From contig CAISDA010000006.1 in the NCBI GenBank assembly GCA_903884005.1, positions 248,001-312,000 of the forward strand: 64,000 bases of DNA, in the 5' to 3' direction. Below the pieces are notes generated by a model. It was given only the letters and a program-made list of their open reading frames with translations, was not told the origin of the DNA and ran no database searches. This DNA comes from an uncultured Ignavibacteriota bacterium. GTDB taxonomy: Bacteria > Bacteroidota > Ignavibacteria > UBA10030 > UBA8401. Numbering within the stretch: position 1 is the stretch's first letter; every line of letters starts with the position of its first letter. This document shows positions 1 through 64,000 of the stretch, in pieces. A program made the translations under genes and the position numbers.

Positions 1-1513
1 CGCAGGGACAGGCGATGATCAAAATGCCTGTCACCGCATTCATGATGCGGGACGGATCCGTGCGCCACCACCATGCCCCCGTGAGCGCCGCAAGCGCGAT
101 GACAATGATGGTAAAGTAGGCGCCGACGGCGTCCGCAATGGCGGTCATCCGGCTGGGCCTCTTCTCCGTATAGGCATCGGCATTCCACAGCTGCGTCAGA
201 TAACTCTGCGAAACTTCTTTTGCGATCTGCATTTCGATCATGCTGCCGCAGTGACGCCCGCCTGCGTAGACCAGGTCGCCGGTATGCTTCTCGACGGCCG
301 TCGATTCGCCCGTCACGAAACTGTAGTCGATCGCCGCGTCCCCGTTCAGCACATAGCCGTCGGCGGGAATGATCTCGTTGTTGCGCACAAGGACCTTGTC
401 GCCGGGGGCGAGGCGTTCCAGGGGAACCGACGCCTCGACGCCGTTCTTTATAACCGTTATTGCAATTGGAAAATACGACGCGTAGTCGCGCTCGAAGTTG
501 AGCCGGTCGTACGTCTTGCTCTGAAAGAGTTTCCCGGCGAGCAGGAAGAAGACGAGCCCGGCGAGCGAATCGAGGAACCCCGCGCCGCTGCGCGTAAGGA
601 TCTCGGCCAGGCTGCGGACAAAGACGACCGCGATGCCAAGGGCGATCGGCACATCGAGCGTGACGGCGCCGTTTCGCAGGCCGCGCCAGGCGGACAGGAA
701 ATATCCCGACGCGCAATACGCGACCACCGGCAGGGCCAGAAGCAGATTCACATAACTGAACACGCGCCGGAGTCCGGCGTCGACATCCCCGATCGACAGA
801 TATTCGGGAAAACTCAGCAGCATAATGTTGCCGAAGCAGAAGCCCGCGATGCCGATCTTATAATAGAGCGACCGCTCCGCCGACGCCAGTGCCGTGCGGC
901 GGCCGCTGCCCTCAAGCGAAATATCCGGCGCATAGCCGAGCGACGCGAGGAGTTCAACGAGTGTTCTCAGCGACGTTTCGCGGGGATGATAGTGCACGGT
1001 GAGTTTTTTTTTCAGGAAATCGGCCCGCGAATGGGTGATGCCGGTGTCGAGCCTGTACAGATGTTCGAGGAGCCACACGCAGGAGCTGCAATGGATCTGA
1101 GGCAGCGAAAGCGTTACCGCACAGAGCTCGTCGCTCCGATAGTCCAGCATCTTTCGCTGGATCTCCTCATCGTCCAAATAGTCGAAGCGGGCCGGCTGGT
1201 CCGGAGTAAGCCCCGGACGCGGCGAGATCGAATAATAATCGCAGAGATCATTTTCACGAAGCAGTTCGTACACCACGCGGCAGCCGTGGCAGCAAAATAT
1301 TTTTCCATCGTCAGTCCCGACGGCAGGCAGGGTCTCATCCCTCTCGGCCTCATCGGCGGCCCACTCCTGCCCGATGCCGACCTCCGGCAGGCCCGGCGCA
1401 TCCCCCCCGGCGACGCCCCCGCCATTCGGCACCCTGTCTCCGCAGTGATCACAGTACCGCCCCTCCCCCTTCATTCTTTCATCACGCTCGACAGGTGTGT
1501 GTGCGATAGTCAT
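1..1513 (-). CDS. ccoI: Copper-translocating P-type ATPase, CcoI/FixI-like (C-terminus beyond window)
   Basis: About 504 residues are visible; the reading frame runs off the left edge just after the CPC ion-binding motif (residues 502-504). The N-terminus has a Cys-rich metal-binding region (CDHC at 21-24, CCHGC at 74-78) and an HMA-like CSSC motif (142-145). Membrane helices follow, then the TGES actuator motif at 401-404. The phosphorylation (DKTGT) and ATP-binding domains would lie outside the window. An N-terminal Cys-rich domain plus HMA motif plus CPC is typical of pumps that load copper into cbb3 cytochrome oxidase. The ATG at 1513 lies 6 nt past the preceding stop, with a GGAAAGAAG-like ribosome site. 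A shorter start at 1474 is possible. It appears to be co-transcribed with the upstream membrane protein gene. The CcoI assignment rather than a general CopA is inference from the domain layout. Confidence 0.85.
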   Translation of the reverse strand, partial: MTIAHTPVERDERMKGEGRYCDHCGDRVPNGGGVAGGDAPGLPEVGIGQEWAADEAERDETLPAVGTDDGKIFCCHGCRVVYELLRENDLCDYYSISPRPGLTPDQPARFDYLDDEEIQRKMLDYRSDELCAVTLSLPQIHCSSCVWLLEHLYRLDTGITHSRADFLKKKLTVHYHPRETSLRTLVELLASLGYAPDISLEGSGRRTALASAERSLYYKIGIAGFCFGNIMLLSFPEYLSIGDVDAGLRRVFSYVNLLLALPVVAYCASGYFLSAWRGLRNGAVTLDVPIALGIAVVFVRSLAEILTRSGAGFLDSLAGLVFFLLAGKLFQSKTYDRLNFERDYASYFPIAITVIKNGVEASVPLERLAPGDKVLVRNNEIIPADGYVLNGDAAIDYSFVTGESTAVEKHTGDLVYAGGRHCGSMIEMQIAKEVSQSYLTQLWNADAYTEKRPSRMTAIADAVGAYFTIIVIALAALTGAWWWRTDPSRIMNAVTGILIIACPC

Positions 1514-1519
1514 CCGGCA

Positions 1520-2353
1520 TTACTTCTTTCCGTTCGTCATTTCAGTCTTGGCGTTGTTCTCGTATTTCAGTTCCGAACCGAACATGCTGTGGGGAATGAG
1601 AAACACGATGAACGTGACAATTGCCGCCCCGGCGACCCAAAATTTCGGCTGCGGAAACTTGCGCACGGCGACGGCCGCGATCACCCATGCAAGAAACATG
1701 ATCGCGGTTTTATTGTCCGTGAGATCTGAGGCAAAGGGCCATCCCGTCCACCAGGCATCGAATGCGTAATGCTGAACGAGCGGACCGAGAAGCAGCCCTC
1801 CCACGAACATTGCAAGAACCGCCAGATCGGTCGGCAGTTGCAGATTGTCACCGGGTGCGAAGGCAGCAAGCAGGGCGCGTGCAGAAAACAGCAGTCCCAT
1901 GAACATGCAGAAAATATGTGGCAGCAGAATATACAGAGGGACATCCCCTTTGAACCGGAGCACAGTCGATCCGGATGCCGGCAGTACAATCGATTCATTT
2001 CCTGCGTCGAGTCTCGTCTTATATTCAAGTTTCCCTGCCGGCGGCTGGTACGGCAGTTCGGCCGAGAGCATGCCCGTTCCCGCATCATAGGTCATTGGCA
2101 CCGCGGTCCACGCATCGTCCGTCTTAAACCGTTTCCATTCGAGCACGCCATGGATCGACGCATCATTGGTCGCGATACCGATGGGGGCGTTCGAGAGTCC
2201 TCCATGAGTCCGGTCGAGCGAGTACCTGAATGCTTTACCGCCGAGAAGGGCGTTGCCCTTGATGGGGTATGTCGGGCCCGTGGTCCGCTGATAGAACGCG
2301 GCAAGCAGAGTGATGATGAGTGCAAGTCCCCATAATACGGTCGATCGTTTCAT
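1520..2353 (-). CDS. Conserved membrane protein of unknown function, upstream of ccoI
   Basis: This 277-residue protein has an N-terminal hydrophobic segment (about 5-22). An extracytoplasmic, beta-rich-looking region (about 25-135) follows. Four further membrane spans lie at about 140-165, 176-196, 216-234 and 238-256, and the C-terminal tail is charged. I do not recognise the family. It ends 6 nt before the copper P-ATPase start, so the two genes are probably co-expressed. That suggests, without proving, a role near copper handling or cytochrome oxidase assembly. The start is the ATG at 2353, 28 nt after the ychF stop, so it may belong to the same transcript as ychF. Confidence 0.75.
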   Translation of the reverse strand: MKRSTVLWGLALIITLLAAFYQRTTGPTYPIKGNALLGGKAFRYSLDRTHGGLSNAPIGIATNDASIHGVLEWKRFKTDDAWTAVPMTYDAGTGMLSAELPYQPPAGKLEYKTRLDAGNESIVLPASGSTVLRFKGDVPLYILLPHIFCMFMGLLFSARALLAAFAPGDNLQLPTDLAVLAMFVGGLLLGPLVQHYAFDAWWTGWPFASDLTDNKTAIMFLAWVIAAVAVRKFPQPKFWVAGAAIVTFIVFLIPHSMFGSELKYENNAKTEMTNGKK

Positions 2354-2381
2354 AGCATCCTTTTATACGATGGAATGTAAA

Positions 2382-3476
2382 TTATACATTGAATCTGAAA
2401 TGCACCACGTCGCCGTCTTCAACAATATAGTCGCGTCCCTGCACATGGAGCAGGCCGGCGTCCTTGATGGCTGCTTCGGTGCGCAGGCGCAGCAAGTCGG
2501 CGCATTTGATGATCTCTGCGCGAATGAACCCTTTTTCAAAGTCGGTATGGATCACTCCGGCCGCTTCCGGCGCGGTCGCTCCCCGGCGCACCGTCCACGC
2601 GTGCACTTCTTTCGGCCCGGCCGTGAAGAAGGTGATGAGCTGAAGCAGGTCCATGCCTTCGCGGATCACCTGCTGAAGACCCGATTCGCTCAAGCCGAGC
2701 CCCAGCAAAAATTCCGAACGCTCATCGGCCGGCAATTCAGCCACCTCCGCCTCGACGGCGGCGCTGATGACGACGGTTTTCATGTGTTCCTTGGCGGCGA
2801 TCTCCCTTACCTGGTCGACATACGGGTTGGTCCCCGCCACGTCTTGTTCATGCACGTTACAGACATACATCACCGGTTTGTTCGAGAGCAGGTGCATATC
2901 GCGCAGCCATACTTTTTCGTCGTCGTGCCCGATCGGCATATAGCGCGCGAGACGGCCGGAACCGAGATGCGCCTTCAGGGCGATACAAAAATCGGCTTCA
3001 GCCCTGCATTTTTTATCGCTCTTTGCTCGCCGCTCCGCGTCCGATATTTTTTTGTGGACGGTGTCGAGATCCTTCAGTATCAATTCCGTCTCGATCACTT
3101 CAATATCCCTCTTCGGATTGACGCTCCCGTCGACATGGATCACATTGGGATCGTCGAAACATCGCACGACGTGCGCGATGGCATCGACGTCCCGTATGTG
3201 CGACAGGAATTGATTGCCCAGCCCTTCGCCCTTGCTTGCGCCCTTGACGAGCCCGGCGATGTCCACGAATTCAATCACCGACGGCACGATTTTGGGAGGC
3301 GTATAGAGCGCCACCAGGTCGTCGATCCGTTTGTCAGGGATGGGCACGATGCCCACATTCGGCTCTATCGTGCAGAAAGGATAATTTGCGGCCTCAGCCC
3401 CAGCCGCCGTGATCGCATTAAAAAGTGTTGACTTACCGACATTCGGCAGTCCGACAATACCGCAGTTAAAACCCAT
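2382..3476 (-). CDS. ychF: Redox-regulated ATPase/GTPase YchF (OLA1 family)
   Basis: This 364-residue protein matches YchF in full length. It has a P-loop GLPNVGKST near residue 9, a switch/G3 motif [16 protein letters not shown], and NVHEQD in place of NKxD. The last substitution is the known reason this Obg-like family prefers ATP. The C-terminal TGS-type domain carries the [18 protein letters not shown] stretch, and the protein ends with FRFNV. YchF binds ribosomes and is linked to stress responses. The ATG at 3476 has no strong Shine-Dalgarno sequence. The gene is followed closely by the unknown membrane protein and ccoI. The identity is secure. Confidence 0.97.
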
Positions 3477-3612
3477 AGAGATGATCGTATTATTGAAAAA
3501 AAGGAAAATTCGTTAAAAGACGCGTAGTCGTTCTCCAACGGATGCATGATGCACCATTTAGTAATGTACGAAATGTTTATGTAAATTACGTGCGCACGTG
3601 CGCCGGTTCCGG

Positions 3613-4110
3613 TTATTTTTTATAGAGATTGTCTCCCCACTCGATCACATCGAGTTGGACGCGCGCGGTACCGGCCCCCACCATGAACAGTTGTGTTGCA
3701 GCAGCCAATGAAAGATCGATGATCCGTTCCATCTTGAACGGCCCCCGGTCGTTAATACGCACAACGACGGATTTCATGTTATCCAGGTTTGTCACACGCA
3801 GCGTCGTGCCGAACGGCAGCGAACGATGTGCCGCCGTCAGTTGATACATGTCGTAGATCTCTCCGTCGGCGGTCTTCTTTCCGTTAAAATCATCGGCATA
3901 GTAGGACGCGAGCCCCTGTGTCATCAGAAGGGAATGTTCGGAGTCCGGAGGGAGCGTGGCAGGCTCGGCCCGTTGTTCGGGCGACGCGTGCCTCGGTGAT
4001 ACGGTGCGCGGGGGCGGCTCGTGCGTGGTGAATCGGGGCGAAGAGACGCAGCCGCACAGGGCGGCCGCAAGAAAAACTGCGGCACCCGCAGTGCGCATGT
4101 GCGTTCTCAT
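3613..4110 (-). CDS. rlpA: RlpA-like septal ring/lytic transglycosylase lipoprotein
   Basis: The product is about 165 residues. A short signal peptide ends in a lipobox (LCGC), so it should be lipid-anchored in the envelope. A Pro/Arg-rich linker of about 40 residues follows, then a double-psi beta-barrel. The RlpA signatures GLASYYADDFNGKKTADGE, AAHRSLPFGTTLRVTN and VVVRINDRGPF are all visible. There is no C-terminal SPOR domain, so this is a short RlpA. RlpA proteins cleave denuded glycan strands at division sites in some species. In-frame ATGs lie at 4128, 4110 and 4098; 4110 was chosen because GGAAC precedes it and it gives a normal signal peptide. The gene stands alone between ychF and manC. 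Confidence 0.88.
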   Translation of the reverse strand: MRTHMRTAGAAVFLAAALCGCVSSPRFTTHEPPPRTVSPRHASPEQRAEPATLPPDSEHSLLMTQGLASYYADDFNGKKTADGEIYDMYQLTAAHRSLPFGTTLRVTNLDNMKSVVVRINDRGPFKMERIIDLSLAAATQLFMVGAGTARVQLDVIEWGDNLYKK

Positions 4111-4243
4111 GCCGTTCCAGGGGATCATTGAAAAATCGTTTCTGTGTTCAGTGCATGGCGCTTCGCCGCTGCTTCCAGATCATGTAACGACGCTCATCGG
4201 CAGCATCGAGCACGCTCTCGGCAGGCCGCCGGTTCGTGCGACA

Positions 4244-5344
4244 TTAGAGAAATTCGTTCATTTTTTTTCGCCGGAGATAATCCACGACTTCTTTCACGTC
4301 CTGCGAATTGTCTTTCTTGCACACGAGCAGGGCGTCGTCCGTTTGTATGATGATCAGGTCATCGACGCCGACCGTCGCAACGAGTTTCCCCGGCGCATGG
4401 ACATACGTGTTCTTCGAGTTAACGGCAATGATCGTGCCGTTCGCAAAATTGCCGCATTCATTTTTCGGTGCGAGCCGGCACACTTCATCCCACGATCCGA
4501 CATCGTTCCAGCCGAAGTTCCCGCGGATCACATACACGCTCTTCGCTTTTTCCATCACGCCGTAGTCGATGGAAATGCTCCTTACCATGCCGTAGGCGCG
4601 GTCAAGACTTTGTTCGAACATGGGCGTGCCAAGCGACGGTTCCAATTGTTTGAGCCGTTCATGAAGATCGGGAAGCGATCGTTGTATCTCGGAAAGGATC
4701 ACATCCACCCGCCACATGAACATGCCGCTGTTCCAGAGAAAATCGCCGCTCTCCAGAAATTGCTGCGCCATCTGCGGATTCGGTTTTTCGGCGAATGTCT
4801 TTACCTGAAACACTCCCTCTTTCATGAAGGCAGGGCGATCCTCCTCCGCATCCTCGCGCACTTGTATATACCCGTATCCGGTCTCGGGGCGGTTCGGCTG
4901 TATGCCGATGGTGACGAGCGATTCCGATGCGTCGGCAACGCTGGCGCCGAGCTCGAGCACACGCACGAATTCCAGTTCATCCTGTATCAGGTGATCGGCC
5001 GGAAGCACGACCATGATCCCCTTCGGATCGAGACGCTGCACGAACATCGCAGCCAGTCCGATGCACGGCGCGGTATTGCGCCCCACCGGTTCGACAAGGA
5101 TGTTGGCCTGAGGCACCTGCGGGAGCTGCTGCATGATGCCGTCCTTCTGCATTTTATTGGTCACGACGAACACATTTTTCGGCTCGACGAACGCGCCCAG
5201 CCGGCGAATCGTGTTTTGGATCATCGTTCCTTCGCCGGCGATTTCCAGCAGCTGCTTCGGATTTTTTTCGCGGCTTCTCGGCCAGAACCGCGCGCCGACG
5301 CCGCCGGCCATGATGACAGCATATATTTGAGGTTTCGTGTCCAT
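4244..5344 (-). CDS. manC: Mannose-1-phosphate guanylyltransferase
   Basis: This 366-residue protein makes GDP-mannose from mannose-1-phosphate and GTP for surface polysaccharides. It has the nucleotidyltransferase signature GGVGARFWPRSR followed by PKQLL near the N-terminus. VEPVGRNTAPCIGLAA, FAEKPN and WNSGMF, typical of the family, follow. It lacks the C-terminal phosphomannose isomerase cupin of the bifunctional enzymes. A strong AAGGA ribosome site sits 6 nt before the ATG. It directly follows the unknown gene at 5354-6181 with a 9-nt gap, so alr, that gene and manC may share a transcript. Confidence 0.95.
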   Translation of the reverse strand: MDTKPQIYAVIMAGGVGARFWPRSREKNPKQLLEIAGEGTMIQNTIRRLGAFVEPKNVFVVTNKMQKDGIMQQLPQVPQANILVEPVGRNTAPCIGLAAMFVQRLDPKGIMVVLPADHLIQDELEFVRVLELGASVADASESLVTIGIQPNRPETGYGYIQVREDAEEDRPAFMKEGVFQVKTFAEKPNPQMAQQFLESGDFLWNSGMFMWRVDVILSEIQRSLPDLHERLKQLEPSLGTPMFEQSLDRAYGMVRSISIDYGVMEKAKSVYVIRGNFGWNDVGSWDEVCRLAPKNECGNFANGTIIAVNSKNTYVHAPGKLVATVGVDDLIIIQTDDALLVCKKDNSQDVKEVVDYLRRKKMNEFL

Positions 5345-5353
5345 ACATCGTCC

Positions 5354-6181
5354 TTATTTCAATTTGGTTTCTTTGCTCTCATGAATGAATTCGGAAATTT
5401 CCTGCATGTATCTGATGCCGCTGCTCGCATCGTGAAGCGCGAACGAGAGCATCGTTCCCAGCTGTGTGATGATCTTGGTGATATTCGGATCTTTCACCAA
5501 TCCTTTGCGTTCTATGGCCTCCAAGATGGAGGCGATCTCGCTGAATGTGCCGCTGATCACGACTTTGTTTTGAGGGCGCGCCATGTCGACGACATTTTTC
5601 GCCATCATCTTCAGGACGGCAAGCGACATCGCGCGTTCGGCCATCGGCTTTTTATCGAAGACCGCCGCCGAATCCGCCAGACGGCGCACCGTCAGCAGCA
5701 TCGGATGGTCGAGCAGATCCACAAACGGGGGCGTATCGAACACATCGGAGGCGACAGAGACCGGGATCGTGTCTGACACTGCAGAGGGAATGTTGTTCCA
5801 GTCGGGTTCGGGAAGCGCTTGTACCGTGGCGGCCTCGGTTCCCGGCACCGGAGCGTCGTCCCATGTGAACGGGTCGAACGTATCGGCATTGAATGCATCG
5901 ATCACCGCGTCGTACAAGAGCTGGACATCCGCATCGAATTGTTCGAGGCTGAATTCAGTGTCCCGTTTGGAGCGCGCCAGCAGCCACTCGAATGCGATCC
6001 CCGCCTTCGCGAATCCCTGTATAAAATTCAGACACACGACTTCCGTTCGCAGATCGGACGTATGCGCGAATTTTTGTCCGAGCTTCAGCAGGTAGGCTAC
6101 ATGCTCGGGCTTGACGTCGCCTTCGAGCATTGACTGCGCCCGGCGGAAAACCTGGAGCACATATTCTTCGGAATTATCCAT
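5354..6181 (-). CDS. Uncharacterised mostly helical protein between alr and manC
   Basis: This product is 275 residues with no signal peptide or membrane span. I do not recognise it. Both ends look helical, with an acidic, Pro-rich linker (about 100-150) between an N-terminal helical part and a C-terminal region about 120 residues long. The start is well fixed: an AAGGAGG site precedes the ATG at 6181 by 7 nt, and the ATG overlaps the last codons of alr by 8 bases. The overlap implies translational coupling with alr. Context (alanine racemase, GDP-mannose synthesis) points loosely to envelope biology, but no function can be assigned. Confidence 0.8.
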   Translation of the reverse strand: MDNSEEYVLQVFRRAQSMLEGDVKPEHVAYLLKLGQKFAHTSDLRTEVVCLNFIQGFAKAGIAFEWLLARSKRDTEFSLEQFDADVQLLYDAVIDAFNADTFDPFTWDDAPVPGTEAATVQALPEPDWNNIPSAVSDTIPVSVASDVFDTPPFVDLLDHPMLLTVRRLADSAAVFDKKPMAERAMSLAVLKMMAKNVVDMARPQNKVVISGTFSEIASILEAIERKGLVKDPNITKIITQLGTMLSFALHDASSGIRYMQEISEFIHESKETKLK

Positions 6182-7286
6182 GGATGGTCCTCCTTGGCAC
6201 ACGGTACGAAATGGAGCACGTTATTTCATAGGGTATGGTGCCCGCCTTATCGGCAAGATCCCAGGCGGTAATCGCGTGCTTTCCCGCTGTTCCCAGCAGC
6301 ACTGCTTCGTCGCCGACACGCACTTGCGAATTCGGGCCAAGATCAATCATCATCTGGTCCATACAAATCGTCCCGACCACAGGATATTTTTTCCCCGCAA
6401 CAATTGCTTCCGCCTTGTTCAAGAGCGACCGGTGAATGCCGTCGGCATATCCGATCGGCAGCGTGGCGATCGTTGTTTTTCGCGGCGTCACGTAACGCCG
6501 GTTGTAGCTGATGCTTGTCCCCTTGGGCACCGTCTTGACGAATGATATTGCCGTCTTCAATGCCATGGCGGGTTCAAGCCCGACGGAGAGCCGTGTCTCA
6601 TGCGAGGGCGGATAGCCGTACATCATGATACCCGCGCGCACCATGTCGAAGTACGATTCGGGGATCTGCATAATGGCGCCGCTGTTTGCGCAATGAACAA
6701 GAGGAATGACCGCACCCGTTGCGAGAATGGCGTTCTGCACCGATCGGAACCGGTCGAGCTGCGCATAGGCGAAGGACAGGTCGTGCTCGTCCGATGTTGC
6801 AAAATGCATGTAGAGTCCCTGCACACGCAGATTGCGCAGTTTCCTCACCGCTTCAAAAAATGCGGGCGCCTCCGCAGCGGCGATGCCGATACGGCCCATG
6901 CCGGTGTCTACTTTGATCTGCACCGCAGCGACCGTTCCCGCAGCCGCGGCCAGTCGGTTCACGGCCTTCGCCGTCTCGATGGAACACAGCGTAATATCGA
7001 CGCCGTGCTCGATGTAGAGCCCGAGTTGGTGCCGGGCGGGAGCCGAGAAAACGAGGATCGGCAGTCGGACGCCGGCGCTTCGCAATTCAACGGCCTCTTC
7101 GATGATCGCCACGCCGAGGTAATCGGCGGCCTCGTGTGCAAGGATCGATTGCACCACGGGGAGCATGCCGTGCCCGTACGCGTTTGCCTTGACCACTGCC
7201 ATTACTTTAACACCGGTATGGCGCCGGACCGCGGACAGGTTCGAGCGAATCGCACGGAGATCAACTTCGGCAAAAGTGGGTCGCAT
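6174..7286 (-). CDS. alr: Alanine racemase
   Basis: This 370-residue PLP enzyme converts L- to D-alanine for peptidoglycan. The PLP lysine lies in VVKANAYGHG (K33), and the second catalytic base is the tyrosine of SYNRRY (Y261). GYADG and CMDQMMID near the C-terminus are typical of the family. The usual glycine after the catalytic Tyr is Asn here. The start at 7286 (MRPTFAEVDL) fits homologue length; an upstream ATG at 7328 would add 14 unlikely residues and lies inside the atpC terminator. The 3' end overlaps the next gene. No clear ribosome site precedes the start. Confidence 0.95.
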   Translation of the reverse strand: MRPTFAEVDLRAIRSNLSAVRRHTGVKVMAVVKANAYGHGMLPVVQSILAHEAADYLGVAIIEEAVELRSAGVRLPILVFSAPARHQLGLYIEHGVDITLCSIETAKAVNRLAAAAGTVAAVQIKVDTGMGRIGIAAAEAPAFFEAVRKLRNLRVQGLYMHFATSDEHDLSFAYAQLDRFRSVQNAILATGAVIPLVHCANSGAIMQIPESYFDMVRAGIMMYGYPPSHETRLSVGLEPAMALKTAISFVKTVPKGTSISYNRRYVTPRKTTIATLPIGYADGIHRSLLNKAEAIVAGKKYPVVGTICMDQMMIDLGPNSQVRVGDEAVLLGTAGKHAITAWDLADKAGTIPYEITCSISYRVPRRTIHG

Positions 7287-7329
7287 GAAAGTGGCGCTAT
7301 TGTTCAGAGTGTGGAAATGACATGTCACG

Positions 7330-7364
7330 AAAAACGCCCGCTGACCGTTGGCGGTGCGGGCGTT
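7330..7364 (-). terminator. Rho-independent terminator of the atpDC operon
   Basis: A 9-bp perfect GC-rich stem (7333-7341 with 7356-7364) and a 14-nt loop are followed on the minus strand by a run of five T. It lies 14 nt past the atpC stop, so it should end atpDC transcription before alr. Confidence 0.85.
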
Positions 7365-7377
7365 CTATGACAGCGGA

Positions 7378-7794
7378 CTATTTTGCAACAGAGGCTATCT
7401 TTAAACGATTCATTGACCGGGCAAGAGCTGCGCGTGCGCGCTCCTCGTTCAGGCCGGACTCCTTCTGTGTCAGGCGTTCCGCCGCTCGCTCCTTCGCGCG
7501 CAGCGCGCGCTCCGTGTCGATAAGGTCCGACCGTTCGGCAGTCTCGGCAAGGACGATCACCTTATTGTCCCTCACCTCCACAAATCCGCCGGACGTCGAA
7601 TACCGTGATAGTGTTCCGCCGTCATCGATGATCTTCAATTCCCCGATGCCGATGCTCGACAAGAGCGGCGCGTGGTTGTTGAGCACTTGAAATCCGCCGA
7701 CAGTGCCGGGGGCACTGAAACTTTGCACGGTCCCGGAAAACACCGTCGATGCCGGAGTCACAATATCGAGCGTAAAATTTTTCGACTCAGCCAT
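7378..7794 (-). CDS. atpC: F1Fo ATP synthase epsilon subunit
   Basis: This 138-residue protein matches the epsilon subunit. The N-terminal beta-sandwich includes FTLDIVTPASTVFSG and FQVLNNHAPLLSSIGIGEL, and the two-helix C-terminal part contains RALRAKERAAERL. It is the inhibitory/coupling subunit of the F1 stalk. The ATG at 7794 (MAESKNF) was preferred to an upstream 7836 start because homologues begin here. It follows atpD after 48 nt and is followed by a strong terminator. Confidence 0.95.
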   Translation of the reverse strand: MAESKNFTLDIVTPASTVFSGTVQSFSAPGTVGGFQVLNNHAPLLSSIGIGELKIIDDGGTLSRYSTSGGFVEVRDNKVIVLAETAERSDLIDTERALRAKERAAERLTQKESGLNEERARAALARSMNRLKIASVAK

Positions 7795-7842
7795 AGGTAA
7801 TTCGACAAAAATAAATTCAGAGAGTGGAGAGACCACCGTACG

Positions 7843-9327
<1,485 letters not shown>

Positions 9328-9377
9328 TCAATTTGAAAATAAAATTTGCGAACATTTCTCCTCCGCCGCCGGGGAGC

Positions 9378-10346
9378 CTAGCGTTTCGAGAGTATTGCAT
9401 CGATGACGGTTTTTCCGTGGAGGCGTCCATTCTCGATGAAAATCTTATTATTGTCCTTCCCCGCTGCGATCGATCCCGCAACATAGACGCCGGGCACGCT
9501 CGTTTCGTACGTCGCCGCATCGACAACCGGCGCCTGGGTCTCGGCATCGACTGCCATGCCGCACATTCCGATCAGCCTCGTGTCGGGATGATATCCGGTG
9601 AGTGCGAAGACAAAATCATTGCCGAGCACCCGCGCTTCATTATCCGGCCCGCAGACAACGACCGCATCGGCGCGGATCTCGGTCACCGACGAATTGACAC
9701 AGGCCGCGATCGATCCTTCGTGTATCCGGTTGAGCAGATCGGGGAGAATCCAATATTTTATTCCGCTGTCGAATACGGGGTGGCGATGTATCACCGTCAC
9801 ATGAGCGCCGTGCCGGAACAATTCAAGAGCGGCGATCGCCGCAGAATTCTTGCCCCCGATCACTGCGACACGCTGCCGATAAAAGGAATACGGCTCATGA
9901 TAATAATGACTCACCTTCGGCAGATGCTCGCCGGGAATGGAAAGCATGTTGGGGTGATCGTAATACCCGGTGGCGAGTATGATGCTGCGACAGGTCGAGA
10001 TTCCCATCGGCGTGAGGACTTCAAAATGCACCGGTCCTCTGCGTATCTCTGTGACCTCGTCATAGAGCCGCAGCACCAGATGGAAATGGTCGGCCACGCG
10101 CCGGTAATATTCCAAGCCATCTGCGCGCGTCGGACGCATGGATGCCGAAGTAAACGGCACTCCGCCGATTTCGAGCAGTTCCGGGGTTGAAAAAAACGTC
10201 ATTGTGCCGGGAAAATGCTGGAGCGAATTGACGATTCCTCCCTTATCAATCACACAATACGTCAAACCGCCCTTTTCGGCCTCGATAGCGGCGGCAAGCC
10301 CCGCCGGACCCGCCCCGATAATGATCACATCATATGCAGTATTCAC
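9378..10346 (-). CDS. ypdA: YpdA-family FAD/NAD(P)-dependent bacillithiol-disulfide reductase
   Basis: This 322-residue flavoprotein has a GxGPAG FAD-binding motif at the N-terminus (IIIGAGPAGLAAAIEAEKGG) and a second dinucleotide motif VIGGKNSAA in mid-protein. It lacks the CxxC redox pair of thioredoxin reductases. The PHxxYYDHP-like and YHEPYSFY stretches are typical of YpdA. In Firmicutes, YpdA reduces oxidised bacillithiol; a similar thiol system here is inference. The GTG at 10346 is preceded by AAAGGA; no ATG lies in a sensible place. It is divergent from purN across a 177-nt intergenic region. Confidence 0.85.
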   Translation of the reverse strand: MNTAYDVIIIGAGPAGLAAAIEAEKGGLTYCVIDKGGIVNSLQHFPGTMTFFSTPELLEIGGVPFTSASMRPTRADGLEYYRRVADHFHLVLRLYDEVTEIRRGPVHFEVLTPMGISTCRSIILATGYYDHPNMLSIPGEHLPKVSHYYHEPYSFYRQRVAVIGGKNSAAIAALELFRHGAHVTVIHRHPVFDSGIKYWILPDLLNRIHEGSIAACVNSSVTEIRADAVVVCGPDNEARVLGNDFVFALTGYHPDTRLIGMCGMAVDAETQAPVVDAATYETSVPGVYVAGSIAAGKDNNKIFIENGRLHGKTVIDAILSKR

Positions 10347-10464
10347 GACGCAGTCCTTTCTTCTGTAAATATTCCTGTTGAAGATACACATTGCACAACG
10401 GTGATTCAAGAGCGAACAAAGAGTAAATACACGGCCAAATATCTCCGTAAATCCATGCATTTCA

Positions 10465-10493
10465 TTGACAAAGCGGTTTATTATCAGTACATT
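10465..10493 (+). promoter_or_regulatory. Candidate sigma70-like promoter for purN-purH
   Basis: TTGACA (10465-10470), a 17-nt spacer and TACATT (10488-10493) lie about 30 nt before the purN start. The -35 is a perfect consensus match and the -10 is a partial one. No operator was recognised. Confidence 0.5.
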
Positions 10494-10523
10494 TACTCAA
10501 ATTTTTCATGCAAGGGACAGTCT

Positions 10524-11186
10524 TTGTATAATATTGCACTATTCGCATCCGGACGCGGTTCAAATTGTGAGGCGCTCTACCGCGCACTCTCTTCTCGACC
10601 GAGCGATGCCGCAATTGTGGTCGTTATCAGCAATAATTCTGATGCGGGAGTGCTGGAGTTCGCACGTTCGGTGCATATTCCCGCAATGCACATCAGCAGG
10701 AAACAATTTGCAACAGACGGCGATTTCGCCGACTCGCTGTGTGCAACGCTGGCGTCGCATCAGACCGACCTGATCGTGCTCGCCGGATATATGAAAAAAT
10801 TGGATGCGGCCGTCATCCGGCGCTATCGCCACCGCATCGTCAACATCCATCCCGCCCTGCTCCCAAAATTCGGGGGACAGGGAATGTTCGGGCGTCATGT
10901 TCATGAAGCGGTGATTGCCGCAGGCGAAAAGGAATCCGGCGCGACGGTGCATCTTGTCACGGACGAGTTTGATGAAGGTCCGATCGTCCTGCAGGAACGG
11001 GTTGCAGTCGATCCGACGGATACGCCCGATACGCTTGCGGCAAAAGTGCTGATCGTGGAACACACATTGCTGCCCAGAGCCGTGGCGCTTTTTGTCAGTC
11101 ACGCAATTGAAATTGATCACAATCGTGTGGTCATCACGCACGAGACCATACACGAGAATCGAGACATCTTTGATACACATACGTAA
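10524..11186 (+). CDS. purN: Phosphoribosylglycinamide formyltransferase (GAR transformylase)
   Basis: This 220-residue enzyme catalyses the third step of purine synthesis, using 10-formyl-THF. It has [12 protein letters not shown] near the start, VLAGYMKKL, the catalytic [17 protein letters not shown] segment (Asn and His) and DEFDEGPIV (catalytic Asp). The frame is open much further upstream, but the product should begin at the TTG at 10524, which gives a normal N-terminus ([10 protein letters not shown]) behind an AAGGGA ribosome site. The 3' end overlaps the purH start by 17 nt, so the pair is coupled. Confidence 0.93.
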
Positions 11187-12708
11187 GGCGCTCATCAGCG
11201 TCTCGGACAAAACAGGAATTGTTGCATTCGCCGCCGAGCTGCACCGGTTGGGAGTGGAGATCGTTTCCACCGGCGGGACGCATGCGCTGCTCAGTGCGAA
11301 TAACATTCCGGCCACGCAGATCTCGGACCTCACCGGGTTCCCTGAAATTCTCGACGGCCGCGTCAAAACGCTCCATCCGGCAGTGCACGCCGGACTTCTT
11401 GCGGTGCTGGACAATCCCGGCCATCTCGAACAATTGAAACGCCACGGCATTGAATCGATCGATCTCGTCGTGGTAAACCTCTATCCGTTTGAAGACACGA
11501 TCGCCGCGCCCGGAGTGGCGCTTGAAGAGGCCATCGAAAATATCGATATCGGCGGCCCGACAATGCTGCGGTCTGCGGCAAAGAATTACAAATTTACCGC
11601 CGCCCTCATCGATCCGTCGCGCTACGAACCGTTTTTGCAGGAGCTTCGAGAGAACGCCTGCAGCATCAGCGAAGATACGAGTTTCGCGCTTGCGCGCGAA
11701 GTCTTCCGCCACACATCCCGGTACGACACGGCGATCACAGCATATCTCGACGGCATCGATGCGGCAGCAGTGCTCCCTCCGTCGTTTTCTCTGGCGCTTC
11801 CGAAAGCGATGGACCTGCGCTACGGAGAGAATCCGCATCAGTCGGCCGCGCTCTATGGAAACTTCCTGACATTCTTCAAGAAGCTTCACGGGAAAGAATT
11901 GTCGTTCAACAACATCATCGACGCGAACGCCGCCGCCGCTCTGCTTGCTGAATTCACTGCGCCGACGGTCGTCATCGTCAAGCACACGAATCCGTGCGGC
12001 GTCGGCAGCGCCTCAACGCTGCTCGAGGCGTATCAGCATGCGTTCGCAACCGACACGAAGGCGCCCTTCGGAGGCATCATCGCCGTCAATCGGCCGCTGG
12101 ATATGGCCGCGGCAGAGGCGATGAATGCGATCTTTACGGAGATCATCATCGCTCCCTCCTTCGAACCGGGTGTGTTGGAATTTCTCATGAAGAAAAAAGA
12201 CCGCCGCCTGATCGCCCTGCAGCCGCCGTCCACGACAGGCTCATCGCTCGATGTACGTTCGGTGATGCACGGCCTGCTGGTACAGACATCGGACACGAAG
12301 ACGACGGGTGCGGCGGATGTCACCGTTGTCACCCGGCGCGCGCCGACAGAGAATGAACTCACAGCGATGCTCTTCGGCTGGAAAGTGGTGAAGCACGTGA
12401 AATCGAACGCGATCGTCTATGCAGGCACCAACCGCACGCTCGGCATCGGCGCCGGCCAGATGAGCCGTATTGAATCATCGAAAATCGCGGTGCTCAAGGC
12501 CGCGGAAGAACATGTGTCGCTCGCGGGAAGCGTCGTCGCCTCCGATGCGTATTTTCCTTTTGCCGACGGATTGCTCGAAGCAGTGAACGCAGGCGCGACA
12601 GCGGTGATACAGCCGGGCGGTTCCATGCGCGATCAGGAAGTGATCGCCGCCGCCAACGAACATAATATTGCAATGGTCTTTACCGGGGTGCGCCATTTCA
12701 GGCACTAA
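11170..12708 (+). CDS. purH: Bifunctional AICAR transformylase/IMP cyclohydrolase
   Basis: The product is about 512 residues and catalyses the last two steps of IMP synthesis. The N-terminal cyclohydrolase domain shows [20 protein letters not shown] and [15 protein letters not shown]. The C-terminal transformylase domain shows [14 protein letters not shown] and [10 protein letters not shown]. It ends FTGVRHFRH, the normal family terminus. The likely start is the TTG at 11170, inside the end of purN; an ATG at 11092 would add a non-homologous extension. No terminator is visible before mreB. Confidence 0.95.
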
Positions 12709-12757
12709 TCCCCTTTTATCAACGAACAGTATTGATCTTTTACTTTTAAACTGACTT

Positions 12758-13783
12758 ATGGGAATATTTTCTTTCTTTTCCGCGGACCTTGCGATCGATC
12801 TCGGCACCGCCAATACACTCATCATGATGAAGGGCAAGGGCATTCTTCTGAATGAACCGTCCATCGTCGCATACGACCGCAACACCAAAAAAATTGTCGC
12901 CATCGGCAACGAGGCCCGCGAAATGCTCGGACGGACGCATCGCGACATACGCACGATCCGTCCTATGAAGGACGGCGTCATCGCCGACTTCGAGATCGCC
13001 GAAGGGATGCTTCGCGAGTTCATCAAAAAAATCCATGCGAACTGGATCCCGAGCAGGCGCATCGTGATCTGCGTGCCGAGCGGCGTGACCGAAGTTGAAA
13101 AACGCGCTGTGAGAGATTCGGCCGAACATGCCGGCGCGAAAGAGGTTCATTTGATCGCCGAACCGATGGCGGCAGCGATAGGCATCGGGCTCGATGTGGA
13201 CGCCCCCGTGGGGAACATGGTCGTGGATATCGGCGGCGGCACAACGGAGATCGCGGTCATCGCGCTCTCGGGCATCGTCAACGAAGAATCCATCCGCATT
13301 GCCGGCGATGAAATGAATTCTGCCATCATACAGTTCTTCAAGAAAAACCACAACATCCTCATCGGCGAACGCACTGCCGAAGCCATCAAGTGCGAAGTCG
13401 GTTCCGTCATGCCGCTGAAAGAGGAAGTCTCCATCCAGGTGAAGGGACGCGACCTTGTTAACGGTATTCCAAAAACGACCGAGGCGACATCGATCGAGAT
13501 ACGTGAAGCGCTCAACGAAGCGGTGCAGCAGATCGTGGACGCGGTGAAACTGACGCTTGAACGCACGCCCCCCGAACTGTCGTCCGACATTCTGGACCGG
13601 GGCATCATGCTCACAGGCGGCGGCGCCCTGCTCAAAGGCCTGGACGAACGCCTCCGTCTCGAAACGAGTCTTCCTGTGCATGTTGCGGAGGATCCTCTGA
13701 CAGCTGTCGTTCGCGGCACGGGCAAGGTTCTCGAGAATCTGAATCATTATTCCAAAGTTCTTATTAAAAGCAGACGATACTAA
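12758..13783 (+). CDS. mreB: Rod-shape-determining actin-like protein MreB
   Basis: This 341-residue actin-fold ATPase shows the phosphate-1 motif DLGTANT (14-20), VVDIGGGTTEIAVI, and the adenosine motif GIMLTGGGALLKGLD near the C-terminus. A short N-terminal hydrophobic stretch (MGIFSFFS) probably helps membrane binding. MreB filaments guide lateral wall synthesis. mreC follows after 51 nt. No strong ribosome site is visible before the ATG at 12758. Confidence 0.97.
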   Translation: MGIFSFFSADLAIDLGTANTLIMMKGKGILLNEPSIVAYDRNTKKIVAIGNEAREMLGRTHRDIRTIRPMKDGVIADFEIAEGMLREFIKKIHANWIPSRRIVICVPSGVTEVEKRAVRDSAEHAGAKEVHLIAEPMAAAIGIGLDVDAPVGNMVVDIGGGTTEIAVIALSGIVNEESIRIAGDEMNSAIIQFFKKNHNILIGERTAEAIKCEVGSVMPLKEEVSIQVKGRDLVNGIPKTTEATSIEIREALNEAVQQIVDAVKLTLERTPPELSSDILDRGIMLTGGGALLKGLDERLRLETSLPVHVAEDPLTAVVRGTGKVLENLNHYSKVLIKSRRY

Positions 13784-13834
13784 TCACGTTTTCTTTCTCG
13801 CCGGTCGTCCCTGCCGGCCCGGCTTTTTGGCTCG

Positions 13835-14659
13835 ATGCAGAAATTCTATTCGTACCTCTTTCACTATAAAGAATATGCCGTCATGAGCGGCCTGGTCGTA
13901 CTGTCGGTCATCCTTCTGATGCTCAACGACAATGTACAGGTCCGCCGGATACGCGCGATTGCCGTCGGCACCGCCGCCAGCATTCAGGAACCGTTTTCCT
14001 TCATCCCGTCGATGGCCAACATGAGCGGCGAAAACGCATCGCTGCGCAGAACCAATATGTCGCTGTCGGCCGAAGTGAACCAGCTCCGCGAGGCGCGTCT
14101 GGAGAACATACGGCTCCGCTCTATGATCGCCCTGAAGGAAACCACCGCCTTCCATTACACTGCCGGCAAGGTCGTTGCGAAGAGCATGAACCTCCTGCGC
14201 AATACCATGACGCTGCGCATCGGCGCTCAGGACGGTATACAAGTCGGGAATCCGATCGTGACCGGAGACGGCATTGTCGGGAAGACCATCGCGGTCAGCG
14301 CCGGCCATACGATCGTTCAAACACTGTTGAATGTGGATTTTCGCGTCAGCGGCAAAGTGCAGCGCAGCCGCGTCGATGGAATCGTGGCGTGGGATGGAAA
14401 GACATTGATCCTGAAAAATGTGGTGAAGTCGATGGATGTCAGGCAGGGCGATGCGGTAATCACCTCGGACTACAGCAGCGTGTTTCCACCCGGACTGAAG
14501 ATCGGCATTGTCAGCGAAGTGACCGAAACTCCGGGGAGCGTGTTCCACACCATCACGATCGCTCCCTTTGTGGATTTTGTTCAGGTCGAAGAAGTATTCG
14601 TGATAGATTTCCTGCCGGAGATCGAACGCCTGGCGCTCGAAGCGAAAGCACAAAAATAG
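13835..14659 (+). CDS. mreC: Rod-shape-determining protein MreC
   Basis: This 274-residue protein has a cytoplasmic N-terminus, one membrane span (about 15-32) and a periplasmic coiled coil (about 60-100). A beta-rich MreC domain follows, with IGAQDGIQVGNPIVTGDGIVG and GDAVITSDYSSVFPPGLKIG-type motifs. It links MreB to the wall-synthesis enzymes. The gene is followed at once by rluD on the opposite strand, so mreD, mrdA (PBP2) and rodA, which often follow mreC, are not here. Confidence 0.95.
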   Translation: MQKFYSYLFHYKEYAVMSGLVVLSVILLMLNDNVQVRRIRAIAVGTAASIQEPFSFIPSMANMSGENASLRRTNMSLSAEVNQLREARLENIRLRSMIALKETTAFHYTAGKVVAKSMNLLRNTMTLRIGAQDGIQVGNPIVTGDGIVGKTIAVSAGHTIVQTLLNVDFRVSGKVQRSRVDGIVAWDGKTLILKNVVKSMDVRQGDAVITSDYSSVFPPGLKIGIVSEVTETPGSVFHTITIAPFVDFVQVEEVFVIDFLPEIERLALEAKAQK

Positions 14660-14675
14660 CAGACGGCGGCGGAAC

Positions 14676-15644
14676 TCACGCTCCCCGTTTCGTGCGAAGC
14701 CATAGAAGGACGCTGCTGAAATCTTCGGGCAGCGGCGCTGCAAACTTCACGAATTTTTTGGTCACCGGATGCACGAAGCCAAGCGTGCGCGCGTGCAGCG
14801 CCTGCCGGTGTATCAGCTCGAGAAGATTCTTCACTTCCGCCTTTTTCTTCCCGTCCACACCCCCGGCGACGATCTCCCTCCCGCCGTACGTGGGATCCCC
14901 AAAGACTGGATGATGAATGTGAGCAAGGTGGACGCGGATCTGATGCGTGCGACCCGTGCGGAGCTTCAAGCGGATGAACGCGCAATACTCGAACTGTTCA
15001 AGCACCTCATACTCCGTTACCGCATGTTTCCCGTCGTCTATGACCGCAACTTTTTTTCTGTCGCGCTTGCTTCTTCCCAGAGGAGCGTCGATCACCCCCT
15101 CCTTCTCCCGAAAGACCCCCCATGCGATCGCGTTGTATTCGCGTTCACTTGTCTTTTCGGCGAACTGCCGTGAGAGTTTTTGGTGCGTCGTTTCGTCCTT
15201 CGCAACCACAAGCAGGCCCGATGTGTCCTTGTCCAGCCGGTGCACGATGCCGGGACGCATCGGATGCGGCTGCGATAAGAACGCAGTGTGATGCATGAGC
15301 GCATTGACGAGCGTTCCGGAATAATTTTTATATGCGGGGTGGGTCACCATGCCCGCGGGCTTATCGATGACAAGCAGGTAGTCGTCCTCATACACGATCG
15401 ACAGCGTGATCGCTTCGGCAACAACTGTCGGCGGGTCGGGTTTTGCAAGATGGACGGAGATGACGTCCAGCGGATTGATCTTATAACTCGGTTTCGCCTG
15501 AATGCCGTTCACCAGCACTTCGCCGTTCCCGATCGCCTCCTGCACCTTTGTCCGCGTCGCATTTTCGACGTGGTGCACGAGGTACAGATCCAGCCGCTCT
15601 TTGGTTTGGCCGGCTGGAACAACAATGTCATAGTGGTTCTTCAT
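14676..15644 (-). CDS. rluD: RluD-family 23S rRNA pseudouridine synthase
   Basis: This 322-residue protein has an N-terminal S4 RNA-binding domain (about 14-65) and a catalytic domain with HRLDKDTSGLLVVAK; Asp138 is the catalytic residue. The RTGRTHQIRVHLAH signature is also present. RluD-type enzymes modify helix 69 of 23S rRNA, but the exact target is inferred. The ATG at 15644 lies 34 nt after lspA. In B. subtilis the homologue ylyB also follows lspA. The gene converges with mreC across 16 nt. Confidence 0.93.
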   Translation of the reverse strand: MKNHYDIVVPAGQTKERLDLYLVHHVENATRTKVQEAIGNGEVLVNGIQAKPSYKINPLDVISVHLAKPDPPTVVAEAITLSIVYEDDYLLVIDKPAGMVTHPAYKNYSGTLVNALMHHTAFLSQPHPMRPGIVHRLDKDTSGLLVVAKDETTHQKLSRQFAEKTSEREYNAIAWGVFREKEGVIDAPLGRSKRDRKKVAVIDDGKHAVTEYEVLEQFEYCAFIRLKLRTGRTHQIRVHLAHIHHPVFGDPTYGGREIVAGGVDGKKKAEVKNLLELIHRQALHARTLGFVHPVTKKFVKFAAPLPEDFSSVLLWLRTKRGA

Positions 15645-15678
15645 GAGGCTGCCGCGGCACAATATCGAGACGGCGTCA

Positions 15679-16275
15679 TCACGCCGGTGTCTGCTGCGAA
15701 GACGATTCACGGGGAGACGAGGGAAGCATTGCTTCCTCGTTTTTCACGAACGAACGGTGAAAGATGAGCATAATGGCGACTCCCACGGTGACAGCCGCAT
15801 CGGCGACATTGAACACCCAAAATCGCTGCAAGTGGTAACCGAAGATGCTGATAGTGAAGAAATCGACATCGATGAAGTCGACGACTTTTCCGTAGAACAG
15901 CGGCGCCTCTCCATACACCACGCCATAGAAGATCCTATCGATCAGATTTCCCACGGCGCCGCCCAGCACAAGGGCGAGTGATAGCCGGAAGAGCAATGTT
16001 TCACGCCGGACAATATACAGGTAGGCCACGATACCGATGCTCGCCGCGATCGAGAAGAGGGTGAGATAGAGTTTCCCCCCGAGATCGATGCCGAATGCCA
16101 TCCCCGGATTTTCGATGAATGTCAATCGCACCCAATCGCCCGCGAGCTGATAGGATGACCCGACGGGAATGCCCTTCACGGAAATTCCCGCCCATGGCAG
16201 CGAGATCCCTTTCACCGCAAGTTTTGACGCCTGGTCGGCGATGATGACGCACAATGTTACCCAGAGAACTTTCAC
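15679..16275 (-). CDS. lspA: Lipoprotein signal peptidase II
   Basis: This product of about 198 residues cleaves prolipoproteins below the lipidated Cys. It has four membrane spans and both catalytic aspartates, in GNLIDR (D113) and FNVADAAV (D159). ADQASKL and IENPGMAFG are also family signatures. The long open frame reaches 16434 and overlaps the dksA-like gene, but homology begins near the GTG at 16275, behind an AGGAG site about 13 nt upstream. The start is therefore moderately certain. It lies between dksA and rluD as in Firmicutes. Confidence 0.93.
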   Translation of the reverse strand: MKVLWVTLCVIIADQASKLAVKGISLPWAGISVKGIPVGSSYQLAGDWVRLTFIENPGMAFGIDLGGKLYLTLFSIAASIGIVAYLYIVRRETLLFRLSLALVLGGAVGNLIDRIFYGVVYGEAPLFYGKVVDFIDVDFFTISIFGYHLQRFWVFNVADAAVTVGVAIMLIFHRSFVKNEEAMLPSSPRESSSQQTPA

Positions 16276-16372
16276 TCGAGTCTGTGTCTCTCCTAATAGA
16301 ATGTAATCGCTGAAACGTTCTCTTGTCTGCGCAGAGAACGGGTGTGGCAGCGTCAGACCGGATGCCGCAGGC

Positions 16373-16984
16373 TCACGCACGGACCTTGCGGTTCTTGATC
16401 TCGACGCAGAGCTGCGCATGAGGAACAGCTTCAAGGCGCTCCTTGGGGATCAGCGGACAGGTCCGGCACAGCATCTTCGGCGTCTCGAGACATTCGATGC
16501 ACAGGCCGTAGGTTCCCTTCTCGATCCGGATGAGAGCATCGTCCAGATAGTTGAGGAACTTGCCCTCGCGCGAGGCGAACATGAACGTCTTCTCGCGCTC
16601 CATGGCATCGGTTCCCTGCTCCATATGCATGGAGTAGGCCGAGTTCTCGTTCTCGTATTCGCCGGTCGTCACATCCATCATATTTTCCTTGAGGATCTGA
16701 AGCTCCTCGAGGATCTCTTTCCGCTTGTCAAGAATGATCTTCTTGAAATGCTCCAGTTCACGCGCACTGTAGGTGCTTTTCGTTTTATTCACGGGTCCAC
16801 TCGCTGTTTTCTTCTTGAGAATTTTTGCAGCCGGCTTCGCCGGCTTACCTTCCTTGACCGCCTTGACGGTCTTTTTTTCCTTGACAGGTTTGACTGCTTT
16901 CACCGGTTTTGCCGACGATTTTTTTTGGGCTGCCTTATTGGATGCCGCCGATGCACGTTGAGTCGCTGTTTGAAATTTGGCCAT
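16373..16984 (-). CDS. DksA/TraR-type zinc-finger protein with Lys/Ala/Pro-rich N-terminus
   Basis: This 203-residue protein has a basic low-complexity N-terminus (about 1-70, PVKAVKPVKEKK-like). A coiled-coil region follows, then a four-Cys zinc finger (C162, C165, C173, C176) in the CIEC...CRTC arrangement. DksA-family proteins enter the RNA polymerase secondary channel and tune transcription with ppGpp; that role is inferred. The basic N-terminus is an addition to the usual DksA core. A GGGGAAGG site precedes the ATG at 16984. The gene sits between ileS and lspA, the position of ylyA in B. subtilis. Confidence 0.9.
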   Translation of the reverse strand: MAKFQTATQRASAASNKAAQKKSSAKPVKAVKPVKEKKTVKAVKEGKPAKPAAKILKKKTASGPVNKTKSTYSARELEHFKKIILDKRKEILEELQILKENMMDVTTGEYENENSAYSMHMEQGTDAMEREKTFMFASREGKFLNYLDDALIRIEKGTYGLCIECLETPKMLCRTCPLIPKERLEAVPHAQLCVEIKNRKVRA

Positions 16985-17061
16985 GACGCCTTCCCCATGT
17001 AAGTGATCTATACTGCATTGTCCTCTTGCGGCGGCACCAGGCCCCACGCAACAGGATGAGA

Positions 17062-20000
17062 TTATTTCGCCCGCATAATGCGGACCGAGCACTGTTCACC
17101 ATTAACGTCATCGTTCGACACAACACCATCGTCAGTCCCGCCCGGCTCCATCCGGACGGCGAGCGTCTCGCTCATCACGTACGCCTTCATGCTTTCGAGC
17201 GCGGGCGTGAGCAAGTCGGAGGCCGCATACGAGATCGAGATCCTGTCGGTGATCTCGAACCCTGCATCTTTTCGCATATTCTGCACACGGTTGACAAATT
17301 CCCGCGCAAAGCCTTCACTGCGAAGTTCCGGCGTGATGTCGGTATCGAGTGCAACGGTCATTGCCCCGTCCGATTCCACAAGCCACCCCTTCAGATCCTC
17401 ATGAATGACATCCACGTCATCCTTCGCTATCGTCACATCGGCCCCATCCACGGTCAATGTGAACGTCCCGGCCTTCTGCAGCGCAGAAATTTCCTTCGAT
17501 GTCATCTCGCGCACAACGGCAGCGACTCCCTGCACTTGTTTGCCGAATTTTTGCCCGAGTGACCTGAAATTCGGTTTCGCTTTTTTCCCTACTATATCAG
17601 TATCATCGGATACAAATTCAATTGTCTTAACATTGATCTCTTCCAATATGAGATCTTCCATTTTCTCAATAGCCGTGCGCTGGGTCTCGTCTACGGGTAG
17701 AATGATCTTGTTCAGCGGCTGGCGCACTTTTAAATTCGATTTCATGCGCATCGCGCGTACGACGCCGACAATTTTCGAGGCCTGCGCCATGCGGTGTTCG
17801 AGATCAATATCGATCGCGCCGGGCTCCACCTCGGGCATTGATGTCAAATGCACCGATCCGATCCGATCGCGACGAGCGGCCGCATGCAGATTGCAGTACA
17901 ATTCCTCCGCCAGGAACGGCGCTATCGGAGCCATCAGCCGCGTGATCGACTCGAGGCACTCGAACAATGTCTGATAGGCGGCGGTCTTATCTTTCCCTTT
18001 TTCGCTCTTCCAGAAGCGGCGCCTGTTGCGGCGGACATACCAATTCGAAAGATGGTCCAGCGTGAAATCGCTCACCGCGCGCGCTGCCTTGGTCAGATCG
18101 TAATGCTCCATATGCTCGGTGTATTTTCCAATGAGCGTATTGAGCGACGAAAGGATCCAGCGGTCGATCTCGGCGCGTTCCCGGACGGGAATGCGGTCTT
18201 CGCTGTAATCGAAAGAATCGATGTTGGCATAGAGCGCGAAGAACGAATACGTGTTCACGAGCGTGCTGAAAAATTTCCGCTGCACCTCCGCAATGCCCTC
18301 TTCGTCGAAAAGGGTCGGACGCCAGACGGGACTGTTCTGCACCAGGTACCAGCGCGTCGCGTCGGCGCCGTATTTTTTGATCAGGCCGAAGGGGTCCACC
18401 GTGTTCCCCTTCGTCTTCGACATTTTCTGACCCTGCTTGTCGAGAATGAGCTCGTTGACAAGCACATTCTTGAACGCGGGTTTATCGAACAGGAACGAAC
18501 TGATCGCATGAAGCGTATAGAACCAGCCGCGCGTCTGATCGATCCCTTCCGAAATGAAATCGGCGGGGAATGATTGTTCGAACATCTCCTTGTTCTCGAA
18601 CGGATAATGCCACTGCGCAAACGGCATCGAACCGGAATCGAACCATACGTCTATCAATTCCGGGGTCCGGCGCATCGTTCCGCCGCACTCACAGTCGAAT
18701 GTGATCTTGTCGACGAACGGCTTGTGCAGGTCGAGCGGTTCGGTAACGTTGTGCCCGCTCATCAATTCGGCGATGCTGCCGACGCATTCCTGCTCGCCGC
18801 AATCTTCGCAGATCCATATCGGAAGCGGTGTGCCCCAGTATCGGTCGCGTGAGAGCGCCCAATCTTTATTCTCTTCGAGCCAGTTGCCGAATCGTCCGGT
18901 TCCGACTTCGTGCGGTACCCAGTTGATCTCCTTGTTCAGCGCGATCATCTTCTTCGCATACCGGGTGGTGCTGATGTACCACGAATGCCGCGCGTAATAC
19001 AAGAGCGGCGAGGAACAGCGCCAACAGTGCGGATAACTGTGAAGATACGGTTCTTTCTTATACAAGAGGTTGCGGCTGCGCAAATGTTGTATGATCTCTG
19101 CGTCGGCGTCCTTCACAAACATTCCCTTGAAATCGGTGACCTCGTCCATGAACCGCCCCGATTTGTCGACGGGATGTATCGTGGGCAGATCGTATTTCCG
19201 CCCGATCTGGTAATCGTCTTCGCCGTATGCCGGCGCCATGTGCACGATGCCGGAGCCGTCCTCTGTTGTCACAAAGTCCGCGCCTACGACATACCAACCG
19301 CGCTCGAGCACCTGATGATAATCGAAGAGCCGCTCATACTCGAGGCCGATGAGTTCGCTTCCCTTATACTCCGCGATCACCGCATATTTTTCTTTCAACA
19401 CGCCGAGTCTCGCCTTTGCGAGAATGAATTTTTCGCCCGTCTCTTCGGGTTCTTCGGCATCGGTGAGCAGCGCCACTTTCATATATTCGATCTTGGGATG
19501 CACCGCAAGGCCGACGTTCGAGATCAGCGTCCACGGTGTTGTCGTCCAGACCAGGAACGATGTTCCATCCTGTCCTTTCACCGCCATCTTCACGTAGACG
19601 CTCGGGTCTTTCACGTCCTTGTAGCCGAGGGCGACCTCATGCGACGAGAGCGGCGTCTCGCACCGGGGACAGTACGGCTGTATCTTGTGTCCGCGGTACA
19701 TCATGCCTTCATCGTAAAAGCGCTTGAGCGCCCACCAGATCGATTCGATATATTCGTTTTGGAACGTCACATAGGGATTTCCGAGATCGACCCAATAGCC
19801 CATCTCGCGCGTCATCTGCTCCCATTCGGCCTTATACTTCCACACCGACTTCCGGCATTCCTCATTGAATTTTTCAACGCCGTAACTGATGATCTCGTCC
19901 TTGTGCGTAATGCCGATCTGTTTCTCAACTTCAATTTCCACCGGCAGGCCGTGCGTATCCCAACCGGCTTTGCGGAACACTTGATATCCGCGCATCGTCT

Positions 20001-20214
20001 TATAGCGGCAGACGGCATCTTTCAGCGTCCGCGCCATGATATGGTGAAGTCCCGGCCGGCCGTTCGCAGTGGGCGGTCCTTCAAAAAACGTGTAGAGAGG
20101 TTTCCCGGTCCGCGAGCTGATGCTCTCTTCAAAGACATTCCGCGAATCCCAGAATGCCAGAATCTCCTTCTCCACCTCGGCGTAATTGATCTTGTCGGTC
20201 AGCTCTTTAAACAT
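17062..20214 (-). CDS. ileS: Isoleucyl-tRNA synthetase
   Basis: This class I synthetase is 1050 residues. The HIGH-type motif is HHIM (57-60) in GLHHIMARTLKD, and KMSKTKGN lies near residue 597. The CP1 editing region is present, and the long C-terminal region includes the anticodon-binding domain. Length and the HHIM form resemble the longer, eukaryote-like IleS type rather than the 940-residue E. coli type; that subtype is inference. An AAAGGA site precedes the ATG. No T-box leader is seen in the 45 nt upstream. Confidence 0.97.
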   Translation of the reverse strand: MFKELTDKINYAEVEKEILAFWDSRNVFEESISSRTGKPLYTFFEGPPTANGRPGLHHIMARTLKDAVCRYKTMRGYQVFRKAGWDTHGLPVEIEVEKQIGITHKDEIISYGVEKFNEECRKSVWKYKAEWEQMTREMGYWVDLGNPYVTFQNEYIESIWWALKRFYDEGMMYRGHKIQPYCPRCETPLSSHEVALGYKDVKDPSVYVKMAVKGQDGTSFLVWTTTPWTLISNVGLAVHPKIEYMKVALLTDAEEPEETGEKFILAKARLGVLKEKYAVIAEYKGSELIGLEYERLFDYHQVLERGWYVVGADFVTTEDGSGIVHMAPAYGEDDYQIGRKYDLPTIHPVDKSGRFMDEVTDFKGMFVKDADAEIIQHLRSRNLLYKKEPYLHSYPHCWRCSSPLLYYARHSWYISTTRYAKKMIALNKEINWVPHEVGTGRFGNWLEENKDWALSRDRYWGTPLPIWICEDCGEQECVGSIAELMSGHNVTEPLDLHKPFVDKITFDCECGGTMRRTPELIDVWFDSGSMPFAQWHYPFENKEMFEQSFPADFISEGIDQTRGWFYTLHAISSFLFDKPAFKNVLVNELILDKQGQKMSKTKGNTVDPFGLIKKYGADATRWYLVQNSPVWRPTLFDEEGIAEVQRKFFSTLVNTYSFFALYANIDSFDYSEDRIPVRERAEIDRWILSSLNTLIGKYTEHMEHYDLTKAARAVSDFTLDHLSNWYVRRNRRRFWKSEKGKDKTAAYQTLFECLESITRLMAPIAPFLAEELYCNLHAAARRDRIGSVHLTSMPEVEPGAIDIDLEHRMAQASKIVGVVRAMRMKSNLKVRQPLNKIILPVDETQRTAIEKMEDLILEEINVKTIEFVSDDTDIVGKKAKPNFRSLGQKFGKQVQGVAAVVREMTSKEISALQKAGTFTLTVDGADVTIAKDDVDVIHEDLKGWLVESDGAMTVALDTDITPELRSEGFAREFVNRVQNMRKDAGFEITDRISISYAASDLLTPALESMKAYVMSETLAVRMEPGGTDDGVVSNDDVNGEQCSVRIMRAK

Positions 20215-20259
20215 CGCAATCCTTTACTATTTCCAATAGCTGTAAATTTTTCGTCGCTG

Positions 20260-21084
20260 TCATTGTAAACGCGACACCACATTTTTCATGATGGCCGTCA
20301 ATTTCGGTTCCGTCGCATTCGCCACTTTGATGATCTCGTCAAGATCGGCAGGTTTCAGCGCATCGGGAAAACATTCATCGGTAACGATGGAAAAGCCGAG
20401 CGTCCGCATGGACATGTGGACGGCGACGATGGCTTCAGGCACGGTCGACATGCCGACGACGTCAGCACCGATCCCGCGAAGGAAACGATATTCCGCGCGC
20501 GTTTCCAGATTCGGGCCCGAAACGGCAACGAAGACGCCTTTTTGCAGGCGGATGCCGAGATCGATCGCCACGCTGTCGGCAAGGTGCGATAATTCTTTCG
20601 AGTACGGCTCGGACATGTCCGGAAACCGCGGACCGAGATCTTCATCATTCTGACCGATGAGCGGGTTGTCGCCGAGCAGATTGATGTGGTCGGTGATCAT
20701 CATGATGTCGCCCTTCGCAAAAAGCGGGTTCATACCGCCGGCGGCGTTTGAGATAAGCAGGGTGTTCACGCCGAGAAATTTCATCACGCGCACGGGAAAC
20801 GTCACCTGCTGCATCGTGTATCCCTCGTAATAGTGAAAGCGGCCCTGCATGACAACGACTTTTTTTCCTCCGAGCGTGCCGAAGATCAGCTTCCCTTTGT
20901 GCGACTCGACCGTCGACAAGGGAAAATGCGGGATCTCGGAATAATCTATCACGGTCTCGATCTGGATCTCGTGTACCAATCCCCCGAGTCCCGTGCCGAG
21001 AATGATGCCGATTGCCGGCTGTGATTGTGTCTTCGTGCGGAGAAAGTTCACCGCATCGGTAATTTGTTTTCGTAGTTGTGGCAT
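20260..21084 (-). CDS. punA: Purine nucleoside phosphorylase (trimeric, PNP-I type)
   Basis: This 274-residue enzyme splits purine nucleosides with phosphate in the salvage pathway. It shows [12 protein letters not shown] near residue 27, [26 protein letters not shown] and [11 protein letters not shown], all typical of the trimeric PNP family. The gene lies between divIVA and ileS, 13 nt from the former and 45 nt from the latter. Its place there differs from the Firmicutes arrangement, where divIVA is followed directly by ileS. No strong ribosome site precedes the ATG. Confidence 0.95.
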
Positions 21085-21097
21085 AGGTTCGTGTCAG

Positions 21098-21625
21098 TTA
21101 CAATTTTTTGAGAATTTCGTCAACATGAAAATGTTCTTTCCCCGTACCCTTGCCCGGATCTTTCTGGAATTCATCGTCCTCGACTTCCAGCGCCTTGATC
21201 AATTCAAGTTCCGAGTTCAGCAGTACTTTCAATCGGCTGATGAGCGTGTCCTTGCGGACGCGAAGCGTTGTGACCTCATCCTTGAACCGTGTGACTTCGC
21301 CGCGCCCTCGTTCTATGATCTGATGCGCCTTCAGTTCCGCTTCGCCCAGGACGAGTTCCGCCTCTTTCCTGGCGTGTTCTATGGAACGCGAACTGGTTTC
21401 CTGCGCCTGCATCAGCACTTGCTGGAGGTCGCGTTCCTTCTGTTTGAAATCGCGGAGCGAAATATCCGCTTCCGTCAGCCGCTCTTTCAATTCTTTCACC
21501 TGCCGAAGCGCGTCGGCGTATTCAGTCGAGATCATTTCGAGAAACGATCCGACCTCCACACTGTCGTATCCGCGCAAAACTCGCTTGAATTCCTGTTTCC
21601 TGATGTCGAGCGGCGTCAGTGCCAT
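21098..21625 (-). CDS. divIVA: DivIVA-domain protein
   Basis: This 175-residue protein begins with MALTPLDIRKQEFKRVLRGY and DSVEVGSFLEMI, the DivIVA N-terminal membrane-binding fold. A long coiled coil follows (about 35-150) and a charged tail. DivIVA proteins bind curved membranes at poles or septa and recruit partners. They are typical of Gram-positives but occur more widely. The ATG at 21625 was preferred over 21715 because homology begins exactly there. It lies between yggS and PNP. Confidence 0.9.
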   Translation of the reverse strand: MALTPLDIRKQEFKRVLRGYDSVEVGSFLEMISTEYADALRQVKELKERLTEADISLRDFKQKERDLQQVLMQAQETSSRSIEHARKEAELVLGEAELKAHQIIERGRGEVTRFKDEVTTLRVRKDTLISRLKVLLNSELELIKALEVEDDEFQKDPGKGTGKEHFHVDEILKKL

Positions 21626-21711
21626 AGAAGCCCCGTTGGTTGTATGCTCCACACAAGCGTGGACATATTTAGAAGATGGACCCGCACACGGGATGAGCCC
21701 GAACGCAGTAT

Positions 21712-22422
21712 TCATGCCTGCACTGCAACGTCCCTTTTCGCCCGCACGCCGAAGATGGCGGTGCCGATCCGAATGATCGTCGAGCCCTCCTCAATGGCGG
21801 TGCAATAATCATGCGTCATCCCCATCGACAATTCCGTTATCGGGGCAGGCGTCACGCTGCATGCGTTCATCTCGTCACGCAGCGAACGCAGCAGACGGAA
21901 CGACGCACGCGACGCTTCGATGTCATCCGTGAACGGGCCGATCGTCATCAATCCCTGTACCGTGATATTGGAAAGGGCTGCGATCGACTGCACGAACGCA
22001 AGCGCTGCCTCCGGCCGTACGCCGAACTTCGTTGCTTCGTCGCTTGTGTTTACTTCAACGAGCACGTCGATCTTTCGGCCGAGGCGCAGGGCATGCTTCT
22101 GCAATTCTTCCGCGCACCGTGCATTGTCCACCGAATGGATCAGTGTGACCCAATCGGCGATAAATTTTACCTTGTTGGTCTGAAGGTGTCCGATAAAATG
22201 CCATCGGATCCGATCGTCATGCAATGCATCGCGCGCAGCGATCGCCTCCTGCACATAATTTTCGCCGATGTCTGCAACGCCGGCGTTCACGACCTCACGT
22301 ATGCGATCGGGGGGAAATGTTTTTCCTACCGCGATTAGCCGCACCGACTCGGGAACTCTCCCCGCCCTCAGACATGCTGCCCCTGCCGTCTCGCGAATAT
22401 GTCGAATGTTGTCGGCAACCAT
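21712..22422 (-). CDS. yggS: PLP homeostasis protein, YggS/PLPBP family
   Basis: This 236-residue single-domain PLP protein has the PLP lysine in LIAVGKTFPP (K34), GENYVQE, WHFIGHLQTNK and the C-terminal ELSMGMTHDY and RIGTAIFG motifs. The family is not catalytic but controls PLP and amino-acid balance. The B. subtilis homologue ylmE heads the ylm cluster upstream of divIVA, the same order as here. The start is the ATG at 22422. Confidence 0.96.
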   Translation of the reverse strand: MVADNIRHIRETAGAACLRAGRVPESVRLIAVGKTFPPDRIREVVNAGVADIGENYVQEAIAARDALHDDRIRWHFIGHLQTNKVKFIADWVTLIHSVDNARCAEELQKHALRLGRKIDVLVEVNTSDEATKFGVRPEAALAFVQSIAALSNITVQGLMTIGPFTDDIEASRASFRLLRSLRDEMNACSVTPAPITELSMGMTHDYCTAIEEGSTIIRIGTAIFGVRAKRDVAVQA

Positions 22423-22513
22423 AATTTTTTTTTGATATTAAATATAGCATTATTCCGCTTGAAAATCAATGAATGAACTGCTGAAGCGGGTCGTAATTCG
22501 GATATGCGGTATA

Positions 22514-22541
22514 GCTCTGCAAGAGAATACCCTTGCAGAGC
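22514..22541. repeat. Inverted repeat between M16 peptidase and yggS
   Basis: A perfect 10-bp stem (22514-22523 with 22532-22541) encloses an 8-nt loop. No T-run follows on either strand, so it may be a structural or binding element rather than a terminator. Apart from this and the terminator at 22602-22633, the 22423-22658 gap shows nothing recognisable. Confidence 0.5.
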
Positions 22542-22601
22542 ATTGTTCTGCGATGTGATGCCGGGCGAATACCCTCCCATACCAGGCAACGTCCCTGTAA
22601 T

Positions 22602-22633
22602 AAAAAAGTCCAAAGCCTGTCAGGCTTTGGACT
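22602..22633 (-). terminator. Rho-independent terminator of the M16 peptidase gene
   Basis: A 13-bp near-continuous palindrome (22607-22619 with 22621-22633) is followed on the minus strand by six T. It lies about 25 nt past the M16 peptidase stop. Confidence 0.9.
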
Positions 22634-22658
22634 CTCACCGCTCATTCAACGCGTTCGT

Positions 22659-25388
22659 TTATTCAGCTTCCAACGTTTTCACTTCGCCCAGGTGCAATTC
22701 TGTGAGCCCTTTTTCGATTTTCGCCTTATCACCGACGACGACCCACACCATGGATTCCGGATGCACAACCTTCCTGGCTGCAGCCGTGATTTCATCGATA
22801 GTCAAAGCGTTGACTTTTGACGGATAGGTATCGTAATAATCGTCGGGCAGACCGAACTGGATCAGTTCAATAATGGTCCCGGCAACGGCGCCGTTGGTTT
22901 CCCACGAACCGGGCAGTTCGAGCGTTTGGCTCTTCTGCGCCTTCTGCAATTCGTCGGCGGTGACCGGCTTACCCTCCTGTATGCTCTTCATCTCCTTGAT
23001 GATCTCAAGGATCGATTCCTTCGTCTTATCCGACTGCACGGGAGCGTAGCAGATGTACGGACGCTGCCCGCGCGCATCGCGCAGGAATGTCGAGGCGCCG
23101 TACGTCCAATGCTTGTCTTCGCGCAGATTCATGTTGACGCGGGACGTGAAGAGTCCTCCAAGAATGTTGTTCATCGTGATCGTCGCGATCTCGTCCGGAT
23201 TCGCCTTCGGTGTCGTGATATGACCTGCGAGGATCAGTGACTGTTCCGCGCCCGGCTTATCGATGACATAGACAGAGGACGTTTTCGGCAGCTCGACTGT
23301 TTCCAGATGCTTTGCGGGAACATCGCCCGGCTTCCATCCCTTGAATAATTTTTCGAGCTTCGGCAGGATCTCCTTCATTGTGGTGGAGCCCACCACGAGG
23401 AGCGTCGCATTATTCGGCTTCACCCATGTCGTGTGGAATTTGACGAGATCGGCCCGTGTCATGTTCTGGATCGACCCTTCCGTGCCCGACCCTGTCATCG
23501 GATTGCCATAGGCGTGATTCTTTCCGAACATCAATCCCGGCAGCACGCGCAGCGCCATCTGCACCGGTGTCGCCTTCTCTCGCTGGATCCGCGCGATCTT
23601 CAGTTTTTGCGTGCGAAGAAAATCGTCGTTCGGGAATGTCGGATTTAAAATAAGATCGGCATAGAGGGTCAGCGACGCGTCGAGGTTTTTTTTCAGCATG
23701 GACATCGAAACATATGTCACATCCAGATTCGATCCCTTTCCAAACGATGCGCCCAATTGTCCCAGCTCTTCGCTGATCGCGAGCGACGACCGCGTCGGTG
23801 TGCCTTCGCCGATCATGTCGGTGGTCATGCTCGCGGTGCCGGCGCCGAGGCCCAGATCGGCGGCGTATCCAGCATCGACAATAAGGTCCACATCCACCGT
23901 GGGGATCGTCGTCCGTTCCGTTAAAATCACTTTGAGCCCGTTCGAAAGCGTCGCGCGCTGCAGCACGGGGAATTTTGCGATCGGCGGCGCGCCGACCTCG
24001 GGAAGTTTTTTTCTGTCCGCACCCGTCGCTTCGGCGGCAAGCTGCGGGAAGGGGTAGACTTCCAAAATAAAGACACCGTCGCTCAGCCATTCTTTAGCCG
24101 ACTGCTGAAGGTCTGCCTTCGTAGCGCCTGCGACGAGAGACAGCGTCTTTTTATAAAATTCAGGGTCGTTGTGGAAGACCTGGTTCTTCGCGATAATGTC
24201 GGACTTGCCGCCGAAACCGCCGATGCGTTCCACACCGCGTATGAATGACGCTTCAAACTGCGTTTTCACGCGCTGGAGTTCTTTTTCTGTCGGACCGGTC
24301 TTTATAAAGTTTGCAAGCTCCTCGTCGATCGCCTTCTCGATCTGGACAAGGTCCGCGCCGGGTTTTGCCGTGGCGGTGATCATGAACTGACTGGCGATCT
24401 CGCGCGTGTCGACGCCGGCCGAGACAGCCGTGGCGATCTGGTCGTCATAGACGAGCCGTTTGTAGAGACGGGATACCTTGCCTGAAGCCAGCACGTCGCT
24501 GGCAATATCGAGATAGGTCTCGGCGTCACTGCCTTCCTGTGGTATGTTCCACACTTTGTACAGCCGCGCCTGAGGCACTCTGTCCTGCACCTGCTGGCGC
24601 TGCGTGCCGGTCCGCTTGGCCGTCCACGCATTGAAATGGGCGACCGGAGGCCCCGGGGGAATATCGCCAAAATATTTCTCGGCCTTTTCCTTCGCCGTTT
24701 TCACATCGATATCGCCCGCGAGCACAAGCACGGCATTCGACGGGCCGTAATATTTTCTGAACCAATCCTTCACATCGTCGAGCGACGCGGCGTTCAGATC
24801 GTCCATCGATCCGATCACGGTCCAGGAATACGGATGCCCAGCCGGATATGTCGCCTTCGTGATGAGTTCGTCGGCGACGGCATACGGTGCATTCTCGCCC
24901 TGGCGTTTTTCATTCTGCACGACGCCGCGCTGCTCGTCGAGCTTCTTCTGCGAAATGGCGCCGACCATATGGCCCATGCGGTCCGATTCCATCCACAGCG
25001 AAAGGTCCAGGGCCGATGTGGGTATGTTCTGGAAATAGTTGGTGCGGTCTTCGCTCGTGGTTCCGTTCAGATCCGTGGCGCCGACCCGTTCGAGAGCCTG
25101 AAAATAATCGTCATCGAAATTTTCGCTGCCGTTGAACATGAGGTGTTCGAACAAATGCGCGAAGCCGGTCTTCCCAGGCTTCTCATTTTTCGAGCCGACA
25201 TGGTACCATATGTTGACCGCCACAATGGGCGCTTTGTGGTCTTCATGCACTAACACGGTCAATCCGTTCTTCAGTGTGAACTGCTGATACGGAATATCGA
25301 TGCTTGATTCTTTTTGTTTTGGCATGGCAGTAAATGATTGTGTGATTAAAATAGCGGAAAAAAACAGAGAGAGCGCTAGTGTTTTCAT
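22659..25388 (-). CDS. Secreted M16-family zinc metallopeptidase (two M16 modules)
   Basis: This 909-residue protein has a signal peptide (about 1-22). The first M16 module has the inverted zinc motif HLFEH at 78-82, and the second (about 480-900) lacks it, as in PqqL/pitrilysin-type two-module enzymes. It should act in the periplasm as an oligopeptidase, judged from the family. Motifs such as GKTGFAHLFEHLMF and NILGGLFTSRVNMNLREDKHWTYG are visible. The ATG at 25388 follows an AGGGG site; a longer open frame to 25520 lacks a signal peptide and is rejected. A strong terminator follows. Confidence 0.93.
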   Translation of the reverse strand: MKTLALSLFFSAILITQSFTAMPKQKESSIDIPYQQFTLKNGLTVLVHEDHKAPIVAVNIWYHVGSKNEKPGKTGFAHLFEHLMFNGSENFDDDYFQALERVGATDLNGTTSEDRTNYFQNIPTSALDLSLWMESDRMGHMVGAISQKKLDEQRGVVQNEKRQGENAPYAVADELITKATYPAGHPYSWTVIGSMDDLNAASLDDVKDWFRKYYGPSNAVLVLAGDIDVKTAKEKAEKYFGDIPPGPPVAHFNAWTAKRTGTQRQQVQDRVPQARLYKVWNIPQEGSDAETYLDIASDVLASGKVSRLYKRLVYDDQIATAVSAGVDTREIASQFMITATAKPGADLVQIEKAIDEELANFIKTGPTEKELQRVKTQFEASFIRGVERIGGFGGKSDIIAKNQVFHNDPEFYKKTLSLVAGATKADLQQSAKEWLSDGVFILEVYPFPQLAAEATGADRKKLPEVGAPPIAKFPVLQRATLSNGLKVILTERTTIPTVDVDLIVDAGYAADLGLGAGTASMTTDMIGEGTPTRSSLAISEELGQLGASFGKGSNLDVTYVSMSMLKKNLDASLTLYADLILNPTFPNDDFLRTQKLKIARIQREKATPVQMALRVLPGLMFGKNHAYGNPMTGSGTEGSIQNMTRADLVKFHTTWVKPNNATLLVVGSTTMKEILPKLEKLFKGWKPGDVPAKHLETVELPKTSSVYVIDKPGAEQSLILAGHITTPKANPDEIATITMNNILGGLFTSRVNMNLREDKHWTYGASTFLRDARGQRPYICYAPVQSDKTKESILEIIKEMKSIQEGKPVTADELQKAQKSQTLELPGSWETNGAVAGTIIELIQFGLPDDYYDTYPSKVNALTIDEITAAARKVVHPESMVWVVVGDKAKIEKGLTELHLGEVKTLEAE

Positions 25389-25516
25389 AGTTAACCCCTG
25401 ATCTTGTGTGAAAGTATGTGATTGTTGGCCTGCGGACATCGGCGCGACGGTTCGTTTTTGCACCCTCCGCGCGTGAGGCATATATTCAATGTGGTGCAAC
25501 CCGGATCCATCGCCGG

Positions 25517-26209
25517 TCACATTTTCGCGCCGTTGTGAAGATGATCGACCAGCCCGTCCACGACCATGATCTCCCGGTCCGCCATATCCGCAAGTTCCTT
25601 GTTGTGTGTGACGATGACAAATGTTTGATGATATTTTTTCCGCAGATCGAAGATCATCCGGTGGAGCGCATACGCATTTTCAGAATCGAGATTCCCCGAC
25701 GGCTCGTCTGCAAGGATCAATTTGGGTTCGTTCATCAGCGCCCGCGCAACGGCAACGCGCTGCTGCTCTCCCCCGGAGAGTTCGTTCGGTTTATGCTCGG
25801 CCCGTTGCTCCACGCTGACATCCTTCAGCAGCTGCCGCGCCCGGTCCTTCACCGCATGCATCGGCTTACCCGCAATGAGTGCCGGCATCATCACATTTTC
25901 CAGTGCGGTGAATTCGGGCAGCAGATGATGAAATTGAAAGATGAACCCGATCATGCGGTTTCGCAGCTGCGCGAGCGTTTCGTCCTTGAGCGTGAACACG
26001 TCTTCTCCCTCGAAGAACAATTCACCGCCGGTGGGACGGTCCAGGAGGCCCAGAATATGCAGGAGCGTACTCTTCCCTGCGCCCGAGGGGCCCACAATGG
26101 CGATCACTTCGGCCTGGTCGATCTCCAGCGAAATGCCCTTGAGCACTTCGAGGTAATCATTCCGGCCGATCGAGAATTTCCGGTGTATGTTCGTGGCTTT
26201 GATGAGCAT
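25517..26209 (-). CDS. lolD: ABC transporter ATP-binding protein, LolD family
   Basis: This 230-residue ATPase has Walker [10 protein letters not shown] (40-48), the ABC signature [15 protein letters not shown] and Walker [13 protein letters not shown]. The LolD/MacB-type [16 protein letters not shown] segment is present. With the FtsX-like permeases upstream it should energise lipoprotein release from the inner membrane to LolA. The start is the ATG at 26209, 19 nt after the first permease gene; the frame is open further upstream but overlaps that gene. Confidence 0.93.
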
Positions 26210-26228
26210 TGTGTTCCGTGTGTTTAAA

Positions 26229-27455
26229 TTATTCCCAGCGGATCGCCTCTGCCGGCTGCAGCGCCGCCGCCCTGTACGCGGGATAGATCGCCGCGCCGTA
26301 ACAGAGCAGCATCGTGGCCGCCGTGATCGCAATGAAATCCGTCGCGCGTATCTCGATCGGGATTGCCGGAATGATGTACACCGTCGGGTCGAGCGGGAAG
26401 AGATGAAACTGCACCTGCAGCCAGCATACGAGCAAACCGAGCACGCTCCCCGCAACGATCCCGACGATGCCGACCAACGCGCCTTCAAAGCGGAAGATGG
26501 CAATGATGTCGGCGTTCGTCGCCCCCATCGTCTTCAGTATGCCGATGTCCCGCGTTTTTTCAATAACGGACATAGTCATCGACCCGAGAAGATTGAACGA
26601 CGCGACGGCAACGATGAGGCAGAGAATGATGAACGCGGTCCAGCGTTCGATCTTCATCACCGAATACAGGTCCTTGTGAAGGTCGTACCATGTCTGCACC
26701 TCAAAGCGGTCGGCAAAGCGGCTGATGATGGAACTTTTCATCGCCTCGGCGTCCCCGAGCGACGTGAGACGAAGTTCCCACCCGTGGACGTCGGCCTCCA
26801 ACTGAAGGAGGCGCTGCGCCGACGACAGGGACATATACCCGTACGAGCCGTCGTATTCCTTGTTGTTCGATTCATACATGCCGGCAATGCGGAAGGCCCG
26901 GATCACGGGAGCGCCGAGCCCCAGGAGCGCCTGTTCGGAACCGGCGGGGCTGATCATCCACACCGTATCCTCGGTGACGACGCCTAATTTGTCGGCCAGC
27001 GAAAAACCGAGCACCAGATCGTTCTTCGTTGAATCCCCGAAATCCAATGTGCCCAGCACGATCTTCTGTTTCAGCCCGGACACGCGATCAATGGCCGCAT
27101 CGTCCATTCCCCGAATGAACACCACCTTGCTCTGGTTTTTCGACACGATCATGGCCTTGCCGCTCACGAACCGGCCCGCCCCGTCGATGTTCGTCTGCTC
27201 CGCTAAAAATTGCCGCAGTCCTGTTTCATCCCCGGGCCTCGTCCTGTCGTTCTGTTGTATCCTCACGTGCGGATCGAAATTGACAAGGATGCCAGTGACA
27301 ATGCTGTTGAATCCGTTGAAGACCGAGAGCACAATGATCAGGGCCGCCACGCCGACCATCACGCCGATGATCGAGATCAGTGAGATGACCGTAATGAATC
27401 CCGCTTCTTTTTTCGAGAGCAGGTAGCGGAGCGCTATGAAATACCGAAATGACAA
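26229..27455 (-). CDS. LolC/LolE-family lipoprotein-releasing permease (copy 1)
   Basis: This 408-residue protein has the FtsX/LolCE layout: one N-terminal membrane span (about 22-45), a periplasmic domain of about 220 residues, and three C-terminal spans. The N-terminus [18 protein letters not shown] and the LSVFNGFNS motif are typical of LolC/E. It overlaps in function with the second permease gene upstream, so the two may form the heterodimer that LolD drives. The pair is 48 nt apart, with a palindromic repeat between them. Confidence 0.93.
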
Positions 27456-27469
27456 TGGCGTATAGTTTT

Positions 27470-27498
27470 TTGTTGTGGGGCAAATTGAAGCCCGCCCG
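27470..27498. repeat. Short dispersed repeat, TGTAGGGCGA family (divergent copy)
   Basis: This 29-nt stretch between the two permease genes aligns with 28741-28769, which flanks the other end of the upstream permease gene. Shared core: TTGTTGTrGGGC, AATTG and CCGCCC. See also 48073-48097. Confidence 0.55.
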
Positions 27499-27503
27499 GT
27501 TCT

Positions 27504-28733
27504 TTACTGAAACCTGATCGACTGTATCGGGTCGAGCCGCGACGCCAGCATCGCAGGGATCAGCGATGCCAGGAGTGTGAGCGCGATCGAGATCGACGAC
27601 ACGACCGCACAGTCCTGCCAGCGGAACAATATCGGCACGGTCGTCATAAAATAAATCGACGACGGCAGCGAAAAAAAATGGAAGTGAAACTGCAGCCAGC
27701 ACACGCCGTAGCCGAACATGTTTCCGAGCACCGTTCCGATCACGCCGATGGCGACCCCTTCGTAGAGGAATATTTTTTTGATCCCCTGCGTGCTCGCCCC
27801 CATGGACAGCAAAATGCCGATCTGATGCTTCTTTTCGAGCACGACCATGAGGAGCGTGCCAATGATGTTCACGACCGCGACAATGATGATCAATCCGAGG
27901 ATGATGGGGATCGGCTGTTTCTGCAGCTCGATCCATGTGAATAAATTCCGGTACATCTGATAGAGCGTTCTCGCGTAGTACGGATAGCCGAGCAGCTCCA
28001 TGATCTGTTTCGCCGTGGCGTCCGCCTGCGTCACGTCGTACAGCATCACGTCGAACCCGGTGGCGGCATCGCCGAACAGGAAGAGCGATTGCGCGGAGGC
28101 CATGGAGACGAAGAAATACAGATCGTCATATTCGGCCATGCCCGATTCGTAGACGCCGGTGATCACGAACGGCATGATCCTCGGCGACTGCATCGCATTG
28201 TAGCTGCCGCGCAGGCCGAAGACGATGACCGTGTCGGCGATCCGCACATGCAGCCGGGAGGCAAGCTTCCTGCCGATGACGCAGGACGAGATCCCGTCGG
28301 AGGATGATGCGACGCTGAAGGCTCCCTCGACGATATAGTTCCGCGCAGAGGACACATCGCGCCCCTCATCGATGCCCTTCACCATGATCCCCTCGATATA
28401 ATTTTTCGAACGGACCATCCCTTCCTTTGCGGCGAACGGCGACATGCCGCGTACATTCGGAATGCTCCTGAGTACTTCCTCGCGGGCCTGCAAGTAACGC
28501 GGCAGCGTCTGGTTCTGGAATCCGGTGACCTGGATGTGCGTCGTGAAGCCGATCACCTTTTCTTTTATTTCCCGTTCGAACCCGTTGAGGATCGTCAGCG
28601 TGATGATAAGGGCGCCGACGCCGAGCATGATGCCGGCGACAGCAATGAAGGTCACGATAGAAATGAAATTCTTGTTCCGAGGATTTCTCTGAAATTGCAG
28701 ATAACGGCGCGCAATGTATGAGGCGTAAGACAT
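27504..28733 (-). CDS. LolC/LolE-family lipoprotein-releasing permease (copy 2)
   Basis: This 409-residue protein has an N-terminal span (about 25-48), a large periplasmic domain and three C-terminal spans. The signatures SYIARRYLQFQRNPRNKNFI and LTILNGFEREI match LolC/E. It is diverged from its neighbour, as LolC and LolE are from each other. The ATG at 28733 was chosen by homology; 28763 would add 10 residues. It appears to lead the operon of two permeases plus LolD. Confidence 0.92.
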   Translation of the reverse strand: MSYASYIARRYLQFQRNPRNKNFISIVTFIAVAGIMLGVGALIITLTILNGFEREIKEKVIGFTTHIQVTGFQNQTLPRYLQAREEVLRSIPNVRGMSPFAAKEGMVRSKNYIEGIMVKGIDEGRDVSSARNYIVEGAFSVASSSDGISSCVIGRKLASRLHVRIADTVIVFGLRGSYNAMQSPRIMPFVITGVYESGMAEYDDLYFFVSMASAQSLFLFGDAATGFDVMLYDVTQADATAKQIMELLGYPYYARTLYQMYRNLFTWIELQKQPIPIILGLIIIVAVVNIIGTLLMVVLEKKHQIGILLSMGASTQGIKKIFLYEGVAIGVIGTVLGNMFGYGVCWLQFHFHFFSLPSSIYFMTTVPILFRWQDCAVVSSISIALTLLASLIPAMLASRLDPIQSIRFQ

Positions 28734-28740
28734 AGGAAAG

Positions 28741-28792
28741 TTGTTGTAGGGCGAATTGGCCATCCGCCCTTGGTCGCGATCGGGGCGGATGG
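28741..28792. repeat. Palindromic repeat (TGTAGGGCGA family) with GC-rich hairpin
   Basis: The repeat 28745-28769 has the same ends and length as the copy at 48073-48097 (TGTAGGGCGA, 10 variable nt, CGCCC). A 10-bp perfect stem (28760-28769 with 28783-28792) lies in it. There is no T-run. It sits between prfB and the permease operon. Confidence 0.6.
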
Positions 28793-28828
28793 ATCGTTGA
28801 CGCGGGGAGCCGTTGACCGGCGTCCCGC

Positions 28829-29933
28829 TTATTCCTTGCTGCCGGCCGTCATCAAATATCCCTTGATGAATGGATCAAGTTCCCCGTCCATCACACCCTG
28901 CACATCGCTCGTCTCGATGTCGGTGCGGTGATCTTTCACCATGTTGTACGGATGGAAGACGTACGAACGGATCTGGCTGCCCCATTCGATTTTCTTTTTC
29001 GTTCCTTCCACGGCTGCCAGACGCGCTTCCTCTTCCTCCCGGCGGATCTGGTACAGGCGCGATTTCAGCATCTTCATTGCGCGTTCGCGGTTTTGAAACT
29101 GGGAGCGTTCCTCCTGGCAGGCGACGATCACACCGGAAGGAATGTGCGTCAAGCGCACCGCGGTTTCGACTTTATTCACGTTCTGCCCGCCCTTACCGCC
29201 CGATCTGAAGGTGTCCAATTTGATGTCGGCAGGATTCACTTCAATAGCGACATCGTCATCCATCTCCGGATACGAAAACACCGAGGCGAAACTTGTGTGC
29301 CGGCGCTTGTTCGCATCGAACGGTGAAATGCGCACCAGGCGGTGCACGCCGATCTCCGCCTTCAGGTATCCGTAGGCGAACTCTCCCGTGATCTCAAGCG
29401 TGGCGCTTTTGATGCCGGCGCCGTCGCCGTCCAGCCTGTCCACCAGCGATACCTTGAAATTGTGCTTCTCGCACCAGCGGATGTACATGCGCAGGAGCAT
29501 CTCCGACCAGTCCTGGCTCTCGGTGCCGCCGGCCCCCGAATGGATCTCGAGGATGGCATTGCGCTTGTCGTCGTCGCCGCTGAGCATGTTCTTGAATTCA
29601 AGCTCTCCAAGTGCCTCGTCGGCCTTTCGCACGTCCGAGGCAATCTCCTTCTCGAACGACGCGTCGTTCGATTCTTCGGCCATCTCGATGAGCGTCTGCA
29701 CATCGTCAAGTGTCGACTTTACTTTTCCCCAGCCGTCAACCCACAGTTTGCGGGTGTTGATCTCCTGCAGGATCTTCTGCGCGGCCACATTGTCGTCCCA
29801 GAACTTCGGTTCGGAAGACCTGGCCTGCAGTTCGAGCATTTGCTGTTCTTTGGCATCCAAGTCAAAGAAACCTCCGGAGTTTCTGGAGCCGTTCGTGCGA
29901 TCTGCGTGCGCTTTGTTTTAATTCGTCAAACAT
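28829..29933 (-). CDS. prfB: Peptide chain release factor 2 (programmed +1 frameshift)
   Basis: The full product is about 367 residues and reads UGA/UAA stops. Codons 1-23 begin at the ATG at 29933 and meet an in-frame TGA at 29862-29864; the main frame continues after a +1 shift from GAC at 29861-29863. The main frame carries the SPF stop-codon recognition tripeptide ([15 protein letters not shown]) and the GGQ catalytic motif ([11 protein letters not shown]). The shift region is the classic RF2 autoregulatory site. If annotated without the shift, the gene would wrongly start at 29860. Identity is certain; the shift is very likely. Confidence 0.97.
29862..29877 (-). promoter_or_regulatory. 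RF2 programmed frameshift site
   Basis: On the minus strand an internal Shine-Dalgarno-like CGGAGG lies 3 nt before CTT TGA C, the same layout as the E. coli prfB slippery site. Low RF2 slows reading of TGA and favours slipping of the CTT-bound tRNA into +1. Confidence 0.95.
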
Positions 29934-30010
29934 TGTTTTCCGTTTCAGAATGAAAAAATTATTTGTAACTCAGCGTCCATTTACGGTACTGGCATCCTGA
30001 GATAAGGCAT

Positions 30011-30135
30011 CCTGGCTGCGCCAGGAATCTTCATTACAATGACATACGTTCTCTGTCGGAGCGCAAGCGTAGAATCTTGCATCGTGTGTACAGCCGGCGA
30101 GATTCTTCATTCGCTCGAGCTCCCTCAGTATGACG
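30011..30135. repeat. Intergenic region with dispersed-repeat-like segments
   Basis: The prfB-aspS gap contains a 5-bp stem hairpin (30011-30025) and a stretch near 30099-30135 of the form GATTCTTCATTCGCTC...CAGTATGACG. This resembles short palindromic intergenic repeats found in many genomes. No gene is seen in 29934-30165. Confidence 0.35.
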
Positions 30136-30165
30136 TGAACTTGAGAGAACGGTGTATAGGTATAA

Positions 30166-31929
30166 TCATTTTATGCGAATGTGCAATTCGTCGAGCTGTT
30201 TTTTATCCACTTCCGACGGACAATCGTCCATGAGCGACGTGCCGCTCGCCGTTTTCGGGAACGCAATCACGTCCCGGATCGACTTCGATCCGGTCAGGAG
30301 CATCGCGACGCGGTCGAACCCGAATGCAATGCCTCCGTGCGGCGGAGCGCCGTATCGGAACGCATCCAGCATGAACCCGAATTTTGCTTTAGCCTCGTCT
30401 TCGGTCATTGCCAGGAGGCTGAAGATCTTGCTTTGCATCTCGGAACTGTGTATACGGATCGAGCCGCCGGCGATCTCGCTGCCGTTCCACACCAGATCGT
30501 ATGCGCGTGCGCGCGCCTTCGACGGATCCGTGTCGAGGAACGCCACATCCTCGTCTTTCGGCGCGGTGAACATGTGATGCATCGCCACGTACCGTTTCTC
30601 TTCTTCCGAATATTCGAACATGGGGAAATCCACCACCCACAGCAGGCTGATCTTCGTTTCGTCGATGAGGTTCAGCCGCTTCGCCATGTCGAGCCGCAGC
30701 GTTCCAAGCGTCGAATACGTCTTATTCCACGAGTCGGACACAAGGAGCACCAGATCGCCCTGCACCGCTCCGGCCCGGTCGCAGATCGACTGCAGGATGT
30801 CCTTGCCCAGAAATTTTTCGATCGCCGACTCAAGGCCCTTTTCCGTCCATTTGATATAGGCAAGGCCGCCGACACCGAGGGACTTCGTGAAGTCCACAAG
30901 GTTGTCCATCTGATTGCGCGTGAACGCGGCGCCTCCCGGCACGGTGAATCCTGCAACAACGCCGCCCTTCTTCGCATTCTCTGCGAAAACTTTGAAGCCG
31001 CCCTCGACCACGAGGTCGTTGAATTGAGCGAACTTCAGGCCGAAGCGCAGGTCCGGTTTGTCGCTGCCGTACCCTTCCATCGCGTCCTTGTACGTCAAGC
31101 GCGGCAGCGGCAATTGAATGTCGATGCCTTTGATCTCTTTGAAGAACCGCTGCGTCACGCCTTCGGCGATCGTCTGCACATCGATCTCATCGGCAAACGA
31201 CATCTCGACGTCGATCTGTGTGAATTCGGGCTGGCGGTCCGCACGCAGATCCTCGTCGCGGAAACATTTCACGATCTGAAAATAGCGGTCCATTCCCGCA
31301 ACCATCAGGATCTGCTTGTAGGTCTGCGGCGATTGGGGCAGCGCATAAAATTTCCCATGATGAATGCGGCTGGGCACGAGATAATCCCGCGCGCCTTCGG
31401 GCGTGCTCTTCATGAGCACCGGCGTTTCAACTTCCACGAAACCGTGTTCGTCAAAATAGCGCCGCGTGATCTGGTACATCCTGTGACGCAGCATCATATT
31501 TTTTTGCATCGTTTCGCGCCGAAGATCAAGATAGCGGTATTTCAACCGGATCTCTTCGCTCGCTTCGACTTTGTCTTCGATCGGGAACGGCGTGGTCTCC
31601 GCCTTGTTCAGGATCGTCAATTCGGAGGCGATGATGTCTATCTCTCCTGTCACAATATTCGCATTATCCGTTCCCTCGGGACGGCGGTCGACCTTACCTG
31701 TCACCGAGATGACAAATTCACTCCTCAGGTCCTTTGCCTGCGCATGAACGGCTTCGTTGTATTGGGGACCGAAGACAACCTGCGTCTTGCCATACCGGTC
31801 GCGGACGTCGATAAAAATGACTCCGCCGAGATCCCGCCGTTTATCGACCCAGCCTGTCAGCGTGACCGTTTGTCCTAATTGTTCTTTGCGCAATTCGCCG
31901 CATGTGTGCGTTCGCTTGGTATAATTCAT
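30166..31929 (-). CDS. aspS: Aspartyl-tRNA synthetase
   Basis: This 587-residue class II synthetase has an N-terminal OB-fold anticodon-binding domain (TLTGWVDKRRDLGGVIFIDVRDR), motif 2 (FRDEDLRADRQPEFTQID) and motif 3 (GIAFGFDRVAMLLTG). A GAD insertion domain is present, as in bacterial AspRS. The ATG at 31929 (MNYTKRTHTCGELR) was preferred over 32058, which would add 43 non-homologous residues. It stands alone between prfB and the SDR gene. Confidence 0.97.
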   Translation of the reverse strand: MNYTKRTHTCGELRKEQLGQTVTLTGWVDKRRDLGGVIFIDVRDRYGKTQVVFGPQYNEAVHAQAKDLRSEFVISVTGKVDRRPEGTDNANIVTGEIDIIASELTILNKAETTPFPIEDKVEASEEIRLKYRYLDLRRETMQKNMMLRHRMYQITRRYFDEHGFVEVETPVLMKSTPEGARDYLVPSRIHHGKFYALPQSPQTYKQILMVAGMDRYFQIVKCFRDEDLRADRQPEFTQIDVEMSFADEIDVQTIAEGVTQRFFKEIKGIDIQLPLPRLTYKDAMEGYGSDKPDLRFGLKFAQFNDLVVEGGFKVFAENAKKGGVVAGFTVPGGAAFTRNQMDNLVDFTKSLGVGGLAYIKWTEKGLESAIEKFLGKDILQSICDRAGAVQGDLVLLVSDSWNKTYSTLGTLRLDMAKRLNLIDETKISLLWVVDFPMFEYSEEEKRYVAMHHMFTAPKDEDVAFLDTDPSKARARAYDLVWNGSEIAGGSIRIHSSEMQSKIFSLLAMTEDEAKAKFGFMLDAFRYGAPPHGGIAFGFDRVAMLLTGSKSIRDVIAFPKTASGTSLMDDCPSEVDKKQLDELHIRIK

Positions 31930-32149
31930 GGGTTTCTCGATCGGATGTAATGCAGAGCACAGACCATGCCCGCCACAAAAAAATAAAAATCCCGCACGGG
32001 GATTACAACAATGAAATATGCATCGTAAAAATATAATAAAAAAGACGGGAAGTTTCAATGAATTGTTTCACATCGGGGAAAATGGGACGACGGAAGGGGT
32101 GGAAGAAGGATTTGAAGGCCGGCGATCGGTCTGCACACCGCGTGCGCCG

Positions 32150-32159
32150 CCCCCCCCCC
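32150..32159. repeat. C10 homopolymer downstream of SDR gene
   Basis: A run of ten C on the plus strand lies 25 nt past the SDR stop. A second run of ten lies upstream of the same gene (33168-33177). Confidence 0.9.
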
Positions 32160-32184
32160 AGAGGAGCGGCAGCGCAAGCGGCTG

Positions 32185-32994
32185 TTACACCCGATACCCG
32201 TCCCGGCGCACAAGCATGCGCCCTTCATAGGCATCGTCGACACCATGCACCTGCTCGTTCACCATGGACGAAACGATGTTGCGAGCCACATGCGAAGGAC
32301 GAAGGAGCTCCGTTTGCCCAAGTTTCAGCAGCGCCTCTTGTTCGAGCGTTCGGCGCACATCCGCCCGCGCTTCCTCGTGAAAGACGCCGGGCATGTAATA
32401 GATGGTTCTGATACCCCGCCGATTCGCGGTATCGGCATATTGCGCGGCGAAATGATGCAATCCGCTCTTCGACTCGCCGTAGTATCCCGCGCCATGCCAT
32501 TGAAAATCTTCAATGGCCGATCCGACATAGAGAATCACGGATCCGTTCATACTCTTTTCCTCCAATCCCAGTGTGATCTCTATCGGTGCGATCTGATTGA
32601 TACGATTCATCGCATCCGATTCAGGATCCGGCATCGGAGGCTGCTGCCGGAATTTTCTGCAGATCCCCGCTGTGTGTACGAGATAATCAATTCGGTCAAC
32701 CTGTGTGCTCACGATGTGAACAAGGTCCCTCAAATCGAGTGACTGCGAATAGTCGGCCTGGACTATCGTCACATCGGCGCCGGTCATCTTCAAGGCCAGC
32801 TCGAGTTCGATCGCTTTTCGGATGCGGCTGTTGTAATGCAGAATGAGCCGCGCCCCCCGGCGTGCGAACTCTTTGGCCACTTCGCCGCCGAGAACGCCCG
32901 TCACTCCGGTGATAAAGGCAACCTTCCCCTTCAGCGATTGCCGGATTTCACGCCCGATCGTTGCATTGTTCGATGATGTATTCGAAGCGGTCAT
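32185..32994 (-). CDS. Short-chain dehydrogenase/reductase family protein
   Basis: This 269-residue protein has the NAD(P) motif TGVTGVLG near residue 29, a substrate-site Ser in YVGSAIEDF, and the catalytic YxxxK as YGESK. The substrate is unknown. It differs from the two other SDRs in the window, with a longer N-terminus and an FHEEARADVRRTLEQEALL segment near the C-terminus. An AGGGGAGC ribosome site fixes the ATG at 32994. It is monocistronic and bounded by two C10 tracts. Confidence 0.88.
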   Translation of the reverse strand: MTASNTSSNNATIGREIRQSLKGKVAFITGVTGVLGGEVAKEFARRGARLILHYNSRIRKAIELELALKMTGADVTIVQADYSQSLDLRDLVHIVSTQVDRIDYLVHTAGICRKFRQQPPMPDPESDAMNRINQIAPIEITLGLEEKSMNGSVILYVGSAIEDFQWHGAGYYGESKSGLHHFAAQYADTANRRGIRTIYYMPGVFHEEARADVRRTLEQEALLKLGQTELLRPSHVARNIVSSMVNEQVHGVDDAYEGRMLVRRDGYRV

Positions 32995-33419
32995 GATTGC
33001 AGCTCCCCTCTCTCCTGCGGCCATCGGCGCCGTGTTGTGTGGAATCGGTTTCCACTCTGCTCACCTGCATGGATTCACTGGGCGGTACAATAGACAGCCT
33101 CTGTCAATTGCCGAAAGGCAATCAGCAGAGGCTGCCATTGACGATACTTCGAAATCCAACCATCGTACCCCCCCCCCGACACTAAAGTTGAACTCTCTCT
33201 CACGCGATGCTGTTCTTCGAATGCTGCCTGTTGTGTATCTTACCGGTTCCACGCCGCGTGCGCTTCCCTCGCGAACTGCTGCTGCTCACTCGACTCTACT
33301 GCAACATATTTCCTTTTTACTGTTTGTGCAAGTTAGAATTGTCTTAATTTTTCGACTATGTGTCTGTAAATATTTTTTTCGCACTACTCCCCTGTCGCGC
33401 CGCTACCGGTGCGCCGATG
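32995..33419. other. Long intergenic region upstream of the lone SDR gene
   Basis: This 425-nt gap holds no convincing gene. It contains a C10 tract at 33168-33177 and an interrupted hairpin: 9-bp stem 33095-33103 with 33126-33134, then 6-bp stem 33107-33112 with 33117-33122, closed by GAAA as read on the plus strand. The rest is AT-richer toward 33300-33400, where an SDR promoter may lie, though none is clear. Confidence 0.6.
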
Positions 33420-34778
33420 CTAACGGAAAAAAAGGAACCACACCAGCGCGTAGACCGGCAGGAGAATCGGAAGCGTATAGCGAACGATGTAGCCGAAGAA
33501 CGACGGCATCTCCACGCCGCTTGCTTCAGCGATCGACTTCACCATGAAGTTCGGAGCATTGCCGATGTACGTGCACGCGCCGAAGAAGACGGCGCCGATC
33601 GAGACGGCCTGAACATACTGCCAGTAGTGCAACAGATAGACCTGCACATCCGCTGCGTTATCGATGTTCAAGTGAACGAGCCCGAACGATGCCGTGAGAA
33701 AATTCAGATATGTCGGGGCGTTGTCCAGAAATGACGAGATCGCCCCTGTTGCCCAGTAATACTGTCCGGGAGTGCTGACCCCGATCGACTGGGCGTTGAC
33801 CGCCAGCCAATCCAGCGCAGGCATCATGGTGGCAAAGATGCCCAGAAACAGAATGCCAACCTCGTTGATCGGCAAAAAGGAAAATTCATTTTTCTCATGA
33901 ATTTTTTTATTCGTTGTGAAGTACGAACCGGCTCCCGCCGCAGCCATGATGCACTCGCGGGCGCCCGGCGGATGCTCGATGAACACACCGATCAGGATCA
34001 TCATGAGGAATCCGAGATTGCCCAGTCCGTCGAACGATGCTTTTTCTCCGTGCTCCAGAGCGTCCACCTGTTTCGATCTCGCAGTATGATGGAACGAACG
34101 ATAATCGAGCGCATAGAAAATGCCGAGCAGCACACTGCACGCCGCGGCCCACATTGTCCATGTCGTGGCGGCGACCCAGAAGAACGGGATGCCTTTCAAA
34201 TATCCGAGGAAGAGCGGCGGGTCGCCGATCGGAGTCAGCGCTCCTCCGACGTTGCCGACAATGAAAATGAAAAAGACGATATGGAACGGCTTCATGCGGA
34301 ATTTATTCACGCGGATGTACGGACGGATAAGCAGCATCGAAGCGCCCGTGGTGCCGACAATGTTGGAGATGATCGCGCCGAATGCAAGCAGGGCCAGGTT
34401 CGAATGCGGCGTCGATTTTCCGCGCAGTTGGAAATGTATACCGCCCGAGACGAGGAACAGCGATCCGATCAACATGATGAAACTGAAATAGTCGTGCAGT
34501 GCCAGCAGCACGCGCGGGCCGTTCTGCTCAATGAACAGATAGTAGACAACGACCGCCGCACCGAGCCCGATCGACACAACGGGATAATATTTTTCCCACC
34601 AGTGTTTGCACACAAACGGCATCACGGCGATCGCCGCGAGCAGCACGATGAAGGGGATCGTCATGAAGGGATTCACCGCCGCGCGCCGTGCAGCCTCGCC
34701 GGCATTCGCCACAGAGGCGAACCCGGTCATCAGCGGCACGAGAACAGCCACTCGGCGCAACATCATCGATGTCTTCAT
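33420..34778 (-). CDS. NhaD-like sodium:proton antiporter (citrate-transporter superfamily)
   Basis: This 452-residue membrane protein has about 12 hydrophobic spans. Motifs GTTGASMLLIRPYI and GGALTPIGDPPLFLGYLKG are typical of NhaD/ion-transporter superfamily members, and SSFLDNAPTYLNF is the conserved second half. It probably exchanges Na+ for H+. The N-terminus may be a signal-like span (MLRRVAVLVPLMTGFASVAN). The ATG at 34778 lies just past the nuo terminator, so it likely has its own promoter. Ion specificity is inferred. Confidence 0.88.
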   Translation of the reverse strand: MKTSMMLRRVAVLVPLMTGFASVANAGEAARRAAVNPFMTIPFIVLLAAIAVMPFVCKHWWEKYYPVVSIGLGAAVVVYYLFIEQNGPRVLLALHDYFSFIMLIGSLFLVSGGIHFQLRGKSTPHSNLALLAFGAIISNIVGTTGASMLLIRPYIRVNKFRMKPFHIVFFIFIVGNVGGALTPIGDPPLFLGYLKGIPFFWVAATTWTMWAAACSVLLGIFYALDYRSFHHTARSKQVDALEHGEKASFDGLGNLGFLMMILIGVFIEHPPGARECIMAAAGAGSYFTTNKKIHEKNEFSFLPINEVGILFLGIFATMMPALDWLAVNAQSIGVSTPGQYYWATGAISSFLDNAPTYLNFLTASFGLVHLNIDNAADVQVYLLHYWQYVQAVSIGAVFFGACTYIGNAPNFMVKSIAEASGVEMPSFFGYIVRYTLPILLPVYALVWFLFFR

Positions 34779-34789
34779 AGGATGCGGAC

Positions 34790-34818
34790 AAAAAAAAGGA
34801 CGCAGCGTGCGTCCTTTT
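34790..34818 (-). terminator. Rho-independent terminator of nuoJKLM
   Basis: An 11-bp perfect stem (34794-34804 with 34808-34818) with a 3-nt loop is followed by a T8 run on the minus strand. It lies 35 nt past the nuoM stop and before the antiporter gene. Confidence 0.92.
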
Positions 34819-34852
34819 GAATATTTACCACGTATACCCGTCAGCGCATCGA

Positions 34853-36385
34853 TCATTTGATCGAAAAATTCGCCTTGGGCAGCTCGCCGGCTTTCGCAGC
34901 CTGCATCAGTTTCACTACCTGCTTCGATGCGCTCGTTGACGGCTTCAGGAATGTTCCGGGATATACGCCGATCCAGACAATGAACACCACGATGGGAACG
35001 ATCACCGCGATCTCGCGCCGCGTCAGGTCCGCGAGCGACTCATTCGCAGCATTCGTTATTTTGCCGAAAAACACACGCTGATACATCCACAGCATGTAGA
35101 CGGCAGAGAAAATGACACCGGTCGCAGCGACCACGGTATAGACCACCGAGCCGAGGAACAGGGACTTGAATGAGCCGAGCAGAATGAGAAACTCGCCGAC
35201 AAAGCCGTTGAGTCCGGGCAATCCGACCGACGAGAGCGTCACGATCATGAAGAACGTCGCATAGACCGGCATTTGTTTAGCCAGGCCGCCGAATTGGGAT
35301 ATCTCGCGCGTGTGCCGGCGGTCGTAGAGCATGCCGACCAACAGGAAGAGCGCCCCGGTCGACAACCCGTGGTTGATCATCTGTATCATCGCGCCCTGCA
35401 TTCCCTCTTCGGTCATCGAAAATATTCCCAGCACCACGAAGCCAAGATGGCTCACGGACGAATACGCGACGAGTTTTTTCACATCCGTCTGCACCATCGC
35501 CACAAGCGCGCCATAGACGATGCCGATCACGGCCAGTGTGGACATGAGCGGCGTGAATTGGAACGAGGCCAGCGGGAACAGCGGAAGGCAGTAGCGCACG
35601 AGTCCGTACGTGCCCATCTTCAGCAGCACTCCCGCCAGTATCACCGAGCCGGCCGTGGGCGCCTGCACATGCGCATCGGGCAGCCATGTGTGGAGCGGGA
35701 ACAACGGCACCTTGATCGCAAACGAGAGCGCGAATGCAAGGAACATCCAAACTTGCACGTTCATCGGGATCGACGGGGACAGCGTGTAGAGCGTCAACAA
35801 ATTCGTGGTGAAATGTCCGCCGGGCAGGGTCGAGGCATAATTGGCGAGCCATAAGATCGCGATGAGCATCAACAGGCTGCCCGCCATCGTATACAGAAAA
35901 AATTTCACCGCAGCATAGATCCGGTCCTTGCCGCCCCAGATGCCGATGATGAAATACATCGGTATGAGCATCGCTTCCCAAAAGATATAGAACAAAAACA
36001 GGTCGCTCGCAACAAACACGCCGAGCATGCCGACTTCGAGCAGCAGCATCATTGCAACATACTCTTTCAATCGGACAGTGATCGATTCCCACGACGCCAG
36101 AAGAGCGAGCGGCGTAAGGAATGTCGTGAGCATCACCAGCAGGATCGACAACCCGTCGACGCCGATGAAATAGCTGATGTCGAGTCCTTCGATCCACGGA
36201 TGCTTTTCGATGAACTGCAGGCCGGTGAATTCCGAAGTGAAATAGTAATAGATGACCGCCGAGATCAGAAACGACAAGGCAGACGTGCCGAGGCCGATCG
36301 ATTTGATGAGCGTCGTCTGTTCTTTCTTCACAGCAAACAGAAGCACGATCCCGATGAAGGGCGAAAACAGGAGTAATGAGAGCAT
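34853..36385 (-). CDS. nuoM: NADH-quinone oxidoreductase subunit M
   Basis: This 510-residue proton-channel subunit of complex I has about 14 spans. The conserved KVPLFPLHTWLPDAHVQAPT segment, a lysine-bearing channel helix and GLPGLNGFVGEF are visible. It follows nuoL by 82 nt. A terminator follows, so nuoN is not in this operon. Subunit M rather than L or N is supported by length, the C-terminus and the HTWLPDAHVQAP motif. Confidence 0.96.
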   Translation of the reverse strand: MLSLLLFSPFIGIVLLFAVKKEQTTLIKSIGLGTSALSFLISAVIYYYFTSEFTGLQFIEKHPWIEGLDISYFIGVDGLSILLVMLTTFLTPLALLASWESITVRLKEYVAMMLLLEVGMLGVFVASDLFLFYIFWEAMLIPMYFIIGIWGGKDRIYAAVKFFLYTMAGSLLMLIAILWLANYASTLPGGHFTTNLLTLYTLSPSIPMNVQVWMFLAFALSFAIKVPLFPLHTWLPDAHVQAPTAGSVILAGVLLKMGTYGLVRYCLPLFPLASFQFTPLMSTLAVIGIVYGALVAMVQTDVKKLVAYSSVSHLGFVVLGIFSMTEEGMQGAMIQMINHGLSTGALFLLVGMLYDRRHTREISQFGGLAKQMPVYATFFMIVTLSSVGLPGLNGFVGEFLILLGSFKSLFLGSVVYTVVAATGVIFSAVYMLWMYQRVFFGKITNAANESLADLTRREIAVIVPIVVFIVWIGVYPGTFLKPSTSASKQVVKLMQAAKAGELPKANFSIK

Positions 36386-36467
36386 AGCGAACAGTCAGGT
36401 TAATGGTACAAATCTTTTCTGTGTGTGGCGGAATGCTTCCCGCCCTGCATGGATTCCCTGCCGGCGC

Positions 36468-38399
36468 TTACCAGACGATCAGCCATCCCAGCACAAAGAG
36501 TATCCCTGCGATAAAAACGATTGCGTAGGTCTGCGTCACGCCCGTCTGCACGCGGCGGAAAATCTCGCTCATGAATCCGATAAACTTCGCGCCCGTATTG
36601 ATGGTACTGTCGATCACGGCGACATCCACGCCCTTCCAGAGCAGCGTCTCCGACGTCTTTTTGATCGGCATCACGATCGCCGCGTCGTACACTTCGTCGA
36701 CATAATATTTATTGAAGAGCAGCGTGTACACGCCGGAGAAGCGCGCGGCAATGCGGGCGGCGATTTCCGTCCGCCGCAGATACACGTAGCGGGCAGCCAG
36801 GATACTCGAGGTGGCGATGACGACCGATGTCAGCATGAGCATGTATTCGATCGCCGATGCGTCGTGATACGGAAGGCGCATTTTCATTTCAGCCTTCTCG
36901 AAGATCGGCTGAAGAAATCGTTCGAACGAATTGCCGCCGCCAAGGCTCAGTGGAATTCCAACAAGGCCCCCAACAATCGAGAGCACGGCAAGGATCACCA
37001 GGGGAACAGTCATCGTCTTCGGCGCTTCGTGCGGATGCGTATGATGCGTATCGAACCGTTCGCCGCCCTCAAACGTGAGCGTGACGAGCCGGAACATGTA
37101 GAACGCCGTCATGCCTGCGGTGAGAACGCCCACGGCCCAGAGCACCGGAGAACCGTCGATAAACACCTTCCACAGAATTTCATCCTTGCTGAAAAATCCG
37201 GACAGCGGCGGTATGCCCGAAATGGCGAGCGCCGCAATGAAAAATGTTTTGTACGTCGTGGGCATGTATTTTTTCAATCCGCCCATTTTCCGTATGTCCT
37301 GCTCGTCGTGCATGGCGTGGATCACCGCACCCGCGCCGAGGAACAGGAGCGCCTTGAAGAAGGCATGCGTCATGAGGTGAAACAATCCCGCGGTGAAGGC
37401 GCCCACGCCGCAGGCAAGGAACATATAGCCCAGCTGGCTGATGGTGGAATACGCAAGTACTTTTTTAATGTCGTTCTGCACGAGGCCTATCGTGGCGGCG
37501 AAAAATGCAGTGGCGAGGCCGATGACGGCGATGATGTGCATCGTGGCCGGAGCAAGCGCGAAGAGAATGGAACTGCGCGCGACCATGTAAATGCCGGCGG
37601 TCACCATGGTGGCGGCATGGATCAGCGCAGAAACAGGCGTCGGGCCCGCCATGGCGTCGGGGAGCCATATAAAGAGCGGTATCTGCGCAGACTTTCCCGT
37701 GGCGCCGACAAAGAGAAAGAGCGTGATCCAGAAGATCGTGCTATTGCCTTTTTCAAAGAGTGCCGCCTGGCCGAACACCGAATCGAATTGGAGCGAACCG
37801 AATGTCGTGAAGATCAAAAACATGCCGAGCAGAAAACCGAAATCGCCGATGCGATTGACAATGAATGCCTTTTTTGCCGCGTCGCTCGTGGTGCTCTTTT
37901 CGAACTTCCTGTCGTACCAAAAACCGATCAGCAGATAGGAGCACAGTCCGACGCCCTCCCACCCTAAAAACATCAATAGAAAATTATCGGCCAACACAAG
38001 GTTGAGCATGGCGAAGATGAACAGGTTCAGGTAGGCAAAAAATCGCCAGAAGCCTTTGTCGCCGTGCATGTAGCCGATCGAATAGAGATGGATGAGGCTG
38101 CCGACGCCTGTGACCACGAGCGTCATGAGAATAGAAAGTTGGTCGACCTGATAGGCCACGGGGATCGAGAGCGATCCTGCGGCGATCCACTGGAACATGG
38201 TGACAACGTGCTTCCGGTCTTCAGCCGGGACCCCGAGCATCTCGATGAAGATCGAGCACGCGATCAGAAACGGTATCGCAACCGAGGCCGTGCCGATGAT
38301 GCCCGAGACTTTTTCAGATTTGATGCGCGAGCCGAAGAGACCGTTGATCAAAAAGCCGAGGAAAGGGAATACAATGATGAGGCTGACGTAAGTATACAT
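36468..38399 (-). CDS. nuoL: NADH-quinone oxidoreductase subunit L
   Basis: This 643-residue subunit has the [22 protein letters not shown]-type motif, [31 protein letters not shown] in pieces, and a long C-terminal extension that includes the lateral helix. It is the largest antiporter-like subunit of complex I. The ATG at 38399 ([13 protein letters not shown]) was chosen; a TTG 12 nt upstream is possible. Confidence 0.97.
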   Translation of the reverse strand: [643 protein letters not shown]

Positions 38400-38445
38400 G
38401 GCGATTTTCAATTACTCTCGGATACGGCTGTGTGCCGGCGTGAAC

Positions 38446-38748
38446 TTACCATTTTAACAGATTGATTTCATCGATATTGATGGTCTGCTTGTTGCGGAAC
38501 AGGGCGATGATGATCGTCAATCCGACCGCCGCTTCGGCGGCCGCAACAACCATCACGAAGAACACGAGTATCTGTCCGGTCGGATCGCCGATGAACGACG
38601 AGAGTGCCACCAGCGTGAGGTTGACGGAATTCAGCATCAGTTCGATACACATGAAGACGATGATCGCATTCCGGCGCACGGCGACACCCAGCACACCGAC
38701 GCAAAACATGAACGCGGAGAGAAGCAAATAATAATTCAGCGGTGCCAT
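38446..38748 (-). CDS. nuoK: NADH-quinone oxidoreductase subunit K
   Basis: This 100-residue protein has three membrane spans with the conserved glutamate of [15 protein letters not shown] and the second in AAAEAAVGL. Both are key residues of the proton path in NuoK/ND4L. It lies 9 nt after nuoJ and 46 nt before nuoL. Confidence 0.97.
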
Positions 38749-38757
38749 TGAATTCGA

Positions 38758-39273
38758 TTATTGTTGTAATTTTTTCTTGGCTAGGACCACGGCGCCAACG
38801 ATCGCCGCAAGAAGCAAGAATGAAGTCATTTCAAAGGGAAATAAAAATTTTGTGTAGAGGACCTGTCCCAGAAATTCCACGGTCCCCATCTGGCCGGCAT
38901 TGGGCGCCAGTGCGACCACGCTGTCGGCGCGGCTCTTTGAAAAGATGAACACCAACTCGCCCAGCAGCGCGACGACAAGGCCGATGGCGATGTACGCCTT
39001 AGGGCCGAGGTGCTCACGCAAGCGCTTGTCGTCGCCCAGGTTCAGGAGCATGATAACGAACAGGAACAGCACCATGATGGCGCCCGCATACACGAGCACC
39101 TGAACGATCGCGATGAACTGAGCCTTCAGTGTAAGATAGAGGGCCGCAAGCGAGAAAAAATTGAGGATCAAATACAGCGCACTGTTCACCGGGTTGCGCT
39201 GCACTATCATCAGCACAGCCGACACGACAGAGATCGCAGCAAGAACGCAAAAGACCGCCAGAGCAAATGTCAT
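38758..39273 (-). CDS. nuoJ: NADH-quinone oxidoreductase subunit J
   Basis: This 171-residue protein has five membrane spans. The NPVNSALYLILNFFSLAALY and VQVLVYAGAIMVLFLFVIML segments match NuoJ/ND6. The ATG at 39273 is preferred to 39324 by homology. It is the first gene of the nuo block here; rho lies upstream on the same strand and is separated by a GC-rich hairpin. The peripheral-arm genes nuoA-I are not in the window. Confidence 0.95.
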   Translation of the reverse strand: MTFALAVFCVLAAISVVSAVLMIVQRNPVNSALYLILNFFSLAALYLTLKAQFIAIVQVLVYAGAIMVLFLFVIMLLNLGDDKRLREHLGPKAYIAIGLVVALLGELVFIFSKSRADSVVALAPNAGQMGTVEFLGQVLYTKFLFPFEMTSFLLLAAIVGAVVLAKKKLQQ

Positions 39274-39378
39274 TGGTATGTATCCGCGAGATGGACAAAA
39301 TTGGTAAACAGTATGAATATACAAAGAGGCGGGTAGAGAAGCAAAATAAATCGGTAGTGCGGCACGGCTTCACGGCAT

Positions 39379-39406
39379 CATGCCGCCGCACGGGTGCGGC
39401 GGCATG
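39379..39406. repeat. GC-rich inverted repeat between rho and nuoJ
   Basis: A 12-bp perfect stem (39379-39390 with 39395-39406) and a 4-nt loop lie 22 nt past the rho stop. No T-run follows on the minus strand, so it may be a processing or pausing hairpin rather than a strong terminator. Confidence 0.65.
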
Positions 39407-39427
39407 GTGTCTGCCTTTGTGCAATGC

Positions 39428-40681
39428 TTAGCTGTTCATCGACTTGAGGAATTCCTTGTTCGATTTCGTTCCGCGCAGCTTGTCCAGCAGGAATTCCATC
39501 GCTTCGACCGGCGTAAATTCCGCCAGGAACTTCCGCAGCACCCATACGCGGTTGAGATCGTCCGGTTCGAAGAGCAGTTCTTCCTTTCGTGTGCCTGAAC
39601 GGTTCACATCGACGGCTGGGAACACGCGCCGGTCGCTCAATTTGCGGTCGAGCACGATTTCCATGTTGCCCGTGCCCTTGAACTCTTCGAAGATCACCTC
39701 GTCCATGCGGCTGCCCGTTTCCACAAGCGCCGTGGCGATGATCGTGAGGCTTCCACCCTCTTCGATGTTTCGGGCTGCGCCGAAGAATCGTTTCGGACGG
39801 TGCAGGGCGTTGGCGTCGACGCCGCCGGAGAGGATTTTCCCTGAATGCGGCACCACGGTGTTGTGCGCGCGCGCCAAACGCGTGATCGAATCGAGCAGGA
39901 TCACGACATCGTGTTTCGCCTCAACAAGGCGCTTCGCTTTTTCCAGCACCATGTCTGAGACCTGCACATGGCGTTCGGGCGGTTCGTCGAATGTGGATGC
40001 CACGACTTCGGCGCTCACCGAGCGTTCCATGTCCGTCACTTCTTCGGGGCGCTCATCGATCAACAGCATGAGCAGTTTCACCTCGGGATGGTTGCGGGCG
40101 ATCGAATTGGCGATCTTCTGCAGCATGATCGTCTTGCCCGCTTTCGGCGGCGACACGATCATGCCGCGCTGTCCTTTGCCGATCGGCGAAAGCATGTCGA
40201 GGATGCGCATGGCATATTCGCCCGGCGCGGTTTCAAGCTTCAGGCGCTTATTGGCATAGAGCGGCGTCAGGTTGTCGAACAGCACACGGTCGCGGATCGT
40301 ATCCGGATTGCTGTCGTTGACAGACTCCACGCGCAGCAGCGCAAAAAAACGTTCGCCTTCTTTGGGGGGCCGGACCTGTCCGTTGACGGTGTCGCCGGTG
40401 CGCAGACTGAATTTCTTGATCTGCGAAGGCGACACATAAATATCATCGGGCGACGGGAGGTAATTATAGTCCACTGACCGAAGGAATCCATAACCGTCGG
40501 GCAATACTTCGAGCACGCCTTTGCTGAATGTCATTCCGTCTTTTTGCGTCTGTGCTTCAAGGATCTGAAAAATAAGATCCTGTTTGCGCAGATCGCTGAA
40601 TCCGGCGATCTTCAGGTCGCGGGCAATGATATTCAGCTCGGCGATTTTTTTGGACTTCAATTCCGATATATCCATCGGCAT
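39428..40681 (-). CDS. rho: Transcription termination factor Rho
   Basis: This 417-residue hexameric helicase has a Rho N-terminal helix-turn-helix region ([13 protein letters not shown]), a primary RNA-binding OB fold ([14 protein letters not shown]), Walker A PPKAGKT (about 178-184), Walker [16 protein letters not shown] and the Q-loop/R-loop region. It lacks the long acidic insertion seen in some Bacteroidota Rho proteins. The start could be the ATG at 40681 or 40675. It has a leader of about 160 nt from a strong promoter at 40847-40875. Confidence 0.97.
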
Positions 40682-40846
40682 AATAGGAGGTATCCTTCCT
40701 CAGACGTGAACGAAATACAGTAATTATAAAAACCGCATCACATAGAAAAAATCAATGGGAATTTTTTAAGGGTGGTAACAGGCTGTTAAGATCTATGAGT
40801 GGTCGCAGCGTGCAACAATACGTAGTTGGTCGACATAACTGAACAA

Positions 40847-40875
40847 AATATAGAGCATATGGATTATATTGTCAA
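40847..40875 (-). promoter_or_regulatory. Strong sigma70-like promoter for rho
   Basis: On the minus strand, TTGACA (40870-40875), a 17-nt spacer and TATATT (40847-40852) give near-consensus geometry. It lies just past the folC stop and implies a leader of about 160 nt before rho. Confidence 0.7.
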
Positions 40876-40878
40876 GTT

Positions 40879-42171
40879 TTATTTTTTTCGGCCGGTGCGC
40901 CTCTTGATCACGCGAAGCGCGTCGCCCACAATGTAATGCGATCCGGTCACGAGGATCAGATCGTCGGTTGATGCGGCGCGGCGCGCAGCCCGAACGGCCG
41001 AGGCGATTGCGGCATAGGCCCTGACCGATCCGCCCTCCTCCCGTATCGCGGCGGCGGCCTCATGCGCCGTCAGCGTGCGTTCGATCGAGGCCTGCACGGC
41101 ATAAAATTTCGGACGGAGTAGTACCAGCCGCCGTATCATGACACGATAGTCTTTATCCTTCATCACTCCAAAAATGATATGCAGAGACGCATGGGGAATC
41201 GCCGCCACTGCTTCGGCCAGCACGTTGATGGCATCCGGATTATGGGCTACGTCACAGATCATCAGCGGGCGCGCGCCCACACGCTGCAGCCGGGCTTCTA
41301 TTCCCGACAATTGCTGCACACGGTGAAGTCCGTCACGAATGGCCGATTCGGAAACCGGGAAACCGCGCTCCTGGATGAGGTCAACAGCCGCAAGGGCAGC
41401 CGCCGCATTGCTGCGCTGAAACGCCCCCTTCAGCGACAGGTCGATCGATGTGTGCCGGCCGGCGGTAGTCTGGAACGAGAGCGATCCGTCGGCAGATTTA
41501 TCAACCGTAATATCCTCAACAGCAATTACCCGTGAAGAGTTCATGACCGCACACCGCAGAATCACTTTTTGGGCCTGCGCCGGCATCACCCCCATCACGC
41601 AGGGAACGCCGCGTTTGATAATGCCGGCTTTTTCGCGGGCGACCCTCCCGATCGTGGTTCCGAGTATTGTCGTATGATCCAACCCTATCGTCGTGATGAC
41701 GGACACAAGCGGCTTCAGCACATTCGTGGCATCGAGCCTGCCTCCGAGTCCGGTTTCGATGACGGCGATATCCACACGGCGGTCCGCAAAATACCGGAAG
41801 GCGATCGCCGTTGTGGCTTCAAAAAATGTGGCGCCGCGCTCATCGATCACGCTCTGCAGCCGGGCCGCGTACCGGATCAATGCAGTGTCCGAAATTTTTT
41901 TTCCGTTCACGCGGATGCGTTCGTTGAAATCGATGAGATGAGGAGACGTATACAACCCGACGGTATATCCTGCGGCGCGAAGCATCGAGGCGATCATGGA
42001 GGAGGTGGACCCTTTGCCGTTCGTGCCCGCAACGTGCACTGAAGGGAAGTCGCGTTCGGGATGGCCGAGCGTCTGCAGCAGCACTTCACTGTTGCGAAGA
42101 CCGAGCTTGATGCCGAACTTCTGCAGTCCGTAGAGATAGGAAAGGACCGATGCTTTGGATTTCATCGTCAT
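40879..42171 (-). CDS. folC: Dihydrofolate synthase/folylpolyglutamate synthase
   Basis: This 430-residue Mur-ligase-fold enzyme adds glutamate to folates. It has HVAGTNGKGSTSSMIASML (P-loop about 48-56), SPHLIDFNERIRVNG and ETGLGGRLDATNV. The start at 42171 shares an ATGA overlap with the pyrD stop, so translation is coupled. Upstream extension of the frame lies inside pyrD and was rejected. The operon runs PorW-like, pyrK, pyrD, folC. Confidence 0.95.
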   Translation of the reverse strand: MTMKSKASVLSYLYGLQKFGIKLGLRNSEVLLQTLGHPERDFPSVHVAGTNGKGSTSSMIASMLRAAGYTVGLYTSPHLIDFNERIRVNGKKISDTALIRYAARLQSVIDERGATFFEATTAIAFRYFADRRVDIAVIETGLGGRLDATNVLKPLVSVITTIGLDHTTILGTTIGRVAREKAGIIKRGVPCVMGVMPAQAQKVILRCAVMNSSRVIAVEDITVDKSADGSLSFQTTAGRHTSIDLSLKGAFQRSNAAAALAAVDLIQERGFPVSESAIRDGLHRVQQLSGIEARLQRVGARPLMICDVAHNPDAINVLAEAVAAIPHASLHIIFGVMKDKDYRVMIRRLVLLRPKFYAVQASIERTLTAHEAAAAIREEGGSVRAYAAIASAVRAARRAASTDDLILVTGSHYIVGDALRVIKRRTGRKK

Positions 42172-43109
42172 AACCAGCTGTCGATCACCGAACGATTTTT
42201 TTCCGCAATGAGCGCGCCCACGATCGCATCGACATCCGCAAATCCGTGACTCGCACAGTACGCGCGGATCCCCTCGGCGATCGTCACGCCGGTAGCGGGA
42301 GAAATAAAATTCGCGGTGCCCACCTGCACCGCCGACGCGCCGACAAGCAGAAACTCCACGGCGTCTTCCCACGTGGCAATACCGCCGATACCGATGACGG
42401 GAATTTTTACCGCTCGCGTCAACTCGTAGACCTTTGCAAGCGCGACCGGCTTGATGGCCGGCCCGGAGAGTCCGCCTGTGGTCGACGACAATTTCGGTTT
42501 CCGCGTATGGATATTCACCGCCATCCCGATCAGCGTATTCACGGCGGACACGGCATCCATCCCTTCGGCCTCACAGGCGCGAGCGAACTCGGAGATATGC
42601 GTCACGTTCGGCGTGAGCTTGACAATGAGGATTTTTTCCGTCCGCCGCCTGAGTTCCCGGGCAATGCGTGCGACCTGATTCGGATCGGTGCCGAAATTCA
42701 ATCCCCCCTCCTTCACGTTAGGGCAGGACACGTTGATCTCATATCCCGCAATTTCCGCGAACGGTTCCAGCGCTTCGGCAACGGCGCAGTATTCGTCGAT
42801 GCTGCTGGCGGCGATATTCGCAATGACCTTCGTCGAGAGCGAACGCAGCGTCGGGAGTTTTTCGTCGATGAAGTGCTGCACGCCGATATTGGCAAGCCCG
42901 ATCGAATTGAGCATGCCGCTGGCGGTTTCGGCGATGCGCGGCGCGGGATTGCCGTCGCGGGGTTTCAGCGAAAGAGACTTCGTGATGATGCCGCCCAGTT
43001 TGTTCACATTCACGAGGCCCGTCGTCTCGTCGCCGTACCCGAATGTGCCGGATGCCGTGAACACCCTGTTCTGGAATGTAACGCCGCGAAGCGTAAAGGA
43101 TTCGTTCAT
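42168..43109 (-). CDS. pyrD: Dihydroorotate dehydrogenase, class 1B catalytic subunit
   Basis: This 313-residue FMN enzyme oxidises dihydroorotate in pyrimidine synthesis. The active-site base is a Cys in INVSCPNV (C129), which marks the class 1 soluble type. Paired with pyrK only 2 nt upstream, it is the NAD-linked 1B form. Its stop overlaps the folC start (ATGA). Confidence 0.97.
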   Translation of the reverse strand: MNESFTLRGVTFQNRVFTASGTFGYGDETTGLVNVNKLGGIITKSLSLKPRDGNPAPRIAETASGMLNSIGLANIGVQHFIDEKLPTLRSLSTKVIANIAASSIDEYCAVAEALEPFAEIAGYEINVSCPNVKEGGLNFGTDPNQVARIARELRRRTEKILIVKLTPNVTHISEFARACEAEGMDAVSAVNTLIGMAVNIHTRKPKLSSTTGGLSGPAIKPVALAKVYELTRAVKIPVIGIGGIATWEDAVEFLLVGASAVQVGTANFISPATGVTIAEGIRAYCASHGFADVDAIVGALIAEKNRSVIDSWL

Positions 43110-43111
43110 AC

Positions 43112-43876
43112 CTACATTTTCACCGTTCGTGTGTCAAAAATTGTACCGTCCGTGCAGACCAGAAAATATTTTTTGCCGCCGCCGTTCGACTCCACGGCGC
43201 AGCCCTGGCATAACCCGATGCCGCATGCCATCTCGCATTCGATCGATGCATATGCCGGAATGTTCCGCTCGAGCGCGTACTCGGCCACTGCCCGCATCAT
43301 CCTCGACGGACCGCACAGGAACAGCCTCGCAGCGCCGGCATCGTGCGTGTGCAGATGCTCCTTCAACAACTCGAGGACTGTGCCGTGATACCCCATGCTT
43401 CCATCATCGGTGGCAATATGGATATTCTTCATTCCCCCCTCGACCACAAAATCTTTTCCGCGCGCCCCGATGAATGTTTCGATCCGCCGTGCCGCGTCCA
43501 TCCGCTTTGTCAGGAAGGGGAACGGAGCGACGCCGATGCCGCCCGCGACCAATATGGAAGTGTCATAGTCGCCGTCGGTGAACGGCAGGAAGCTGTTGCC
43601 GCAGGGTCCGATGATGTCCAGCGTGTCGCCCGGCTCCTTCCGCGCAAGCACCGTTGTGCCGCGTCCGATCACGTTGAACATGATGGAAACCTCTTCGCCG
43701 TCGACGTCGAAGATCGAGAACGGACGCCGGAGCAGAGGGAAATTGGCGTCGACTCTGATATTGAGGAATTGTCCAGGCTGCGCATCGCGGCAAATGGACG
43801 GCGCATGCAGCGTCAACCGCTTGATTTCAGGAGTGAGATTCGTGAGCGATCGTATGACCGCATGTTCTTGGTGCAT
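43112..43876 (-). CDS. pyrK: Dihydroorotate dehydrogenase electron-transfer subunit
   Basis: This 254-residue iron-sulfur flavoprotein has a RPFSIF flavin-binding motif (51-56), GGIGVAPF, and a C-terminal 2Fe-2S cluster with Cys at 218, 223, 226 and 241. It passes electrons from PyrD to NAD+. It lies 2 nt before pyrD and 14 nt after the PorW-like gene. Confidence 0.96.
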   Translation of the reverse strand: MHQEHAVIRSLTNLTPEIKRLTLHAPSICRDAQPGQFLNIRVDANFPLLRRPFSIFDVDGEEVSIMFNVIGRGTTVLARKEPGDTLDIIGPCGNSFLPFTDGDYDTSILVAGGIGVAPFPFLTKRMDAARRIETFIGARGKDFVVEGGMKNIHIATDDGSMGYHGTVLELLKEHLHTHDAGAARLFLCGPSRMMRAVAEYALERNIPAYASIECEMACGIGLCQGCAVESNGGGKKYFLVCTDGTIFDTRTVKM

Positions 43877-43890
43877 GAGTATGGTATCTT

Positions 43891-46434
43891 CTATTCGAGC
43901 GGGTGGATTTGACTTTTTTGGGCGGAGTCTGCCGGCATCACAGGTTGCTTCGATGTCGAATCAACCCCGGAATTCACCGGAGGGCTGAGATGCATCGTTC
44001 GCACACCCGCCGAGTCGGGCAACGCCGGAGGGCTGACATGCATCGGCTGTACACCGGCCGAGTCGGGCAACGCCGGAGGGCTCACATGCATCGATCGCAC
44101 ACCCGCCGAGTCGGGCAACGCCGGAGGGCTCACATGCATCGATCGCACACCCGCCGAATCGGACGACAACGGTACTCCGGCAGAGTCGCGCCCCGCAGGT
44201 GCAGCGGTCTTCCCTGGTTGAAGAGCCTTCAGTTTGTCTGCATCGGCCTTTGCTTTAGACGCTTTCTCTGCTTTCGCTCTCGCCTTCTCGGCGTCAATCT
44301 TATCCGCAGCGTCTTTTTCCGCCTTGGCTTTCTGTTCCGCTTCAAGCCGCGCAGCGGTGATCTCGGCAAGCTTTGGCTTCACGGTGCCGGCATAGGTCGA
44401 CCCTGGAAATTTATCCACCAATTCTTTATACGCGATCTCGGCGCTGTCGTTGACGATCAGCGTATTTTCATACAGCCATCCAACCGTGTACAGCGCTTTG
44501 GGAGAATACGGCGATTTCGGATAGGCAACGGCCAGCGTTCGCAGCTGCCGTATCGCCTCCTTCGGCTTCCCTCCATCGATCAGCCCTTCGGCGGACCAAT
44601 AGAGCGTTTCCGCCGAATCCTTTTCCTCCCGCAGCAGCGGAAGGCCCAGGGTCTTTCGTGCTTCCTGAGCGTACGATGACTGCGGGGCGATATCAATGAT
44701 CTTTCTATATATCGAGTCGGTCGCCGGTTTGGAGAGAGAATCCCGAGACGTGAGGATCTCGGCCATGGTAAAATACGACCGTGCGGCGAGACTGCTGTCG
44801 TTCGTGAGGCTGCACACATCGCTGTAATAGACGAGCGCGGAATCGGATCGGGCCATTTCAAGGTACAACAATCCCGCCAGTTCGAATTTCGTGCGCGCCA
44901 CGAGATGCGCAAGCGAATCGATGCGCTGGCGCTTCGCTGATGCCGCACCAAGGCTGTCTGCTCGCGCGAGACTGTCCTTGCGCGCTGTCGTGAAGCCAAC
45001 GGCGGACGCGGTCGGACGTGATGAATCCGCCTGCAGTGCCTTCGGCGCGCGTCCGGCATCGGCACGCACCGCTGATGTATCGGCATGCACACCGGTTGTG
45101 TCGCGGCGAACGTTGAATGCACGGTCCGCGCGAAGCGGATTTTTTGCAGCAGCGAGCGAGTCGCTACGGTGTACCGAGTCCCGTCGCGCAACGCTCGCCG
45201 AGTCTTCTTTTTTCGGCCGGGGATGTATCGTTTCCATGATCAGCGTGTCATAATTGGCCAGATCACGCTTGAGTATAAAAAATTTGGCGAAGATCTCCGA
45301 CTTCATGGCGGCGTCGGGCGTGATGTCGGACGATGACATTTCCGTCTTCGCCTTGTCATAATATGTGCGGGCCGAATCGAATTTCAGAAGTACATGTTCG
45401 TACAGCGAGGCAAGCGCGAACATCGAGCGCGCGGCGTCGTCTGTGCGTGAAAAGGCCGTATCGACATACCGGTATTGCGCCACCGCTTCCTCGATGTTGC
45501 CCTGGGCGGCATACGTGTTGCCCACTTCGCGGTGTGCGGTGCCGAAGTACTCGAGGTATTTTGAGTCGTCTATCTTCGCAAAGAGAATGGCTAGCGCAGG
45601 ATCGAATTTCTTCTGCTGGGTCATCATCCTGCTCTCGTAAACGGCGGCCTGAAACGTGGTATTATAATCGGGGCTGAATTTTTTCACGTCGTGAAACGCT
45701 TCTTCGGCCTCTGCCGGCTTGCCCAGTTTGTTGTAACAGATGCCTAGCTGAAATTGCGTGCGTGCATTTTCTTCGTCGTCGCTCAATACATCCACCGATT
45801 GGGTGAAATATTGCAGCGCATCGTCAAAATCGTTCTCCGCGAAATAATGGTCGCCGATGATCAGCGCTGCGCGGCCTGCGACTTCGTGTTCCTTGTTTTT
45901 TATCGCGTCGATATACAATGCGCCGAGCAGCTGCAGCCCTTCGGCATTTCGCTTCTGCCTCAACAGAGACCTCCCGTACCACAGTTTCGTCTCGGGAATG
46001 AGGCTGCTTTGGGGGTATTGGGCTATAAGTTCCAAAAATTTCCGTTCTGCTTTGACGTCCTCTTCAAGATAGAAATACGATTTTCCGATCATCAGCAGCG
46101 CATCGTCCACGAATTTGGATGTGGGATAATACGACAGCAGCTTGCTGTTCTTCTCAATGGAATTCGTGAATTTCTGGCGAGCGGTTGTCGAAAGGATGTA
46201 GACGGCGCTTTGCCCCCTCGCGTTCTTCTCCCGCACCGCCTGTAAACCGGCGAGCACTTCCGTTTCCGCCTCGTTGTACATTTTTTGAGCGTTGTAATAG
46301 GTGTTGAAATACGAAGAGACGTTCGTCTGCCGCTGCGCGATAAAATCGCCCACGGGGGAAACGACCTGACAGCCGGTTAGGATAACGACGATTGTGCTAA
46401 GGAGCAGTACTCGAGCGATGTGTTGGGTTCTCAC
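43891..46434 (-). CDS. TPR-repeat outer-membrane lipoprotein, PorW/SprE-like
   Basis: This protein of about 847 residues has a signal peptide and lipobox (LTGC, lipidated C22). Then comes SSYFNTYYNAQKMYNEAE, which resembles the start of PorW/SprE, a T9SS/gliding TPR lipoprotein in Bacteroidota. TPR repeats fill about 80-450 and again 570-700. A Lys/Ala-rich coiled coil (about 700-770) and a Pro-rich tail of four near-identical 16-residue units (ALPDSAGVRSMHVSPP) finish it. The middle has Asp/Ser/Ala-rich sequence. The GTG at 46434 gives a normal signal peptide. The link to type IX secretion is inference. Confidence 0.72.
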   Translation of the reverse strand: MRTQHIARVLLLSTIVVILTGCQVVSPVGDFIAQRQTNVSSYFNTYYNAQKMYNEAETEVLAGLQAVREKNARGQSAVYILSTTARQKFTNSIEKNSKLLSYYPTSKFVDDALLMIGKSYFYLEEDVKAERKFLELIAQYPQSSLIPETKLWYGRSLLRQKRNAEGLQLLGALYIDAIKNKEHEVAGRAALIIGDHYFAENDFDDALQYFTQSVDVLSDDEENARTQFQLGICYNKLGKPAEAEEAFHDVKKFSPDYNTTFQAAVYESRMMTQQKKFDPALAILFAKIDDSKYLEYFGTAHREVGNTYAAQGNIEEAVAQYRYVDTAFSRTDDAARSMFALASLYEHVLLKFDSARTYYDKAKTEMSSSDITPDAAMKSEIFAKFFILKRDLANYDTLIMETIHPRPKKEDSASVARRDSVHRSDSLAAAKNPLRADRAFNVRRDTTGVHADTSAVRADAGRAPKALQADSSRPTASAVGFTTARKDSLARADSLGAASAKRQRIDSLAHLVARTKFELAGLLYLEMARSDSALVYYSDVCSLTNDSSLAARSYFTMAEILTSRDSLSKPATDSIYRKIIDIAPQSSYAQEARKTLGLPLLREEKDSAETLYWSAEGLIDGGKPKEAIRQLRTLAVAYPKSPYSPKALYTVGWLYENTLIVNDSAEIAYKELVDKFPGSTYAGTVKPKLAEITAARLEAEQKAKAEKDAADKIDAEKARAKAEKASKAKADADKLKALQPGKTAAPAGRDSAGVPLSSDSAGVRSMHVSPPALPDSAGVRSMHVSPPALPDSAGVQPMHVSPPALPDSAGVRTMHLSPPVNSGVDSTSKQPVMPADSAQKSQIHPLE
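43978..44163. repeat. 48-bp tandem repeat in the PorW-like gene
   Basis: Nearly four copies of a 48-bp unit (43978-44025, 44026-44073, 44074-44121, then a partial copy) encode the 16-residue units in frame. A few synonymous and missense differences separate them. Copy number could vary by slippage without shifting the frame. Confidence 0.92.
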
Positions 46435-46688
46435 GCGTTCACCGTTGGATGCTGTGATGTCAATACTCTCTGAGACTCGTCCGGGCCGAAGCCGGGCAGG
46501 CGGAGTGTTGATCGTTAATATATTGGCATCGTAGCAAGGATCATTGTGAAAAATAGGGAAAACAAGCATGAGACGCAACTGGGTATCGATTAAACTTATT
46601 TATTTCTTTGGTGTCTATATAGATGAATAGGTAACAGTATCACGAACACGTACAACGAATTACTCACTTACCAATCAGGAGCAACGCC

Positions 46689-47180
46689 ATGAAAAAAATC
46701 CTTGTCATCATCATTCTTGTACTGTGCGGCCTGAGCACTGCCGCGTGGGCAGCCGAGAAGAACATGAAACACATGCCGGAGGGAATGCGCGCAAAAAAAG
46801 AATTCCTCGCATCCCTGAATCTGACCGATGCTCAGAAAAAAGACCTGGCTGCGCTCAAATTGGAAAATGAAAAACGCGGCATCGCGCTGCGCGCCAAAGC
46901 CGAAACCGCGAAGCTTGAATTGCACGAGCTACTCATGGCCGACGCGCCTGACCACACAGCCATCGAAAAAATGATGGCCGAGCTCATCAAAACAGAAACC
47001 GACATCCGGATGAATAAGATCGACGGGTGGTTCGCCGCCAATAAAATGCTCACCGCCGACCAGCAAAAAATTTGGATCAAGGCATTGCGCGTCGGGACCA
47101 TGCAGGCCATGGGCGGCAAGAACAAAGGCATGTATCGCCCCATGGGTGAGCGTGAACCGTCGCGCCCGGATATGAAGTAA
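46689..47180 (+). CDS. Spy/CpxP-like periplasmic protein
   Basis: This 163-residue protein has a signal peptide (about 1-22) and a mostly helical body. It contains LNLTDAQKKDLAAL and MLTADQQKIW, the paired LTxxQ motifs of the Spy/CpxP/ZraP group. Such proteins are periplasmic chaperones or metal/stress sensors; the role here is inferred. A CAGGAG site precedes the ATG. It is divergent from the PorW-like gene. The Met-rich tail (about 138-162) might bind copper, which is a guess. Confidence 0.8.
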   Translation: MKKILVIIILVLCGLSTAAWAAEKNMKHMPEGMRAKKEFLASLNLTDAQKKDLAALKLENEKRGIALRAKAETAKLELHELLMADAPDHTAIEKMMAELIKTETDIRMNKIDGWFAANKMLTADQQKIWIKALRVGTMQAMGGKNKGMYRPMGEREPSRPDMK

Positions 47181-47193
47181 CAGAAGCGTTGCC

Positions 47194-47222
47194 CTGTCCG
47201 CACTGCGCGTGGGTGCGGACAG
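47194..47222. terminator. Hairpin between convergent Spy-like and SDR genes
   Basis: A 10-bp perfect stem (47194-47203 with 47213-47222) with a 9-nt loop lies 13 nt past the Spy-like stop. No T-run follows, so terminator function is uncertain. Confidence 0.5.
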
Positions 47223-47266
47223 TGCCGTGACCCTGCCCCGATCGGCGTGTTCACGGCGGCAGAGGG

Positions 47267-47977
47267 TTATTTCAGAATTCTCGCCGGACGGACGTCGATC
47301 TCGCTTACATTCGTCCGCGCCGGCATCGTCAGCGCAAACAGTGTTGTCTCCGCAATATCCTCCGGCTGTATAATCGTGTGCGCATCCTTCGCGTGATCCG
47401 AGAATTCCGTATTCACCGCTCCCGGACAGATGGTGACCACACGGATATTGTAGTCCCTCACCTCCAGCATGAGCGAACGCGCAAATCCCAGCAGAGCAAA
47501 TTTGGTGGCTGAATACGCGGCACCGCCGACGAACGAGTTCTTCGATGCCAGCGACGCGATATTCACTATTTGCCCGCCGTGCCGCTTGATCATTCCCGGC
47601 AGGAACGCCTTCGTGCAGAGAAAGACGCCGCGCACATTGACATCGAACATGCCGTCGAAATCTTCGAGCTTCATGTCCAGAACTTTTGCAAAGACACCAT
47701 ACCCGGCATTGTTGATGAGGATGTCGGCGCCTCCGAACTGCTGCTCGACCTGAACGGCAAGCTCTGCCACGGAATCCGCCGATCGCACATCGGTGAGGAT
47801 TGCGACGGCCTGGCCTCCCCTGGTCTTGATCGACTCGCGAACCGTTTCCAATCGATTTGCATCCCGCGCCGCAAGCACGACAGTCGCGCCGGCGTCGGCA
47901 AGGGAATTCGCAATGGATTCTCCGATCCCTCTGCTAGCTCCTGTGACAACGGCAATTTTTCCCTTAAGCGATTCCAT
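47267..47977 (-). CDS. SDR family NAD(P)-dependent oxidoreductase (distal pterin-operon copy)
   Basis: This 236-residue classical SDR has TGASRGIG (12-19), NNAG (89-92), catalytic Ser in NIASLAS and YSATK (Y155, K159). It is FabG-like in length. It lies downstream of another SDR, folE and a PTPS on the same strand, so it may act in pterin reduction. The gap to the next SDR contains repeats, so co-transcription is uncertain. The ATG at 47977 fits the family N-terminus. A 3-ketoacyl-ACP reductase role is an alternative. Confidence 0.88.
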   Translation of the reverse strand: MESLKGKIAVVTGASRGIGESIANSLADAGATVVLAARDANRLETVRESIKTRGGQAVAILTDVRSADSVAELAVQVEQQFGGADILINNAGYGVFAKVLDMKLEDFDGMFDVNVRGVFLCTKAFLPGMIKRHGGQIVNIASLASKNSFVGGAAYSATKFALLGFARSLMLEVRDYNIRVVTICPGAVNTEFSDHAKDAHTIIQPEDIAETTLFALTMPARTNVSEIDVRPARILK

Positions 47978-48005
47978 TGGTATCAGTGTAAAGTGAGTGA
48001 ATGTC

Positions 48006-48144
48006 CGCACCGCGTGCGCGGTGCAAGTTTTTGTTTGTTACGTACGAGAGATCGCCGTCGCATCGGTGCGCATGTAGGGCGAGATGTTATCTCGCCCGCA
48101 CCGCGTGCGCGGTGCAAGTGTTTATTTGTTGCTTACGAGAGATC
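48006..48144. repeat. 48-nt direct repeat pair with nested palindromes
   Basis: Copies at 48006-48053 and 48097-48144 are nearly identical, 91 nt apart. Each begins with an 8-bp hairpin (GCACCGCG with CGCGGTGC). Between them lies a perfect 9-bp hairpin (48077-48085 with 48089-48097) of the TGTAGGGCGA family. The second copy contains the stop of the upstream SDR gene. Confidence 0.88.
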
Positions 48145-48855
48145 TCCCTCGACCGGCCGTATGATGATCTCATCGGTCGTCATGCGCTCGGGCTGGCAAT
48201 ACAGCGACACGACAACATCGGCCACATCGTCCGGTTGCATCATTTTCGCGCCGAACGTGTCGCGATTTTTCCGGTTCCACATGTCCGTTTCGACTGCGCC
48301 CGGCAGAACATCGATCACACGCACTCCCCGTGTCCGTACTTCCGCGCGCACTCCGCGCATCATCGCCAGCGACGCTGCCTTCGACGCGGCATAGACCGAT
48401 GAATTCTGGAACGTCGTCACAGCAGCCACCGAATGGATCGTGATGATGTGCCCCTTTTTCGCCGCAAGCATAGACGGGAGCACCGCCTGCGTGCAGAGAA
48501 AGACTCCACGGAGGTTCGTTTCGAGAATCGAATCAAATTCGGCCGGCGTCGTGTGCTCGAATTTTTTGAACCGCGTCACCCCCGCATTGTTGACGAGCAC
48601 ATGCACGCGTCCGTATGTTGTCTGTATTTTTTTCATTGCCGCCTGCACACTCTTTGCCGATACAACATCCACCACAACGGCCGTTGCCGATCCCCCCTCG
48701 CTTCGGATGCGCGCTGCCGTTGCCGCAAGCGCTTCCCTGCTTCTTCCGCTGACGATCACATGCGCGCCGATGGCTGCGAATGCATGAGCGATCGCGGCGC
48801 CGATGCCCCGGCCGGCGCCTGTGACCCATACGATCTGTTTCGCATCCATGGTCAT
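48133..48855 (-). CDS. SDR family oxidoreductase next to folE (sepiapterin-reductase-like candidate)
   Basis: This product of about 240 residues has TGAGRGIG (12-19), NNAG (89-92), and YAASK (Y155, K159). The ATG at 48855 overlaps the folE stop (ATGA), so it is tightly coupled to GTP cyclohydrolase I and the PTPS upstream. In tetrahydrobiopterin synthesis the third enzyme is sepiapterin reductase, an SDR; that role here is inference from the operon. An in-frame ATG at 48849 is an alternative start. The stop lies in a direct repeat. Confidence 0.88.
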
Positions 48856-49436
48856 CCCAGTTTGTTCGATATGAGCGTTAAAAATTCGGTGCGCGTCTTG
48901 ATGTTGTCCTGAAAAACACCGAGCATTGTGCTTGTGGTGGCGCTCGAATGCTGCTTCTCGACGCCCCTGATCATCATGCACATGTGGCGGCCTTCAACAA
49001 CCACCGCGACGCCGTCCGGCTTCAGGATGTCCATGAGCGTATCGGCGATCTGGCGCGTCATGCGCTCCTGCACCTGCAACCGCCGCGCGAACATGTCCAC
49101 GATGCGAGGGATCTTGCTCAGGCCGATGATCTTCCCGTTCGGGATGTACGCGACATGCGCTTTCCCGTAGAACGGCAGCAGATGATGCTCGCATGTGCTC
49201 ACAAAGTCGATGTCCTTCACGATCACCATTTCTTTGTACTCTTCCGTGAAGAGCGCTCCGTTGACGATCGTCTTGATGCTCTCGGAGTATCCTTTGGTGA
49301 GATAGTGAAGCGATTTTGCGACGCGCGAGGGTGTCTTGAGCAGCCCTTCCCGTTCGGGATCCTCCTTCAAATGTATCAGCAGATCGTGCACGAGGTCTTC
49401 CAGGCTCAGTCCCGTTGTTAATTTTTTTGGCTTCAA
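48852..49436 (-). CDS. folE: GTP cyclohydrolase I
   Basis: This 194-residue enzyme converts GTP to dihydroneopterin triphosphate. Zinc ligands are C82 and H85 in CEHHLLPF and C153 in GRHMCM. The active-site [19 protein letters not shown] and QERMTRQIA stretches are intact. The start is a TTG at 49436 behind AGGGAGAA, overlapping the PTPS stop. It can feed folate or, with the PTPS and an SDR, biopterin-type cofactors. Confidence 0.96.
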
Positions 49437-49855
49437 CTGTGTTCTCCCTTGTATTCCGCAAAATTCTGTTCCGTTTCGTACAGCCGTACAGCGTACAGAT
49501 GTCCGTTGAGGATGTGCGGTTCGAGCTGGTTCCAGCATGCCACCGCGATGTTCTCGGCGGTGGGTATGATGCCGCGTAAAAATTCGACATCCATATTCAA
49601 ATGTTTATGATCGACATGCGCGATAACATGCTCGTCGATGATCGCTTTCAGCTTTTTAAGGTCCATCACGTATCCCGTCCGGGGATCCGGCTCGCCGGCG
49701 ACGGTGACTTCGATATAATAGTTGTGCCCGTGGCCGTTCACGCTGGCGCATTTATCGAACACTGCTTCGTTCTCGCGATCGCTGAATGAAGGATTGAACA
49801 GCCTGTGTGCGGCGCTGAAGTGGGCACGGCGCGTGACGTACAGAAGAGAAGGCAT
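49433..49855 (-). CDS. 6-pyruvoyl-tetrahydropterin synthase (PTPS-II type)
   Basis: This 140-residue protein has all the active-site residues of mammalian PTPS at a constant offset of 6: zinc ligands H17, H42, H44; catalytic C36, D82 and H83; pterin-binding E127. The Cys-to-His spacing is CX5HGH, the BH4 type, not the CX3HGH of Que[36 protein letters not shown] and [13 protein letters not shown] resemble the mammalian enzyme closely. It lies directly upstream of folE. A queuosine (QueD) role is less likely. No queC/queE are near. Confidence 0.9.
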
Positions 49856-50035
49856 CGTTTGTCTAATGTTAGTAAAGTGCGGCATTGCGCACCATGACCG
49901 GCGCATTCACGCGGCAGGCATCGACGCGCCGCTGTCTCACAACGGCGAACAGGCTATCGTGAGAGGCTTCGATAATATGAGGTTGGCACACAGCGGGAGA
50001 TGCAGCGAGGAACTGCACCGAATGCGCATCCCCGC

Positions 50036-50087
50036 CATGGAATACTCCGGCCCCGCCCGCGTTCCCGGCGGGCGCCGGCATTCCATG
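50036..50087. repeat. Long imperfect palindrome downstream of ahpC
   Basis: Arms 50036-50043 and 50080-50087 pair perfectly (CATGGAAT), and a GC-rich inner region can extend the stem. No T-run follows on the minus strand. The rest of the 49856-50094 gap holds no gene that I can support. Confidence 0.55.
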
Positions 50088-50094
50088 TGTTCAC

Positions 50095-50631
50095 TTACAA
50101 TGTCGCTTCGCCCTTGTGCCAGTTGCACGGGGTCAGTTCGCCCGTCTGCAGCGCGTCGAGCACGCGGATTGTTTCATCGATATTCCGGCCCACGCTCAGG
50201 TCGTTCACGCTCACCCAGCGTATCGTATTTTCTGGGTCCACGATGAACGTGGCGCGCAGCGCAACCTGATCGGCTCCCGTTAAGATACCGAGTTTCGTCG
50301 TCAACGTCTTTGCATGATCGGACACCATGGGGAATTTCAATTCCTTCAGATCCGGATGATTGTCGCGCCATGCAAGGTGCACATACGCCGTGTCCGTGCT
50401 GCCGCCGAGCAGCACCGTGCCGCGGGCGCTGAACTCGGAGAGCTTGTCGCTGAACCCTTTGATCTCCGTCGGACACACAAACGTAAAATCCTTGGGCCAG
50501 AAAAAGAACACAAGCCATTTTTTATTCTTAAGGATATCCGCAGATTTGATGATCTTGAATTCCTTGCCTGCGGCACGCGAAACGCACGCCTCTAACGCAA
50601 ATTCGGGAAATTTATCGCCTATTGTTAACAT
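50095..50631 (-). CDS. ahpC: AhpC/TSA-family peroxiredoxin
   Basis: This 178-residue 2-Cys peroxiredoxin has the peroxidatic Cys in FTFVCPTEI (C53) and a resolving Cys in LTPCNWHKGE (C169). It reduces peroxides with an unidentified electron donor. It appears to be the end of a run of peroxiredoxin genes on the minus strand (ahpE-like, rhodanese, bcp, ahpC). Confidence 0.93.
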   Translation of the reverse strand: MLTIGDKFPEFALEACVSRAAGKEFKIIKSADILKNKKWLVFFFWPKDFTFVCPTEIKGFSDKLSEFSARGTVLLGGSTDTAYVHLAWRDNHPDLKELKFPMVSDHAKTLTTKLGILTGADQVALRATFIVDPENTIRWVSVNDLSVGRNIDETIRVLDALQTGELTPCNWHKGEATL

Positions 50632-50664
50632 GATGCATCTCTCTTTCTTGTGTGGGGTTGATGG

Positions 50665-51126
50665 CTACTCCAATGCATTGAGTACTTCTTCGGTATGTCC
50701 GTCGATCTTGACCTTCGGAAAAATATGCGTGATATACCCTGTCTCATCGATGATCACTGTCGTCCGTTCGACTCCCATGTATTTCCTGCCGTAGAGGCTC
50801 TTCTCTCTCCAAATGCCGTACGGCTCGAGGATTGTTTTGTCTTCATCGCTCAGGAGGAGAAAATTCAGTCCCTGTTTTTCAATGAATTTTTTGTGCGATG
50901 GGATACTGTCCGGACTGACGCCGATGACGACCGCGCCTTTGTCGGTGATCGCGGTGATATTGTCGCGGAACGAGCACGCTTCCTTGATGCAGCCCGAGGT
51001 GTTGTCCTTCGGATAGAAATAGAGCACGACTTTTTTTCCGAGGAACTCTTTGAGCGAGTGTTTTTTTCCGTCGCTTCCTTGAAGCGTGAAGGCCGATGCT
51101 TTTTTACCGACGCGTAGTTCTGCCAT
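50665..51126 (-). CDS. bcp: Bcp-type peroxiredoxin (thiol peroxidase)
   Basis: This 153-residue enzyme has peroxidatic Cys46 in NTSGCIKEAC and a second Cys at 51, the Bcp/PrxQ pattern of Cys separated by four residues. The family usually has TPGC; the Pro is Ser here. It reduces organic and hydrogen peroxides with thioredoxin. It lies 33 nt before ahpC. Confidence 0.94.
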   Translation of the reverse strand: MAELRVGKKASAFTLQGSDGKKHSLKEFLGKKVVLYFYPKDNTSGCIKEACSFRDNITAITDKGAVVIGVSPDSIPSHKKFIEKQGLNFLLLSDEDKTILEPYGIWREKSLYGRKYMGVERTTVIIDETGYITHIFPKVKIDGHTEEVLNALE

Positions 51127-51227
51127 GATATGCTTTCATTCGTGCGTTGAACATGATGCTCTTCGATCGGACAGGTGAATGCGGCATGCGCTGCGCTCAC
51201 CCGCCGTGCGGAGAGTGGAAACAACAA

Positions 51228-51536
51228 TTAATATTTTTCAAGCGACTCGTCGATTGCAGAACACGCGTCGATGCCTCCCTCGAGGTTGAATACCTCTTGC
51301 CATCCCTTGTCCTGAAGGAACATGCACGCCTGCTGACTGCGCACTCCCGTATGACAATACACGATGATGGTTTTGTCTGCGGGCACTTCCTTCAACCGGA
51401 AAGGGATCGAACTCAACGGTATGAGCGTCGCGCCGGGAAGATGGACGATGTCAAACTCCCATTGTTCCCGCACATCGAGCAGCACGGTATCACCGACCGC
51501 GCGCAGCGCCTCTTCGGCTGTCACGTTCCGTATCAT
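51228..51536 (-). CDS. Single-domain rhodanese-like sulfurtransferase
   Basis: This 102-residue protein has the rhodanese active loop VYCHTGVRS with catalytic Cys61 and the LLDVREQWEFDIVHLPGA motif. It may carry sulfane sulfur. The start at 51536 overlaps the upstream peroxiredoxin stop (TGATG), so it is coupled to it. Confidence 0.93.
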   Translation of the reverse strand: MIRNVTAEEALRAVGDTVLLDVREQWEFDIVHLPGATLIPLSSIPFRLKEVPADKTIIVYCHTGVRSQQACMFLQDKGWQEVFNLEGGIDACSAIDESLEKY

Positions 51537-52000
51537 CAGGCAACGGCTTTCTGTACTTCGTCGTATGGAGGTTCCACACCGGGATTCTCCGAAACCCATG
51601 CGTAAGTCACAATGCCTGCCCCGTCCACGACATAGACGGAACGCTTTGCCGCTTCATACCCCGGGATGCCCGCAAAATTTTCATGCACTCCGCCGTATGC
51701 TTTCGATGCTTCCCGATTGACATCCGAGAGGATCGGGAACGTCACCTGGTTCTTATCGGCAAACGCCTTGTTGGCAAACGGACTGTCAACGCTCACACCC
51801 ACCACCTGGGCGTCCACCGTATTGAACTGTGCGAGCGAGTCGCGGAATGCGCATAGCTCTTTTTCACAAACCCCTGTGAATGCTCCCGGAAAAAATACCA
51901 ACACGACTTTTTTTCCTGAAAATTCGCCGAGCGATCGGGGTGCGCGTGCTGTATCGACAAGTGTAAACTGGGGAGCTGTGGATCCGACTGATAGGGCCAT
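51536..52000 (-). CDS. AhpE-like/redoxin-family peroxiredoxin
   Basis: This 154-residue protein has the peroxidatic Cys45 in FFPGAFTGVCEKELC and a second Cys at 50. It differs from Bcp and AhpC in the same window and is closer to the AhpE/PrxQ group. An AGGAG site precedes the ATG at 52000. A dyad that could be a regulator site lies about 75 nt upstream. Confidence 0.88.
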   Translation of the reverse strand: MALSVGSTAPQFTLVDTARAPRSLGEFSGKKVVLVFFPGAFTGVCEKELCAFRDSLAQFNTVDAQVVGVSVDSPFANKAFADKNQVTFPILSDVNREASKAYGGVHENFAGIPGYEAAKRSVYVVDGAGIVTYAWVSENPGVEPPYDEVQKAVA

Positions 52001-52074
52001 GAACGTTCTCCTGTGATTGAGTGTAAGTAGGTTGTAGTGCAGATTCAAGACTTATAACACTCTCCGTATCCGAA

Positions 52075-52093
52075 TTGTTCCCTGTAAGAACAA
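52075..52093. promoter_or_regulatory. Candidate operator dyad upstream of the peroxiredoxin operon
   Basis: TTGTTC-7 nt-GAACAA is a perfect 6-bp inverted repeat about 75-93 nt upstream of the peroxiredoxin start, near a TATAAG -10-like element at 52051-52056 on the minus strand. The regulator is not identified. Confidence 0.4.
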
Positions 52094-52187
52094 GTTTAGT
52101 GAAAATATCGGATAATTTTCTGACGAATACAACTCTGCCGGAACCGTGCATGGAACAATCGTGCATGGAATCTCGTGCGGAAAAGGC

Positions 52188-52221
52188 AACAGCCCGATCT
52201 CGACATGAGTATCGGGCTGTT
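52188..52221 (-). terminator. Hairpin terminator after the transcarboxylase operon
   Basis: An 11-bp perfect stem (52188-52198 with 52211-52221) with a 12-nt loop lies about 34 nt past the last gene of the operon. T residues on the minus side are scattered, so it is a moderate terminator. Confidence 0.7.
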
Positions 52222-52254
52222 TCCCTCTAGGCGAGTGTGTCACCGGCGGCGCTG

Positions 52255-53736
52255 TTACACGCCGTACCGTTTTTTCAGGAACCCGTCTGCAGCCTGTTTG
52301 AATAACAGATGCAGAAGCAGATCCTTATGCGATTTCACGAACGCCAGCGATGAAAAGTCGTCTTCCATCACCGGTTTCAGGTATGATGCCGCGCGATATT
52401 TCAGTACCTGATCTTTGCCCAGCGCACGCGCGGTGATCTCGGGATTGGTCGGCGCCGGAGTGCGTCCGAATTTTCCCTGGAGGATCATCTTGAATTCGTT
52501 GGAAACTGTCTTGTAGCGCTCTCCTACCATCACGTTGAACGCTGCCTGTGATCCGACGATCTGGCTGGTCGGCGTGACCAGCGGAACGTATCCCGCGTCC
52601 TTGCGGACCGCCGGAATTTCCGCCAGTATCGCGTCCATCTGGTCCAGTTTGTTGATCGCCTTGAGTTGGCTCCACAAATTGGACAGCATGCCGCCCGGCA
52701 CCTGTGCCTCGAAGATCTTATCGTCGAAGGCGGGATACCCGAGCTCCAGCTCAAGCTCGCGCATAAGCGGGATCGCCTCTTCAATGCTGGCTTTGTCTTC
52801 CTTCTTCACGAGCGCAATGATCGCGTCGACCTTCTTCACATCTACGTCTGCGAACTTCACCGGTTTGTGGTTCTTGCTGTTGTCCGGTATGAACTGCGTG
52901 AGTTCCTTCTGAATGATGAAGAGTTCGGCCTGTATCTTCTGGATCAATTTTTTGTCGAGTCCGTGTTCGATGCCCATGCGTTCTGCGAACACGGCAAGGA
53001 TCTCGATTGGGGGATGCGATGTGCCGCCGGCAAACGGTGTGATGGCGGTATCGATCCAGTCGAGCCCCTCGTTCATCGCGATCACGGCGTTCAACGTTCC
53101 GACACCGGTCGTGGTATGGCTGTGAAGCGAGATGGGAAGGTCGGTGATGGCGCGCAGTTTCTGAAACAGCTCAAGCGCGTCGGTCGGGTACAATAATCCG
53201 GCCATGTCCTTAATGGCGAGTTCGTCGACGCCCATGTCGATGAGCTTCTTGGCATACTCGATAAAATAATCCGTCGTATGCACGGGGCTCGTCGTATACG
53301 AGATCGCGCCCTCTGCAACGCCGCCGTATGCCTTGGTCGCCAGGATCGAAGTGATGAGATTCCGCTCATCGTTGAGCGCGTCGAAGATGCGCATCACGCC
53401 GACGCCCGAGTGGACCGCCTGCTTCACGAATGCGATCACGAGATCGTCGGAACTCGGCTCGTATCCGAACAGATTCTGTCCGCGAAGCAGCGCGCGGATT
53501 TTCTGTCCCCCGCCCAGCACTTCTTTGAATTTTTCGAGCCGTTCCCACGGATCTTCATTGAGAAAACGGATGCAGCTGTCGAGCACAGCCCCGCCCCAGA
53601 GTTCGAGGCGCTGGTAGCCTGCGTCGTTCGTCATTTTCAAGACGCGCAGGATCTGCTCTGTGGACATCCTCGTTGCGGCCAGGCTCTGATGCCCGTCGCG
53701 CAGCGTGACGTCTATGAACTTTGTTGTATGAGACAT
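52255..53736 (-). CDS. Carboxyltransferase subunit, transcarboxylase 5S-like
   Basis: This 493-residue TIM-barrel carboxyltransferase has metal-binding residues D14 (LRDGHQS), K176 (AIKDMAG), H205 and H207 (LHSHTTTG). It transfers carboxyl between biotin and pyruvate/oxaloacetate. Unlike OadA or pyruvate carboxylase it has no attached biotin domain, and its length is close to the 5S subunit of Propionibacterium transcarboxylase. Biotin carrier, 12S-like and methylmalonyl-CoA genes lie just upstream. A pyruvate carboxylase subunit B is the main alternative; no biotin carboxylase is near. Confidence 0.9.
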   Translation of the reverse strand: MSHTTKFIDVTLRDGHQSLAATRMSTEQILRVLKMTNDAGYQRLELWGGAVLDSCIRFLNEDPWERLEKFKEVLGGGQKIRALLRGQNLFGYEPSSDDLVIAFVKQAVHSGVGVMRIFDALNDERNLITSILATKAYGGVAEGAISYTTSPVHTTDYFIEYAKKLIDMGVDELAIKDMAGLLYPTDALELFQKLRAITDLPISLHSHTTTGVGTLNAVIAMNEGLDWIDTAITPFAGGTSHPPIEILAVFAERMGIEHGLDKKLIQKIQAELFIIQKELTQFIPDNSKNHKPVKFADVDVKKVDAIIALVKKEDKASIEEAIPLMRELELELGYPAFDDKIFEAQVPGGMLSNLWSQLKAINKLDQMDAILAEIPAVRKDAGYVPLVTPTSQIVGSQAAFNVMVGERYKTVSNEFKMILQGKFGRTPAPTNPEITARALGKDQVLKYRAASYLKPVMEDDFSSLAFVKSHKDLLLHLLFKQAADGFLKKRYGV

Positions 53737-53765
53737 ATCAATTCATCCTTGGATTCAATAGAGGG

Positions 53766-54164
53766 TTATGCAAAAATAAGGAGTTCCTGTCCGGACTCCA
53801 CTGTATCGCCCGCGCTTGCTTTTATTTCTTTGATCGTGCCGTCGCGGGGTGCGGCAATATTGGTCTTCATTTTCATTGCTTCGAGCACGAAGAGCGTATC
53901 GCCTTCGCTCACCGTCTGGCCGGCGGTGACGGGCACTTCAATGAGCACGCCGTTGATGGGCGAGGTGAGCACGCTGCTGTTGGTGCCGGCAGCAGGCGCA
54001 GCGGCGGCTTTGGGCCGCGCCGCGGGGGCCGCAGGTGAATATGTTTCGGTCGCGCGCGGCGCCGGAGCGCGGTATGCTGTCGTGTACGATTTATCGGTGT
54101 CTTCGAGAATTTCCACTTCCACTTCGTATTTCTTTCCGCCGACTGTCACTATAAGCTTTTTCAT
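53766..54164 (-). CDS. Biotin carboxyl carrier protein, transcarboxylase 1.3S-like
   Basis: This 132-residue protein has an N-terminal anchor region, an Ala/Pro-rich linker (about 33-62) and a C-terminal biotinyl domain with EAMKMKT; the biotin lysine is K98. The size and layout match the 1.3S subunit. The ATG at 54164 overlaps the stop of the small protein gene upstream (ATGA). Confidence 0.93.
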   Translation of the reverse strand: MKKLIVTVGGKKYEVEVEILEDTDKSYTTAYRAPAPRATETYSPAAPAARPKAAAAPAAGTNSSVLTSPINGVLIEVPVTAGQTVSEGDTLFVLEAMKMKTNIAAPRDGTIKEIKASAGDTVESGQELLIFA

Positions 54165-54358
54165 AATGTTTGATTCCTTCTGGAGATTGTGTGAGATGTC
54201 ATAATGGTAAATCGCCCGGAGGTCAGCCATGCGACCCCGGCATTCCTCTCGAAGAGTTTCACGCTTTTCAGCGACACCGGTTCCTTGAACATCGTGACGA
54301 CAGCCGCGGTGATCACCGCGATGATCTCGTCGTTCAGTTCCTCAGTTTCTTGATTCAT
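54161..54358 (-). CDS. Small conserved protein in the carboxyltransferase operon
   Basis: This 65-residue protein begins MNQETEELNDEIIAVITAAV and ends basic, with a W..SGR pattern. A short helix of this kind resembles the C-terminal part of OadG/MmdD-type gamma or delta subunits and small acyl-CoA carboxylase epsilon-like proteins. It lacks a membrane anchor. It may help assemble the biotin enzyme; that is inference. The ATG at 54358 has a strong GAGGATAGGA site. Both overlaps (with BCCP) show tight coupling. Confidence 0.7.
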   Translation of the reverse strand: MNQETEELNDEIIAVITAAVVTMFKEPVSLKSVKLFERNAGVAWLTSGRFTIMTSHTISRRNQTL

Positions 54359-54407
54359 TCCTATCCTCATCAAAAATGTGTGTGAAATGCACTTCACGCA
54401 TGCGTGC

Positions 54408-55961
54408 TTACATCGGAATAAGACCGTGCTTCTTCTGCGGACGCAGTTCGCGCTTTGTCTGCAGCGCCTCGAGCGCGATGCCGATGTATGCGCGCGTGTC
54501 TTTCGGCTCGATCACGGAATCGACCATGCCGCGCGCGGCCGCAAGATACGGCGTTGAAAATTCCGCTTCATAGCCGGCCACAAATTCTTTCCGTTTCGCC
54601 TTCGGGTCGTCGGCGGCCTTGATGTCGTTGCGGTAGAGCACGCTTACGGCGCCTTCGGCGCCCATGACCGCGATCTCTGCCGTGGGCCACGCGGCCACGC
54701 GGTCGGCGCCGAGCGCCTTCGCGCACATCGCCAGATATGCTCCGCCGTAGGCCTTACGCAGCACAACGGTGATCTTGGGCACCGTCGCAGCCGAATACGA
54801 GAAGAGCATCTTCGCTCCGTGACGGATGATGCCGCCGAATTCCTGTTCAACCCCCGGCATGAATCCCGGCACGTCCACCAGCGTCACCAGCGGCACATTG
54901 AAGGCGTTGCAGAACCGGATGAACATCGACGATTTGTCCGAGGCGTCGATATCGAGACAGCCCGCCTTCACCATCGGCTGATTGGCGACGACGCCGACCA
55001 CGTGGCCGTTGACGCGCGCGAAACCGATGATGATGTTCCGCGCAAAGTGCGCGTGCACTTCAAAGAACGATTCGGGATCTGCGATGCGCTCGATCACCTG
55101 ATACATGTCGTACGATTCGCGCGAGTCGTCCGGGATGATCATATTGAGATCGTCCACAGGCTCGAGGTCGAGTCCTTCGGTCGGATAGTACGGGGGATCT
55201 TCCATGTTGTTCGACGGCAGATACGAGAGCAGGGTCTGCGTGATCTCGATCGCATGCGAATCGTCCCGCGCAATGAAATGCACATTGCCGCTCCTGGCTG
55301 ACTGTGCGACGGCGCCGCCCAGCTCTTCGGCGGAGATATCTTCGCCGGTGGCTTTCTTGATGACCTCGGGGCCGGCGATGAACAAATGTCCAGTGCCGTG
55401 CACCTGAATGATGAAGTCCATCAACGCCGGCGAATATGCCGCGCCGCCCGCACACGGGCCCGCAACGATCGCGATCTGGGGCACGACGCCCGAGAGCAGC
55501 GTATTGTAATAAAAGATCTTGCCGTATCCCTGCAGCGAATCGACGGCTTCCTGAATGCGCGCTCCGCCCGAATCGTTGATCGAGACGTACGGCGCGCCCT
55601 GCTTCATCGCCATGTCCATCACTTCACAGATCTTCCACGCGTGCATGTGGCCCACCGAGCCGCCCATGACGGTGAAATCCTGCGCCGATGCGTACAGCAG
55701 GCGTTTGCCGACCGCGCCCATGCACGTGACAACGCCGTCCGCCGGCAGTTGCTTGTCGGTCATGCCGAGCGTCGTCGAGTGATGCTCGGCAAACCGGTAG
55801 AGCTCATCGTAAAATCCTGTATCATACAGCAAATGCAGCCGTTCGTGCGCTGTCATCTTGCCCAGCGCATGCTGTTTCTCTATTGCCTTTAGCCCGCCTC
55901 CCAACTTGATCTTGTCGGTCCGCTTCCGCAACTGTTCTATTTTTTCATGAGTCGTAGACAT
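54408..55961 (-). CDS. mmdA: Acyl-CoA carboxyltransferase, 12S/MmdA type
   Basis: This 517-residue crotonase-fold carboxyltransferase has both N- and C-terminal CT halves. GGSVGHMHAWKICEVMDMA, INDSGGARIQE and GPCAGGAAYSPAL mark the family. It handles methylmalonyl-CoA/propionyl-CoA. The length matches the 12S subunit or MmdA. Neighbours (epimerase, mutase) support methylmalonyl-CoA as substrate. Propionyl-CoA carboxylase beta is an alternative, but no biotin carboxylase subunit is here. Confidence 0.93.
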   Translation of the reverse strand: MSTTHEKIEQLRKRTDKIKLGGGLKAIEKQHALGKMTAHERLHLLYDTGFYDELYRFAEHHSTTLGMTDKQLPADGVVTCMGAVGKRLLYASAQDFTVMGGSVGHMHAWKICEVMDMAMKQGAPYVSINDSGGARIQEAVDSLQGYGKIFYYNTLLSGVVPQIAIVAGPCAGGAAYSPALMDFIIQVHGTGHLFIAGPEVIKKATGEDISAEELGGAVAQSARSGNVHFIARDDSHAIEITQTLLSYLPSNNMEDPPYYPTEGLDLEPVDDLNMIIPDDSRESYDMYQVIERIADPESFFEVHAHFARNIIIGFARVNGHVVGVVANQPMVKAGCLDIDASDKSSMFIRFCNAFNVPLVTLVDVPGFMPGVEQEFGGIIRHGAKMLFSYSAATVPKITVVLRKAYGGAYLAMCAKALGADRVAAWPTAEIAVMGAEGAVSVLYRNDIKAADDPKAKRKEFVAGYEAEFSTPYLAAARGMVDSVIEPKDTRAYIGIALEALQTKRELRPQKKHGLIPM

Positions 55962-56004
55962 ATGGTCGTTTTATGTGTGATAGTGGAAAAATGAATGTGT
56001 CCGT

Positions 56005-56409
56005 TTACGGTTTTTCGCACAATTCGGTGAGCACGCCGAACGTCGATTTCGGATGAAGGAATGCGATATTCAATCCCTCGGCACCTTTGCGCGGGGTTTT
56101 GTCTATAAGCACGACGCCGTTGGCGGCGGTTTCTTCCAGCGCCCCGGCGAGTCCGTTCACCGCAAAAGCGAGGTGATGGATCCCCTCGCCCTTCTTCTCG
56201 ATGAATTTTCCGATCGGACCTTCGGGGTCGGTGGATTCCAGCAGTTCGATCTTCGTCTGTCCCACCATGAAGAATGCGGTCTTCACTTTTTGCTCCGGCA
56301 CTTCTTCGGTCGCATAACATTCCAAACCGTACACTGTTTGATATAACCTGATCGCATCGTCGAGATTCTTTACCGCGATGCCGATATGTTCGATATGAGT
56401 TGGCTTCAT
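56005..56409 (-). CDS. mce: Methylmalonyl-CoA epimerase
   Basis: This 134-residue vicinal-oxygen-chelate protein interconverts the R and S forms of methylmalonyl-CoA. Metal-binding His in EHIGIAV and IHHLAF, and a Glu near TELCEKP, match the family. It lies 17 nt after the mutase gene. Confidence 0.95.
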   Translation of the reverse strand: MKPTHIEHIGIAVKNLDDAIRLYQTVYGLECYATEEVPEQKVKTAFFMVGQTKIELLESTDPEGPIGKFIEKKGEGIHHLAFAVNGLAGALEETAANGVVLIDKTPRKGAEGLNIAFLHPKSTFGVLTELCEKP

Positions 56410-56426
56410 TGTTTTTCCTTGATGAA

Positions 56427-58094
56427 TTACACGGTGACGTGTTCTTTGTATTCTCCGAAGACGCCGCGCATCGTGTTGCAGATCTCGCCGATGCTGGCAT
56501 ACGATTTCACCGCGTCAAGAATGAGCGGCATGAGGTTATCGCTGCCCTCGGCGGCGGTCTTCAAGACTGCGAGCGCGCGGTTCACGTCGTCGTTGTTGCG
56601 TTCGGCGCGGACCTTCTGCAGGAATTTAATCTGTTCTGTCTGCACGCGCTGGTCGATGCGCATCAGCCCCTCCGGATCCTTTTCCTTGATCTGGAACTTG
56701 TTCACGCCCACAATGATGCGCTTGTTGTGTTCCAGATCCTTGATGCTCTGGTACGACGCATTTTGGATCTCGGTCTGCGGATACCCTTTTTCGATCGCTT
56801 CGACCATGCCGCCCATCGCGTCGATGGTTGCAATATACTCGAGGGCTTCCTTTTCGATCTGGTCGGTCATCGTCTCCACATAGTGCGATCCGGCGAGCGG
56901 GTCGATCGTATCGGCCACGCCGCTTTCATACGCGACGATCTGCTGCGTGCGCAAGGCGATACGCACGGACGATTCCGTCGGCAGCGCGAGCGCTTCGTCA
57001 CGCGAATTGGTATGGAGGCTCTGCGTGCCGCCCAGCACCGCGGCAAGCGTCTGTATCGTCACACGCACGATGTTGTTATCGACCTGCTGTGCGGTCAGCG
57101 TCGATCCGGCCGTCTGCGTATGGAACCGGAGCATCATCGATTTCGCCTTCTTCGCACCGAACCGTTCCTTCATGATGCGCGCCCACATGCGCCGTGCCGC
57201 ACGGTATTTCGCGACTTCTTCCAGCATGTCGTTGTGCGCGTTGAAGAAGAAGGACAACTGTCCGGCAAATTCGTCGACATCGAGTCCCGTTTTGATCGCC
57301 GCCTCGACGTAGGCGATGCCGTCAGCCAGCGTAAAGCCGACTTCCTGCGCCGCGGTCGAACCAGCCTCGCGGATATGGTACCCGGAGATGGAGATCGTGT
57401 TCCACTTCGGCACTTCTTTTTTGCAGTATTCAAATATGTTCGTGATCAGGCGCATGGATTGTTTCGGCGGGTAAATGTACGTGCCGCGCGCCATGTACTC
57501 TTTCAATATGTCATTCTGTATCGTGCCCGAGATCTTGTCGGCGCTTGTCCCCTGCTTTTGCGCCACGGCGATATACATCGCCAATAGCACCGAGGCCGGC
57601 GCGTTGATCGTCATCGATGTGGACACCTTGTCCAGCGGTATTCCGCCGAAGAGCGTCTCCATATCGGCCAGCGTGTCTATCGCCACGCCGACTTTTCCGA
57701 TCTCGCCGTCTGCGATCGGATCGTCCGAGTCGTACCCGATTTGTGTCGGAAGGTCAAGCGCAACAGAGAGGCCTGTCTGCCCGGCATCGAGCAGATAGCG
57801 GTAGCGTTCATTCGATTCCTTCGCCGTGCCGAATCCGGCATACTGACGCATCGTCCAGAACCGTCCCCTATACATCGTGGGCTGAATGCCGCGTGTAAAG
57901 GGGTACTGTCCGGGATAACCAATTTTTTCGTTGTAGTTGTCTGTGGTGTCGGTCGGTACGTAGAGGGGATCAATCGGAGAGTTGGAAACCGTCGTAAAGC
58001 GTGGAAGACGTTCCGGAAACTTTTCAAGGTTCTTTTTATATGTCTTTTCCTGCCATTCAGTATATGCTTTTTGTATCTCTTCTCGTGTGTGCAT
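56427..58094 (-). CDS. mcmA: Methylmalonyl-CoA mutase, catalytic (large) subunit
   Basis: This 555-residue TIM-barrel subunit has the substrate tunnel motifs of mutases ([31 protein letters not shown]). It lacks the C-terminal B12-binding domain, so it must pair with a separate small subunit encoded elsewhere, the archaeal-like split form. It converts succinyl-CoA to methylmalonyl-CoA. It heads the operon that includes epimerase and transcarboxylase-like genes. A TATACT -10-like element lies at 58147-58152, with no clear -35. Confidence 0.94.
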
Positions 58095-58308
58095 GATAAC
58101 TCCGTGTATTTTGAAGTGTCAGTCGTGTTAGTGTAAAGCTGTATATAGTATACAAAATTTTGCTGAAAAATTCCTCACCTTTTTCCCGTTTATTTTTTGA
58201 AATATGCTTTAATAATGGACTTTTTACTCTTAATCAGGAATAACTGTTGAATTACGTTACAATGGCAGATAGTCTCGATTGAGGTCAACCCCGAGTGGCG
58301 TACGCAAA

Positions 58309-58354
58309 AAAACGTCAATTGCCGTGACCTGAGTGGCACGGCAATTGACGTTTT
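58309..58354 (-). terminator. Terminator between GH16 and mcmA (partly bidirectional)
   Basis: An 18-bp perfect stem (58309-58326 with 58337-58354) and 10-nt loop end the GH16 transcript region on the minus side with a T7 run including stem pairs. It lies about 22 nt past the GH16 stop. A shorter T run on the plus side allows weak termination that way too. Confidence 0.9.
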
Positions 58355-58376
58355 CTACACGCACACGCGGACTGCG

Positions 58377-59219
58377 CTAATTCGTTTTTTTATAGACGCG
58401 CACATAGTCCACTTCCATCCGCTGCGGGAAGGCCAGATCATCCACTCCCTTGGCGCCTCCCCAATCGCCGCCGATGGCGAGATTCAGTATCAGATGAAAT
58501 CGCTTGTCGAACGGCCATGCCTCCCACCCGGTGCCGTCGTTGGGCGAGGTCAAATATTTTTTCCCGTCCACAAAAAAATCGATCCGGTCGGCGTACCATT
58601 CCGTTGTGTAGGTATGAAATTGCGTCACGTCCGGCAGCCTGATCGACGCTGTTTTTTGCGTATTGATCTTGAAATAATATTTCAATGAGTGCGTCGAGCC
58701 GTGTATCACGTTCGGGTCATACCCCACATGTTCCATGATGTCCACCTCTCCGCTGTTCGGCCACCCTCCATACGTCCAATCGGTGGAGAGCATCCAGATC
58801 GCAGGCCATGTTCCAACGCCGATCGGCAGTTTCGCCCTCACGTCCATGCGTCCGTAGAGCCAGTCGCCTTTGTTCGCCGTCACAAGACGTGCCGATGTGT
58901 ACTTCATTCCGCTAAAATCCTCTTTGCGGGCTTCGATCACGAGCACACCGTTCTCGACGCGGGCATTTCCTTTCCGGTACTGCGTGTAGTATTCCAGCTC
59001 GTTGTTTCCCCATCCGCTCCCCCCGACATCATACGACCATTTGTCCGGCGAGGGAATGCTGCCGGCATCGAATTCATCGTTCCAGACCAGTGTCCATCCA
59101 TCCAGCGCTGTCGGATCCGGCTGCACCGAGACGGAATCGCCTCCGTCCGACTGCTTACTGCACGCCGGGAGCGATGTGGTAAAAAAGAAACAAGCGCATA
59201 ACACAATATATTTTTTCAT
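58377..59219 (-). CDS. GH16 beta-glucanase lipoprotein (laminarinase-like)
   Basis: This 280-residue protein has a lipobox (LPAC, C20) and a GH16 jelly-roll. The catalytic motif GEVDIMEH carries E158, D160 and E163. It should cleave beta-1,3 or mixed-linkage glucans at the cell surface. The ATG at 59219 is preferred (MKKYIVLC); one 6 nt upstream is also possible. Next gene upstream is a GH5, then GH3 and a sugar transporter. Confidence 0.93.
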   Translation of the reverse strand: MKKYIVLCACFFFTTSLPACSKQSDGGDSVSVQPDPTALDGWTLVWNDEFDAGSIPSPDKWSYDVGGSGWGNNELEYYTQYRKGNARVENGVLVIEARKEDFSGMKYTSARLVTANKGDWLYGRMDVRAKLPIGVGTWPAIWMLSTDWTYGGWPNSGEVDIMEHVGYDPNVIHGSTHSLKYYFKINTQKTASIRLPDVTQFHTYTTEWYADRIDFFVDGKKYLTSPNDGTGWEAWPFDKRFHLILNLAIGGDWGGAKGVDDLAFPQRMEVDYVRVYKKTN

Positions 59220-59310
59220 GATCATGAGTTGTTGGTGTCGGTACAGCGAAAACTGGAGCAGCTCTGCCCATGCCGTAATCGCTTCACAGCGCATCACAGG
59301 CAGTTACGGG

Positions 59311-60537
59311 TTATGGACGTGCCGGGATCAATGCCTCGTCCACACCGAGCGCCCTGAGGTATCCCCTATTGATCGAGCAACGGTCGAACAGGCAATTATC
59401 CAGGTAGTCGGCGAGCGCTTTTTTGATCACCGTCGCGGAAGGGCGGTTCCTCATTTCCGCGAATGTCGAGCGCGAGGTGTCGGCATATGCAATAACGGAA
59501 TCAAACAGCGCCGGCTTGGCAATGTTCACCATGTTGCTGTGCGAGTCCATTTTTTTATACGGCCAGAAGCACCACCCGATGTTGTTGCGCTCGCACATGC
59601 GCCGGAATCCGCTTATCCATTCGTTCGAGTTTTCCCCCGACTCTCCGAGCCAGATCGGCACCGCATACCTCGCGCGGTAGTCGATGTATTCTTTCGCCAT
59701 GGCATCGGTCGTATCGCACCAGTACTTGTGCCAGGTGTACGCCAGTTTCGAATCGAACGGCGCGCCGAACACTGAAAAATTCGTATTCCATCTCGCTCCG
59801 CCCAGGAAACAGACATGATTCTTGTCCACTTCGCGGATCGCGGCAACGATCTTCTTATACACCGGCTCAAGACGCGGATAAAAATACGTCGAATCAAAAA
59901 AATGAGGGATGGGTTCATTTAAAAGGTCGTAGCCGATGACGATGGTTTCGTTCTTGTAGCGGCCCGCAATGAATTTCCAGAGCATCGCCGCCTGGCGCTG
60001 CGCGTGTTCGCTTTCGAACAGATACGGGTATCCGTAGCTGTCGTCAATATTGTCGCCCGTCTGGCCGCCCGGCGCACAATGCATGTCCAGGATCACAAAG
60101 ATGCCTTCCGTCTTGCACCAGGCGATCACACTGTCCAGATATTTAAAATTTTCTGTCCGTATCCGATCCGGCTCGTCATCCGCAATGAACAGCCGGTAAT
60201 TGAACGGCACGCGGATCGAATTGAGCCCGAGTGACTTGATGAAGTGAATATCCTTTGCCGTGATGTAGCGCTCGCGGAACTCCGTCCAGAATTTCTGCGC
60301 CTCCTCCGGGCCCAGCAGCTGTTCGAACGCCGTATAGATGAGGCGCGGCGATACGGCCTTCTTGAATTTGAACATGTAGCCTTCGGGCACGAGCCAATTT
60401 CCCAGGTTGATGCCGCGAAGGAGAAGCGGTGTCCCATCCGGCGCAATGATCTCGGCGCCTTTGACAGTGACAAACGGTGGTGTTCCGGCGATGGACAATG
60501 AACACACGAAAAGGAGCAGCACGGCAGTGAGTTTCAT
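59311..60537 (-). CDS. GH5-family secreted glycosidase (cellulase/glucanase-like)
   Basis: This 408-residue protein has a signal peptide (about 1-18) and a GH5 TIM barrel. The acid/base Glu is E208 in YDLLNEP and the nucleophile is E299 in IWLGESG. RGINLGNWLVPEGYMF resembles exo-beta-1,3-glucanase-type GH5 members, but the substrate is inferred. An AAGG site lies just upstream. Confidence 0.92.
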   Translation of the reverse strand: MKLTAVLLLFVCSLSIAGTPPFVTVKGAEIIAPDGTPLLLRGINLGNWLVPEGYMFKFKKAVSPRLIYTAFEQLLGPEEAQKFWTEFRERYITAKDIHFIKSLGLNSIRVPFNYRLFIADDEPDRIRTENFKYLDSVIAWCKTEGIFVILDMHCAPGGQTGDNIDDSYGYPYLFESEHAQRQAAMLWKFIAGRYKNETIVIGYDLLNEPIPHFFDSTYFYPRLEPVYKKIVAAIREVDKNHVCFLGGARWNTNFSVFGAPFDSKLAYTWHKYWCDTTDAMAKEYIDYRARYAVPIWLGESGENSNEWISGFRRMCERNNIGWCFWPYKKMDSHSNMVNIAKPALFDSVIAYADTSRSTFAEMRNRPSATVIKKALADYLDNCLFDRCSINRGYLRALGVDEALIPARP

Positions 60538-60627
60538 GGGAGCCTTACGATAAAGAGGTGGCGGTCGAACCCGCTGCTGCTGCGAAAGGATATTTCACCC
60601 TGCAGCAGCGGAGATGCCGTATGTGTC

Positions 60628-62862
60628 TTATTGGACGACTTCGAATGCAGCTTCCCTGCAGTCGACGGAATTGGTGCCGACGTACACCGTGAACGTGCCC
60701 GGTTCGATCACTTTTTTCATCGAGAGGTCGTACATGCTCATCATCTCGGGAGTGATCGTAAATTCAGCGGTCTTCTTTTCCTTCGGCATGAATTCGAGTT
60801 TCGCGAACGCCTTCAGTTCCTTCACCGGCCGTGTGACGGTGGCGAAATCGTCGCGCAGATACAACTGTACGACCTCCTCGCCCTTGCGCGTGCCGGTATT
60901 TTCCACGTCCACACTCACTACCACATTCTCGTTCGCTGTGATCTTCTGCACACTCAGCCGAGGCGTTCCATAGGAAAATGTCGTATAACTCAGTCCGAAC
61001 CCGAACGGCAGCTGCGGCGTGGAGGGCAGATCGAAATATCGCGATGTGTAATGCACCGAATCGTTAAAGGGTCGCCCCGTGCTCTTGTAATTGTAGTAGA
61101 TGGGCACCTGTCCGACGCTGCGCGGAAATGTGACCGGTAGCTTTCCGCCCGGGTTGTATGTTCCAAACAACACGTCGGCAATCGCGTTGCCTGCTTCGAC
61201 ACCGAGATGCCACGCTTCGATGACGGCTGTCGCCTGATGCAGGATGCCGCCGATCACAAGAGGCCGGCCTCCCACGAGCACGACGACAGTCGGCTTTCCG
61301 GCAGCGGCCACGGCCCGCACGAGCTCCGCCTGAACGCCGGGCAAATCGAGCTGCGAACGGCTCGATGCTTCGCCCGTCATCCCGCGCGATTCGCCAACAA
61401 CGAGAATGACGACATCGGCATTCTGTGCCGCAACGATTGCACCTGCGAAGCCGTCTGTCGTTGTTCCCTCGATGTCGCATCCTTTCACATACGTGATGCG
61501 CGACTTCGGCGATGCCGCGGTCTTCAATCCTTCCATGATCGAGACGACTGTTGAACCCGCTCCGAGTGAAGACCACGTGCCGAGCATATTTTCCTTGTCG
61601 TTGCCGAACGGACCGATCACGGCGATCGATGCCGCTTTCGCAGCGTCGAGCGGAAGCACGGCGTTGTCGTTTTTCAGGAGCACCATCGACTTGCGGGCCA
61701 CATCGCGGGCGGCCGCCCGGTTTTCTGCACTCAGGATCTCCTTCTTCTCGCGCTCGGCAGAACATCCGCGATATGGATCATCGAACAGACCGAGTGCATA
61801 TTTCACGCGGAGCACGCGCCGCACGCTTTCATCAACCTCGGACAGAGGCACTGTGCCTGATGCGATCAGACGAGGCAACCCAAGATAGGCGTTCGATTCC
61901 ATATCCATGTCAAGTCCGGCATGCATCGCCGCCCGGCCTACACCATCGCTCGTTGGAGCGATGCGGTGGTTGATGCATTCGCGGATCGATCCCCAATCGC
62001 TCACGACAAAACCTTCAAAGCTCCATTCTTTTTTCAACACATCGGTGAGAAGCCAGCGGTTCACGGACGACGGCACTCCCGCAATTTCGTTGAACGAACA
62101 CATTACCGTGCCCGCTCCCGCATCGACCGCGGCCTTATATGGAGGCAGATACACTTCGCGCAGGGTCCGTTCAGACATGTCCACGGTATTGTAATCGCGC
62201 CCCCCTTCGCCCGCACCATATGCCGCGAAATGCTTCACGCATGCGACCACGGTTGTCGGATCGGAAAGCGATGTGCCCTGATATCCACGCACGCGCGCAG
62301 CGGCCATCGCCGACCCCAGCACCGGATCCTCGCCCGATCCTTCGGCAATTCTTCCCCAGCGCGGATCGCGCGCGATGTCGACCATCGGACTGAACGTCCA
62401 CTGTACACCGGAAGCCGATGCTTCCCGAGCCTCCACACGGGCCGAGAGTTCGACAGCACGCGGGTCCCATGAGCTCGCCTCGGCCAGTGGAATGGGGAAC
62501 GTCGTTCTGTATCCGTGAATCACGTCGTAGCCGAAGATGAGCGGAATATGAAGCCGTGTTTCCTCTACGGCGATATGCTGAATCCTTCGGACGACATCGC
62601 TCCCAAGCACATTCAGGAAAGATCCGACTTTTTCACTGCGCGCCATGTCCGCATGATCCGATCGCAGGAAATTTCCACCTGGACCCGTGGCAAAATCGCC
62701 CGAGTACTGGTTGAGCTGACCGGCTTTTTCTTCGGGGGTCATCAACGCCAATAATGAATCGATCTTGCGCTCGATCGCTGGCGAAGTGGTGAAGCGCTGC
62801 GCCAACGAGTGCGATGGCAGCAGCAGGAAACAGGCGGCAAGGAGAATGAGTGTGTTGTTCAT
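60628..62862 (-). CDS. bglX: GH3 beta-glucosidase (BglX-like)
   Basis: This 744-residue periplasmic enzyme has a signal peptide (about 1-21), a GH3 N-terminal barrel with the nucleophile D289 in FVVSDWGS, a C-terminal alpha/beta domain and a fibronectin-III-like end. It should release glucose from glucan oligosaccharides. The ATG at 62862 begins a good signal peptide; a longer open frame to 63048 is rejected. Confidence 0.95.
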   Translation of the reverse strand: MNNTLILLAACFLLLPSHSLAQRFTTSPAIERKIDSLLALMTPEEKAGQLNQYSGDFATGPGGNFLRSDHADMARSEKVGSFLNVLGSDVVRRIQHIAVEETRLHIPLIFGYDVIHGYRTTFPIPLAEASSWDPRAVELSARVEAREASASGVQWTFSPMVDIARDPRWGRIAEGSGEDPVLGSAMAAARVRGYQGTSLSDPTTVVACVKHFAAYGAGEGGRDYNTVDMSERTLREVYLPPYKAAVDAGAGTVMCSFNEIAGVPSSVNRWLLTDVLKKEWSFEGFVVSDWGSIRECINHRIAPTSDGVGRAAMHAGLDMDMESNAYLGLPRLIASGTVPLSEVDESVRRVLRVKYALGLFDDPYRGCSAEREKKEILSAENRAAARDVARKSMVLLKNDNAVLPLDAAKAASIAVIGPFGNDKENMLGTWSSLGAGSTVVSIMEGLKTAASPKSRITYVKGCDIEGTTTDGFAGAIVAAQNADVVILVVGESRGMTGEASSRSQLDLPGVQAELVRAVAAAGKPTVVVLVGGRPLVIGGILHQATAVIEAWHLGVEAGNAIADVLFGTYNPGGKLPVTFPRSVGQVPIYYNYKSTGRPFNDSVHYTSRYFDLPSTPQLPFGFGLSYTTFSYGTPRLSVQKITANENVVVSVDVENTGTRKGEEVVQLYLRDDFATVTRPVKELKAFAKLEFMPKEKKTAEFTITPEMMSMYDLSMKKVIEPGTFTVYVGTNSVDCREAAFEVVQ

Positions 62863-62978
62863 GGCGTTAGTATTGATGAAAGTTGACGTAGAGACTCTAA
62901 CAGCCGCACCATCGCAGCCGCGCGAGCACGCGCGGCCGAAAACAATGCGGCTGCCATAGACATTATGAGAGTCTCGTG

Positions 62979-64000
62979 TTACGCAGTCGCGGCACGGTAA
63001 CTGGGAACGTGTCCTTTGATGCCGTAAAATAAAATGTATGCGTAGCACAACACGGGTATGAAGAATGCATGCTGTATGCCGATGGTGTCGGCAAAATACC
63101 CCTGGAGCAGAGGCAGCAGCGCGCCGCCCACGATCGCCATGCAGAGAATGCCCGAGCCCTGGCCTGTGTGTTTTCCCAGACCGTCAAGGCCGAGCGTGAA
63201 GATCGTCGGGAACATGATCGAATTGAATAATCCAACCATCAGAATCGACCACATCGCGATATATCCCGTCGTCATCATCGAGATGATGACGAGCAGCGCA
63301 GCGACACCGGCGTTAAACGCCAGCACTTTGCCGGCCTTGAATTTCTGCAGCACTGCCGCACCGACAAAGCGGCCGACCATTGCGCCGCCCCAATAATACG
63401 AGAGATACGTTCCCGCCTGGGGAACAGAAAAACTGGGCATGATTTCTTTGTTGATGTATTTCACGAGGAAGCTTCCGATGGACACTTCACCGCCGACATA
63501 CATGAAGATCCCCAGTGCGCCGAGCACGAGATGGCGATAACTCCAGGCGCTCTGATGCGAGCCGTCCATATTTTTGCTGCCGTCAGCGCTCGTGATGTCG
63601 CCGGTTTCGACTTCCGGCAATTTAAAGAATCCGATCAGCGCCGCGATAATGAACAACGCCGCTGCCAGTCCGAGATACGGTACCTGCACGGCAGCAGCCT
63701 GCGTTGTGACGTCGGCGGCTGCGCCCGTGGCCGCACTCAGGATAAAGAGCGATCCCAGATACGGTGCGATCGTTGTGCCGAGCGAGTTGAATGCCTGTGT
63801 CAGGTTCAGACGGCTCGATGCCGTTTCCGGCTTTCCAAGGATCGCCACGTAGGGATTCGCCGAGACCTGCAGCAGCGTGATGCCCGATGCAAGCACGAAG
63901 AGCGCAGTCAGGAAGAGCGGATACGACTGCTGCCCTGCCGCCGGATAGAACATAAGGCAGCCGATGCCCGCGGTCACGAGACCGATGACGATGCCGCGTT
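62979..64000 (-). CDS. Sugar MFS transporter, FucP/GluP family (N-terminus beyond window)
   Basis: About 339 residues of the C-terminal part are visible; the frame stays open to the right edge, so the start is outside. The spans and the [20 protein letters not shown] and [21 protein letters not shown] stretches match glucose/galactose/fucose symporters of Bacteroidota. It would import glucose released by the glycosidases. It is the first gene in the direction of transcription and lies 116 nt before bglX. Confidence 0.9.

Follow-up and report, generated by a model that had tools for sequence, protein, structure and literature searches.

A putative tetrahydrobiopterin pathway encoded next to peroxiredoxin genes in an uncultured Ignavibacteriota bacterium

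Tetrahydrobiopterin (BH4) is a cofactor familiar above all from animals; the pathway of its synthesis is already known from animals, cyanobacteria and Chlorobium. Biopterin is rare in bacteria and archaea according to an extract of a 2026 review (PMC13259868), and about 50 bacterial proteins of COG0720 were predicted to act in BH4 synthesis, as given in an extract of a 2016 paper (PMC5041015). The latter extract assigns the motif CxxxxxHGH to the second type of 6-pyruvoyl-tetrahydropterin synthase (PTPS-II) and the motif ExxHGH to PTPS-III. In the sepiapterin reductase (SR) of Chlorobium tepidum, F99 and W196 are described as indispensable for binding the substrate in the excerpt available of a further study (PMC7520308). 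We obtained a PTPS match (E ≤ 1e-8) in 175 of the 197 sampled genomes of one class, the weakest of which, near 1e-9, may be QueD. The hydroxylase family PF00351 was found in 20 of these genomes and NOS in none.

Here we analysed a stretch of 64,000 nucleotides from an uncultured Ignavibacteriota bacterium, hereafter the window. The source genome (4.53 Mb in 89 contigs) has a listed completeness of 100% and a contamination of 0.37%. A previous reading of this DNA, made from its letters alone (the sequence-only reading), had proposed a three-step BH4 pathway in a Chlorobi setting. The setting was near the mark, as the relatives carry the labels Bacteroidota, Bacteroidetes, Ignavibacteria or Chlorobiota; that the source is a green sulfur bacterium was not borne out. 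The pathway itself is supported by a separate QueD in the genome, by a PTPS that is nearest to animal PTPS, and by a first SDR that is nearest, among solved SDRs, to the SR of C. tepidum. As far as can be judged from sequence, the window genes very probably encode this pathway; the grade is for BH4 synthesis and covers neither the isomer nor the role of the peroxiredoxins. FolE would convert GTP to dihydroneopterin triphosphate, PTPS-II would turn the latter into 6-pyruvoyl-tetrahydropterin, and the first SDR would convert this intermediate to BH4, perhaps as the L-threo isomer. The second SDR (SDR2) would probably act either as a further carbonyl reductase or in the recycling of dihydropteridine.

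Layout of the locus and its PTPS

The open reading frames and Pfam matches of the window place PTPS, FolE and the first SDR in tight order on the minus strand, with SDR2 downstream. The PTPS gene (49433..49855, minus strand) encodes a 140 aa protein of the PTPS-II type with CX5HGH (Pfam PTPS, 124.8 bits). It is followed by folE, encoding GTP cyclohydrolase I (48852..49436, minus strand; Pfam GTP_cyclohydroI, 253.5 bits), for which we took a TTG start. This start is overlapped by the PTPS stop in the tetranucleotide TTGA (49436-49433); with the alternative start, an in-frame ATG at 49538, the overlap with PTPS would grow. The stop of folE in turn shares the tetranucleotide ATGA (48855-48852) with an in-frame ATG of the first SDR gene; this gene is of the SR type, spans 48133..48855 on the minus strand and has a further ATG at 48849. 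SDR2 (47267..47977, minus strand) belongs to a separate SDR group and comes 155 bp after the first; Pfam adh_short matches the two SDRs with 195 and 205.7 bits. The coordinates and gene anatomy given by the sequence-only reading were correct, including the place of the second SDR after the first and, if the TTGA and ATGA starts are used, both overlaps. Between the SDR genes lie two copies of an 18-bp near-palindrome (GCACCGCGTGCGCGGTGC; 48007..48115). With two mismatches or fewer allowed, the window contains no further match to it, and four matches were reached in none of 100 shuffles.

The region upstream of PTPS holds three peroxiredoxin genes and one rhodanese gene, all on the strand of PTPS. 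The nearest encodes an AhpC-like peroxiredoxin with an AhpC-TSA domain (50095..50631, minus strand), lies 239 bp upstream of PTPS and scores 135.6 bits with TIGR03137, below the cut-off of 272. It is preceded by a PrxQ/BCP thioredoxin-dependent thiol peroxidase (50665..51126, minus strand; NCBIfam PRK09437, 155.7 bits for a cut-off of 140) and by a rhodanese-domain protein (51228..51599, minus strand), given here as the longest ORF, the real start of which may be further downstream. The last is an AhpC/TSA-family peroxiredoxin (51536..52048, minus strand), presumably AhpE-like, as we labelled it, which passes no NCBIfam cut-off. The genes of the cluster are presumably transcribed jointly.

The window PTPS carries the motif CASVNGHGH, i.e., CX5HGH. 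We assumed the position numbering of rat PTPS and the roles of H23, H48, H50, C42, D88, H89 and E133 as zinc ligands and catalytic residues. The window PTPS has the same residue as the rat enzyme at nine of the ten positions checked, always with an offset of exactly 6 (H23, C42, H48, H50, D88, H89, T105, E107 and E133), which agrees with the earlier claim of active-site residues at that fixed offset. The tenth, T106, is Ala in the window, and Ala is the commonest letter there (67 of the 117 related PTPS). All seven zinc-ligand and catalytic letters are thus present at offset 6, but the same seven occur in the QueD of the genome and do not discriminate between PTPS and QueD.

Comparison with PDB shows that the nearest relatives of the window PTPS are biochemically known PTPS and not QueD. 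It matches 3i2b, 1b66 and 2g64, which we take to be the human, rat and C. elegans PTPS, with 134, 129 and 103 bits, and other solved relatives with at most 52 bits. Its identity is 47% to rat PTPS over 132 residues and 35% to the genome's own QueD over 80 residues. Both curated NCBIfam models that it matches are scored below their cut-offs (103.6 against 125.5 for TIGR00039, 70 against 89.25 for QueD). The protein is predicted to form 6-pyruvoyl-tetrahydropterin.

The sequence-only reading had also held that CX5HGH separates PTPS-II from QueD. The motif is present, and the genome's own QueD has CX3HGH, but the spacing is not strictly diagnostic: four of the 117 related PTPS have CX3HGH and yet are 51-55% identical to the window PTPS over their length. 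These PTPS-II-like proteins, which carry a two-residue deletion, are encoded in L020 and L027 (PTPS at ~6.0-6.4 kb) and in L123 and L124 (~8.0-8.4 kb). The stretches around the four PTPS genes contain no homologues of QueC, QueE or QueF. The spacing motif alone would therefore misclassify these proteins.

Variants of the PTPS gene itself were seen at other loci. Tandem PTPS pairs stand ahead of folE in four Bacteroidetes loci (L023, L025, L026 and L028, of which L026 is from Chitinophagales and L028 from Lacibacter), and ahead of an SDR in L022, a locus labelled Cyanobacteria. The PTPS of Planctomycetota (L031, L033-L039) lies within longer open frames (longest ORFs of ~269-305 aa), which may correspond to an N-terminal extension or a fusion.

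The two SDRs

The best PDB match of the first SDR is 2bd0, a "sepiapterin reductase", with 157 bits (the next has 138). We take 2bd0 to be the C. tepidum enzyme; it has F at position 99 and W at position 196. If the first SDR is numbered from the ATG at 48849, its F94, W191 and D236 correspond in the alignment to F99, W196 and the C-terminal Asp of that enzyme. The Ser-Tyr-Lys triad is kept together with these three residues (SFYKWD). Among the first SDRs of 60 loci, a few of which are fragments, F99 is found in 55, W196 in 56 and the C-terminal Asp in 48. The 33 second SDRs have F99 in 29 cases, W196 in one (L079_2, an SR by score) and the C-terminal Asp in L079_2 and L115_2. These counts retain the rows L003_2, L056_1, L079_1, L017_1 and L018_1. 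The SDR2 of the window has S instead of W196 and L instead of the C-terminal Asp, and all three residues are absent from E. coli FabG, FolM and YdfG. The earlier suggestion that the first SDR could be a sepiapterin reductase is supported by its best match and its SR residues; the second lacks W196 and the terminal Asp. The first SDR is below the cut-offs of all 25 NCBIfam models listed.

We built a tree of 56 SDR rows, excluding the five rows named above as fragmentary or divergent; SDRs from many other loci are not part of it either. The SR clade holds 28 of the 30 rows so labelled (support 96/86) and the SDR2 clade 21 of 22 (support 99/94). C. tepidum SR falls outside both and pairs, weakly supported, with an SDR from Opitutaceae. 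In AU tests on a second tree (36 rows), the grouping of 2bd0 with the SR group was not rejected (p-AU 0.47) and its grouping with the SDR2 group was marginally rejected (p-AU 0.046); in this tree the long branch of E. coli FabG was placed among the SR rows. The SR profile (A1) has a match at E ≤ 1e-60 in at most 153 of the 197 class genomes, some of them without an SDR adjoining PTPS. This number is an upper bound and weaker matches are ambiguous, because second SDRs reach ~1e-66 with the same profile (G028).

The BH4 isomer is perhaps L-threo, because F99 and W196 of C. tepidum SR are kept in the first SDR; the proposal rests on these two residues. An L-erythro-biopterin glycoside from Chlorobium limicola is named in a title of the reference list of PMC3546692.

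Two loci of family f5 (L082 and L107) have clusters with SDR2 only, L082 being the only such case among the flanked loci. The SR profile at 1e-60 has no match in the six f5 genomes listed. Hence, SDR2 may replace the sepiapterin reductase in this family.

Linkage with peroxiredoxins across the class

The linkage with peroxiredoxins is a pattern that goes beyond what the sequence-only reading had observed. We studied loci from 80 of the 175 matching genomes, hand-picked among the matches listed and mostly one per genus, so that weak matches are under-represented. Counts that involve both flanks concern 73 of the resulting 81 loci (the 80 and the window). Neighbours were labelled with phmmer, using one seed each, at E ≤ 1e-8. 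The 118 PTPS loci analysed in all include a first set of relatives that overlaps partly with the class set (L006/L050, L008/L061, L009/L047).

Peroxiredoxin and SDR genes were either both present (43 of the 73 loci) or both absent (30), and never found one without the other. PrxQ is encoded in 46 of the 78 loci with at least 2 kb upstream, and 40 of these loci have the second peroxiredoxin too, within 2.7 kb. Downstream, the 76 loci with at least 3 kb of sequence have FolE in 72 cases, the first SDR in 44 and SDR2 in 28. The 43 loci with peroxiredoxin and SDR encode both SDRs (25), the first only (17) or the second only (1). When longest-ORF starts are used, the gap between PrxQ and PTPS is at most 33 bp, overlaps included, in 31 of the 43 loci; the window is not among them, its AhpC-like gene lying in between. 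The slot ahead of PTPS is occupied by an AhpC-like peroxiredoxin in four of the 43 loci and by an aquaporin in two.

Several other neighbours recur. An aquaporin-family (MIP) gene stands directly upstream of PTPS, where the window has its AhpC-like gene, in L004 (5306-6004, checked with Pfam), L005, L011, L019, L030, L032, L072 and L097. In nine of the 118 loci, SDR2 is followed by genes for FAD or NAD reductases, as judged by Pfam on two representatives. Another family, whose representative is an ECF-type sigma factor, recurs in 18 of the 56 peroxiredoxin-type loci at ~3 kb downstream of PTPS (L052 4774-5313 and similar). In 22 of 32 class loci without a peroxiredoxin, PTPS-folE is followed by a gene whose representative is of the ribonuclease HII type (L047 9303-9929 and similar).

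The occurrence of the pathway genes with peroxiredoxins in many genera suggests that the use or handling of BH4 coincides with oxygen and peroxide chemistry, and the company of the genes points to chemistry of one or the other kind. Tetrahydropterins autoxidise, and uncoupled hydroxylases release H2O2. A tentative explanation, compatible with BH4 synthesis, is that the peroxiredoxins serve self-protection, the makers of BH4 being encoded with peroxide scavengers while BH4 itself stands outside peroxide defence. This would account for the short distance between PrxQ and PTPS and for the presence of PrxQ in all six clusters of family f24 (see below) in which a hydroxylase was read. It would also fit the proposal that the toxicity of reduced pterins could stem from their autoxidation in media, leading to oxidative stress (PMC12327612, in the extract at hand). 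However, 30 of the 73 loci have no adjoining peroxiredoxin, and some of the genomes concerned have a strong SR-profile match elsewhere (e.g., G081 and G054, ~305 bits). Hence, the linkage is not needed everywhere.

It is possible, if doubtful, that the linkage is an inherited gene order derived from one ancestral block and has little functional meaning, which is also compatible with BH4 synthesis. The well-supported branches of the PTPS tree give only one independent pair for the linkage, and all branches together give five; these numbers are too small to test for independent origins. No peroxiredoxin was found at the loci of Rhodothermales, Chitinophagales, Gemmatimonadota and Planctomycetota, several of which have less than 2 kb upstream, and the linkage seems bound to the lineage of the window. 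Yet the next most frequent same-strand families reach only 18 of the 56 peroxiredoxin-type loci, a comparison that is biased since these loci were chosen for their peroxiredoxin. A further ORF family, which lies on the opposite strand and may be a shadow ORF, is found in 26 of the 56. The PTPS of peroxiredoxin-type loci goes down to ~54% identity to that of the window.

We regard it as rather unlikely that BH4 is a dedicated redox cofactor of oxygen or peroxide defence. PrxQ and AhpC-type peroxiredoxins, and the aquaporin and FAD/NAD reductases of some relatives, would then work with BH4 and its recycling, and the link with the hydroxylase in f24 would be a lineage-specific use. If true, BH4 would have a bacterial function beyond hydroxylases, NOS and ether-lipid cleavage, the users named in the literature found. 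BH4 scavenges several radicals more reactively than ascorbate (PMC10215290, in excerpt). Trypanosomatids have an unexplained requirement for pterins, for which an antioxidant role is doubted as the essential one in the part available of PMC12327612, and the peroxiredoxin-BH4 cluster bears on this requirement. We found no description of such a cluster in the open-licence literature, among the matches listed. Its recurrence makes it a testable lead to the function of BH4 in bacteria.

BH4 users, pterin glycosides and other readings

Known BH4 users were searched as PF00351 (Biopterin_H), NOS and FA_hydroxylase, the family of AGMO, and none was found in the genome of the window. PF00351 has no match in 40 relatives either; the search for FA_hydroxylase covered the genome of the window alone. 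PCD also has no match in this genome. It is found in 166 of the 197 class genomes, far from the 20 with a hydroxylase, so PCD is not distributed as the hydroxylase is, and little can be concluded from the absence of PCD here.

The hydroxylase is part of the cluster in family f24, where each of the eight PF00351 genes shares the strand of PTPS and stands within ~2.1 kb upstream of it, measured centre to centre. For six of them the loci themselves were read and gave positions of -1.1 to -2.0 kb; those of G155 and G159 were placed from coordinates. The one f24 hydroxylase scanned passes the cut-off for phenylalanine 4-monooxygenase (284 against 247 bits). The PF00351 gene is away from the PTPS cluster in family f7 (nine genomes), and three further genomes with PF00351 belong to f10. 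The arrangement in f24 supports the idea that the cluster makes the hydroxylase cofactor. Bacterial phenylalanine hydroxylases may use other pterins, but BH4 fits best because the cluster encodes PTPS-II and SR.

As the genome of the window has no match for the BH4-user families searched, a different tetrahydropterin could be the product. We consider it improbable that the genes make such a compound or a glycoside, e.g., the N-acetylglucosaminyl biopterin of C. tepidum, instead of free BH4. BH4 glycosides have been reported from C. tepidum (PMC5683033), and the sequence-only reading had evoked pterin glycosides, an idea that gained no support from our searches. The pteridine glycosyltransferase of C. 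tepidum (Q8KE51) has no match at E ≤ 1e-30 in 39 of 41 genomes, that of the window included; its matches in the other two genomes show 39% and 45% identity. Another glycosyltransferase could act.

The genome contains two PTPS-family matches, the window PTPS and a gene with CX3HGH on contig C34, which lies beside queF, queE and queC (locus L002). The search for queC and queE proposed by the sequence-only reading therefore led to a separate queC-queE-queD-queF locus. In this locus only QueF passes its curated NCBIfam cut-off; QueD scores 81.3 against 89.25, and QueE and QueC are below theirs, the QueC frame scored being a fragment. No homologues of QueC, QueE or QueF occur within the stretches examined at the 118 PTPS loci, the window locus included. 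The sequence-only reading had named, as one case against it, a PTPS that groups with QueD in a genome whose complete queuosine pathway lies next to no other queD; we found animal PTPS nearest, and a distinct QueD among the que genes.

It is scarcely credible that the window PTPS is a QueD for queuosine and that the SDRs are FabG-type reductases: PTPS and QueD belong to one Pfam family, and both SDRs reach high scores, though below cut-offs, with the general NCBIfam models of SDR and FabG, but the other QueD-like gene is the one that adjoins queC, queE and queF, the window PTPS has 134 bits to animal PTPS and CX5HGH in place of CxxxHGH, and E. coli FabG lacks the SR residues kept in the first SDR, which matches 2bd0 best. 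Equally far from credible is a PTPS-III that bypasses FolB for folate, for although PTPS adjoins the only folE, FolB is present (121.5 bits) and ExxHGH is replaced by VNGHGH. As the sole PF01227 match in the genome, the window folE probably supplies the folate and queuosine pathways as well.

Comparison with known systems

Four known systems come nearest to BH4 synthesis as proposed here, the reading we prefer. The PTPS-II of Synechococcus PCC 7942, for which canonical PTPS activity in vitro is reported in the extract of PMC5041015, has CxxxxxHGH in common with the window PTPS; that extract makes no mention of a peroxiredoxin-linked cluster. The bacterial phenylalanine hydroxylase systems are approached by f24, with its PF00351 gene in the same cluster, whereas Biopterin_H is absent from the window's genome and 40 relatives. 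The animal pathway (GCH1, PTPS and SPR) follows the same three steps, and the window PTPS is 47% identical to the rat enzyme. Yet the reductase of the window is nearest to the Chlorobium enzyme, and its genome has no matches for hydroxylase, NOS or FA_hydroxylase. The Chlorobiaceae locus L029 encodes PTPS-FolE with neither SDR nor peroxiredoxin within 12.4 kb. The window shares with the L-threo-BH4 pathway of C. tepidum an SDR with F99, W196 and the C-terminal Asp; it differs from it in having no glycosyltransferase match at 1e-30 and in that its genes form one cluster with peroxiredoxins.
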